A stretch of 64,000 bases of DNA from Phycisphaeraceae bacterium (GTDB lineage: Bacteria; Planctomycetota; Phycisphaerae; Phycisphaerales; UBA1924). A program made the translations under genes and the position numbers. The notes beneath the pieces were generated by a model, which worked only from the letters and a program-made list of their open reading frames with translations, was not told the origin of the DNA and searched no databases. How positions within the stretch are numbered: the stretch's first letter is position 1; each line of letters starts with the position of its first letter. Location of the stretch: contig JAHBXB010000003.1 of the NCBI GenBank assembly GCA_019636655.1, positions 186,001-250,000 on the forward strand, read 5' to 3'. Positions 1 through 64,000 of the stretch are shown one piece after another.

Positions 1-367
1 GGCCTCGATCACGCATCTCGATTCGGACGGCAACTTCGTCGGCAACTACACCGGCGGCGGGCTGTGGATCCCGTGGGGCATCGCGGTGGATGGCAACGAC
101 AACGTGTGGGTGGCCAACTTCGGCGGGTTCCGCGTCTCGGGGTTCAACGGATCGACCGGCGAGCCGCTCTCGCCGCTGGGCTTCTACAGCGACGCCCTCG
201 ACCGAAACACCGCGGTTTCGATCGATCCCTCGGGCAACGTGTGGCTTGCCAACAACTGGCGGACGATCCCGATCCAAATCAACCCGGGGGGTGACGGAAT
301 GGTCGTGTTCATCGGTCTGGCGGCGCCGGTCAAGACGCCCCTCATCGGCCCGCCGCAGCGACCGTAG
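1..367 (+). CDS. NHL/beta-propeller repeat protein, C-terminal part
   Basis: The open frame enters from the left edge of the window (first full codon at position 2) and ends with TAG at 365-367, so only about the last 121 residues are present. Two blocks of the type WGIAVDGNDNVWVANF and AVSIDPSGNVWLANNW are visible, the classic NHL/SMP-30-type propeller blade pattern (hydrophobic, D-x-x-G-N-V-W-V-A-N). Such secreted propellers usually serve in protein or ligand binding; no catalytic residue can be identified. The start, any signal peptide and any anchor lie outside the window. Convergent with the patatin gene, whose stop is 10 bp away. Confidence 0.75.
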   Translation, partial: ASITHLDSDGNFVGNYTGGGLWIPWGIAVDGNDNVWVANFGGFRVSGFNGSTGEPLSPLGFYSDALDRNTAVSIDPSGNVWLANNWRTIPIQINPGGDGMVVFIGLAAPVKTPLIGPPQRP

Positions 368-377
368 AACGGCGCAA

Positions 378-1619
378 TCAGCGGACGGGCATATCGGTCA
401 GGTTCGGCGCGGCCCAGATCTTCCATGAGGCCGGGTCCGCGCCGAGCTTGCGGCCGAGGTCGGACAGGGAATCCATGGTCGGCTTCTCGAAATCGCCCTC
501 GACCGGTGGGCGCCAGTCGGAGGGGATTCCGACGACGCGGACCTCGATGTCCGCGTTGAATGCGGCGTTGACGTAGTCGGCCTCGGCGGCCAGCAGAGCG
601 ACCTCCGCGAGGGTCGCCGAGCGGATCGCGATCTCGAGGCTCGGCGCGGCAATCGCGGGCCACTTGAGCTGCACAGTCTTTGGGGCGTGGGTCAGTTGGT
701 TGTTGATGATGATCCAGTAACGGACCTTCGGGAGCGGTTTGCCCGGGTTCGCGGCCCGCCAGCGAGGGATGAACGCGTTCGGGTTGCGCCAGTCGAGGCG
801 GAGGAAGACATTGGCGGTGATCCCTCCGTCCGCGTAGATCGATTCGCTGATCCCGGTCGGGGGGAAGACCACCGGGATCGACGCTGACGCGAGCATGACC
901 TCCTGCACCGGGCGAGGGTCGCCGCTTGTGCTCGCCTCTTCCGCGAGCATGCCCACATCCCAGAACTTCTGGCGGCCGAGGTCCAGGTCGGTGGCGCTCA
1001 CGATGAGCACCTTGCCCTTGGCCGACTGCGCGGCCATCTGGTCCACGAACGGTTCATCGACCGCGTGCCGGAGATCCCGCTCCAGGCCCGGAAGGGTCAT
1101 GAACGACGGGTTTGAGGGGAGGAAATACAGCAGGCCTCGCTCCTCGATCCAGTCCGGTTTCGGATCTCGGTAGAAGGCATTCACCTGGCTGCAGGTCTCG
1201 TCGGTGCCGATGTAGGCAAAGGGCGCCAGCATGGCGCCCGTGCTGACACCGGTTACGACATCGAAGTCGGGGCGACGCCATTCGGGATCCTGAACCGTGC
1301 CCCATCCGACGAGAAACCCCGCGCCGAAAGCGCCGTAGTCACCGCCGCCGGAGAGCGCGAGGATGTTCAGGACCGGCGGCCCCGACTCGGCCTCCTTCTC
1401 CTGAACTCGGACTATGAGCCTTCCAACCGCGTCGTGGAGGGCTTCCGCCATCTCCTCGGAATCGGTGTGGGCCCGCTGGGCCAGTTGTGCGTCCGTGAGG
1501 ATCGGGCGCGCCGGCGCGGAGCACCCGGACATCGCCGCGGCTCCCGCAAGCCCGGCGGCAACCAGACTCAGTCCAAGGCAGGCCGCATTCAAACTGGTAC
1601 CACGATCATCGAGAATCAT
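378..1619 (-). CDS. Patatin-like phospholipase, probable lipoprotein
   Basis: Patatin-family Ser-Asp dyad hydrolase of about 413 residues. The glycine-rich oxyanion loop (SGGGDYGAFGAG), the nucleophile elbow GVSTG with catalytic Ser, and the ADGG block with catalytic Asp occur in the family order. The frame is open upstream to 1721, but the ATG at 1619 is chosen because GGAGG lies about 6 nt before it and the protein then opens with a hydrophobic segment ending in a lipobox-like AAMSGC, suggesting export and lipid anchoring. The family hydrolyses acyl chains from phospholipids or other lipids; the actual substrate cannot be read from sequence. Monocistronic by context: convergent with the propeller gene and separated from mutS. 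Confidence 0.82.
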   Translation of the reverse strand: MILDDRGTSLNAACLGLSLVAAGLAGAAAMSGCSAPARPILTDAQLAQRAHTDSEEMAEALHDAVGRLIVRVQEKEAESGPPVLNILALSGGGDYGAFGAGFLVGWGTVQDPEWRRPDFDVVTGVSTGAMLAPFAYIGTDETCSQVNAFYRDPKPDWIEERGLLYFLPSNPSFMTLPGLERDLRHAVDEPFVDQMAAQSAKGKVLIVSATDLDLGRQKFWDVGMLAEEASTSGDPRPVQEVMLASASIPVVFPPTGISESIYADGGITANVFLRLDWRNPNAFIPRWRAANPGKPLPKVRYWIIINNQLTHAPKTVQLKWPAIAAPSLEIAIRSATLAEVALLAAEADYVNAAFNADIEVRVVGIPSDWRPPVEGDFEKPTMDSLSDLGRKLGADPASWKIWAAPNLTDMPVR

Positions 1620-1772
1620 CCGACATCCTCCGTCAACTCGGGCTCCATCAAACGGCCCGAGCGTGCGGGCCATCACCCGCGGGCAAAACCGCAGGGCGTG
1701 GCAGCATATCACGGCGGCCAACTGAAGTGGACCCGACGGGCGAGTGCCCCCCGGATAATGGGAAGCGATCGG

Positions 1773-4496
1773 TTACCCGTCGGTCATCCCCTTGAGCTGC
1801 CTCAGCGCATCGAAGGCCTGGAGCGGGGTGAGCGTGTCGATCTTGATCTCTCGCAGCGCATCGATCGCCGGGTGCGGGACATACTCCGTAAAGAGCGAGA
1901 GCTGGCCGTTGGGCACCGGCCTTGTGCCGGTGACATCCTCGGGCCGCCGCGGTGGGATATGGCCGGGCTCGGAACCGGAGTGGTGCACGGCGAGGGACTC
2001 GAGCACCTCTCGGGCGCGGCGGACGGTGTCGCTCGGGATGCCCGCGAGTTTCGCGACGTGGATGCCATAGGACTGGCTGGTCCGGCCGGGCAGGATGCGG
2101 TGGAGGAAGACGATCGACTCCCCCCACTCCCGCACCGACACGTGCAGGTTCATGACCCGGCCCTGGAGTTGCTCCTCGAGCCCGGTGAGTTCGTGGTAGT
2201 GCGTTGCGAACAGGGTCCGGGGGGCGCCGCGGCGGGATCGCGGTTCCCGGCCCCCTGGCGCGGCGAGCGTTTCGGCGATCGCCCATGCGAGTGCGAGCCC
2301 GTCGAGGGTGCTGGTGCCGCGGCCGATCTCGTCCAATATCACGATGGACCGCTCGGTGGCGTGGTGCAGGATCCGGGCGGTCTCGGTCATCTCGACCATG
2401 AACGTGCTCTGCCCGGCGTGCAGCGCATCATCGGCGCCGACACGCGTGAAGATCCTGTCGGCCAGGCCAACGAGGGCCCGCTGCGCGGGCACAAACGAGC
2501 CGGTGTGCGCGAGCAGGGCGAGCAGGGCGGTCTGCCGGATGAACGTACTCTTGCCGGCCATGTTCGGTCCGGTGATCAGAGCCAGGCGGGGGCCGGCGGC
2601 CGTGTCGCCTTCGCCGATCCCAAGTCCGACGTCGTTCGGGACGAAGTTCGTGCCGAGCAACTCATCGAGCACGGGGTGCCGCCCCTGGGTGATGCTGAGC
2701 ACGGGCTCATCAACGATCTCCGGACGCACCCAGGATCGGCGGGCCGCCTTCTCGGCGAAGCACTGCAGCACATCGATCTCGGCGCAGGCATCGGCGAAGG
2801 CGCCGATGGCTGGAATCGATGAAGCCGATTCGGCGCACAACCGGGCAAAGATCGCCTGCTCCCGCGCGATCGCGCGGGCCTCGGCACGGGTGGCCTTCTC
2901 CTCAAAATCCTTGAGTTCCGGCGTGATGAATCGCTCGGCGTTGGTCAGCGTCTGTTTTCTAGTAAAGGAAGGAGGGGCGCTCCTGGCCTGGGATTTGGTC
3001 AGTTCGATGTAGTAGCCGAAGACCTTGTTGAAGCCGACCTTGATCCCCGACAGGGAGTGCGCCTCGACCAGGGTTTTCTGGTAAGTAGCCAGCCATGCCG
3101 CGCCGTCTCGCTGCAAACCTCGCGACTCGTCCAGATCGGCGTCGAAACCGTCGCGGATCAGGCCCCCTTCACGGAGGTGATGAGGCGGCGAATCCACGCA
3201 CGCGGCGGCGATGCTGGCCGCGAGGGGCGCGATTTGGTCCGCAACGGCCTCGAGACGCTCCGCAAAGCCGATGAGGGCCGGCGCACCTGCGAGGGATTCG
3301 GACAGGGACTGCACCTGGCCGAGCGACTTGGCGAGGGCCACCAAGTCCCGCGGAGTGGCCCGGTCGAGGGCCAACCGGGCGGCGATCCGCGTGACATCCT
3401 GGACACCGCCGAGGGACTCACGGAGGGTCCCGGCGGTCCGACGATCCTCGACCATCGTCGCGACCGCCCGCTGACGGTGGGCGATCGCTGAGCCATCGGA
3501 CAGCGGGCGGCAGAGCCAGTCTCGGAGCAGCCGCTTGCCCATCGGCGTGACACATCCGCCGCCCGGTCCGGAGAAGACGCCGAGCAGGGAGCCCGCCGCA
3601 TCGCCGTCGCGGAGCGTTCGTACGACCTCAAGGGCCCGCAGGGTCGTTGAATCGATGACCAGCCCGGTGGCCGGGTCCTCGCGGCGTGGCGGGCGGAGGT
3701 GGCGGAGGGGGCCCGTGCGAGGTGTCGAACCGGGATCGCCCGGGGCCTGCGTGTCGCGCAGGTACCGGAGCACTGCGCCCGCGGGCCCTATGGCGTGGTC
3801 ATCGTCGCCGAGCCCGAACCCGGCGAGTGTGCCGACGGCGAACTGCTCGAGCAGGGCCTCGCGTCCCTCGGCGCCGCGGAACTGCCAGGCCGGCCGCCCG
3901 GTGCCGGCGACTCCGAGCACGCTCAGCACGCCCTGTACGCGATCGGGTACCTGCCCGGTCGCGGTTGCCGCGTAGAGCACCTCGGTCACCCCGCGGCGGG
4001 AGAGTTCATCGAGGAGCGGCTCGTACTCGGCGTCGAACACGATGAACTCGCCGCTGGCGAGATCGACCACCGCCGCGGCGCCGCGCGGCCGGTCACCGCT
4101 CTCGACGAAGGCGACCGCGGCGAGCCGACTGCTCGCATCGGCCTCCAGCAGTGATTCATCGACGAGCGTCCCCGGCGTGAGCACACGGGTCACACCGCGC
4201 TCGACGATGCCCTTAGCCTCCGCCGCATCTTGGATCTGCTCGCAGACGGCAACGCGGAAGCCGTGCCCGATCAGTTTCCGGAGGTAGTTTTCGAGTTGGT
4301 GGTAGGGCACGCCCGCCATGGGGACGCCCTCGGTGCGCTGGGTGAGCGTCAGGCCGATGGCCTTTGAAACGGCCACGGCGTCGTCGTCGAACATCTCGTA
4401 GAAGTCGCCGATGCGGAAGAGCAGGACGCAATCAGGGTGCTGCCGCTTGAAGCGGTAGTATTGCTGCATCGCCGGAGTTTCGCGTGGGTCGGCCAT
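1773..4496 (-). CDS. mutS: DNA mismatch repair ATPase MutS
   Basis: A 907-residue MutS, normal or slightly long for the MutS1 family. The N-terminal mismatch-binding domain carries the GDFYEMF motif, whose Phe and Glu contact the mispair. The C-terminal ABC ATPase has Walker A GPNMAGKST, Walker B ILDEIGRGTST and a later ATHYHEL block. The connector, lever and clamp regions lie between. MutS recognises base mismatches and small loops in newly replicated DNA and with MutL starts excision repair in the cytoplasm. The chosen ATG gives MADPRETPAMQQYY, the usual start context. No mutL or mutH lies nearby. The hisN-type gene upstream is on the same strand, 103 bp away. Confidence 0.97.
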   Translation of the reverse strand: MADPRETPAMQQYYRFKRQHPDCVLLFRIGDFYEMFDDDAVAVSKAIGLTLTQRTEGVPMAGVPYHQLENYLRKLIGHGFRVAVCEQIQDAAEAKGIVERGVTRVLTPGTLVDESLLEADASSRLAAVAFVESGDRPRGAAAVVDLASGEFIVFDAEYEPLLDELSRRGVTEVLYAATATGQVPDRVQGVLSVLGVAGTGRPAWQFRGAEGREALLEQFAVGTLAGFGLGDDDHAIGPAGAVLRYLRDTQAPGDPGSTPRTGPLRHLRPPRREDPATGLVIDSTTLRALEVVRTLRDGDAAGSLLGVFSGPGGGCVTPMGKRLLRDWLCRPLSDGSAIAHRQRAVATMVEDRRTAGTLRESLGGVQDVTRIAARLALDRATPRDLVALAKSLGQVQSLSESLAGAPALIGFAERLEAVADQIAPLAASIAAACVDSPPHHLREGGLIRDGFDADLDESRGLQRDGAAWLATYQKTLVEAHSLSGIKVGFNKVFGYYIELTKSQARSAPPSFTRKQTLTNAERFITPELKDFEEKATRAEARAIAREQAIFARLCAESASSIPAIGAFADACAEIDVLQCFAEKAARRSWVRPEIVDEPVLSITQGRHPVLDELLGTNFVPNDVGLGIGEGDTAAGPRLALITGPNMAGKSTFIRQTALLALLAHTGSFVPAQRALVGLADRIFTRVGADDALHAGQSTFMVEMTETARILHHATERSIVILDEIGRGTSTLDGLALAWAIAETLAAPGGREPRSRRGAPRTLFATHYHELTGLEEQLQGRVMNLHVSVREWGESIVFLHRILPGRTSQSYGIHVAKLAGIPSDTVRRAREVLESLAVHHSGSEPGHIPPRRPEDVTGTRPVPNGQLSLFTEYVPHPAIDALREIKIDTLTPLQAFDALRQLKGMTDG

Positions 4497-4599
4497 TGGG
4501 GGGTGGGAGAAACGTGCGCCGCGCTGCCGGAAACACCCGGCAGAATCCGCGAAGCGTACGTTGCCCGAACTGCCCGATCCTCTGGTCGGAATGGGCGGG

Positions 4600-5406
4600 C
4601 TACTTCCGGTTGAGGAGGGTGATCAGCTCGTCGTGAATGCGACCGTTAGTGGCTACGCCGGCTCCACCGTGAGCGGTCACGTTCCCGTGCCAATCGGTGC
4701 AGCGTCCGCCGGCCTCACGCAGGATCGGGATCGCCGCGGCCATGTCCCAGGGCTTCATCACGGGTTCGACGACGGCATCGATACGTCCTGTTGCGACCAG
4801 CACGAGGGCGGAGCAATCGCTCCAGCCTCGTATGGAATTGAAGGACTCTGCGAGACGGCCGAATGCCGGCAGTTGGCCAGCCTGACTGAAGTAATCAGTA
4901 GAAGTGGTGCAGCACAGGGCGCTTCCGATCGCGTCAACCGTGCTCACCCGAGCCGGTTGAGGGAATTCGTCAGGGCGAGCGGCGTGCCACGCACCCCCTC
5001 CGCTCGCCGCCCAGACGGTTTCCCCAAGTGCGGCGAGCGTGATCACGCCGGCGGTGCACTCCCCGGCTCGCTCGGCCGCGATCATTGTGCCCCACAGCGG
5101 GACCCCGCGGACGAACGACGCGGTGCCGTCGATCGGGTCGACAATCCATCGCCATCCGCTCGTACCGGTTGACTCTCCAAACTCCTCGCCGAGGACGCCG
5201 TCATCGGGGAATCGATCTGCCAGTACACGCCGGATGAGCTGCTCGGCTTCGCGATCGGCACGGGTCACCGGGGAGCCGTCCGACTTCTCCTCGACGCGAA
5301 GACCGGCGCGGTTGAAGTACGAGTTGGCGAGGTCCCCCGCGGCGTGGGCGAGTTCTCGTGCCGCCGAGAGTCGGCGCTCCACGTCGGCGTCGGGGTGAGG
5401 GATCAT
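4600..5406 (-). CDS. hisN: Inositol-monophosphatase-family phosphatase, probably histidinol-phosphatase
   Basis: A 268-residue member of the Mg-dependent IMPase/FBPase fold. The first metal-site glutamates are in GEEFG, the core metal motif is DPIDGT (about residues 93-98), and the C-terminal WDMAAAIPILREAGG motif completes the site. The DPIDGTASFVRGVPLWGT block resembles the HisN-type histidinol-phosphatases more than inositol phosphatases, so removal of phosphate from histidinol phosphate in histidine synthesis is the best guess. Inositol-1-phosphatase or another small sugar phosphatase remains possible because the family is hard to separate without trees. Cytoplasmic; no signal peptide. 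Located just upstream of mutS on the same strand, but no other his gene is in view. Confidence 0.78.
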   Translation of the reverse strand: MIPHPDADVERRLSAARELAHAAGDLANSYFNRAGLRVEEKSDGSPVTRADREAEQLIRRVLADRFPDDGVLGEEFGESTGTSGWRWIVDPIDGTASFVRGVPLWGTMIAAERAGECTAGVITLAALGETVWAASGGGAWHAARPDEFPQPARVSTVDAIGSALCCTTSTDYFSQAGQLPAFGRLAESFNSIRGWSDCSALVLVATGRIDAVVEPVMKPWDMAAAIPILREAGGRCTDWHGNVTAHGGAGVATNGRIHDELITLLNRK

Positions 5407-5446
5407 CTCGGCATCGTACTAACCAAGTGCGAGCAGCGCAGAGAAT

Positions 5447-5474
5447 AGCCCCGGGGAAAGGGCTCCCCGGGGCT
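5447..5474 (-). terminator. Stem-loop terminator of the PEP-CTERM gene
   Basis: Perfect 11-bp inverted repeat (arms 5447-5457 and 5464-5474, 6-nt loop) lying 16 bp downstream of the stop of the leftward PEP-CTERM gene. In the leftward direction the second arm is followed by ATTCT, a weak U-tract, so it is probably a terminator or mRNA-stabilising hairpin. Confidence 0.6.
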
Positions 5475-5490
5475 GCGAGAAAAGGCGGTA

Positions 5491-6219
5491 TTAGCGCCGG
5501 CGGCGGCGGGTCGCCACGATTCCACCGGCCACAACCAGGGCGGCGGCCCCGGGGGCGGGGACGGCGTTGACGGTGACCATGTCGTACCGCAGGGTCCCCG
5601 AACCGGCGTAGCTGCTGGTCGCGGTGGCCGCGGAGTAGGCATTGCCCGCGGAGGGATCGAAGATGGACACAAAGCGGAACGCGAAGGCGGGATTGTTGTC
5701 GGCGGCGGCGATCGACGAGAGGTCGACGCTGCGGAGGTTGTACCAGAAGTCGCCGCCGGAGTTCGCTTCGAAGATCCCGTCGCCCGCCAGGCCGGCCGTG
5801 ATGAACGTCGAGCCGTCGAGCGAGTACTGGAACTGGATAAACCGCGACGACGTGTTGCTGTGGCGGAGGTCGAAGGCGACGGAGATGCCCGAGAAGCCGG
5901 CGGTGCTGACGTCGAACCGGACGCCGGCGGTACCGGACGCCGTGCCCTGGGCGGGGTAGGACGTCGTGTTGTACGCGCTGTCGTCGCCGACGTTCGGGTC
6001 GCTCGAGCCGCCGGTCGCATCGCCGCTGGCAAACGACGCGGTGATCCCGCCGATCGGGGTGAGCAGGCCGGACCCGAGGTTTGGCGTGAGAATTCCGGTG
6101 CCGTTGTTCCCGTCACCGGGCGACGGCGTATTGAAGTCCCACTGCGTGACGATATCGGCATTGGCCGCTGCAGCGAGCGACAGGCCGACGATCAACGGGA
6201 AGGCACGGCGCATGGACAT
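5491..6219 (-). CDS. Secreted protein with PEP-CTERM-type sorting tail
   Basis: A 242-residue exported protein: basic N-terminus, hydrophobic segment and ANA-D signal cleavage, one beta-rich domain, then the tail VPAPGAAALVVAGGIVATRRRRR. That tail is the PEP-CTERM layout (VPAP motif, hydrophobic helix, Arg cluster) recognised by exosortase. The ATG at 6219 has AGGAGA about 9 nt upstream; a second ATG two codons on (6213) is an alternative. The domain, about residues 22-215, is closely similar to the first 220 residues of the dockerin protein at 7650-9542, so the two are paralogs with different C-terminal anchors. No enzymatic motif is visible; an extracellular structural or binding role is inferred. 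Confidence 0.85.
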   Translation of the reverse strand: MSMRRAFPLIVGLSLAAAANADIVTQWDFNTPSPGDGNNGTGILTPNLGSGLLTPIGGITASFASGDATGGSSDPNVGDDSAYNTTSYPAQGTASGTAGVRFDVSTAGFSGISVAFDLRHSNTSSRFIQFQYSLDGSTFITAGLAGDGIFEANSGGDFWYNLRSVDLSSIAAADNNPAFAFRFVSIFDPSAGNAYSAATATSSYAGSGTLRYDMVTVNAVPAPGAAALVVAGGIVATRRRRR

Positions 6220-6487
6220 AGCTCATCTCTCCTCTCGTGGTGTCTGCCCGGCCGTGCGAAACACATGATCACACCCGCCGGAAGTTCCGAGCGGGGAGAC
6301 TAGCGGGCACCATGTGTCAGCCTGCTCGGCCGTCAGTCAAGATTCCGTCAAGCCGATCCACGGACGCGCGGGGCTCTTAGCGCATTCTTGTCAAAGTCTT
6401 TGAGATGCCGCGGCGTGACCGCAAGTACCGTGCGGTCCTCAGTGGCAGACTGAGATGGCCCTTGCCCGAGCACCCACGGACACCCGC

Positions 6488-7465
6488 ATGCCCCGTCGAC
6501 TCTTCTCTCAAGGCCGCCGCGCGTTCACCCTGATCGAACTTCTGGTGGTAATCGCCATTATCGCGGTGCTGGTCTCGATTCTGCTGCCCTCGCTGGCGGG
6601 GGCACGGGAGTCGGCTCGGCAGACCAAGTGCGGCGCCAACCTGCGGCAGTTGTCGATCGCGGCCACGACGCACGCCAATGACTTCAAGGGCCTGTTCTCG
6701 ACCGGGCCCTTCGACAACCGGCGCAAATCCGGGTACGGCCGGTTCGACGAGGTGGGCTGGGTGGCGGACTACAACAACGGTGGGTATGCGACGCCGGGGC
6801 AGGTGCTCTGCCCATCGAGTGTTGCGCAGTCGTGCCAGAACCTGAACCTGCAGCGGGCCAATGACAACCCGTACCAGACGTTCCCGCAGACCGAGTTGGA
6901 TCGGCTTATCAAAGAGGGGTTCAACACGAACTACTGCCAATCGTGGCAGATGGCCTACACGGCGACCCGCACCCTTTCTCCGGGCGGCTCGCCGGATGTC
7001 AAGGACATTCGCTATGTGCAGGGGCCGCTGCGTGAGCACTGGATTTCGAGCGATATCAGCCCGTCGCGGGTCCCGCTTCTTGCCGACGGCACGATCAAGA
7101 CCGGCCTCGACACCGTGAGCATCAACGGCGTTCTGGTCACCGGCGCCAAGGCGACGACGGACGGGCCCGCTGTCGCGAACGTGCCCGGGCGGGGGATTGT
7201 GTGGGGTCGACAGGACTACACGGACTTCGGACCCGTGCATGGCAAGGGGAGCTTCATGAGCCGCGGCGGGGCCAACCACGACCGCATCTACGGCAACATT
7301 GGGTTTGCAGATGGGCACGCGGAGACATTCACCGATACCAATCGTGATGGCGAGTTCGGCGGCACGCAGACCGCGTACCCCGGCGGCATCACGGCGCTCA
7401 AGTACCACGAGATCGAGGGCAAGGTGTTCGGTGGCTGGCTCAGCACACCGGGCCTGCCGTTCTAG
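6488..7465 (+). CDS. Prepilin-type N-terminal cleavage/methylation protein
   Basis: About 325 residues. The short basic leader ends in RRA, then [24 protein letters not shown], the type IV prepilin/pseudopilin N-terminal helix with the conserved Glu5; cleavage by prepilin peptidase before Phe is expected. After the helix comes [20 protein letters not shown], the DUF1559-like pattern of the large planctomycete family of pilin-like proteins, with a late H-x-G-x-x-N/F-x-D-G-H block ([12 protein letters not shown]). These proteins are numerous in planctomycetes and their function is mostly unknown. The start at 6488 gives a leader of normal length; an in-frame ATG at 6455 would add 11 residues. 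No strong ribosome-binding site is seen for either. Confidence 0.88.
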
Positions 7466-7649
7466 GAGGCGACGAGGGCGCGATCACAACGTCGGATCAG
7501 GGTGATGCGCGGCGGGTGCGCGCACAGTCAACCGTTTGTTCTTCGCCTTCACCCGATCTTCATCAACCGAGCGGTGACATTCACGATCCAAGATCTAATC
7601 TCTGGCTCGAAGAGCAGGACCCACGTTTTCGGCTAACCAGGAGGACAGC

Positions 7650-9542
7650 ATGTCGTATCGGAGAAATGCTTGGATCGCTGCGGCTGCGGTGTTTGCTGCC
7701 ACAGCAGCCGCGTCGGCCCAGCAGACGGTGACCCAGTGGACGTTCAACAGCCCCGTACCGGACGGCAACACCGGAACGGGCGTCACTACGCCGGCCATCG
7801 GCGCGGGCGTCCTGACGGATATCGGCGGGATCACCTCGACCTTTGCCAGCGGCGATGCGTCGGGCGGTTCCAGCGATCCCAATGTCGGCGACGACAGCGG
7901 GTACCAGACGACCAACTACCCCGCACAGGGTGCGGGCTCCGGCACCGCAGGTGTTGAGTTCGCGGTCTCCACGGTGGGCTTCACGAACATCGTGGTCACC
8001 TGGGATCACCGCCACAGCAACACATCCTCTCGCTTCTCCCAGTTTATGTACTCCACCGACGGCGTGAACTTCATCGCGGGACCGGTGTTCGAGGCCACCG
8101 GTGGCGATACGTGGTTCAACGGCCGCACCGCCGATCTCTCGGCCGTGCCCGCCGCGAGCAACAACCCGAACTTCAAGTTCCGCATCGTCGCCGTGTTCGA
8201 TCCGGGCCTTGGTTCGCTGTACTCCGCCGCGACCGCCACATCCACCTACGCCGGCGGCGGCACCAATCGCTTCGACATGGTGACGGTCAGCGGTATGGGC
8301 TCGTCACCGACCCCCCCCACTGGCAGCGGCGCGGCGCAACCCGGCGCCATCTGTTCCACAGAAACGACGGTGACGGTCTCCGTCGCCGCCAGCGGCGGTC
8401 TTAATCCCCCGAGCACGGGCATCACCGTGACGGCCAACCTCTCGACGATCGGCGGGTCGGCCTCTCAGACCCTGTTTGACGACGGCACGAATGGGGACAC
8501 CGTCCCCGGCGACGGCGTATTCTCCTACACCGCGACGCTCCCGGGCAACCTCACGCCGGGAAGCCGGTCGCTCGGGTTCACGGTTGCCGATGCGCAGGCG
8601 CGTTCCTCGAACGGATCGATCACGCTGGCCGTGGCGAACTGCTCGCAGAACTCGACGGCTCCGATGGTGATCAGCGCGGTGTTTGGCGGCGGCGGCAACT
8701 CCGGCGCGCCGCTCTACGCGGACTTCGTTGAGCTGCACAACCGTTCGGGGAGCACGGTGAATCTGGCCGGGTGGTCCCTCCAGTACGCCCCCTCGTTCTC
8801 GCAGCAGTTCGATGCCTCGCGGACGATCAATCTGAGTGGCTCGATCCCGGCGGGGCGGTATGTGCTGATCCAGACCAACCGCGGCTCCGATATCAACGGT
8901 CTGCCGTTCACCGCCGACATCCTTGGGTACAACCCGCTCGACGAGCAGAGCGTGGGCGTGGCGATGGCCAACGACGCGGGCCGGCTGGCGCTGTGCAACT
9001 CCACGACGCCGATCGGCACGAACTGCGCGGATGCCTCCGTGGTTGACTTCGTCGGGTATGGATCCAGTGCCCTGTGCTTCGAGGGCGCCGCCGCGACGGG
9101 CAACCTGTCGAACATCCTCTCCGCGGTTCGCAAGAACAACGGTTGCCAGGACACCAACCAGAACTTCAACGACTTTGATATTGCGTTCCCCGACTTCCCG
9201 CGCAGCCTCGCCTCTCCGGCTGTGCTGTGTGGACCCTCCGGACCCGACTGCTTCAACCGGACGGCGCCGAATCAGAACGGCCTCCCCATCGCCGGCGGAC
9301 CCGATGGCACGGCTGACTCGGCCCAGTGCATCGGCGACTGGGACCGGAACAACGTCGTCGAGCCCTCGGATATCGCGCAGTTCGTGCAGTCCTGGTCGTT
9401 CGCGGTCTCCAACCCCGGGCTCCCGGGTGTGTCGCTGTACGCCGATATCGACTGCAACGGCGCTGTGGAACCGGCTGACATCGGAGTGTTCATCCAGAGC
9501 TGGATCGGCGGCCTGACCTCCGGACAGCTCGGTTGCCCATGA
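7650..9542 (+). CDS. Secreted lamin-tail-domain protein with C-terminal dockerin-like module
   Basis: A 630-residue exported protein. It has a signal peptide ending ASAQ, then a domain (about residues 25-215) paralogous to the neighbouring PEP-CTERM protein. Next is an Ig-like stretch with a DDGTNGD block, a lamin tail domain (about 338-500: FVELHNRSG, LAGWSLQY), and a C-terminal module with two calcium-loop repeats (CIGDWDRNNVVEPSDIAQF and DIDCNGAVEPADIGVF), bounded by Cys at both ends. That tail is the GC-type dockerin layout common in Phycisphaerae and presumably a cell-surface docking signal. The start is supported by AGGAGG 5 nt upstream. Function is unknown; adhesion or extracellular binding is an inference. 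Confidence 0.85.
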   Translation: MSYRRNAWIAAAAVFAATAAASAQQTVTQWTFNSPVPDGNTGTGVTTPAIGAGVLTDIGGITSTFASGDASGGSSDPNVGDDSGYQTTNYPAQGAGSGTAGVEFAVSTVGFTNIVVTWDHRHSNTSSRFSQFMYSTDGVNFIAGPVFEATGGDTWFNGRTADLSAVPAASNNPNFKFRIVAVFDPGLGSLYSAATATSTYAGGGTNRFDMVTVSGMGSSPTPPTGSGAAQPGAICSTETTVTVSVAASGGLNPPSTGITVTANLSTIGGSASQTLFDDGTNGDTVPGDGVFSYTATLPGNLTPGSRSLGFTVADAQARSSNGSITLAVANCSQNSTAPMVISAVFGGGGNSGAPLYADFVELHNRSGSTVNLAGWSLQYAPSFSQQFDASRTINLSGSIPAGRYVLIQTNRGSDINGLPFTADILGYNPLDEQSVGVAMANDAGRLALCNSTTPIGTNCADASVVDFVGYGSSALCFEGAAATGNLSNILSAVRKNNGCQDTNQNFNDFDIAFPDFPRSLASPAVLCGPSGPDCFNRTAPNQNGLPIAGGPDGTADSAQCIGDWDRNNVVEPSDIAQFVQSWSFAVSNPGLPGVSLYADIDCNGAVEPADIGVFIQSWIGGLTSGQLGCP

Positions 9543-9575
9543 ACGGGCCCCGCGGCCACGTCAACAGGTATTCCT

Positions 9576-9610
9576 CCGCCCGTGGCTTGATCGCCGCGGG
9601 CGGCCTTTTT
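9576..9610 (+). terminator. Rho-independent terminator after the lamin-tail/dockerin gene
   Basis: CCGCCCG (9576-9582) pairs with CGGGCGG (9597-9603), followed by CC and five T residues (9606-9610). Lies 34 bp after the dockerin gene's stop and 26 bp before the next start. Confidence 0.6.
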
Positions 9611-9635
9611 CCCGGCATACTCACAAGGAGCTCTG

Positions 9636-27163: not shown

Positions 27164-30100
27164 ATGGATCAAGAGCAGGTCATCATCAACGAACTTGCCC
27201 AACAGATCATCGAGTCTGGCCAGACCGCAGAGGATGTCTGCCGCAACCGCCCGGATCTCCTTGACAGGGTTCGTCGATTGTCGATCGTGGCTCGGGCGCT
27301 CGAGGGAGAGCTCAAGGAGCTCTTTCCCTCCTCTGATGAATTGAGGGCCGACGAGCCCGCGATGTCGCTGGACCGCTCATTCCCTCTGATTCCTGGATAC
27401 GAGATTCAGAGCGTCCTTGGCTACGGCGGGATGGGCGTGGTGTACAAGGCGGCTCACCTCGCGCTACATCGAACGGTCGCGATTAAGATGCCGCTCGCCG
27501 GCGCGTTGTCGAGCCCGACGGAAAGGCAAAGACACATCCGTGAAGCGCGGGCGATCGCAGCGCTTGGGCACCCGAACATCGTCACCGTCCATGACGTCGG
27601 TGAAGTCGAGGGCAAGCCGTACTTCACGATGGAGTTCGTGGACGGGCAACACCTGGGCAGCTGTCTCGCCAATACGCCTCAGCCGGCGCACCGAGCCGCT
27701 TCGATGCTCGCGCTCCTCGCGGACGCGGTTGCCTGTGCACACCGCGCCGGGATCACTCACCGTGACTTGAAACCGGCCAACATCTTGCTCACCGCGGACG
27801 GCACGCCCAAGATCACCGACTTCGGGCTCGCTCGACGCCATGACGTCGACGCCACGCTAACCGTATCCGGATTCCAGTTCGGTACACCCAGCTACATGTC
27901 TCCCGAGCAAGCAAGCGGCAAGACCGACGGGCAGAGCACAAGCGTCGACATCTATGCACTCGGGGCGATCCTCTATGAGATGCTGACGGGCCGGCCCCCC
28001 TTCCGGGGCGACTCTCCGGTTGAAACCGTACGGCAGGTGATCCAAACAGAACCGGCTCCGCCCTCGCGTCTCAACCCCACTGTGCCACGCGATCTTGAGA
28101 CAATCTGCCTGGCCTGCCTCCGAAAGGACCCGGCGCGGCGGTATCCGACCGCAGCGGCCCTCGCGGAAGACATCGGGCGGTTCCTGCGAGGCGAGCCGAT
28201 CGCCGCGCGACGGACAAGCGCCGCCGAACGCTTGCTTAAGTGGGCGCGCCGTCACCCCGCCGCCTCGGTGGCGGCTGTCTTTCTGGCCGTCGTTGTCGCG
28301 GCGGGCGGTGTTGTACTCGATCGGGCCCTCTGGGCCCGCGCCGAGCTGCGGCGCAGCGTGAACAATGATCTGGCCGAACTGGAGCGCTCGGAGCGCAGCG
28401 GCCAATGGGCCGATGCGCGCGAAGCGCTCGAACGCGCCAAGGGCAGGCTGGGCGACCGCGACGTATCCGACGCTCGCGCACGCATCCGTCAGTCTGAACG
28501 CGATCTGGGGCTTGTAACGCAACTGGCCGCGATCCGGCTCGGTGGCGCGGAGATCATCGGTGGGAGAGTCAATTTCGCCGAGTCGGCAGCACAGTACAAA
28601 GAAGCGTTCGACGCGGCCGGATTGACTTTGGAGACCCTCCCGCCTGCGGCCGTTGCGGAGCGTATCCGCTCTTCTCCGATCCGCAACGAGTTGATCGCGG
28701 CTCTCGACGACTGGTCAACAGTCGTCCCGAGCCGGGATCTACTCGACAAGATCTACGCGGTCGCCCGAGATGCCGACCCAGACCCTCGTTGGCGCGACAA
28801 GGTGCGTGATGCATCCATCATCGATGATGTCGAGGCGCTGACCACACTGGCTAACGAAGCGACGATCAGCGAACAATCGCCCTCGATACTGGTTGCGCTC
28901 GGCCGCCGCCTCGACCGCGCCAAGGGTGAGCCCATTGCGTTCTGCCGGCGCGTCCAGCTCCAGTATCCCAGCGATTTTTGGGTGAACTTGCAGATCGGGA
29001 GTCTGCTCCAGAAGAAGCGCAGTCCCGAGTCGGTTGGGTACTACCTCGCGGCACGAGCGATCCGTCCGGACACCCTGATCGTTCCCATGAACTTGAGCGC
29101 GGAGATGTCCTACCAGGGGCGAACGGCCGAGGCGATCGACTACGCTTGGCGGGCCATCGATGTTGATCCACGCTCCGCGACGGTGTACGCGAACCTCGGC
29201 ATCTGCTTCATGCAGTTTGGTCGATACGACGAGGCCATCATCGCTTGCCGCGATGCGCTCGCGATCGATCCACATCACACGTTTGCGACAGGTGTCATGT
29301 GCCAGACGCTGATGAAAGACGGCCGTATTGACGAAGCGCTCGCCGCGGCCAAACAGTTCCTGGGCGACTTGCCCCAGGAAGTACCGGATGGTGAGTCGAT
29401 CGCCCGCCTGGTGGTTCAATACAAGGACCTCCTCGCGCGAGAGCAGCAGGTGAGCGACGTGCTGGCCGGAACCGAGCAGGTCGGGGCGTTCCGCCGCCGA
29501 CAGCTCGCCTCGGTGTGCCTGCTCAAAAAGCGCTACGGAGAGGCGGTTCGGCTTTACGAGGAGGCGTTCACCGCCGATCCCACCGTTGCCAACGATGTCT
29601 TCTCTCAAACACGCTTCGAAGCGGCATGCGCTGCGGCCAGGGCCTCCGAACAGATGAAGGACGCGACAGAGCGGGTTCGATTGCTCAACATTGCTGTCTC
29701 GTGGCTGCGTGCCGATATTGAAGGGTGGTCAGCCGTGCTGGCCGGCGGCAAGGAACCAGAGCGACAGACACTTCTAAGGACGGTCTATTCATGGAGGTGG
29801 GAGCCGCGACTTGCATCGATACGCGATGCCCGTCCGCTGCGGAGTTGGCCGCAGGAGCAACAGGCTCAATGCCGTATGCTCTGGCGCGAACTGGAGACAC
29901 TGATCGCGCGAGCGCAAATCGCGGCGCCGTCCGCAGATCGGCCTATTCAGATAGACGTCGCCTCGCTGAAGCGTGGCCGCGAACTCGCCGCCAAGGGCGA
30001 TTGGGCAGGGGCAAACAGCTTCTACGCACGTGTCCTCGAGAGTGGTCCGAATGACGACGGTGAGTTTTGGTTTGAGTGCGCCGCCGTTCAGTTGCTCTCG

Positions 30101-30601
30101 GGCTATGCGACGGGCTACCGATCAGTGTGCAGCACTTTAATTGAAGGAGAGGGAACCAGAGGTGCACGCGCCTACCTCGTAGCTAGGGCGGCCACGCTTG
30201 CCGATTGTGGACTTCCTCACCCCGCTCTTGTCGACCGACTCGCCAAGCACACTGAGCTCCGCTTGAATGCCACCCAGTTCTGGGCACAAACGCAGCAAGG
30301 AGCCTTGGCGTACCGAGCCGGCCGGTACGACGAGGCGGGGGCGTTTTTTGAACAGAGCCTGAAGACCGATGCGCGTCCGGGCCGCGCCGTGGTGAACTGG
30401 CTGTGGTTGTCGCTCACCCGGCAACGCCAGGGCAAGACGGAGGAGGCTCGCGCCTTGCTGACAAGGTCCCAGCACTGGCTGGATCAGTACCGCGACGGCG
30501 TGCCGCCCGAGGCCGACGCGGAGGCCGGCTTGCACCTCCACAACTGGCTCGAGGCGAACGTGCTCCGTCGGGAGGCGGAGTCAGCGCTCTCGCCCAACTG
30601 A
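27164..30601 (+). CDS. Membrane Ser/Thr protein kinase with TPR repeats
   Basis: 1145 residues. A short N-terminal helical region precedes a Hanks-type kinase domain (about 75-345): GYGGMGVVYKA loop, VAIKMP Lys, HRDLKPANILL catalytic loop, DFGLA and a GTPSYMSPEQ activation segment. One transmembrane helix (ASVAAVFLAVVVAAGGVVL, about 365-385) puts the rest outside. The C-terminal 750 residues are helical with tetratricopeptide units (e.g. AEAIDYAWRAIDVDPRSATVYANLG). It presumably senses a protein or stress signal through the TPR part and phosphorylates cytoplasmic targets, the neighbouring sigma factor being the obvious candidate. Confidence 0.93.
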   Translation: MDQEQVIINELAQQIIESGQTAEDVCRNRPDLLDRVRRLSIVARALEGELKELFPSSDELRADEPAMSLDRSFPLIPGYEIQSVLGYGGMGVVYKAAHLALHRTVAIKMPLAGALSSPTERQRHIREARAIAALGHPNIVTVHDVGEVEGKPYFTMEFVDGQHLGSCLANTPQPAHRAASMLALLADAVACAHRAGITHRDLKPANILLTADGTPKITDFGLARRHDVDATLTVSGFQFGTPSYMSPEQASGKTDGQSTSVDIYALGAILYEMLTGRPPFRGDSPVETVRQVIQTEPAPPSRLNPTVPRDLETICLACLRKDPARRYPTAAALAEDIGRFLRGEPIAARRTSAAERLLKWARRHPAASVAAVFLAVVVAAGGVVLDRALWARAELRRSVNNDLAELERSERSGQWADAREALERAKGRLGDRDVSDARARIRQSERDLGLVTQLAAIRLGGAEIIGGRVNFAESAAQYKEAFDAAGLTLETLPPAAVAERIRSSPIRNELIAALDDWSTVVPSRDLLDKIYAVARDADPDPRWRDKVRDASIIDDVEALTTLANEATISEQSPSILVALGRRLDRAKGEPIAFCRRVQLQYPSDFWVNLQIGSLLQKKRSPESVGYYLAARAIRPDTLIVPMNLSAEMSYQGRTAEAIDYAWRAIDVDPRSATVYANLGICFMQFGRYDEAIIACRDALAIDPHHTFATGVMCQTLMKDGRIDEALAAAKQFLGDLPQEVPDGESIARLVVQYKDLLAREQQVSDVLAGTEQVGAFRRRQLASVCLLKKRYGEAVRLYEEAFTADPTVANDVFSQTRFEAACAAARASEQMKDATERVRLLNIAVSWLRADIEGWSAVLAGGKEPERQTLLRTVYSWRWEPRLASIRDARPLRSWPQEQQAQCRMLWRELETLIARAQIAAPSADRPIQIDVASLKRGRELAAKGDWAGANSFYARVLESGPNDDGEFWFECAAVQLLSGYATGYRSVCSTLIEGEGTRGARAYLVARAATLADCGLPHPALVDRLAKHTELRLNATQFWAQTQQGALAYRAGRYDEAGAFFEQSLKTDARPGRAVVNWLWLSLTRQRQGKTEEARALLTRSQHWLDQYRDGVPPEADAEAGLHLHNWLEANVLRREAESALSPN

Positions 30602-30619
30602 CTAACGCACTCCGCCGAA

Positions 30620-30763
30620 TTACTGGCGACACAGACCTCGACCCGCAGCGACTCGGCAGAGAAGCGTCCGATTGAGCGTTGTGTCGGTCCGGGACTGGCT
30701 GTAGTACGTGAACGTATCGATTTCACGGCCGTCCGCCGGATTGATTGTTGCCAAGCCGGCCAT
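30620..30763 (-). pseudogene. 5' remnant of an aldehyde dehydrogenase gene
   Basis: From an ATG at 30763 with GAGGA upstream, the first 20 residues (MAGLATINPADGREIDTF) match the typical start of succinate-semialdehyde-type NAD-dependent aldehyde dehydrogenases; after that similarity is lost and the frame ends after 47 codons. The remaining 400+ residues of such an enzyme are missing. The call rests on a short match. Confidence 0.5.
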
Positions 30764-30810
30764 GTGCGTTTCCTCGAAAGTGAGACGTGAATGAGATGGG
30801 ACGACGGCGA

Positions 30811-31203
30811 TCAGTTTCCGAGGATCTCCAGGTGAATAACCTCGGGTAGTCTCGCGAACCACGCCTGCGCGTGGGGCGTACAGTTTCGGGACTCGAAGTC
30901 CGCCTTGCTTGCGAAGATCTCGTAGAAGACGAAGTGGCCGCGCGACTCGCGGTCCTCGTGCAGGAGGTAGAGTCAGGTTATTGGGTTCGCGGCGGACATG
31001 GGCGATAAGCGACTAGGTAGCGGTACGCAGTTCGCTTTCTTTGCCGGGCTTGGCGCGAACCTCGGCGACGACCGCGACCGCCACGGATGGGATTTGTTCG
31101 TAGTCGGCGATCGATCCGTCGCGCCCGGTGGCGCATCCCCCGTCGTGAGCGCGACCGCGGCACATGCCGCGAATATCACGATTCCAGAGTACTGTTGCGA
31201 CAT
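30811..31203 (-). pseudogene. Decayed exported antibiotic-biosynthesis-monooxygenase domain gene
   Basis: Three pieces in different frames add up to one ABM (quinol-monooxygenase-like) protein. A signal peptide starts at 31203 (MSQQYSGIVIFAACAAVALT). After a frameshift comes VAVVAEVRAKPGKESEL, then an in-frame TAG, then after another frameshift LYLLHEDRESRGHFVFYEIF and HAQAWFARLPE up to TGA at 30811. At least two frameshifts and one stop make it nonfunctional unless the assembly is wrong here. Same strand as the VOC gene upstream. Confidence 0.75.
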
Positions 31204-31287
31204 GATCGGTGCTCTCCACTGGTAAGAGACCTGGTGGAGGCACTCTGCCAGCATCGTGGTGAGAAGACAACAGCTCGATACGATCCA

Positions 31288-32139
31288 TCAACGTCTAGAA
31301 GCGCCTTGCCGAGCCTCTCTCGCCTCGTCGAAGACGCGTTTGACCGGCGGGAGCGCCTGCACGAACTCAAGCTGCTCGCCCTCTGGACCCTTGCAGTAGA
31401 TCAACCGCCAGCCATTGGACCGGCCCTCCGTGACGCCGTTGCTGTTGGCCTCAAGGGGTGCGGCGAGCCGCGCCTCTTCGGTGGTTACGGTGACAACACG
31501 ATTCGCCTTCACTTGGGACATGCCCCGGCGGGACGCCTCTGCCTCCAGGTCTGCGATGAATGTGTTGAAGTCGGCATCGTCCCGGATGTGGAAGCAGATA
31601 TGCATCATCCGCGGGAAGGCAGGGCTCATGAGATCCAGGGGCGCGGCGAAGCTGTCGCCTGTGCCGGAAGGCTGACCGGCGTCTCGGTACTGCAGCAGTT
31701 CGAGCACCACGTTGTCAAACTGGATGAACCGAACATCGAGCCGCTGTAAGCCGTTCTTCAGATCCGGGATTCCCATGGTGCGTGGATTGATCTTCCGCAC
31801 GCGTGCCTCAATCTCCTGGTCGGTGAGCAACGTGTTGTGGATTCGTTCCCCCTGGAAATCGCCGTCGCGCATGATCTCGGTGCCGCCGAGGACCTCCGTG
31901 TAAAACTCGAAGGCCCGGTCCATGTTCTGGACGGTGAGGCCGACGTGCTGCACCCCCCGCAGCCGAGCCACGAGCGATCCGCCCTTTCCCCCGCTCTCAC
32001 TCGGGGCGGCCGCTGTTTGACCCGCGGCCGGACTGGTAAGCATGGTGGAGGCGATCGATCCGGTCACAATCACTCCTGCCGCCGCTTTCAGAACTTCTCG
32101 GCGCGCCACTTGTGAACTCTCCTCGGTAGGGTCGAACAT
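31288..32139 (-). CDS. Tat-exported VOC-fold (glyoxalase/dioxygenase-like) protein
   Basis: 283 residues. The N-terminus carries a twin-arginine-like signal (ARREVLKAAAGVIVTG) and an Ala/Thr-rich cleavage region. The mature part has a vicinal-oxygen-chelate fold: VQHVGLTVQNMDRAFEFYTEVLGG opens the first beta-alpha-beta-beta-beta unit, with a His metal ligand in QHVG. A second unit contains HICFHI and ends LIYCKGPEGEQLEFVQ with the Glu ligand. Start at 32139 with AAGGAG 6 nt upstream. Reaction unknown; the family includes glyoxalases, dioxygenases and fosfomycin-type thiol transferases. Confidence 0.82.
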   Translation of the reverse strand: MFDPTEESSQVARREVLKAAAGVIVTGSIASTMLTSPAAGQTAAAPSESGGKGGSLVARLRGVQHVGLTVQNMDRAFEFYTEVLGGTEIMRDGDFQGERIHNTLLTDQEIEARVRKINPRTMGIPDLKNGLQRLDVRFIQFDNVVLELLQYRDAGQPSGTGDSFAAPLDLMSPAFPRMMHICFHIRDDADFNTFIADLEAEASRRGMSQVKANRVVTVTTEEARLAAPLEANSNGVTEGRSNGWRLIYCKGPEGEQLEFVQALPPVKRVFDEAREARQGASRR

Positions 32140-32882
32140 CTGCGTCTCCTTGAGTGTTTTGGGTCCTCGCTCCAGCCGCACCCGGCAACTGCACGACCAC
32201 GTACCGGGCTCCAAGTTCGACCGGAGCCAGCCGGGTGGCATCCTGAGCGTATCCCCACGACACTGGGCTCCGGTGGCGGACTCCTGGCCCTTGCTGTCGA
32301 TCGCTTACCTCGCCCGCTTCCTGTCTATCGCAGATGTCGCGGCCCGCTGGACTGGGTGCGATTCGTAGAACGAAGCGCGGATGCAGACCGTCGCGTGCGG
32401 CGCGGGCCCGGTGCAGACCGCGTTCTGGGTTGTTTGGCCGCTGGCGTGGCCGGCTCCCCTGGCAGCGGCGCTGCTGGCGGGAACGCTCTCACTCACAGAG
32501 ACGCAGGCGACGGGGACACTCATCCCACAGGACCCGCCGGTGCTGACCACCAAGCTACTAACTTGGGCTCACGCGGTACGGTCCGACCGTGGTACGCGGC
32601 GGATGCTGCTCGGATGCGTGGACTACCAGCGGGCAACGCGCGTTCGTTGTAGAAGCGACGGGGCGTGGCTCTGCGCCGCACCCCCTATCCCCACGAGGAG
32701 GCTCCCTTTCTGTCAGGCTGATAGACGGCCCCGCCGTGACGCGGAAGGAGCGTCAGTGACCTGTCGGCTCTGACCTTTTCTCCTATGCGGCCTTGCTGAA
32801 GTAGGACCCAAACACAGCCCGAATCGATATCGTCGCGGAGCCCCGGGGGCTTGCCGGAGAATGTCGACGGTCGCCATAGCTG
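32140..32882. other. Intergenic, no convincing gene
   Basis: 743 bp. Only short overlapping frames are open; the longest, at 32381-32773 (+), has a hydrophobic stretch but no recognisable domain or ribosome-binding site. Likely decayed sequence beside the element remnant. Confidence 0.5.
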
Positions 32883-33315
32883 GCCCCCGCTACTTCTTGT
32901 GTGAAGGGAACTTGCGCAACATCGCAGGTCCTTTTTTCGTGCCCGCGGTGGCCATTTGACCTCTGTTTTGGCCCCGCGTCCGCGAAAGCCCGGACCTGCC
33001 ATGAGGACCAGCACGGTCCCGCGGCCAGTCTTAAGAAGCGCGGCGGCACCTACTACGCCCAGTGGGACATCGGAACGAAGCAGCGGCGGGTAGCCCTCAA
33101 GACTTCGTCGCTCCAGGTTGCCAAGGAACGGCTCAGGAAGATCGAGTCCAGGCTCGCCGCGGGATTCGATGATCCGCTCCCGACACGGACACCGATCGGC
33201 GAGATCGTCGCCGCGTACGTCCGCCAGATGCGGCTCGTGAAGACCGCGAAGAGCGCCCAGACGGACGTCTACTACCTGCGCCAGATGTTCGGCCCGTGCT
33301 GCCCCGAGGTCGAGA
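32883..33315 (+). pseudogene. Broken copy of the integrative element's left end and integrase N-terminus
   Basis: Nearly identical to 10997-11440: the last 10 nt of the tRNA-iMet, the element-borne terminator and the first ~98 codons of the integrase. A 10-bp deletion removes exactly the ribosome-binding site and the GTG start, and similarity ends at about 33315 before the catalytic domain. The frame stays open into unrelated sequence to 33698. It cannot make a recombinase. Confidence 0.9.
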
Positions 33316-33764
33316 CTCCCAGTCGAACGGGAACCCCAGCCGTCAGACGTCTGCTGTGGGAGGAACCAAGTCCGCAACATGTTCCCCATCGTGGCCGTGT
33401 CCACCGCGCAGATTGCAGCCGAGCAGGTGAGGTGTCTTCATTCCACAGATGGCGCACAGCAAGGGATTCGCGACTTGTGGCTCGAAGCCTGGGGCATGGG
33501 CACGCCTCGGAAGCAGCCTTTGCCGTCCATGCAGCAGCGGCAGCAGAAGCCAAAGACACTTTCCCGCTTGGATGTACGTTCGGACGTCACCCGCGCCAGG
33601 TGCGGCAGCGCGTCGACCCACACCGACAATCAGCATCGTGCCCTTCCCGTCGATGTGGGGCCAGCCGCACAGGCAAGCGTGGGTATGCCGCCGCGTAGCC
33701 ACCCGGAGAGGCTGGTCCGCATGCCGATCATGGGCGGCAGGCCTCTGCACCCTCACCGGCCGGC
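33316..33764. other. Intergenic, nothing recognised
   Basis: About 450 bp between the integrase remnant and the tRNA-Val promoter. Frames on both strands are open over 100-160 codons but the translations have no domain, signal peptide or consistent start. Confidence 0.5.
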
Positions 33765-33793
33765 TTGCACCCGTCCATCAACCGGCGTATTGT
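33765..33793 (+). promoter_or_regulatory. Sigma-70-type promoter of tRNA-Val
   Basis: TTGCAC (33765-33770), 17-bp spacer, TATTGT (33788-33793). The tRNA begins 36 nt downstream of the -10 box. Confidence 0.6.
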
Positions 33794-33828
33794 CATCCCG
33801 ATCCTGTTCGGAACGGACAGGACACCCG

Positions 33829-33902
33829 GGGCGCATAGCTCAGTTGGCTAGAGCGCAGCTGTCACATAGCTGAGGTCACAGGTTCGAGCCCTGTTGCGCC
33901 CA
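33829..33902 (+). tRNA. tRNA-Val (CAC)
   Basis: 74-nt cloverleaf: acceptor GGGCGCA/TGCGCCC fully paired, D-stem GCTC/GAGC, anticodon stem CAGCT/AGCTG with loop GTCACAT (anticodon CAC, reads GTG), T-arm ACAGG-TTCGAGC-CCTGT. Discriminator A; no encoded CCA (TTTG follows). Confidence 0.95.
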
Positions 33903-34063
33903 TTTGCCCGATTCCGGCTGATTTTCGGCCAAGCGGCCCTTTTGTCGGAATCGTCGATCTTCAACGCGCGTTGATGTGTTGTTCAGCCGGGCTTCGGTCC
34001 GTGATGTGTGCGACCGATCGCTCGGCGGGCGTGTTCGCGGCCACGTCATGCGAAAGGCAACAC

Positions 34064-34282
34064 ATGCAACCCCAACGCATTGTCGGAATCGCGCTGCTGA
34101 TCATCGGCGCCATCCTGCTCATCATGGGGCTCCAGGCGTTTGACTCCTTCGGCTCGCAGGTCTCAGAGTTCTTCACCGGCTCCCCGACCGACCGTGCCGT
34201 GTGGATGACCATCGGTGGCATCGCGGCGATTGCCGTGGGCATCGCTTCGACCCTGGTGCCATCCCGAGCCGGCCGTCAGTAG
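34064..34282 (+). CDS. DUF3185-type small membrane protein
   Basis: 72 residues with two predicted membrane helices: RIVGIALLIIGAILLIMGLQA and MTIGGIAAIAVGIASTLV, separated by a polar loop (DSFGSQVSEFFTG). This is the layout of the DUF3185 family, of unknown function. The ATG at 34064 is chosen because it starts directly at the conserved region; the frame is open back to 33971. It ends 21 bp before the converging copA gene. Confidence 0.72.
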   Translation: MQPQRIVGIALLIIGAILLIMGLQAFDSFGSQVSEFFTGSPTDRAVWMTIGGIAAIAVGIASTLVPSRAGRQ

Positions 34283-34302
34283 ATCCGGCGTGCGCAGTGT
34301 CG

Positions 34303-36714
34303 TTACTCAAGCCTGGCATGGCGGAGCCGCAGGCTGTTGAGCACCACGCTCACGCTGCTGAACGCCATCGCTCCGCTCGCGATGATTGGAGAAAGCAGCC
34401 ATCCGGTCACGGGGTAGAGCACCCCCGCGGCGATGGGGATGCCGATGGTGTTGTAGATGAACGCCCAGAAGAGGTTCTGCCTGATCGTCCGCATGGTGGC
34501 TCGCGACAGCCTGATGGCGCCGGCCACCGCCCGAAGGTCGCCCCGCATCAGCGTGATGTCGGCCGATTCCATTGCTACGTCGGTTCCCGTACCGATCGCC
34601 ATGCCTACGTCGGCCTGAGTGAGGGCCGGCGCATCGTTGATCCCGTCTCCGACCATGGCCACGACATGCCCCTCGGACTGGAGCGACCGCACGTGCTCCG
34701 CCTTGTCCTTTGGCAGCACCTCGGCGAAGACCTGATCGACGGCGACGCTGGAGGCGACGGCCTCGGCGACGCGGCGGTTGTCGCCGGTCAGCATGACGAC
34801 GCGGAGGCCCATTCCATGCATGGCCGCGATCGCGCCCTTGGACTCAGGACGAACGGTGTCTGCGACCGCCACGATCCCGGCCTCGCGTCCATCCACGGCC
34901 ACAAACATCGGCGTTCGCCCCTGCCCTGCGAGTTCCTCGGCCCTTCCGCCGAGGGTGACCTTGATGCCACGCTGCTCGAGCATCGCCGCGTTCCCGACGA
35001 GCACGGCCCGACCATCGACGACGGCTTCGACTCCGTGCCCAACGATTGCCTCGAACCGCTCTGGCTCCGAGAGCGACACGCCCCGCGCCGCCGCCTCGCG
35101 AACAATCGCGGCCGCGAGCGGATGCTCGCTGTGGCGCTCGGCCGACGCGGCCACCCTCACAAGTTCGGCGTCGTCGAAACCCGTGGCGGGCGCCACCTCA
35201 GCCACCGACGGCCTGCCCTCCGTGATTGTGCCCGTCTTATCGAGAACGATCGCGGTCAGCTTGTGGGCCGTCTCAAGAGCCTCCCCGCCCTTGATGAGAA
35301 TCCCCTGCTCGGCGCCCCGTCCGGTGCCGACCATGACCGCCGTTGGCGTCGCCAGGCCGAGCGCACAGGGACACGCGATGATGAGCACCGACACACCCGC
35401 GATCAGGGCCATGCTGAGGCGTTCGTCTCCCGTCCACACCAGCCACCAGACCGCGAAGGTCGCCAGCGCGGTGACGATGACGACCGGTACGAAGATCCCG
35501 CTGATGCGGTCGACCAGTCGCGCGATCGGGGCCTTGCTTCCCTGGGCCTCCTGCACAAGCCGGACGATCTGCTGCAGCGCCGTGTCGGCGCCGACCTTCG
35601 TCGCGACCAGCCGTAGCGACCCCGTCGAGTTCATGGTGGCGCCGAAGACACTGTCATCAGCCGCTTTCTCCACCGGGATGCTCTCGCCGGTCAGCATCGA
35701 CTCATCGACAGCCGACCGGCCGCTCTCCACACGCCCGTCAACCGGGATCTTTTCGCCCGGCCGCACCAGCACCGTATCGCCGACGGCCACAGACTCGACC
35801 GGCACATCCTGCTCGAACCCGCCTCGTACGATCCGAGCAGTCTTGGCCTGCAACCCGACCAGCCTCTTGATCGCGGCGGTCGTGCGTCCCGTCGCCCGGG
35901 CTTCAAAGTATTTTCCGAGAAGGATGAGCACGACAATGACCGCCGCGGCCTCGTAGTACACCGGAACCGTCGTCGCCGCGGAGCCGGCGTGCGTGGAACC
36001 GCCGGACGCGTGCGCAAAGAACTCCGGCCAGACCGTGGCCGCGAACGAATAGAAGAACGCCGCGCCCGTCCCCATCGCGACAAGCGTGTCCATGTTCGCA
36101 CTGAAGTGAACGAGCCCCCTCCATGCCGATCGAAAGAACTGCCATCCACACCAGAACACGACCGGTGCCGTAAGGCTGAGCTGGAGCCAGTTGATCCACG
36201 AGACGTTGAACGCGGCCACCCGCCCGTGCGACATCGCGATGACGAGCACCGGGAGCGCCAGCGCCGCGCCCACGATGGTCCTGACCAGAACCCTGCGGGC
36301 CTCGCCCTCCCCTGCATGCATGTGCGCGGAGTGATCTGCGGCATCGCCGGCGGATGGACCGCTGGGCGCCCGCATCGACGCGTGGTCGTGGCCCGCGTGC
36401 CCGTGTGGTGGAGCAGGTCGCCCAACCTTGCCTGGTGACGAGTGCACGACCGCGGTGTAGCCGAGGTCTTCGACTGCAGTCGCCAGTCGGGATGGATCAA
36501 TCACCGACGGGTCGTACCGCACCGTTGCCACCTTCGTCGCGAAGTTCACGCCGGCCGTGGCCACTCCGGGCTGCCTGCTCAACCGCTTCTCAATGCGCAC
36601 CGCGCAGGAGGCGCACGACATCCCTTCGATAGCAAGATCACAGCGCTCTATCGCCGGGTTGGCGATACGAGCGTCCTGATCGGTCTCTTGGTGGTGGTCG
36701 TGTTGATGGCTCAT
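34303..36714 (-). CDS. copA: Copper-translocating P1B-type ATPase
   Basis: 803 residues. A His-rich N-terminus ([10 protein letters not shown]) precedes one heavy-metal-associated domain with GMSCASC, a second His-rich linker ([10 protein letters not shown]) and eight membrane helices with the CPC ion site (IACPCALG). The cytoplasmic ATPase has the phosphorylated Asp in DKTGTITEG, the HP motif (SEHPLA) and [13 protein letters not shown] plus the HMA type indicates Cu(I)/Ag(I) export from the cytoplasm. GAGG 6 nt upstream supports the ATG. It follows cusA by 59 bp on the same strand, so cytoplasmic and periplasmic copper export are probably co-expressed. Confidence 0.95.
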
Positions 36715-36773
36715 GGGAAGCCTCGCTATCTGGCCAGTCGCGACATCACGTCCAACACTCGCCGCGTGGCAGT

Positions 36774-39700
36774 CTATCCGTGTGCGGCGGTTTCCATTTG
36801 GCCTGCTGGCGACAGGACTTCCTGCGCGAACTCATGCCGGTGCTGCCACCGCTTCACCAGGTAGAACACCACCGGATAGGCGATCAGCTCCATGATGAAA
36901 CTGATTAGCAAGCCGCCGATCATCGGCGCCGCGATGCGCCGCATCGTGTCGGCACCGGTGCCGGCAGCCCACAGCAGGGGCACCAAGCCGATGAACGTCG
37001 CCGCGACGGTCATGGCTTTGGGCCGGATCCGCATGACCGCACCGTCGTGAACCGCCTCGTACAGGTCGGCGGCAGAGCTCATCCGACCCTGCGACTTGAA
37101 GCGGTCGAAGCTGCTGTCAAGGTACAGCAGCATCACCATCCCCGTTTCGGCATCCAGTCCCGCGAGCGCGATGATGCCGATAATCACCGCAAGCGACAGG
37201 TTGTAGTCCAGCGCGTACATGAACCAGAACGCCCCGACCAGGCTGAAGGGCACCGCGAGCATCACGATCCCGACTCGCAGCCATGATCGGCTGCTGACAT
37301 AGAGCAGGACGATGATCACTCCCAGCGCCAGGATGCTCGCGGCGACCAGCCTCGGGATGGTCTTCTCCCAGAACTCGAACTGTCCGGAGAACACCAGCGT
37401 GTACCCCCGCGGGAGATCGACCTGCGCCGCAATGACGCGCCGAGCCTCCGCGATGTACCCGCCAAGGTCGCGCCCGGCGATGTCCACGTACACCCACGCC
37501 GTCCGCATGGCATTCTCCGACCGGATCATCGGAGCCCCAGGGTTGATCCTGATGGACGCCAGTTCGCCGAGTGGCACCTGGACCGTGTTCCCTGACGCAT
37601 CCGGGATCGAACCCGTGACGAGCACGGCCTCCAGGGCCGGGATGTCATCGCGGAAATCACGCAGGTACCTCACGTTGAGCGGGTACCGCTCCAGCCCCTC
37701 GACGGTCGTCGTGACATTCGTTCCGCCGATCGCGGCCTCGATGACGTCCTGCACATCCCCCACCGTCAGCCCAAACCTCGCGGCGGCATCGCGGTCGATA
37801 TCGACATCGAGGTAGAAGCCGCCGAAGGTGCGCTCCGAGTAGGCCGAGATGGTGCCGGGAATCGTGCGCACCGTGCTCGCCGCCCGCTCGGCAAGGTCGC
37901 TGAGGACTCGCAGGTCGGGCCCCAGGATCTTGATCCCCACCGGAGTCTTGATCCCGGTCGCCAGCATGTTGATCCGGTTCTCGATCGGGAACGGCCAGGC
38001 GTTGGCCAGGCCCGGGAACATCACGACCGTGTTGAGCCCGTGATGCATGGTCCCGTCGGGGTCCTGCCAGCCGAACTTGAGTTCCTCGGTCGTAATCGGC
38101 CGCCGCTCCGGCCAGAACGTCGCCGTGAACGGCCGCTTGAGCCACTCCGGCCACTCGCTGAACCAATACGACACCGGGCGCGAACGCCACTGGCTGTGAT
38201 CAGGGTTCAGCTGAACCACTGTTTCAAGCATCGACAGAGGTGCCGGGTCGGTGGCCGTATCCGCCCGACCGATCTTTCCGTGAACACTGAGCACCTCGGG
38301 AAACGTCTTGATCAGCCGGTCGGTCTGCTGGAGAAGTTCCTTGCTTTTTGTGATGCTGATCGAGGGGTCCGTCGTCGGCATGTAGAGCAGATCGCCCTCG
38401 TCCAGCGGCGGCATGAACTCGCTGCCCATCCTTGACATCGGGTACCATGTCGACGCCAGCGCCGCTGCGGCCACCAGCAACACAAGCCAGGGGCGCGCCA
38501 TCGCCGCACGGAAGACCGGCGCGTACACCCACTGGAGCACGCGGCTGATGGGGCTCTGCTGCTCGTGGATTATCCTCTGCGGGAGCAGCAGCATCGCGGC
38601 GAGCACCGCCCACCCTCCCGCACACCACCAGCCGTACGGCGCCAGGTGAGGCATCGAGTCCACGACCAGCAGGATCGCAGCTGCGGGCAAGGCCACCGCG
38701 GCCACCGTGATCAGAGCATTGACCAGCCGCCCCCACCTCGCAGGCAGCACACGCGAGGTGATGAAGTAGTACATCAGCACCGGAATGATGGTGATCGACA
38801 GCAGCGCCGCCGCCGACATCGCGAACGTCTTGGTGTAGGCCAGCGGCTTGAAGAGCCGCCCCGCCTCGCCCCCAAGCACGAATACCGGAAGGAACGACAC
38901 CGTGATGATCAGCAGCGAGAAGAACAGCTGCGGCCCCACCTCCTTGGCGGCGGCGAGGATGATCTCCAGTCTCGGTGTCGGCGCGTGGCCCGCATGGATC
39001 CGCTCCTCCTCGCGGTCGAGGTGCTTGTGACCGTTCTCCACCATGATCACGGCCGAGTCGACCACGACGCCGATGGAGATCGCGATGCCGCCGAGGGACA
39101 TGATGTTGGCATTGATCCCAAGCAGGTTCATGACCAGCAGCGCCGCGATCACGCTCGACGGAACCACGAACACGGCCACCAGCTCGCTGCGCAGATGGAT
39201 CAGGAACAGCATGCACACCAGCCCGACGACGATGATCTCCTCGACGAGGGTGTTGCGGAGCGTCCGGATCGACCGGCTGATAAGTTCGGAACGATCATAG
39301 GTTGTCTTGATGAACACTCCCGGCGGAAGCCCGTCCTCCAGCGCGGCCAGTTTCGCCTTGACATCGCGGATGACCTTGAACGCGTTCGCACCGAACCGTG
39401 CGACCACGACCCCGCCTACCGCCTCGCCCTCACCGTCGAGTTCGCCGACGCCGCGCCTTGCTTCGCCCCCGATCTGCAGCGTCGCGACGTCGCCGAGCAT
39501 GATCGGCGTGCCCCGATCTCCGAGCCCGACCGGCACCTTCGCAAGGTCCTCGAGCCCCTTGAGGTAGCCGCGGCTGCGGACCATGTACTCGCTCTCCGAC
39601 AGCTCGATCACGGACCCCCCAACGTCGTTATTCGACCGCTCGATCGCGCCGATGACGTCGCGCAGCGGCAGCCGATAGGCCTGCAGAATCTGCGGATCGA

Positions 39701-40433
39701 GTACGACTTGGTACTGCTTGACAAAGCCGCCGATGGACGCGACCTCTGAGACATCCTCGACCGACGTCAGTGGGTAGCGGAGGTACCAGTCCTGCAGGCT
39801 GCGGAGCTGCGCCAGGTCCTGATTCGCAGACACGAGCTTGGCGCCCGAGATCGGATCGCGCCCCGGGTTCTCCCATGCCCGGACCCTCGTCAGGTGCTCC
39901 CGCCGGTCCGCCGGTGCGTTGTCCACCGAGGCGTACCACGCGTTGGCGTCCGGATCGTGCCAGAGCCCCTTGGGGTGATCGGGGCTGTAGTAGCCCGGGT
40001 AGAGAACGTACTGATACACCCAGCCAACACCCGTTGCATCCGGGCCGAGCTTGGGCTCGACGCCCTTCGGTAGCCGGTCTCTAGCAAAGTTGAGGTACTC
40101 CAGAACCCGGCTGCGTGCCCAGTAGATATCCGTTCCGTCCTCGAACAGGACATACACGAACGACTGCTCAAACATGCTGAACCCGCGCACCACGGTCGAC
40201 CCCGGCACCGCGAGCATGGCGCTGGCCAGCGGGTAGGTCACCTGATCGTCGACGACCTGCGGGTTCTGCCCCGGGTACTCGGTGGTCACGATCACCTGAA
40301 CATCCGACAGGTCGGGGATCGCATCAAGCCGGATATGGAAGAGGTTCCACACACCGGCCCCGACGAGCATCGCCGTGAGCAACAGCACGAGGACGCGATT
40401 CCTGATCGACAACTCGATGATTCGTGCGATCAC
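36774..40433 (-). CDS. cusA: Cu(I)/Ag(I) efflux RND transporter CusA
   Basis: 1219 residues, somewhat longer than the usual 1030-1050 of heavy-metal RND pumps because of a hydrophobic insertion in the middle (around [20 protein letters not shown]). The family blocks are clear: [18 protein letters not shown] first helix, [43 protein letters not shown] in helix 4, and [19 protein letters not shown]. The start is the GTG at 40433, overlapping the cusB stop by 4 bp (GTGA); the frame opens further to 40481 but without support. Proton-driven inner-membrane pump of the CusCBA tripartite system, moving Cu/Ag out across the envelope. Confidence 0.93.
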
Positions 40434-42478
40434 GGGTGGGCCTCGCGGTTCGCGTCGATCACCTTGACGACCTCGCCGCACCGCTTCATCTCGCTCGCGT
40501 AGTAGGGGTTGGCGATATCCTCCGTCCGCTGGAGCCAGCTCCCGGGGGCCATCGGACAGTGCACGACGAACAGCGTGCCCGCAACCGCCGAGGACTGAGG
40601 CGCCGTTTCGACCAGGGCGATCACGAGATCACTAAGTCCCCCGAACAGCTCTCGCTGACGGGTGATCGGCTGATCCTTCATCGTCTCGGCGACCCTGATC
40701 ACGTCCGCCGCCCGGCTTGCAAGGCCACCCCCCGCCGCTTCAGCCTGCAGCGCACGAGCCGCGGCGATGAGCGGCGCCACGTCTACCGATGGCGGCGATC
40801 CCTCCGGCTCCTTGTTCCCAAGCCGCTCGGCAATAGCCAGGTACTGGAGCACCAGCGCATCCTCTCGCTCCTGCTGTTCCGGAGTGACCTTGATGCCCAC
40901 CCTCGCCCCCGGGTCGGACGCCTTCGCCACCGGCGCCTTCTTCTCGTTGAGGAACTTCTGGATCGCCTCCCTCAGGCGGCTCTCGGAATCGACGAGAAAC
41001 TGTCCGCTCGTCACCACCGCCTCGCCGGGCGCCAACCCCTCGATGACCTGCACAAGCCCGCCCTCACTTGCAAGCCCCATCTTGACTCTCCGCGGCTGGA
41101 AGCGACCGACCGCCTCGGCCACGAACGCCACCTGAGACTCGCCCGTGTCGATAATCGCTTCGCGCGGCGCCAGCACCGCGTTCTCGGCGATCAGGGAATC
41201 AAGCCGTACCGTCGCGTACATCCCCGGCTTAAGGGCCCGGTCCGGATTCGGGATCGACATCCGCGCCACAGCCGTCCGAGTCGACTCGTTGACGCGAGGA
41301 TCGACGAAGACGATCTCTCCGTTGATGGGCTCGCCCGGCCGCGACGCAATCGAGGCGCTCGCCCGCTGACCGACATGCACAAACGGCAGGTCACGCTCGA
41401 AGACCTGACCGTCAACCCACAGCGTCGAGAAGTCGACGATGCGCAGCACGCGGTCTCCCGCCTTGACGGCGGAGCCTTCAACCACCGACTTCTCAGTCAC
41501 ATCGCCGGTGATAGGGCTCACGAACGTGACGGTGTCCGGCGCACGATCTCTCTTCGCGAGCGCCTCGATCTGTGCCCGCGGAAGCCCGAGCAACTCCAGC
41601 TTCCTCACGGTCGCGTCGTACAACGAGGCCGCCATACCCATGGCATCCCCCTCCGATACATCGCCTCCCGCCGCGGACAGGCCCCTCGCCCGCCGCGAGG
41701 CGATCAGTTCCTCGATGGCGATCTGCAACTCCGGGCTGTACAGGTCGAACAGTGGATCTCCAGCCTTGACATGCATCCCTTCCGTGTCGGCGTAGAGCCG
41801 CCGTACCCAGCCGGAGACCAGGAGGTTGATGTCGCTGGCATTCGGCTGAGCCTCATCCAGGTAACCAACTAGACGAACCCGTCTTGTCAGCGGCCCCTGG
41901 GTGACCATCGACACCCGGATCCCCATGTTCTGGACGACGGCAGGATCGATGACCACCGCACCAGTCCCGTCGAGCACGCCCGGGACTGGAACGTCGTCTT
42001 CATACACAGGGACGAGGTCCATCCCCATCGGACTCTTTCCAGGACGATCCGAGATGTACGGCGGGCTCAGCATCGGATCCCACCAGTACTTGACCCTTCG
42101 CTCCGCCTCCCGCCCCCTCTGACCCTCTCCGGCTGTCGCCGCGTGGTCGTGCCCGCGACCGCCTGGCTGAGGACTCCCGCTGCCCACATTCAGCGGTGTG
42201 AGTTTCATATGGCAGATGGGGCAGTCGCCCGGCCGGTCCTGGATCACCTGCGGATGCATGCCGCATGTCCAGAGTTGCTGCGAATCGCTGGATGTGCTGC
42301 CCTGGCTGCCAGCGTCGCCGCTGGGTGCGACGCCCATGCCGAGCAGAGGCGCAATCCGGCCCTGCCACTGGACACCGGCGTACACGCCGCCCGCGGCGGC
42401 AATCAGCAAGAGCACGTACGTTCGTCCTCGCCCGCGTCGGCGCGGCGCCTCAACACGATCCTGGATTTGTCGAGTCAT
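40430..42478 (-). CDS. cusB: CusB-type periplasmic adaptor with heavy-metal-binding domains
   Basis: 682 residues, long for an adaptor. In order: one N-terminal membrane helix (TYVLLLIAAAGGVYAGV), a heavy-metal-binding YHS-like domain (WTCGMHPQVIQDRPGDCPICHMKL), a second such unit (KYWWDPMLSPPYISDRPGKSPMGMDLVPVYED) typical of CusB, the membrane-fusion barrel-hairpin-barrel core, and a C-terminal copper-binding-like domain (CPMAPGSW...NPYYASEMKRCGEVV). It links CusA to CusC and hands metal to the pump. Overlaps cusC upstream (ATGA) and cusA downstream (GTGA), so translation is coupled across the three genes. Confidence 0.92.
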   Translation of the reverse strand: MTRQIQDRVEAPRRRGRGRTYVLLLIAAAGGVYAGVQWQGRIAPLLGMGVAPSGDAGSQGSTSSDSQQLWTCGMHPQVIQDRPGDCPICHMKLTPLNVGSGSPQPGGRGHDHAATAGEGQRGREAERRVKYWWDPMLSPPYISDRPGKSPMGMDLVPVYEDDVPVPGVLDGTGAVVIDPAVVQNMGIRVSMVTQGPLTRRVRLVGYLDEAQPNASDINLLVSGWVRRLYADTEGMHVKAGDPLFDLYSPELQIAIEELIASRRARGLSAAGGDVSEGDAMGMAASLYDATVRKLELLGLPRAQIEALAKRDRAPDTVTFVSPITGDVTEKSVVEGSAVKAGDRVLRIVDFSTLWVDGQVFERDLPFVHVGQRASASIASRPGEPINGEIVFVDPRVNESTRTAVARMSIPNPDRALKPGMYATVRLDSLIAENAVLAPREAIIDTGESQVAFVAEAVGRFQPRRVKMGLASEGGLVQVIEGLAPGEAVVTSGQFLVDSESRLREAIQKFLNEKKAPVAKASDPGARVGIKVTPEQQEREDALVLQYLAIAERLGNKEPEGSPPSVDVAPLIAAARALQAEAAGGGLASRAADVIRVAETMKDQPITRQRELFGGLSDLVIALVETAPQSSAVAGTLFVVHCPMAPGSWLQRTEDIANPYYASEMKRCGEVVKVIDANREAHP

Positions 42479-43893
42479 GGATGAACTCCTGGTTTGTGTG
42501 AAGCGGCGAAGGGCACGCCAGAAGTCGCGCCGGCTCCAAGGTCCGCAATCGTCTCGATGTCGACTCCCATGAGGGCCTCGATCTCGGCAAGCCTCTTCTC
42601 TCTCACTGCTCGCGCCTCTGCGGCGGTCAGGCGGGACGCCAGCAGTGTCCGTTCCGCCTCGATCATGTCGAGGTATCCGACCATGCCCGCGGAGTACGAC
42701 TGGCGAGAGATCGCCGCGATTCGCTCGGCCGCGGGCACGATGTTCCCGCTGAACAGCGCTGCCTGTCGCTCCGCATCTCGGAGTGACACGAGCGTCGCGA
42801 CGAACAAGCCCTCACGGTCTCTCCTGGCCTGGCGGAGCATGGCCTCCGACCCCCGCAGGTTCGCGCCCGCCTCCTTGATTCCCCCCTCGATCTCCTTGAT
42901 CGTGGTCGGGAGCATGATCGCGGCGCCGATCGCCTGCGAGGCGCTCCCCGTGAACGCGAACGTCGGGTTGATGTCCGGCAGCCACTGCATCTTCGCCAGT
43001 TCGAGCGCATCGGCCCGTCCCGCCGTCTGGTGGGCCAGGACCTCCAACTCGGGGTTCAGGTCGACAGCAGCCTGCAGAAGAGCCGCATCGTCCGCCGCGA
43101 TCTCCCGCGGCGGCTGCATCGGAGTCGGTGCGGCGAGCGGAGCGTCCGGCGCCCGCGCGAGCATGCTGTTGAGCAAGGCCCGCGCCGATGCAAGCTCGGC
43201 CTCGATCGCCCGAACCGTGTCATCCGCGACACGCACCTCCACCTCGGCCCTCAGCAGGTCCTGCTGCATCCCGCCGCCGAGCAGTCGCGACCGGGCGGTC
43301 TCGAACGTCAACTGGGCGAGCGAACGCCGCTCCCGCTCGATGCGTGCCTTCTCAGCCAGCAGCCCGAACTCGGCCCAGGCCACCAGCACCCGGCGCTGCA
43401 GGTCGAACTTGGCAGCGCGGAAGCGGGCTCCTGCGGCCCGGGCCTCATCGAGAGCGACCTTCCCCTGCTGGGCAGCCTTCGTCGGCCACAGCAGGCTCTC
43501 CATCGAATCCGGGCTGAACGAGAAGGAGTTCCGGTCAAACCCCTTCATGTTGCCGCCGGAGAAGGTGTACGAGTACCCGAGCATCAGCCGAGAGTTCGGC
43601 CAGGCCGAGGCGACCTCGATCCGCTCCGCCGCGGCCTTCCAGTCGAAGTAGGCCGCCTCCAGCTCGCCGTTGGCGAGGAATGCCCGCCGGAGCACATCCT
43701 CCCACGTGGCCTGCGCAGGCAACTCGGGGAGCGACCGCTCCTCGATCCCGGGCTCGTACCTGCCGCCCTGCCTGGCGATACGGCTCATCTCTTCGGAAGT
43801 GCCGTCCGGCGTCAGGGCGCACCCCGTCGTAGCAACCGACACGACGATCACGGCGAGCGCGCGCGCCGCCGCCTCAGCGCGACAAATGAACAT
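42475..43893 (-). CDS. cusC: CusC-type outer membrane efflux lipoprotein (TolC family)
   Basis: 472 residues. The lipobox in VATTGC predicts lipidation at the Cys. The body has two repeated long coiled helical stretches (e.g. RVLVAWAEFGLLAEKARIERERRSL and LDMIEAERTLLASRLTAAEAR), the TolC-family channel architecture. ATG at 43893 has GGAG 6 nt upstream; a TTG at 43905 is the only alternative. Outer-membrane exit duct for the CusBA pump. The stop overlaps the cusB start by 4 bp. Confidence 0.9.
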   Translation of the reverse strand: MFICRAEAAARALAVIVVSVATTGCALTPDGTSEEMSRIARQGGRYEPGIEERSLPELPAQATWEDVLRRAFLANGELEAAYFDWKAAAERIEVASAWPNSRLMLGYSYTFSGGNMKGFDRNSFSFSPDSMESLLWPTKAAQQGKVALDEARAAGARFRAAKFDLQRRVLVAWAEFGLLAEKARIERERRSLAQLTFETARSRLLGGGMQQDLLRAEVEVRVADDTVRAIEAELASARALLNSMLARAPDAPLAAPTPMQPPREIAADDAALLQAAVDLNPELEVLAHQTAGRADALELAKMQWLPDINPTFAFTGSASQAIGAAIMLPTTIKEIEGGIKEAGANLRGSEAMLRQARRDREGLFVATLVSLRDAERQAALFSGNIVPAAERIAAISRQSYSAGMVGYLDMIEAERTLLASRLTAAEARAVREKRLAEIEALMGVDIETIADLGAGATSGVPFAASHKPGVHP

Positions 43894-44000
43894 AACTGGC
43901 TCCAAGGTGTGGGTGATGCTCGCCGCCCGAACAGGACGACAGCAGAGATAGACGCGGGTTCACTCGCCGAGCGCGCAGTGCCGCTCAGCAGAGCCCACGT

Positions 44001-44396
44001 CTACACCACCCAGACACACAGGAGCGGCCGAGTTGATGAACACGATCGCCGAAGCGAACCCTCCCACCCGCGCCTGACTGCCGAGGGCGTCACGGGCTCC
44101 GGCAAAACGGCGACCAGCACCGGGTTAAACGCTAAGGCCTGCTCAACCGGCCTGTTCTCGACCCCCCGTGCCGGGGGCCGAGGCTCGTCCCGTGACGGGG
44201 CATCGCAGTTGCACACCATCCGTCCCTGGGACCCCCGGTGACAGATCGGAGCGTCGTCATCGCTCCCACAGCACCCGCATTCCACCTGCGCCGCATCAGA
44301 CCCCGGTGCGATCGCGGCGCACTGCACTGCTGCCAGTCCCTGAAGAGACTGAGCAACCATCGCGATCACAAGGAAAGTCCGAAAAAGCAAGGTCAT
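44001..44396 (-). CDS. Cys-rich exported small protein heading the copper operon
   Basis: 131 residues. A signal peptide (MTLLFRTFLVIAMVAQSLQGLAA) is followed by a cluster of seven Cys in about 45 residues (VQCAAI, VECGCCGSDDDAPICHRG, MVCNC), then a Pro/Arg-rich tail ending in a short hydrophobic LLCVWVV. No family recognised. The ATG at 44396 puts the signal peptide first. It lies 107 bp upstream of cusC on the same strand, which suggests periplasmic metal binding or sensing; this is inference from composition and position only. Confidence 0.6.
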   Translation of the reverse strand: MTLLFRTFLVIAMVAQSLQGLAAVQCAAIAPGSDAAQVECGCCGSDDDAPICHRGSQGRMVCNCDAPSRDEPRPPARGVENRPVEQALAFNPVLVAVLPEPVTPSAVRRGWEGSLRRSCSSTRPLLCVWVV

Positions 44397-44525
44397 ACGA
44401 GTATCGCGACGCTCCGGCGAAGTTCGGTTCACGCGGGCCATGCAGGCCCAATGTCAGCCCTTGATTCTATCGGCACAGGGGCATCCGGGCTGCATCCATC
44501 GATACGAACCCTATTCGATACCTGT

Positions 44526-46448
44526 TCAGCACCCCCCGCTCACCGCTCCCAGCCACGCCAAGACGTACACCGCGATATCCGCCGGATCCACCGCCCCACT
44601 TGCATCGAAGTCGGCCGTCAGCGTCCCCGCTTGGACCGATGCCAACCACGCTCCAATGAACAACGCGACATCCTGCGGGTCCACCGAGCCGTTCCGATCC
44701 CAGTCTGCCGGGCACCCCCCCAGCATGCCGTGCGCTGCGAATCCGGCGCTGATGGCAGCCGAGTGCGGCGTCCCGTTCAGGATGTTCGCATCGTCATCAT
44801 CGAGCGTCAGGAAGTCGATGCTGATCAGCGGGGTGATCTCCGTTCCCTGGTGCAGCAGCACGCTGTTGATAACGAGCGACGAGATCGTGTCGCGGTACGT
44901 CGATGGGTGTGCCGCGGCGATCCCGTTCCGCACCGACCAGACGCACCCCGACAAGAGCGTCCCGCACGTGTGCGCAACGCCGCTGCACGGATACCGCATC
45001 GAGTTGACCGCCGATCGGATGCCCGCGCTGCACTGCTGCAATCCGGTCCCAAGGACGGGGTCGTCCACCAGCGTCATGGCGAGACAGTCGCCGAATCCCT
45101 CACCGTACTGCCCCTGGCCCGAGCCCGCGCTGCTCACGACGTGGTGGCCATACTCGTGGTAGATCACGGTTCCGAACGCCGAGTTGCGGCACCCGCCCCC
45201 GGCCGGATAGAAGTTGATCGCATCGCCCGTGTACCCGGCGTTGCACGCGCCGGGCACCATCACGTTCACCGCGAACTCCCTCTGCTGCGCCACCACCGGG
45301 AAAGACGGGTTGTACCGCAGAACGTGATCCCTCACGGCGTTGGCGCCGAGGTACGCATTCACCTCCGCGGTCGTGGCCTCGCCCCCACCGGCGTTATGCA
45401 CCACCCCAAACGGAACCGCGGGCGCGGCGGCGCCGGAAAGCACCGTCGCATCAACCGGCGCCGTGCCGACGTACCGAAACACCCGGAAGAACTCCCCCCG
45501 CACCCCGGACTCCACCACGACCGGACCGGGCCCGGCGCCGGCCCCGACCGCAAACTCGCCGTTCGAATCCGCGTACGCGATCTCCCCCCCCACCACGACC
45601 CTCGCATACGGCAGCGCGGTCTCCTGCAACGCGCTACACGCCGCGGCGTTCGCATCGGGCGTGGCAAGCCCACGCACGGACCCCGTCACATCAACATGAA
45701 GAACCTGATCCTCGCGGTGCACGACCTTCCCGGATACAGCATCCACAAGAAACAGGTGCTTCAAGTGCCCGGGCTGTCCGACCACCCCCCCTTCGGCCAC
45801 AAACCGGTAGCACAGCGCCGGCGGCGCGGCTGTGTCGTCGACACCGGCCCAGATCACCAGGGTGGTTGGCGAGTACCTGCTGAACGCCTTGGGCCCGAAT
45901 AGTGCCGCCGCAGCCTCGTACGCGCGCCCCGCCGGCAGTATCCACTCCTCTCGCGGCGGCACATATCCACCCAGATCCCGCAGCGCCGACTTCGCCAGGA
46001 CCAAAGGGAATCCCGGCTCGTTCCGGACCAGCAATCGAAGATCCGCCATGTACACCGGGTACCCCGACCGAAACTGGCTGAAGTACACCAGCGTGAACTT
46101 GGCGGCCCCCGACCCAGCATCAAGCATCACCGGCTGGGTCGCCCGACCATCCGCGAGCATGCTCACGGGCGCCAACTCATCCGCCCCGACGCTAAAGACC
46201 GCTGCGGCGTGACTCGCGACAAACGCGGCGGCGCTCGCCTCTGCTGATGCCCCAGTCGAGAACGCCTCCCCGTACACCGTCGTGACCCGCCCGCCACCAC
46301 TGGTCCACACCCTCGCCCCCGGCCGGCTCGTCAGGAACTCCCCCGACGCTGACCACGCAGCTCCAACGCCCCCCCAGGTCGCCGCCGACGCCGCGGCCGC
46401 CATGCTCGCGCAGACCACTGCCGCGAACCATGCGGTTGATCCAACCAT
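44526..46448 (-). CDS. Secreted zinc metalloprotease with dockerin-like module
   Basis: 641 residues: signal peptide ending AAASAATW, a propeptide-like N-terminal half (beta-rich, FTP/PepSY-like), then a gluzincin-type catalytic site VIYHEYGHHV (about 430) with the third ligand Glu in GEGFGDCLAM about 20 residues on. This resembles the M36/M4 fungalysin-thermolysin group. The C-terminus is the Cys-bounded double calcium-loop module (CPADWDRNGSVDPQDVALF; DFDASGAVDPADIAVY). Extracellular protein degradation is likely, with the enzyme held at the cell surface through the module. ATG at 46448 chosen for the signal peptide; the frame is open to 46583. Confidence 0.85.
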   Translation of the reverse strand: MVGSTAWFAAVVCASMAAAASAATWGGVGAAWSASGEFLTSRPGARVWTSGGGRVTTVYGEAFSTGASAEASAAAFVASHAAAVFSVGADELAPVSMLADGRATQPVMLDAGSGAAKFTLVYFSQFRSGYPVYMADLRLLVRNEPGFPLVLAKSALRDLGGYVPPREEWILPAGRAYEAAAALFGPKAFSRYSPTTLVIWAGVDDTAAPPALCYRFVAEGGVVGQPGHLKHLFLVDAVSGKVVHREDQVLHVDVTGSVRGLATPDANAAACSALQETALPYARVVVGGEIAYADSNGEFAVGAGAGPGPVVVESGVRGEFFRVFRYVGTAPVDATVLSGAAAPAVPFGVVHNAGGGEATTAEVNAYLGANAVRDHVLRYNPSFPVVAQQREFAVNVMVPGACNAGYTGDAINFYPAGGGCRNSAFGTVIYHEYGHHVVSSAGSGQGQYGEGFGDCLAMTLVDDPVLGTGLQQCSAGIRSAVNSMRYPCSGVAHTCGTLLSGCVWSVRNGIAAAHPSTYRDTISSLVINSVLLHQGTEITPLISIDFLTLDDDDANILNGTPHSAAISAGFAAHGMLGGCPADWDRNGSVDPQDVALFIGAWLASVQAGTLTADFDASGAVDPADIAVYVLAWLGAVSGGC

Positions 46449-46600
46449 GGCAAAACGCCCCTGTGGAACAACCAAGGATACATCATCCCGCGGCGATGCC
46501 CGCCGCTCCATCAGCCTCTTCGCGTTGATTTCTCGCAACCGCACACACACGTTACAGGCCCACCGTTCCGAACACCCGCACACCTTCCGCGTATCCTGCC

Positions 46601-48469
46601 ATGATGCCCAAATCGCCCGGACACCCCAGGACGGCGTCGGCGAGCGCCCAGCACCCCGCTCAGCGACCCGCGCTCCCGGCCGCCACCATGGTCACCGGCC
46701 TCCTCTTGCTCGAAGTCACGATCGCCGCAACCCTGATGCTCGCAATGGAGAGCATCTGGAAGTTCGCTCTCCCGGGCTGCGGCGGATCCCAGAGCCCCTG
46801 CGCCAAGGCCTCCCAGAGCATCTGGGGCACGATTCCCGGCCTCGGATGGCCCGTCTCCTTCGCCGGCCTGGCGTTCTGGACAGGTGTACTTCACGCCTGG
46901 ATCGCCGCGTGGGTGACCGGGGTGATCCCCATGTGGCTTCGGTGGTTCATCCGTGCCGGCGCGATCGTTTCCCTCTTCTTCATCACAGTGTCCATATGGA
47001 CCGGCATCCTCTGCCCCTATTGCCTCACCGCACACGGCGCCAACCTGCTCCTCTGGGTCCTCGCCGAGTTCCTCGATCGCGCTCCCTCGCCGCAGCCAAC
47101 CCGCCGATGGCCGCTCCCCCTCGCCGGCGCCACCGGCGCCTTGGCCCTCATCGTGCTTCTCACCCTCCACGCCCAGGCCGAGCGGGCCGTCGAGATGGAT
47201 CGCCAGGCCAGCTCCCGCGAGATCATCAAGCACTCCACCCAGCAACCCGACACCGCCCCGCCCGCGGCCGCACGCCCCGATCAGCCCGCCCACGTCTTCA
47301 CCGGCCGCTACCGCGAAGGCCCGGAGAAGTCCCCAATCCGCGTTGTCGTCTTCTCCGACTACCAGTGCCCCGACTGCCGCATCATCGAGAGCCAGATCCG
47401 TCAGATCTCCGACCGCCCCGATGTCTCCATCTCGCACAAGCACTTTCCGCTCTGCACGGAATGCAATCCCTCGGCCCCGAACCTGCACGTGAACGCGTGC
47501 AACGCGGCACGCGCCGCCGAAGCCGCGGGCATCGTCGGCGGAAACGACGCGTTCTGGACCATGCACCGCTGGCTCTTTGATCGCGCCGGCCAGTTTACCC
47601 AATCCGATCTCCGCGCCCAGGTCGAATCCATGGGCCTCGACTGGGTCCGCTTCCAGACGGCCATGTCCGCCGCGTCGACCACCGACCTCATCAAGTCCGA
47701 CATCGCCGAAGGAACCTCCCTCGGCATCTTCCGCACCCCCATGATCTTCATCAACGGTGTCGAGATGAAGGGCTGGGTTGCCGGCCAGGCCGTGGCGAGA
47801 ACGGTCGCCGACGTCGCCGCGGCCAACCCGCCCGCCCGTACCGCCGCCGCCGATCGCCCCCCCACCGCCGCCGAGAAGTACGTCGCCGACTGGCGCGACA
47901 ACCCCGCCATCCCGGTCGCCCCCCGCCCCACGTCCTACGCCATCGGCCCCGCCGACGCCAAGATCCGCATGATCGTCTTCGGCGACTACTTCGTCCCCCT
48001 GGCCGCCGAGGCCGACGCCGCCGTTCGCGCCCTCGCCGACTCCCGCGGCGACATCCGCTACGAATACCGCTTCTTCCCCTTCAGCCGCGCGTGCAATCCC
48101 AACGTCGGCGCCGACGCGTACCCCCTCGCCTGCCGGGCCGCCGCGGCCGCCGAAGCCGCCGGGCAGATCGGCGGCGCTGAGGCCTTTTGGAAGATGCACG
48201 CCTGGCTCCAGAAGAATGCCCAGGGCCTCTCGGACGCCTCGATCCGGCAGGCCGCCACCTCGATGGGCCTGGACGCCAACGCCCTGCTGGACCGGATGAA
48301 CTCCCCCTCTGTCGCCGCCGCGATCCAGGCCGATGTACATGCCGCGGCCCGCGCCGGCGTCAACGGCATCCCCACCGTGATCATCAACGACCGCACGATG
48401 CCTCGCTGGCGGCTCGATGGCGCTTCGGTTCTCGAACAGGCCGTCAACGAGTCGGCGGGCCGCAAGTGA
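46601..48469 (+). CDS. VKOR-DsbA-DsbA fusion, disulfide-forming membrane protein
   Basis: 622 residues. The N-terminal part is a vitamin K epoxide reductase domain with several membrane helices, loop cysteines (PGCGGSQSPCAK) and the redox pair CPYC (Cys138/141). After a linker comes a DsbA-like thioredoxin domain with active site YQCPDCR (Cys256/259) and a CTECNPS...NACNAA pair. A second DsbA-like domain from about residue 452 has FGDYFVPLAAEA where CxxC should be (461-470), so it lacks both catalytic cysteines, though it keeps the ACNPN...LAC pair. The VKOR part would pass electrons from the first DsbA domain to quinone to make disulfides in exported proteins such as the Cys-bounded dockerins. 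The second domain may bind substrate. Confidence 0.88.
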   Translation: MMPKSPGHPRTASASAQHPAQRPALPAATMVTGLLLLEVTIAATLMLAMESIWKFALPGCGGSQSPCAKASQSIWGTIPGLGWPVSFAGLAFWTGVLHAWIAAWVTGVIPMWLRWFIRAGAIVSLFFITVSIWTGILCPYCLTAHGANLLLWVLAEFLDRAPSPQPTRRWPLPLAGATGALALIVLLTLHAQAERAVEMDRQASSREIIKHSTQQPDTAPPAAARPDQPAHVFTGRYREGPEKSPIRVVVFSDYQCPDCRIIESQIRQISDRPDVSISHKHFPLCTECNPSAPNLHVNACNAARAAEAAGIVGGNDAFWTMHRWLFDRAGQFTQSDLRAQVESMGLDWVRFQTAMSAASTTDLIKSDIAEGTSLGIFRTPMIFINGVEMKGWVAGQAVARTVADVAAANPPARTAAADRPPTAAEKYVADWRDNPAIPVAPRPTSYAIGPADAKIRMIVFGDYFVPLAAEADAAVRALADSRGDIRYEYRFFPFSRACNPNVGADAYPLACRAAAAAEAAGQIGGAEAFWKMHAWLQKNAQGLSDASIRQAATSMGLDANALLDRMNSPSVAAAIQADVHAAARAGVNGIPTVIINDRTMPRWRLDGASVLEQAVNESAGRK

Positions 48470-48484
48470 TCCGCAGCCGTTGCA

Positions 48485-48598
48485 TCAGAGCGAGTTGAGC
48501 ACCACCATCACGATCAGCCCGCCGATGCAGACGACCGCGATGGCCACCAGCACAAACGCCATGAAGTTGCCCATCTTCGTCTTCTGCTTCAGTGTCAT
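48485..48598 (-). CDS. 37-residue single-helix membrane protein
   Basis: Short frame from an ATG at 48598 with AGGAAG 8 nt upstream to a TGA at 48485. The N-terminus is basic (MTLKQKTKMG), then one long hydrophobic helix NFMAFVLVAIAVVCIGG and LIVMVVLNSL. The clear ribosome-binding site and coherent membrane-protein composition support a real gene. Upstream of it on the same strand lie thiS-thiG. Function unknown. Confidence 0.6.
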   Translation of the reverse strand: MTLKQKTKMGNFMAFVLVAIAVVCIGGLIVMVVLNSL

Positions 48599-48652
48599 GA
48601 CGCACGCTTCCTGTCGTTGATTGGCCCCACCACCGTCAGCATACCTCGAAAC

Positions 48653-49519
48653 CTACTCACCGGGAATGTACGACACCACGCCTTCCCACGGCGACGACGC
48701 CGACGCGTACAACCTCTTGGGGATCCGCCCAGCCAGGTACGACTTCCTCCCGGCGATCGTCCCCAGTCGCATCGCCTCGGCCATCATCACCGGATCCTTC
48801 GCCGATGCGACCGCCGTGTTGAGCAGCACGCCGTCGGCCCCAAGTTCCATCGCCTGTGACACGTCGCTCGCGACCCCGACCCCCGCATCGACAATCACCG
48901 GGTACGCGGGATCCCCCTGCTTGAGCGCCTCCAGGCACAGCACGATGCTGTTGCGGTTCAGGATTCCCTGCCCCGAGCCGATCGGCGAGCCCGCCGGCAT
49001 CACGCTCGTCGCCCCCGCGTCCCTCAGGCGAACGGCCACGATCGGATCGTCCGACGAATAGCACAGCACCTCGAACCCGTCCTTGACCAGCTCGCGGCAC
49101 GCCTCCAGCGTTCCCACCGGATCGGGGAGCAGCGTCTTCTTGTCCCCCAGCACTTCCAGCTTGACCCAGGACGCCCCTGCATTCCCCAGTTGCTCCAGGA
49201 TCTCGCGCCCCAGCCTCGCCACCCGCACCGCGTCCGACGCCGTGAAGCACCCCGCCGTGTTGGGCAGGATCGTGTACCGCGACGTGTCAATGGACTGGAG
49301 CAGGCTCTCCCCCTTGTCGTTGTACAGCCGCTCTCGCCGCACAGCCACCGTCACCACCTCGGAGCCCGACACCTCGAGGGCCCGCTGCATGGTGGAGAGG
49401 TCGGTGTACTTCCCCGTCCCGACGATCAACCGGCTCTTGAAGCGGCGACGTCCGAGAACCAGCCCGTCCTCCGGCCCCGCCGCCACGCCGTTGCTGCCAA
49501 GTGATGCCGCGCTCGTCAT
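48653..49519 (-). CDS. thiG: Thiazole synthase ThiG
   Basis: 288 residues, normal length plus a short N-terminal extension. TIM-barrel with the Schiff-base Lys in WVKLEVLGD, the phosphate-binding [14 protein letters not shown] and late [17 protein letters not shown], all diagnostic. It forms thiazole phosphate from deoxyxylulose phosphate, dehydroglycine and the thiocarboxylate sulfur carried by ThiS. It follows thiS by 31 bp on the same strand, so the two are an operon; no thiazole-side thiO/thiH or TPP riboswitch is seen here. Confidence 0.95.
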
Positions 49520-49550
49520 CGCGTGCCGCTCCTTCTGCCGCGCCCCTGTC

Positions 49551-49751
49551 TCACCCGCCGCCCACCAGCGTCACAACCTCGACGCGGTCCCCCTCACGAA
49601 GCGGCTCCAGCCCGTGCTTGGCCTTGGTCACCAGCCGCTGGTTCACCTCCACGGCGCACGGCTGGCGATCAAGCCCGAGTTCCTTGAGCAGCGACTCCAC
49701 TGTTGCCCCCTCGGCCGCGTTCCGCTGCTCTCCATTGACCACGATCTTCAT
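49551..49751 (-). CDS. thiS: Sulfur carrier protein ThiS
   Basis: 66 residues, ubiquitin-like beta-grasp: [19 protein letters not shown] at the start and [10 protein letters not shown] at the end. The C-terminal Gly-Gly is adenylated and converted to a thiocarboxylate that donates sulfur to ThiG. Here the terminus is three Gly. First gene of the thiS-thiG pair. Confidence 0.92.
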
Positions 49752-49880
49752 CTTGAAGTGTAGCGATCAGCCACCGGCCACCCCGTCTCCCGCACCAGCC
49801 CGCACCCGCGTCCCCCATGCCCCGGTACGATCTACATGGACGCCCTGCGTCGGCGGATCCATGACTCCCGAGAGGCAAGC

Positions 49881-51155
49881 ATGAGGCCCATCCCTCGTCT
49901 ACTGACCGCGCTTGCCCTTGCCCTGGTTCTCATCCCCTTCTGGGGTTGCAAACCACGGCACACCTACAGCCAGGCCACGCCCGACGATGTGGTCAAGTCC
50001 GCGGTCGAGATGGTCAAGAACAACGAGGCCAACCGCCTGAGCGATCTGGTCTTCGCCGAATCCGCGCACATGCGTGCCGTGCTCGATCGCCTCGGCGTTT
50101 TCCTGGGCCACCTCCAGCAACTCGCCGGCGCAATCCAGGAGCGATTCCCCGAAGAGGTCGCCCGCCGAAAGGCCGAGGCCCAGCTCGCCGCGAGCGACCC
50201 GAACTCCAAGGCCGGCGGGCTGCTGTCCCGTGTCCTTTCCGGCGGCTCCTCTCAGGGCGGCATCCAGGTTCAGCGTTCCGGCGGCGACCGCGGGCGCCGA
50301 GGCATCAACATCTCGGTCAACGCCGGTCCCGGCGGGATCAACGCCGCCGCCGGCCCCGCCGACCGCTCGCAGGGCGTCTCCGAGGACGAACTCAAGAACC
50401 TGGTCGCCGACCTCTTCGCCGACCCGTACTCCTGGATTGACCAGAACACACCCCGCCTCGCGACGATCAAGATCGCCGACGACCTCGCTACCGTCACGCT
50501 CGACAACGAGATCATCCTGCCGCCCGTCGGAATCCCCCTCAAGGAGGACGGCGGGCGCTGGTACGTCGCCCTCCCGACCCACCTCCCGCCCCTCTCGAAG
50601 TACATGCCCCGCACCAAGGCGGAGTGGGACATCATCGCGTCCACCATCCACGTCCTCGACAACACCGTGCTCGAACTCACCGACGATGTCCGCTCAGGCC
50701 GCCTTGCCAGCCTCAAATCGATCGCTGATGATGCCGGCCGGAAGACCCTCATGCCCATCATGTTCGCCGGCGCTTCGTACATGAAGGTCATGGACATCCG
50801 CGAGAAGCGAGAGTCGCTTGGAAAGCAGTTCTCCAAGCGCAAGGCCGACTGGCTCGACGCCCGCCGCGCCGAGTCCGGCGCCCGCGGCCACGACGACGCC
50901 ATGCCCGACTTGCTCGCCGCCACCATCGACGACCTCGCACCCAAATCGCTCGACCGGCTCGCCACCCGCGACAAGCGCCCGAAGATCTCCGAGATGACCG
51001 ACGCGTCCTTCGCCGAGTTTCTCGAGGGCCTGCTCGCCGAGGAGGGCCTCAAGGTCTCCCTCTCGCTCCCCCTTCAGGGTCCCAGGGTCGACGCCGCGAT
51101 CGAAGCATGGGAACGCTCCCGGCCTCGCGGCACCGTTGCCAACGCCCGGAAGTAA
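49881..51155 (+). CDS. Hypothetical lipoprotein
   Basis: 424 residues. Signal peptide with lipobox LIPFWGC, so probably membrane-anchored. The rest is mixed alpha/beta with a Gly/Arg-rich spacer (RSGGDRGRRGINIS, about residues 130-150) and no family I recognise. The ATG at 49881 follows GAGAGGC and places the signal peptide first. The far frame start at 49836 is less likely. Convergent with the small lipoprotein gene at 51170. Confidence 0.7.
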   Translation: MRPIPRLLTALALALVLIPFWGCKPRHTYSQATPDDVVKSAVEMVKNNEANRLSDLVFAESAHMRAVLDRLGVFLGHLQQLAGAIQERFPEEVARRKAEAQLAASDPNSKAGGLLSRVLSGGSSQGGIQVQRSGGDRGRRGINISVNAGPGGINAAAGPADRSQGVSEDELKNLVADLFADPYSWIDQNTPRLATIKIADDLATVTLDNEIILPPVGIPLKEDGGRWYVALPTHLPPLSKYMPRTKAEWDIIASTIHVLDNTVLELTDDVRSGRLASLKSIADDAGRKTLMPIMFAGASYMKVMDIREKRESLGKQFSKRKADWLDARRAESGARGHDDAMPDLLAATIDDLAPKSLDRLATRDKRPKISEMTDASFAEFLEGLLAEEGLKVSLSLPLQGPRVDAAIEAWERSRPRGTVANARK

Positions 51156-51169
51156 GCCAATCCCCGCAA

Positions 51170-51574
51170 CTACCGCCCGATGCTCGCCAGCACCTCGTCG
51201 AGGATGGCATAGCTCGCCCCCTCGTCCCCCCAGGGGCTGACGTACACCTCGACCACGGTGCCAGACTTGGTCACCCACGACTCGACCGTCGTCGTCTCAT
51301 GCTCGGCGGACTTCGGGCCCCGTCCCTGGACGACCGCCCGATCCTCCGTGTGCGGGTCAATGAACACCGAGTACCCCCGCTTCCGCAGCGTCCGCTCGGC
51401 CGCCGCGGCAATCGTCTGCACCGAGACCTCCGGGCCCAGCTCCGTCTTCAGCCGGCCGAAGGAGTACCCCGCCGCGACGCCAGACCGCCCGGCGGACCCG
51501 GGCGATGAGCACGCGGCCAACACCAGGACTCCCCCCAGCTTGAAACCCATCAGGATTTGACGCGTACGGGTCAT
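51170..51574 (-). CDS. Small hypothetical lipoprotein
   Basis: 134 residues with a lipobox VLVLAAC after a basic, hydrophobic signal segment. The mature part is one alpha/beta domain (AAAAERTLRKRGYSVFIDPH; GTVVEVYVSPWGDE), the kind seen in DUF3568-like lipoproteins, of unknown function. Stop codon 14 bp from the converging lipoprotein gene. Confidence 0.7.
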   Translation of the reverse strand: MTRTRQILMGFKLGGVLVLAACSSPGSAGRSGVAAGYSFGRLKTELGPEVSVQTIAAAAERTLRKRGYSVFIDPHTEDRAVVQGRGPKSAEHETTTVESWVTKSGTVVEVYVSPWGDEGASYAILDEVLASIGR

Positions 51575-51759
51575 AACCGATCACTATCAGATCGGCTTGC
51601 CCCGGCCCGTGTGTTCACCAGCCACGCCCCCCGCAGGCCCGAATCTTTCCGGCTCCTGGGAACTCTCGGTCAATCGTGGTAGTCTGTAGCGTCCTCATGG
51701 ACCGTCTCTGTGGCGGTCGGTTCGGTTCACAGTCCCTCGTGGGAAGGAGAGACCTGCAC

Positions 51760-54700
51760 ATGAAGCTCCTGGTTGCCGCATTCCTCGCGGCCGTTGTGAC
51801 TACGTCGATTTCGCTCGCCGCAGCCACGAATACGGCAACACAGCCCACACCGATCCAGTTCCGAACTGGCCCGGCAGTCCTCTCCCCTCTGGCCGATGGA
51901 CCCGGCCGCACCGCCCCGCTCGCGGCGATCGCCGGCAAAAACGGTGGGCACGCGGTCGTGCAGTTCTCGGGCCCGGTTTCGCTGGCCGACCGCGGCGTCA
52001 TGGAGGCAGCCGGCCTCCGCCTGCAGAATCCCCTGGGCTCCAATGCCTTCTTTGCCTCCGTCTCCAAACCCGACATCAAGTCGTTGGACCAGGTGGCCTC
52101 GCTCATCGCAGTTTCCGCCATTCGCCCCGAGTGGAAGCTGCACCCCTTCCTCGCCGACATGGCCCCCCCCGCCTACACCGTCGTGGCCGGCAAGGACCAA
52201 GACGCTATCGTCGCCGTGAACGTCATGTTCCACGCCGACGACGCGATGGGCCTCACCGGCATCCGGATGCTCCAGAAGTACAAGGCGACAGTCATCGGCG
52301 AACTGCGCAGCCTCCCGGTAATGGTCGCCGAAATGCCCCTGGCCAATATCCTCGCACTCGCCGGCGAGGACTCGGTCATGTGGATTGAGTCCCCCTACCC
52401 GGCAATGTCCGTCACCTCCGTCGCCACGCACATCGGTGCCGTTACCGAAGCCTCCAAGGCTCTCGCGGCCGCCGCAGTGGCCAACGACTCCAACCGCGCC
52501 CGCGTCGGCGCCGACACACTGAACGGCCCCGCCTACTCGCTCGACGGCGCCGGCATCCGCCCGTTCGTCTACGACGCCGGCTCCGCCCGCCTCACCCACC
52601 AGACCTTTAGTTCTACCGGTGGCGGTGGGCAGCGCATTATCAGTGTTGATGGAGCCTCGGTCTCATCCCACTCGACCCACGTCGCGGGTACGGTCGCCGG
52701 CAACGGCGCTGGAGAAGGCGGCAACATCCACCGTGGAATGGCCCCGGCGGCCTTTATTCTCTCGGGCGCCCTGAACACCGGCGTTGGCACCGGCACGTAT
52801 TTCCTCTACGACCGCGTCTGCGACCTCGAGGCCGACTACACCCTCGCCTTCGCCGCTCCGAACAGCGCTGATATCGCCAACAACTCCATCGGCACCAACA
52901 CCGAGACCAACGGCTTCCCCTGCTCCCTCCAGGGCGACTACGGCGTCACCGACGCCCTCCTTGACTCCCTGGTCCGCGGCAGCCTCGGACGACCCATCCG
53001 CGTCGTCTGGGCCAACGGCAACGAGCGCCAGGGCAATCGCTGCGACGTCGAAGGCTTCGGCGATTACTTCTCCACCGCCCCGCCAGCGACCGCCAAGAAC
53101 CACATCACCGTCGGCGCGCTCAACTCCAACAACGACTCCATGACCACCTTCTCCTCCTGGGGCCCCACCGACGACGGCCGCCTCAAGCCCGACATCTCCG
53201 CCCCCGGCTGCCAGTCCGACGGCGACAACACGGTCACCAGTTCAACGAGCGCCAGCGACACGTCCTACGGCGGGTCTTGCGGCACCTCGATGGCCTGCCC
53301 GACCGTGACCGGCGTGAGCACCCTCCTCCTCCAGCAGTTCCGCCGCACCTTCCCCGGTGCCGACGACCCGCGGAACTCCACGCTCAAGCTCTGGCTCACC
53401 CACACCGCCCTTGACCTGCTGACCCCCGGCCCCGACTACCAGACCGGCTACGGGTCCATGCGCGGCATCCCCGCTGCGGACTTCGTCATTTCCGGCGCCT
53501 ACCTCGAGGCCCAGATCAACCAGGGCGAGACCTTCCAGCGGACCATCGAGGTCGCCGGCGGCCAGCCCCTGAAGATCAGCCTCGCGTGGGACGACGCGCC
53601 TGGCACCCCGAACACCACCGGTGCTTCGACCCTGGTGAACGACCTCGACCTCCGCCTCATCGCCCCGAACGATGCCGTCTTCTACCCCTGGACCCTCGAT
53701 CCGGCCAACCCCAGCGCGGCCGCCGTTCGCACGACCCCGAACCGCAGGGACAACATCGAGCAGGTTCTCGTCGACAACCCGATGCCCGGCACCTGGCGGG
53801 TCGAGGTTATCGGTTTCAACGTCCCCCAGGGCGCCCAGCCGTTCTCTCTTGCCGGCGTCCCCGGTTCGTACAGCGGGCTCTCTCTGAGCCTTGTCACCCA
53901 GATCCCCACCCTCATACTCCCCGGATCTCCTCTGAGCGTGGATGTGGACGTCCTCGCGATCAACCAGTCGCTTGTTCCCGGCTCTGTGAAGGTGTATACC
54001 CGTACCAGCACGAGTGATCCCTTCACATCCGCGCCGATGTCGCTGGTCACCGGCAACCGTTACCGAGCCAATCTCACCGCACCCCTGTGCGGATCCATCC
54101 TGCAGGTGTACTTCGCCGCCGAGGGCGACGCCTCGGGCGCCATTACGCTCCCCAACACCGCCCCCGCAAGCCTCTTCGTCGCCAACGTCGGCGAGACCAA
54201 CGTTGCCTTCGCCGACAACTTCGAGACCGATCAGGGCTGGACCGTCGCCAACACCCCGATCGCGGGCGGTACCTTCGCCGGCGCGTGGGAGCGAGGCGTT
54301 CCGATCACACCGGCCGCCACCGGAGCCCCCAGCGTCGACGGCGACGGTTCCGGTTCCTGCTACGTCACCGCGAACAACTCGGTCAGCCCCGACGTCGACT
54401 GGGGCTTCACCGCCCTCACGTCGCCGCAGATCAACGCCCCGAACGGGCCGCTCTCGGTCTCGTACAAGCGGTGGTTCCACCGCACCTCCAGCACCGCCGG
54501 CGGCGACGTTCTCCGCGTTGAGTACTCCCTGAACAACGGAGCCACCTGGACCGACATCGAGGTCTTTGGTTCCGCCTCAGGCACTATCACCGGGTCATGG
54601 ATTTCCCAGGTTGCCACCATCCCCGTCGGCAGTTCTCAACTCCGCCTCCGTTTCACCGCGAACGACAACGCCACCAACTCCACCTCCGTTGAGGCCGCGG

Positions 54701-54936
54701 TGGATGCGGTCATGGTCACATCGATCGCCTGCACCAACCCGCAGACCTGCATCGCCGACTGGGATCACGACACCTTCATCACCCCCAGCGATGTCGCCGC
54801 GTTTATCAACCAGTGGTCGCTTGACCTGACCAACGGCACCCTCCTGGCCGACGTCGATCAGAGCGGCACCGTGGACCCCTCGGACATCGCGACCTTCATC
54901 CAAGCCTGGCTCGCGGCGGTTGCCAACGGCTGCTGA
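51760..54936 (+). CDS. Subtilisin-family (S8) secreted protease with dockerin-like module
   Basis: 1058 residues: signal peptide, I9-like propeptide region, then the S8 catalytic triad in family order: Asp in FVYDAGSAR (about 270), His in SSHSTHVAGT (about 309) and Ser in GGSCGTSMACPT (about 508). A jelly-roll P-like domain follows (LVNDLDLRLIAP...GTWRVEVIGFN), more beta-sandwich material, and the C-terminal Cys-bounded double calcium-loop module (CIADWDHDTFITPSDVAAF; DVDQSGTVDPSDIATF). AAGGAG lies 10 nt before the ATG. Extracellular or surface-held protein degradation. Confidence 0.92.
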   Translation: MKLLVAAFLAAVVTTSISLAAATNTATQPTPIQFRTGPAVLSPLADGPGRTAPLAAIAGKNGGHAVVQFSGPVSLADRGVMEAAGLRLQNPLGSNAFFASVSKPDIKSLDQVASLIAVSAIRPEWKLHPFLADMAPPAYTVVAGKDQDAIVAVNVMFHADDAMGLTGIRMLQKYKATVIGELRSLPVMVAEMPLANILALAGEDSVMWIESPYPAMSVTSVATHIGAVTEASKALAAAAVANDSNRARVGADTLNGPAYSLDGAGIRPFVYDAGSARLTHQTFSSTGGGGQRIISVDGASVSSHSTHVAGTVAGNGAGEGGNIHRGMAPAAFILSGALNTGVGTGTYFLYDRVCDLEADYTLAFAAPNSADIANNSIGTNTETNGFPCSLQGDYGVTDALLDSLVRGSLGRPIRVVWANGNERQGNRCDVEGFGDYFSTAPPATAKNHITVGALNSNNDSMTTFSSWGPTDDGRLKPDISAPGCQSDGDNTVTSSTSASDTSYGGSCGTSMACPTVTGVSTLLLQQFRRTFPGADDPRNSTLKLWLTHTALDLLTPGPDYQTGYGSMRGIPAADFVISGAYLEAQINQGETFQRTIEVAGGQPLKISLAWDDAPGTPNTTGASTLVNDLDLRLIAPNDAVFYPWTLDPANPSAAAVRTTPNRRDNIEQVLVDNPMPGTWRVEVIGFNVPQGAQPFSLAGVPGSYSGLSLSLVTQIPTLILPGSPLSVDVDVLAINQSLVPGSVKVYTRTSTSDPFTSAPMSLVTGNRYRANLTAPLCGSILQVYFAAEGDASGAITLPNTAPASLFVANVGETNVAFADNFETDQGWTVANTPIAGGTFAGAWERGVPITPAATGAPSVDGDGSGSCYVTANNSVSPDVDWGFTALTSPQINAPNGPLSVSYKRWFHRTSSTAGGDVLRVEYSLNNGATWTDIEVFGSASGTITGSWISQVATIPVGSSQLRLRFTANDNATNSTSVEAAVDAVMVTSIACTNPQTCIADWDHDTFITPSDVAAFINQWSLDLTNGTLLADVDQSGTVDPSDIATFIQAWLAAVANGC

Positions 54937-55022
54937 CCCCGGCTCGGGATCATCCACTCGCCGTACTCTTCGGACGGGCCCCGCCACACTCCGTGCGGGG
55001 CCCGTCCCGAGGACGGCCTCCC

Positions 55023-55451
55023 ATGCTGACCTTCAAAGCCGATGGCGGAACATTCTGGTGCAGCGCCGCCGACTGGCTGATGATGGTCCGGCTCGCCAAG
55101 AGCCGCGGCTGGAACCCCTCGGGTATACCCCAGCCCATCGAAGAGGATGGATCGCCCGACTATTCACCTGACGCCTGGAGCTACTCTAAGCCGGGACTGA
55201 CGCTCAAAGTGCCCGATGAGGACGCCCGCGCCTTAGCCGACAGCCTTGAGTCCAGCCTCCCCGATCTTCCCCGGTTTGACGCGCTCGAGGACAAGTCCGT
55301 CAGCCGTCTGGACATGCCGGGCCAGCTCCCTGTCCGCATGATGCGCCCCGGCGCAACCGTCAGCCCCTTCGAGTACTTCAGCGGCATCAACCGCATCGCG
55401 CTCGAACGCTTCATTGCGCTCTGTCGGTCCGGCGGTCTGACCGTTCGGTAG
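55023..55451 (+). CDS. Hypothetical cytoplasmic protein
   Basis: 142 residues from the ATG at 55023, with GAGGA about 9 nt upstream; no signal peptide or membrane helix. Coherent, slightly acidic sequence with Trp-rich start (FWCSAADWLMMVRLAKSRGW) but no recognised domain. The frame reaches 54993 without an extra conserved start. Confidence 0.6.
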   Translation: MLTFKADGGTFWCSAADWLMMVRLAKSRGWNPSGIPQPIEEDGSPDYSPDAWSYSKPGLTLKVPDEDARALADSLESSLPDLPRFDALEDKSVSRLDMPGQLPVRMMRPGATVSPFEYFSGINRIALERFIALCRSGGLTVR

Positions 55452-55540
55452 CCGGCCCCCGCCCGGACTCTCAAAAGCCCGTGGTTTTCGGGCCTCGCGC
55501 AAAAAGGCCGTTTTTTCCGTGCAAACGGCCTGTGACGGCC

Positions 55541-55568
55541 TTGACACTCCCGCTGGAGTAGGTACATT
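55541..55568 (+). promoter_or_regulatory. Sigma-70-type promoter of the GA-rich transcript
   Basis: Exact TTGACA (55541-55546), 16-bp spacer, TACATT (55563-55568). Start of transcription would be near 55575. Confidence 0.6.
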
Positions 55569-55644
55569 GACAATGCCTCAACCGGTCGTTGAGCGCGGCC
55601 TCGTTATCCGACAACCCCGTGCCCCGAAAGGGGAGTAACACGGC

Positions 55645-55738
55645 AGGAGAGAGAGAGGCGGAGAGACGGTCGGAGAACAAGAGAGAGAGGTCCGCAGGAG
55701 AGAGAGAGACTCGGAGCGAGAGAGAGGCGAGAGAGGGC
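55645..55738 (+). repeat. 94-bp GA-rich imperfect repeat tract
   Basis: Runs of GAGAGA interrupted by short non-purine steps (e.g. AGGAGAGAGAGAGGCGGAGA, then AGGAGAGAGAGAGACTCGGA). Strong purine bias on the plus strand, unlike all flanking sequence. Not codon-periodic in any one frame. Confidence 0.85.
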
Positions 55739-55756
55739 ACCCAAATGTCCTCGAAC

Positions 55757-55798
55757 CCCGGCTGCGAACTGACCGGTCGCAGCCGGGATTTTCTTTTT
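55757..55798 (+). terminator. Rho-independent terminator
   Basis: Perfect 11-bp stem (CCCGGCTGCGA at 55757-55767 with TCGCAGCCGGG at 55777-55787), 9-nt loop, then a T-rich tail 55789-55798. Confidence 0.9.
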
Positions 55799-55903
55799 GC
55801 ACCGCGCCATACGATCCTCGGCGCCTTGCACCAACACCCCCGCGGTGGCGTCCATTCGAACTCAGCCGACGCCGAGCCTCGACTCCCCTAAAGAGAGGAT
55901 CTC

Positions 55904-56488
55904 ATGGCACGCACTCCGTCCACCATGCTACCCCTTGGCACCCGCGCTCCGGCGTTCACCCTCCCCAATGCAGGGGAAGACGGGTCGCCGGTCAGCCTCA
56001 ACGACTTCGCGGCCAAGCCTCTGCTGCTCGTCATGTTCATCTGCAACCACTGCCCCTTCGTCAAGCACCTCCGAACCGGCCTCGCCGCGTTCGCGCGAGA
56101 CTACTCCCACAAGGGCCTCGCTATCGTCGCCATCAACTCCAACGACGCCGAGCGGTATCCGGATGACGCCCCCGCCGCCATGCGCACCGAAGCCGCCAAC
56201 TTCGGCTACACCTTCCCCTACCTCTTCGACGAGTCGCAGGCCGTTGCCAAGGCGTACCACGCCGCCTGCACCCCCGACTTCTTCCTCTTCGATTCCTCCC
56301 GTTCCCTTGTCTACCGCGGCCAGTTCGATGAGAGCCGACCGGGCAACGATATCCCGGTCACCGGCCGCGACCTGCGTGCCGCCGTCGATGCGCTCCTCGC
56401 GGGCAACCCGGCGCCAACGGAGCAGCGCCCGAGTATCGGCTGCAACATCAAGTGGAAGGTGGGGAATGAGCCTGTGTACGCCAGATAG
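55904..56488 (+). CDS. Thioredoxin-family/AhpC-TSA-like protein
   Basis: 194 residues, thioredoxin fold: APAFTLPNAGEDG start as in AhpC/TSA proteins, active site FICNHCPFVK (CxxC), AINSNDAERYPDD, cis-Pro region CTPDFFLFD and a C-terminal SIGCNIKWK block. This is the widespread CNHCPF subgroup of redox proteins without a signal peptide, acting in the cytoplasm; the substrate is unknown, with peroxide or disulfide reduction likely. AGAGGA about 6 nt before the ATG. Confidence 0.85.
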   Translation: MARTPSTMLPLGTRAPAFTLPNAGEDGSPVSLNDFAAKPLLLVMFICNHCPFVKHLRTGLAAFARDYSHKGLAIVAINSNDAERYPDDAPAAMRTEAANFGYTFPYLFDESQAVAKAYHAACTPDFFLFDSSRSLVYRGQFDESRPGNDIPVTGRDLRAAVDALLAGNPAPTEQRPSIGCNIKWKVGNEPVYAR

Positions 56489-56580
56489 CGTTCAGCCCAG
56501 GAGAAGAAGAGACTCGGACCACGGATGAAGTCGAAGGGGCTGAGGTCGCGATAGCGACGTGGCGACCTAGAGGGCGTGAT

Positions 56581-56800
56581 GCACTTGCGTTCAAGAGATG
56601 GGCGAGCATGAGGCAGGCTAACACCACGAGGTGGAGCCCGGCCAGGATCGTGGGCAGGCGTTCGTAGTCCTTGGTCAGCCGGCGGAATCATGCCGCCCGT
56701 GCGAAGCTGCGCTCCACGACCCAACGCCTGGGCAGCAGCACGAAGCCGCGTTTGGCCTCCGGCAGCTTCACCACGCTCGGCTCGATGCCGTGCCGAGGCG
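56581..56800 (-). pseudogene. IS5-family transposase C-terminal remnant
   Basis: Translation gives [25 protein letters not shown], an in-frame TGA (56688-56690), then FRRLTKDYERLPTILAGLHL and ACLMLAHLLN, the typical end of IS5-type (IS1182/ISL-like) DDE transposases, including the RRWVVERSF block. The N-terminal two thirds and the terminal inverted repeats are not recognisable, so this is a dead fragment. Confidence 0.85.
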
Positions 56801-57503
56801 TTGTTGAGGAACTCCAACTGTCCGAGCGTATCTCCTTTGTCGCGCTCGAGCCAACTCTGGTCACTCGATGGGAGTGACGTCCGTCGCGGGTCGGCGAGGC
56901 ATTGTGCAGCGGGACGAACCAGCGGCCAATCCTCCTGCTACCGACCCCCCGCAGCCAGGTCGTGTTTGCGATGTTGACGCACTGGCAGAAGTCCGGGAGT
57001 CTCGGACTGATTCCCGTTGGGAGGACCGAGCTCATCACGCATTATGGGGTGGTGTTGCCCACCGGCGAGATCGTGTTCATCAAGGTGACCAAGATACTGC
57101 TGTCGATCATTCGCATGCACGAACCCCGTACTGCTGCATGGATGCGTGAGCAGGTAGAAATGGGTAGCGCGTACGCACAATCGGCAAACGGGATGTAGAA
57201 CTTCCTGAATCTGCACGCGTTGGCGAGACTCGATCAACGCGGGGTGATCGGGCCGAAGCCGCCGTTGACCGGAGCGATGTCCACGGTCATCGCGCAGCCA
57301 ATTGGGCGCGGCATGGCTTTGGATTCGGGCGAGGGCGACTCCGACGCTGACGGTTTTCGGTATTCGTGATCAACAATCCGACGATCGTGGGTCCGAGCCG
57401 ATGCGTCCTGAATGCGTCGCGAAATCGGGTCGACGTGCGGTTGGTGGTGGGACTACCGGACAACTGGTCCGGCGTCAGAATGCGTCCTGACCGCACCGAC
57501 AGC
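56801..57503. other. Intergenic, no convincing gene
   Basis: About 700 bp between the transposase remnant and kdpE. Frames such as 56902-57198 (+) are open but lack domain content and ribosome-binding sites. Probably decayed sequence associated with the insertion. Confidence 0.5.
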
Positions 57504-58247
57504 TCAGCGTGCAACGGCGTCGTTCGGTGGGGTCAGCCGATACCCGATCCCGGGCTCCGTGAGCACGAACTGGGGCTGGGCGGCGCTGGCCTCGAGCTTC
57601 TGGCGGAGTTGGCCGGCGTAGACGCGGAGGTACTGGACATCGCGTGCGTGCGTTGGGCCCCAGACTTCCTTCAGGATCTGTTGATGCGTCAGAACCTTGC
57701 CGGCGTGCTTGATGAGGAACGCCAGCAGCTTGAACTCGGTCGGAGTGAGACGAATCGGTCGAACCCCGTTCTCGTCCGCCACCCTGACCACGCGAGTGTC
57801 GACGTTGACGTGGAGCGTCCGCCCGTCCGCGGTGGCTTCGTACACGGGGGTCGCCGAGCCCGCGGGGCGTGATGCGTGCCGAAGGGCGACGCGGATGCGT
57901 GCGGCGAGTTCGCTCACGCCGAAGGGCTTTGTGAGATAGTCGTCGGCGCCGGCATCGAGTGCGGCGACTTTGTCAGGTTCTTGGCCGCGGGCGGAAAGAA
58001 CGACAATCGGCACCGCCGAATCCGATCGGATGGACCTGGTGACGTCGATCCCATCTCCGTCAGGAAGCCCCAGGTCCAACAGGATGAGATCCGGTCGTTG
58101 GCTGCGGGCCTGCATCAGCCCCTCGTCGGCTGTTCCGGCTTCCTTGACGCGGTATCCCTGGCTTTCCAGGGTGGCGCGGAGGAACCGTCGGATGGGCTCC
58201 TCATCTTCAACCACCAGGATCAGTGGGCCATTGGAGGGCATCGTCAC
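57504..58247 (-). CDS. kdpE: KdpE response regulator
   Basis: 247 residues, OmpR/KdpE family. The receiver has acidic pair VVEDEEP, phospho-acceptor Asp in LILLDLGLPDGDG, Ser/Thr in VLSARG and Lys in LTKPFG. The C-terminal winged helix includes LTPTEFKLLAFLIKHAGKVLTHQQIL and the late YLRVYAGQLRQKLE typical of KdpE. The GTG at 58247 overlaps the kdpD stop (GTGA); an ATG at 58241 is an equally plausible start. Activated by KdpD to switch on kdp transcription under potassium limitation. Confidence 0.95.
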   Translation of the reverse strand: MTMPSNGPLILVVEDEEPIRRFLRATLESQGYRVKEAGTADEGLMQARSQRPDLILLDLGLPDGDGIDVTRSIRSDSAVPIVVLSARGQEPDKVAALDAGADDYLTKPFGVSELAARIRVALRHASRPAGSATPVYEATADGRTLHVNVDTRVVRVADENGVRPIRLTPTEFKLLAFLIKHAGKVLTHQQILKEVWGPTHARDVQYLRVYAGQLRQKLEASAAQPQFVLTEPGIGYRLTPPNDAVAR

Positions 58248-61021
58248 GTGACAGCCTCCGACACCTCTGCAGGAACAACCGGCTGCGGTCGGTCGATCGG
58301 CAGAGAGAAGTAGAACGCGACACCTCGCGGCGAGTTCGGCTCTGCCCAGATGCGCCCACCGTGAGCCTTGATGATTCCCTCGCAGATGGTCAGGCCAAGA
58401 CCGATGCCGCTCCGGCTGCCGGTTGGCTGCGCGGCCCGGCCCCGGTAGAAGCGATGAAAGACCTTGGCACGCTCATCGTCGGTAAGCCCGGGGCCTTGAT
58501 CGGCGACCTTGACGATGACGTTGGACTCCGTGGCCCACGCCGCAACCTCGACCGGCGTTCCGTCCGGGGTGTAGCGGAGGGCATTGTCGACCAGGTTGTG
58601 CACGACCTGGGGGAGAATCGCATTGTCGACACGGACCAGCGGCAGATCGGGGGAAACACGAACCCCGAAAGGTCGTACCCGCAGCGCATCCCTGTGCCGG
58701 GCAAGCCCGGACCCGACCAGTTCCTCGACGGTTGCCCACTCTCGGCGGAGTTCGACGCCGCCGGCCTCAAGGCGAGTCGCGAACATCAGGTTGGCGATGA
58801 GATCGTTGAGTCTGTCGGCCTCCTGAATGATGCTGTCGATCAGCTCCGTTCGAGTCGGCTCATCGAGGTCGCGACCCGACTGCAGAACGGTAGCAGCGCC
58901 GGCGATTGTGGCCAGGGGCGTCCTCAGGTCGTGCGACACCGAGCTGAGCAGGGCGCCGCGGAGACGCTCCGCTTCTGCTTCGATCCGCGCGGCCTGCTGG
59001 CCCTCGATGAGCGACACCCGCTCGAGTGCAAGGCTGATCTGGTTGACGAATGTGTCCAGCAGCAGTTGCTGCGGAGTCGACGAGAACGCATCCGCCTCAC
59101 GGGGGCGCAACGCGAGCACTCCAATCTTGCCTAGCGAGGACGTGAGCGGCTGGAACCGCCCGGTGGAGCCCGGAAGCGACTGAGTCCCGATTCCCGCCGC
59201 CTTGCCGTGGTCGAAGGCCCACCGGGCCACACCGCGCTCTCTCCCTCCCGCATCTTCGATCCAGTCCGGCGAGCCCGCGCTGGCCACGACTTCCATCGCA
59301 GCAGGATGATCGACGGGGCCCGGGAGGAGCAGAGCCGCGTCGCAGCCGAAGGAGTCATGGACATGACGAGCGGAAACGGTCGCGACCTCGCGGCGGTCCC
59401 TTGCGGCGGCCAACTCCCTGGACATCGCGTAGAGCAGCGACGTCCGCCGCTCGCGCAGCCTCGCGGCCTCGGCGAGGCTGCCGAGCCGAGACGTCAGGCT
59501 GGCAATCAGCAGTCCCACCCCCGTCATGACCACGAACGTCAGCACGTACTGCACATCGGAGACCGCGAACGTCAGCCGCGGTGGGACGAAGAAGTAGTCG
59601 AACGCAGCAACACCGAGAATAGCGGCGAGCACGGCTGGTCCACGGCCGGCCCAGACCGCCGTGACAACGACTCCGGCCAGGTAGAGCATGGCGATGTTGG
59701 ACAGGTCGAGCCGCTTGAGAACCACAAGCCCCAGCAGCGTGCACAGTCCCATGACACCCGAGGCGAGCAGGTAGCGCCAGGCGCCGTGGCGGTGATTCGG
59801 AAGGCGGCTGAGGCCAGCGATCGCCGACAGAACCGGATCGCCGACAGAAGGGGCTGCATCGGAATCCCCTCGGATGACATAGATGTCGATATCGCCGCTG
59901 AGTCGGACGAGGTTGCTCATGAATGACCCGAGCAGGGCTTCGCGAAGGCGTGAACGGCCCGTCTTGCCGACGACGATCTTGCTCACGTTGCGTGCTCGCG
60001 CGAACGCCACGAGTTCGGCAGCGGCATTCGTCCCGCTCAGGGTTGAGGTCCCGGCTCCGAGGCTTTCTGCCAGACGAAGCGTCTGCATGACCCGGTCCCG
60101 ATCCGCCTGCCCAATCGACGCTGTCCGCGGCGTCTCGACGTAGACCGCCAGCAGGTCGGCGTGCAGTCCGGCGGCCATGCGTTTGGCGGCCCGAACGATC
60201 TTGCCCGAGGCCGGGCTCGGGCTGACGGCAACCAGGATGCGCTCGGCCGCGGGCCAGATTGTGCGGATGCCCTGGCCGGCCTTGTACTCCCGCATCTGGC
60301 GATCGACCCACTGCGCGGTGCGTCGAAGGGCCAGTTCTCGCAAGGCGATCAGGTTGCCCAGACGGAAAAAGGACTCGCTGGCTGCCTGGATGCTCTCGGG
60401 GACGTAGACACGTCCTGTCTTGAGGCGCTCCAGCAGCACCTCCGGCGGGAGGTCCACGAGTTCGATTTCGTCGGCCTCATCCGCTACCGAGTCCGGTACG
60501 GTCTCGCGGACCTGCACTCCGGTGATCTGGGCGACCACGTCGTTCAGGCTTTCGATGTGCTGAACGTTCAGCGTCGTGTAGACGTTGATCCCGGCTTGGA
60601 GGAGCTCCTCAACGTCCTGCCACCGCTTCTCGAACCGAGAGCCCGGGGCGTTCGTGTGCGCGAGTTCGTCGAGGACGATGAACTCCGGCTTCCGCGTGAG
60701 CGCCGCATCGAGGTCGAACTCGCGGAGCGTCACAGGGACCGCCTGCCTGTCGGGCCCGCGGTACTGTGCCTCGCGGCGGGGCAGGATGTCCAGGCCGAGC
60801 AGCATCTGCTCGGTCTCAGTGCGGCCGTGTGTCTCAACGAGCCCGATGACGATGTCCACCCCCTCTCGCCCCAGTCGCTGCACCGCCGCGAGCATCGAGT
60901 AGGTCTTGCCGACGCCCGGCGCCGACCCGAAGAAGATCTTCAACTTTCCGCGTCCGCGGCGAGCCTCCTCCCGCTCGGCGCGAGTGAGAAGATCGGCAGG
61001 ATCGGGACGGCGATCGGGCAT
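58244..61021 (-). CDS. kdpD: KdpD potassium sensor histidine kinase
   Basis: 925 residues. The N-terminal KdpD domain has a Walker A (GSAPGVGKTYSML) and VETHGR, followed by a universal-stress-protein-like domain, four closely spaced membrane helices (about 400-500), a GAF-like region, and a histidine kinase core with SVSHDLRTPLATI (phospho-His) and the ATP-binding N, G1 and G2 boxes (HNLVDNALRYTP, DQGPGL, GIGLGL). Senses potassium or turgor and phosphorylates KdpE. Lies 30 bp after kdpC and overlaps kdpE by 4 bp. Confidence 0.96.
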   Translation of the reverse strand: MPDRRPDPADLLTRAEREEARRGRGKLKIFFGSAPGVGKTYSMLAAVQRLGREGVDIVIGLVETHGRTETEQMLLGLDILPRREAQYRGPDRQAVPVTLREFDLDAALTRKPEFIVLDELAHTNAPGSRFEKRWQDVEELLQAGINVYTTLNVQHIESLNDVVAQITGVQVRETVPDSVADEADEIELVDLPPEVLLERLKTGRVYVPESIQAASESFFRLGNLIALRELALRRTAQWVDRQMREYKAGQGIRTIWPAAERILVAVSPSPASGKIVRAAKRMAAGLHADLLAVYVETPRTASIGQADRDRVMQTLRLAESLGAGTSTLSGTNAAAELVAFARARNVSKIVVGKTGRSRLREALLGSFMSNLVRLSGDIDIYVIRGDSDAAPSVGDPVLSAIAGLSRLPNHRHGAWRYLLASGVMGLCTLLGLVVLKRLDLSNIAMLYLAGVVVTAVWAGRGPAVLAAILGVAAFDYFFVPPRLTFAVSDVQYVLTFVVMTGVGLLIASLTSRLGSLAEAARLRERRTSLLYAMSRELAAARDRREVATVSARHVHDSFGCDAALLLPGPVDHPAAMEVVASAGSPDWIEDAGGRERGVARWAFDHGKAAGIGTQSLPGSTGRFQPLTSSLGKIGVLALRPREADAFSSTPQQLLLDTFVNQISLALERVSLIEGQQAARIEAEAERLRGALLSSVSHDLRTPLATIAGAATVLQSGRDLDEPTRTELIDSIIQEADRLNDLIANLMFATRLEAGGVELRREWATVEELVGSGLARHRDALRVRPFGVRVSPDLPLVRVDNAILPQVVHNLVDNALRYTPDGTPVEVAAWATESNVIVKVADQGPGLTDDERAKVFHRFYRGRAAQPTGSRSGIGLGLTICEGIIKAHGGRIWAEPNSPRGVAFYFSLPIDRPQPVVPAEVSEAVT

Positions 61022-61051
61022 GCAGCGGTATCGTATGAGAAGACCAGATCG

Positions 61052-61668
61052 TTACCGGTCGGTCGCCTCGAGTGCCAGATTGATTTCAAGCACGTTGACG
61101 GTCGGCTCGCCGAGCACCCAGAGCTGCCTCGCGTGCGTGTGCGCCCGGAGCAACTCCCGGACCCGATCGTCCGTCATACCCCTGGCCCTTGCAACGCGCG
61201 GCAGTTGATACTCAGCCGCTGCGATAGAAATGTGCGGATCGAGTCCGCTGGCGGATGAGGTAACGAGATCCACGGGTACCGGCTGATCACGGGGACGCAG
61301 ATACCCGACAGCCGCGTCCGCGGCCTTGAGTGCTTCGATTCGGTTCCTGGCATTGTCCGTCAGGGCAGGGTTGAGCGGGCCGAGGTTCGATCCCGATGAG
61401 CCCGTCGACTTGTCCGGGTTGAACGCCGCATATGGCACGGGCGAAGTGGCTGACAGACGACCCCAGAAGTACTTGGCGCCACCCTCGCCGCTGAACTCCT
61501 GCCCGATGAGCGATGATCCGGCGGGCTTGCCGTCCACAAGCAGGACTGAACCATTTGCCTGAGAGGGGAACAGCAGCTGTGCGATCCCAGTCACCGCGGC
61601 GGGGTAAGCGATCCCGGTCAGGAGGGTGAGGAGAACGAAGAGAACCAGCGCAGGGCGAAGCAGAGAAG

Positions 61669-61672
<4 letters not shown>
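61052..61672 (-). CDS. kdpC: KdpC potassium-transporting ATPase subunit
   Basis: 206 residues with one N-terminal membrane helix ([18 protein letters not shown]), then SLIGQEF and [15 protein letters not shown], the conserved KdpC signatures, and the C-terminal NVLEINLAL. It stabilises the KdpAB complex. GTG start at 61672 overlapping the kdpB stop (GTGA). Confidence 0.95.
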
Positions 61673-63762
<2,090 letters not shown>

Positions 63763-63765
63763 TGG

Positions 63766-64000
63766 TCAACCTCCCGAGGCGGTGGCCAACTGGAGCTGCT
63801 CGACGATCGGGCCGAGCGCCAGCGCGGGGACAAACGTCAATGCTCCGACGATGATGATGACCGCGATGAGCCATCCGACGAACACCGGGGTATGCGTCGG
63901 CAACGTGCCCGCGGTTACGGGCACAGGCTTCTTGGCCGCGAGAGATCCGGCGGTCGCCAGGACCACGACGATGATCCAGTAGCGGCTGAAGAACATGCAC
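63766..64000 (-). CDS. kdpA: KdpA potassium-binding subunit, C-terminal fragment
   Basis: The frame runs off the right edge of the window. The visible 77 residues cover the end of Kdp[40 protein letters not shown] and a last membrane helix ending [14 protein letters not shown]. KdpA forms the selective potassium channel part of the complex. Being first in the operon, its promoter is outside the window. Confidence 0.94.

Follow-up and report, generated by a model that had tools for sequence, protein, structure and literature searches.

In sponge RNAs of the Csr system, the repeated motif is GGA or ANGGA placed in hairpin loops (PMC7652899). Few small RNAs have been catalogued for Planctomycetota, and in the table of one review the entire PVC group is credited with eight different annotated sRNAs (PMC9029176). 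The Rhodopirellula-1 motif, one of 104 candidates put forward in 2010, is likewise a candidate structured RNA, listed for Proteobacteria and Planctomycetes; in the part of that paper that names it, no Rfam number stands beside it, so it is not comparable through Rfam with the RNA described here (PMC2864571).

In the present study, we analysed a stretch of 64,000 nucleotides from a Phycisphaeraceae genome (hereafter the window), of which positions 55541-55798 are best interpreted as a free-standing RNA gene, about 200-230 nt long across its members, and not as a protein-coding sequence or an mRNA leader. We consider it very probable that this is a real, conserved small RNA gene, and we rate it as a new small RNA family, confined to one clade and, by its repeated motif, a variant of the multivalent-RNA kind. 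An earlier note on this DNA had called the unit a candidate regulatory RNA, a designation that is now well supported, as conservation extends to the promoter, the 3′ fold, the terminator and the position. Being conserved, well delimited by computation and marked by one simple repeated motif, this sRNA may provide a handle on post-transcriptional control in planctomycetes without detectable Hfq.

Organisation, distribution and neighbours of the RNA gene

The promoter, of sigma-70 type by its sequence, is returned by the scanner and can be read directly in the window (55541-55568, + strand); it consists of TTGACA (55541-55546) and TACATT (55563-55568), the two boxes named in the earlier note, separated by a spacer of 16 nt. 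The same architecture was found at 13 of 13 loci (12 strong members and the weaker G031), with TTGACA, a 16-nt spacer and a −10 box of the form TA[CGT][AC]TT; the pattern used to find the loci demanded TTGACA but permitted spacers of 13-20 nt. Transcription of the unit is predicted and would be expected to start near 55575, giving a proposed small RNA of about 224 nt with predicted ends (55575-55798, + strand). A purine tract spans about 55645 to 55738. The earlier note had described a 94-nt tract of repeats; the purine tract with its GA runs stands, but TRF detected no tandem array in it, and the tract instead contains six separate (GA)n runs of 6-12 nt (55647-55657, 55661-55666, 55680-55689, 55698-55709, 55718-55726 and 55729-55735, + strand), mostly predicted to be unpaired. 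The unit closes with an intrinsic terminator (55757-55798, + strand), previously described as near-perfect, in which an 11-bp stem (55757-55767/55777-55787) is perfect and encloses the 9-nt loop ACUGACCGG, followed by a T-rich tail (55789-55798). Two features had gone unmentioned, namely a second hairpin, GAGGGC-ACCCAAAU-GUCCUC (55733-55738/55747-55752, + strand), and a possible pairing of two arms across the GA tract. In a scan of 54000-58000, this was the sole promoter-like site by the scanner's rule, one site against a shuffle mean of 0.4, which is not significant alone. Terminator-like sites numbered one against a shuffle mean of 2.5, with a scanner that takes loops of 3-8 nt only and that gave a different, 5-pair hairpin at 55773-55786. 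The promoter-terminator unit is thus above chance because it is conserved, and not from the scan counts alone.

BLAST of a 271-nt stretch against 61 genomes yielded four clear homologs besides the query. Searching 163 genomes of the same family with R1, a covariance model of 86 positions that covers the 3′ part, we identified 12 strong carriers, the query counted, at 54.7-106.2 bits, with the next match at 32.5 bits. A second model built from the 12 strong members (R2, E ≤ 0.001) recovered the same 12 in 400 genomes of the order, together with G031 (33 bits) and weak matches in G178, G083 and G213, and matched only G000, G029 and G213 in 397 genomes of the class, a sample that contained few carriers. 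Searches over more than 40 genomes used stricter filters and may miss weak members. G031 was kept as a weak thirteenth member because its promoter, spacing and TGACCG loop agree. G213 (33.5 bits), with a terminator after a coding end and no promoter or GA runs by eye, was not counted, and G178 and G083 (30 bits) were also left out of the carrier count. A pattern scan of GTDB contigs gave 27 stretches, ten of them true members (R1 82-106 bits) and all ten titled Phycisphaerales, Phycisphaeraceae or Phycisphaerae; the remaining 17 stretches, at no more than 26.3 bits or without an R1 match, were read as chance. Extra copies in the carrier genomes were dismissed as opposite-strand matches on the terminator palindrome or as matches below 30 bits. 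As far as these searches reach, the small RNA appears confined to part of one Phycisphaerales family. At the gathering score, Rfam 15 gave two tRNAs only for the whole window and no family for this RNA, and a known Rfam family was thereby rejected; a search of 55450-55910 at E up to 5 returned four sub-threshold matches, the best at 16.5 bits. No paper on this RNA was found among the matches listed in the open-licence literature.

The lack of a clear gene over about 220 nt, as described previously, agrees with the relatives, in which no conserved frame runs through the tract, and tract length varies between conserved ends in related genomes, as the earlier note had envisaged. A protein-coding tract was rejected on frame-breaking gaps, 13 of 14 gaps in five pairwise alignments of the RNA not being multiples of three. 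In no member other than G000 is a sense frame stop-free. Stop-free antisense frames occur in 10 of 13 members and say little, because GA/CT repeats hold no stops.

Upstream of the RNA lies an ORF of 152 aa without a Pfam match (54993-55451, + strand), which takes in the gene start at 55023 given previously, and a similar ORF occupies the same position in G085. Downstream and outside the RNA, the thioredoxin-family neighbour named in the earlier note is a Redoxin/AhpC-TSA protein by Pfam (55904-56488, + strand), but this neighbour is not constant among relatives. A cis-acting leader or attenuator of the downstream gene would be in keeping with the Redoxin gene directly 3′ of the RNA in G000, G018, G004 and G031, where the next gene begins about 100-150 nt past the terminator, and with the same-strand gene found downstream at most loci. 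However, although the locus is syntenic, the downstream gene differs, being Redoxin in some members and a sigma-70-like factor in others: a Redoxin gene lies within the stretch read at 6 of 13 loci, and at 8 of 13 a sigma-70-like factor and a VIT/vWA protein are encoded downstream in the same orientation, a pair assigned by Pfam for G005 only and by BLAST cluster for the others, and located about 3.3 kb from the RNA in G108. In G029, where a same-strand frame of 485 aa was judged spurious by eye, the downstream neighbour is convergent with the RNA (Peptidase_S51-like, E 1.2e-4, with 22.2 bits where the Pfam cut-off is 23.9); the RNA is not a leader there because this neighbour points toward it, and a same-strand gene is thus not found in all members. 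Furthermore, Redoxin loci were scanned in 29 of 89 matching genomes, 28 of which were counted, as L127 had too little upstream DNA. The carriers G004 and G018 show the element within 600 nt, whereas in 24 non-carriers the 600 nt upstream of Redoxin contained neither a TTGACA promoter nor a GA run nor a TGACCG loop; the element was also not found within 600 nt at the Redoxin loci of G085 and G184, in both of which the RNA is located elsewhere. A leader of the downstream gene is barely credible and was rejected on the convergent G029 neighbour and the variable neighbours. As a separate observation, a sigma-70-like factor is followed by a large VIT/vWA protein downstream in G115, G184, G183, G182, G116, G005 and G085, and this pair is not beside the query RNA.

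Conserved 3′ end and variable 5′ domain

The 3′ end was assessed in an alignment of the 12 strong members (A6), G031 being left out of both the alignment and the covariation test. The 3′ hairpin and the terminator comprise 17 pairs, and all 203 cells are standard pairs, compared with 30-44% of cells in slid versions of the pairing. Of the 11 pairs of the terminator stem, five carry compensatory changes affecting both partners, with 100% pairing among the 12 sequences; a mean of 2.0 such changes was obtained in shuffles, and 1 of 500 shuffles reached five. Four of five covariation measures were beyond nearly all shuffles, and the measure 'further pair types' was unremarkable (reached by 332 of 500 shuffles). 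The 3′ hairpin has six pairs, all of them standard in each of the 12 sequences; four are invariant and two vary one-sidedly. The terminator loop UGACCGRUC (DNA TGACCGRTC) was kept in 12 of 12 members, and the T tail is present in 11 of 12 and missing in G005. That the loop is fixed while its stem changes suggests the loop matters beyond termination. In G085 (L063, C77), the promoter, 3′ hairpin and terminator are kept, there is no stable 5′ fold and the number of GA runs is zero; a separate count of 5′ parts found none in G085 and G031. The 5′ domain of G085 is thus either lost or replaced while the promoter and 3′ end persist, which makes this member a natural test of which part of the RNA matters.

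The 5′ end reads GCCUY shortly past the −10 box in 11 of 12 strong members, G004 being the exception. In the window, GCCUC (55575-55579, + strand) is the proposed partner of GAGGC (55724-55728) in a helix termed P0; the P0 segments are nearly invariant and therefore show no covariation, and GAGGC is also present at another spacing in G085, which is without GA runs. A duplex test and fold prediction point to CCGGUC (55582-55587, + strand) as a possible partner of GACUCGG (55708-55714) in a helix termed P1. In the predicted folds, the 5′ arm pairs with the 3′ portion of the tract; the resulting stem is long and interrupted, and the GA runs bulge from its 3′ side. When these folds were moved between genomes by plain alignment at 71-74% identity, pair retention was no better than that of shifted pairings. 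A test of cognate against non-cognate duplexes, which is alignment-free and was run after this transfer, left out G031 and G085. Among seven genus representatives, 3 of 5040 permutations were as good as the cognate P1 duplexes, the mean being −22.7 kcal/mol for the RNAs' own pairs and −16.4 kcal/mol for cross-genus pairs, and 7 of 5040 were as good for the whole arms, which supports the co-evolution of the two arms as pairing partners. This co-evolution points to the RNA rather than to the DNA triplex that the earlier note had also suggested for the purine tract. For the window's own RNA this support is weak: 10 of 20 non-cognate duplexes are at least as stable as its own P1, which is not special, and its MFE fold does not use the P1 pairing. 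Only the RNAs of G115, G116, G184 and G183, four of 11, have a 5′ domain that folds with an energy clearly lower than that of shuffles, no more than 4 of 300 being as good; the fold energy of the window's own 5′ domain was matched by 21 of 300.

GA runs and their possible partners

The window RNA carries six GA runs of at least 6 nt, whereas its shuffles have a mean of 1.5 and a maximum of 4, and none of 200 reaches six. Four to seven such runs are present in 11 of 12 RNAs, for which dinucleotide-shuffle means are 1.0-3.0; the count was reached by none of 200 shuffles in nine of these 11 and by 1 of 200 in the other two, G031 being left out of this test. The 11 GA-bearing RNAs come from seven genera, and the mean unpaired probability of their GA runs is 0.45-0.73. 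The lengths of the runs vary among members, and the runs were kept as runs although the surrounding stems changed sequence.

Across the genome, CTCTCTCTC occurs at 58 places, which without the six in the RNA form 39 distinct GA/CU runs of at least 9 nt. Nine ORFs of at least 80 aa on the GA strand begin 0-11 nt past such a run, and six ORFs on the CU strand begin at the same distance. By eye, six of the nine are credible and three spurious, and the link to GA leaders depends on this split. The six credible ORFs all have exported-protein-like starts and encode a subtilase, three small proteins with PEP-CTERM-like tails, a ScyE-like protein below the cut-off and one protein with no match; one of the PEP-CTERM-like three is over the TIGR02595 cut-off and the others are below it, and one has a C-type lectin domain over its cut-off. 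Among 127 genes called heuristically in the window and 14 neighbourhoods, with crude gene calling and a crude signal-peptide rule, GAGAG leaders were found in 6 of 35 genes with signal-peptide-like starts and in 4 of 92 other genes (Fisher's one-sided p = 0.026), a modest p-value to which two of the six positives contribute from genomes not counted as carriers. In the 12 carriers, GAGAGAG lies 3-13 nt before ATG 586 times, against 173 in the reversed control (3.4-fold), and in 12 non-carrier relatives the figures are 555 and 168 (3.3-fold); both exceed the ATG:GTA ratio in the window, which is 1.7. Since GA leaders are equally enriched without the RNA, the motif does not need the RNA. The window itself holds, at 51676-54936, a subtilase gene (Peptidase_S8; ATG at 51760) with a GAGAGA leader, a signal-peptide-like start and, by eye, a dockerin-like repeat at its end. 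In L138 (about 1440-1650; G000 C1:739.8 kb), a PEP-CTERM-like gene has a leader in which a promoter-like site (TTGCAG/TACATT) is accompanied by two GA runs, the first close to the 5′ end and the second at Shine-Dalgarno distance.

We propose the following scenario for the RNA. The unit would be transcribed, and its arms would come together in a long stem with interruptions, presenting the (GA)n runs as unpaired bulges on the 3′ side, with a small hairpin and then the terminator located 3′ of this stem. Several mRNAs for exported proteins here appear to carry a GA run of the same type immediately before the start codon. With four to seven GA copies per molecule, the RNA may titrate whatever reads the GA motif, the candidate reader being an RNA-binding protein or a CU-rich RNA, and titration would alter the translation or stability of the GA-leader mRNAs. 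We assign a probability of roughly 0.35 to this mechanism, in which the RNA would be a multivalent decoy copying the GA leader motif. The decoy is favoured because some GA-run leaders in the genome precede exported proteins; counting against it, GA leaders are as enriched in relatives without the RNA, and G085 has neither GA runs nor a stable 5′ fold and yet keeps the promoter and 3′ end. A whole titration system, in which the GA leaders of exported surface proteins (PEP-CTERM-like and dockerin-like) would be read by a factor and the RNA rod would be the decoy, in a host in which Hfq was undetected, is doubtful.

The same runs, repeated and mostly unpaired, could alternatively be the seeds of a trans-acting antisense RNA for CU-rich leaders or a CU-rich small RNA, a possible but tentative explanation. 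CU-rich leaders do exist, for example UUCUCUCUCUCUC just past a TTGACA promoter in G029 (C58:248381), in G018 C16 one strand of a stretch located 3′ of an ORF has CUCUCUCUC repeated, and a GA-rich/CU-rich sRNA pair is described for Campylobacter (PMC10470494). Totals of CTCTCTCTC, which include the RNA's own runs, are a little higher in nine carriers (21-63, mean 41) than in seven non-carriers (13-48, mean 28), in favour of antisense pairing, but the overlap of the two ranges counts against it. The pairing with CU-rich leaders suggested in the earlier note received no support from the enrichment of CU runs before ATG: CTCTCTC lies 4-34 nt before ATG 957 times against 408 in the control (2.3-fold) in 12 carriers and 983 times against 363 (2.7-fold) in 12 non-carriers, and genome-wide targeting of CU leaders, read as such enrichment, was rejected. 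Furthermore, the Pfam model of Hfq (PF17209) matched none of 24 genomes, while 5 of 14 control genomes gave a match; an antisense RNA does not, however, always require Hfq. Two loci may be recorded here in their own right. In L158 (1073-1146; G018 C16:25573-25646), three GA runs lie within 75 nt 3′ of an ORF, and the other strand, with CUCUCUCUC repeats and a CUUGGAG/CUCCAAG hairpin, could encode a CU-rich transcript complementary to the GA RNA. In L164 (about 540-640; G029 C58:248381), a TTGACA promoter is followed by the leader UUCUCUCUCUCUCAG and an exported-looking ORF, a possible CU-rich target.

The working part may instead be the terminator loop with the 3′ hairpin, the GA runs being a spacer grown by slippage. 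The loop kept in all 12 sequences over a covarying stem, the retention of the 3′ part without GA runs in G085 and the variable run lengths would all agree with this, but the runs were kept in 11 RNAs of seven genera while neighbouring stems changed, and we consider this explanation unlikely. Competition of the GA runs with mRNAs for the 16S anti-Shine-Dalgarno, also put forward in the earlier note, would draw on the GA runs that stand at Shine-Dalgarno distance in some mRNAs of the genome. However, duplexes of the 11 RNAs with an assumed anti-Shine-Dalgarno tail, and not one read from this genome's 16S, have energies of −13.9 to −14.8, equal to those of dinucleotide shuffles (−13.8 to −15.1). 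A few such sites per RNA would matter only at very high expression, and a ribosome decoy is improbable. A sponge for CsrA of the CsrB/RsmZ type is more improbable still. CsrA is encoded in the genome (two matches), and the 11 GA-bearing members have 4-8 GGA per RNA; against this, GGA is below the dinucleotide-shuffle mean in 12 of 12 RNAs, each RNA has 0-3 ANGGA and no more than two fully open GGA, and G085 has one GGA. The CsrA sponge was rejected on the lack of both GGA enrichment and GGA/ANGGA in unpaired loops, and a link between the presence of the RNA and CsrA was rejected because CsrA is near-universal in the family (162 of 163 genomes) and the RNA is not.

Relation to known systems

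The decoy proposed above, if true, would be a Csr-like circuit on a different motif, probably with a different protein, and it may link a GA-repeat RNA to the exported surface proteins of planctomycetes. The Campylobacter sRNAs CjNC110 and CjNC140 are similar in that the GA-rich region of one interacts with the CU-rich region of the other (PMC10470494). They are set apart by a GA-rich SL1 hairpin region, whereas the RNA described here has multiple GA runs. With CsrB, CsrC, RsmY and RsmZ, the RNA has in common a short, purine-rich and unpaired motif repeated many times, and its genome encodes CsrA. It differs from them in the motif itself, which is (GA)n here and GGA or ANGGA in hairpin loops in the Csr sponges (PMC7652899).
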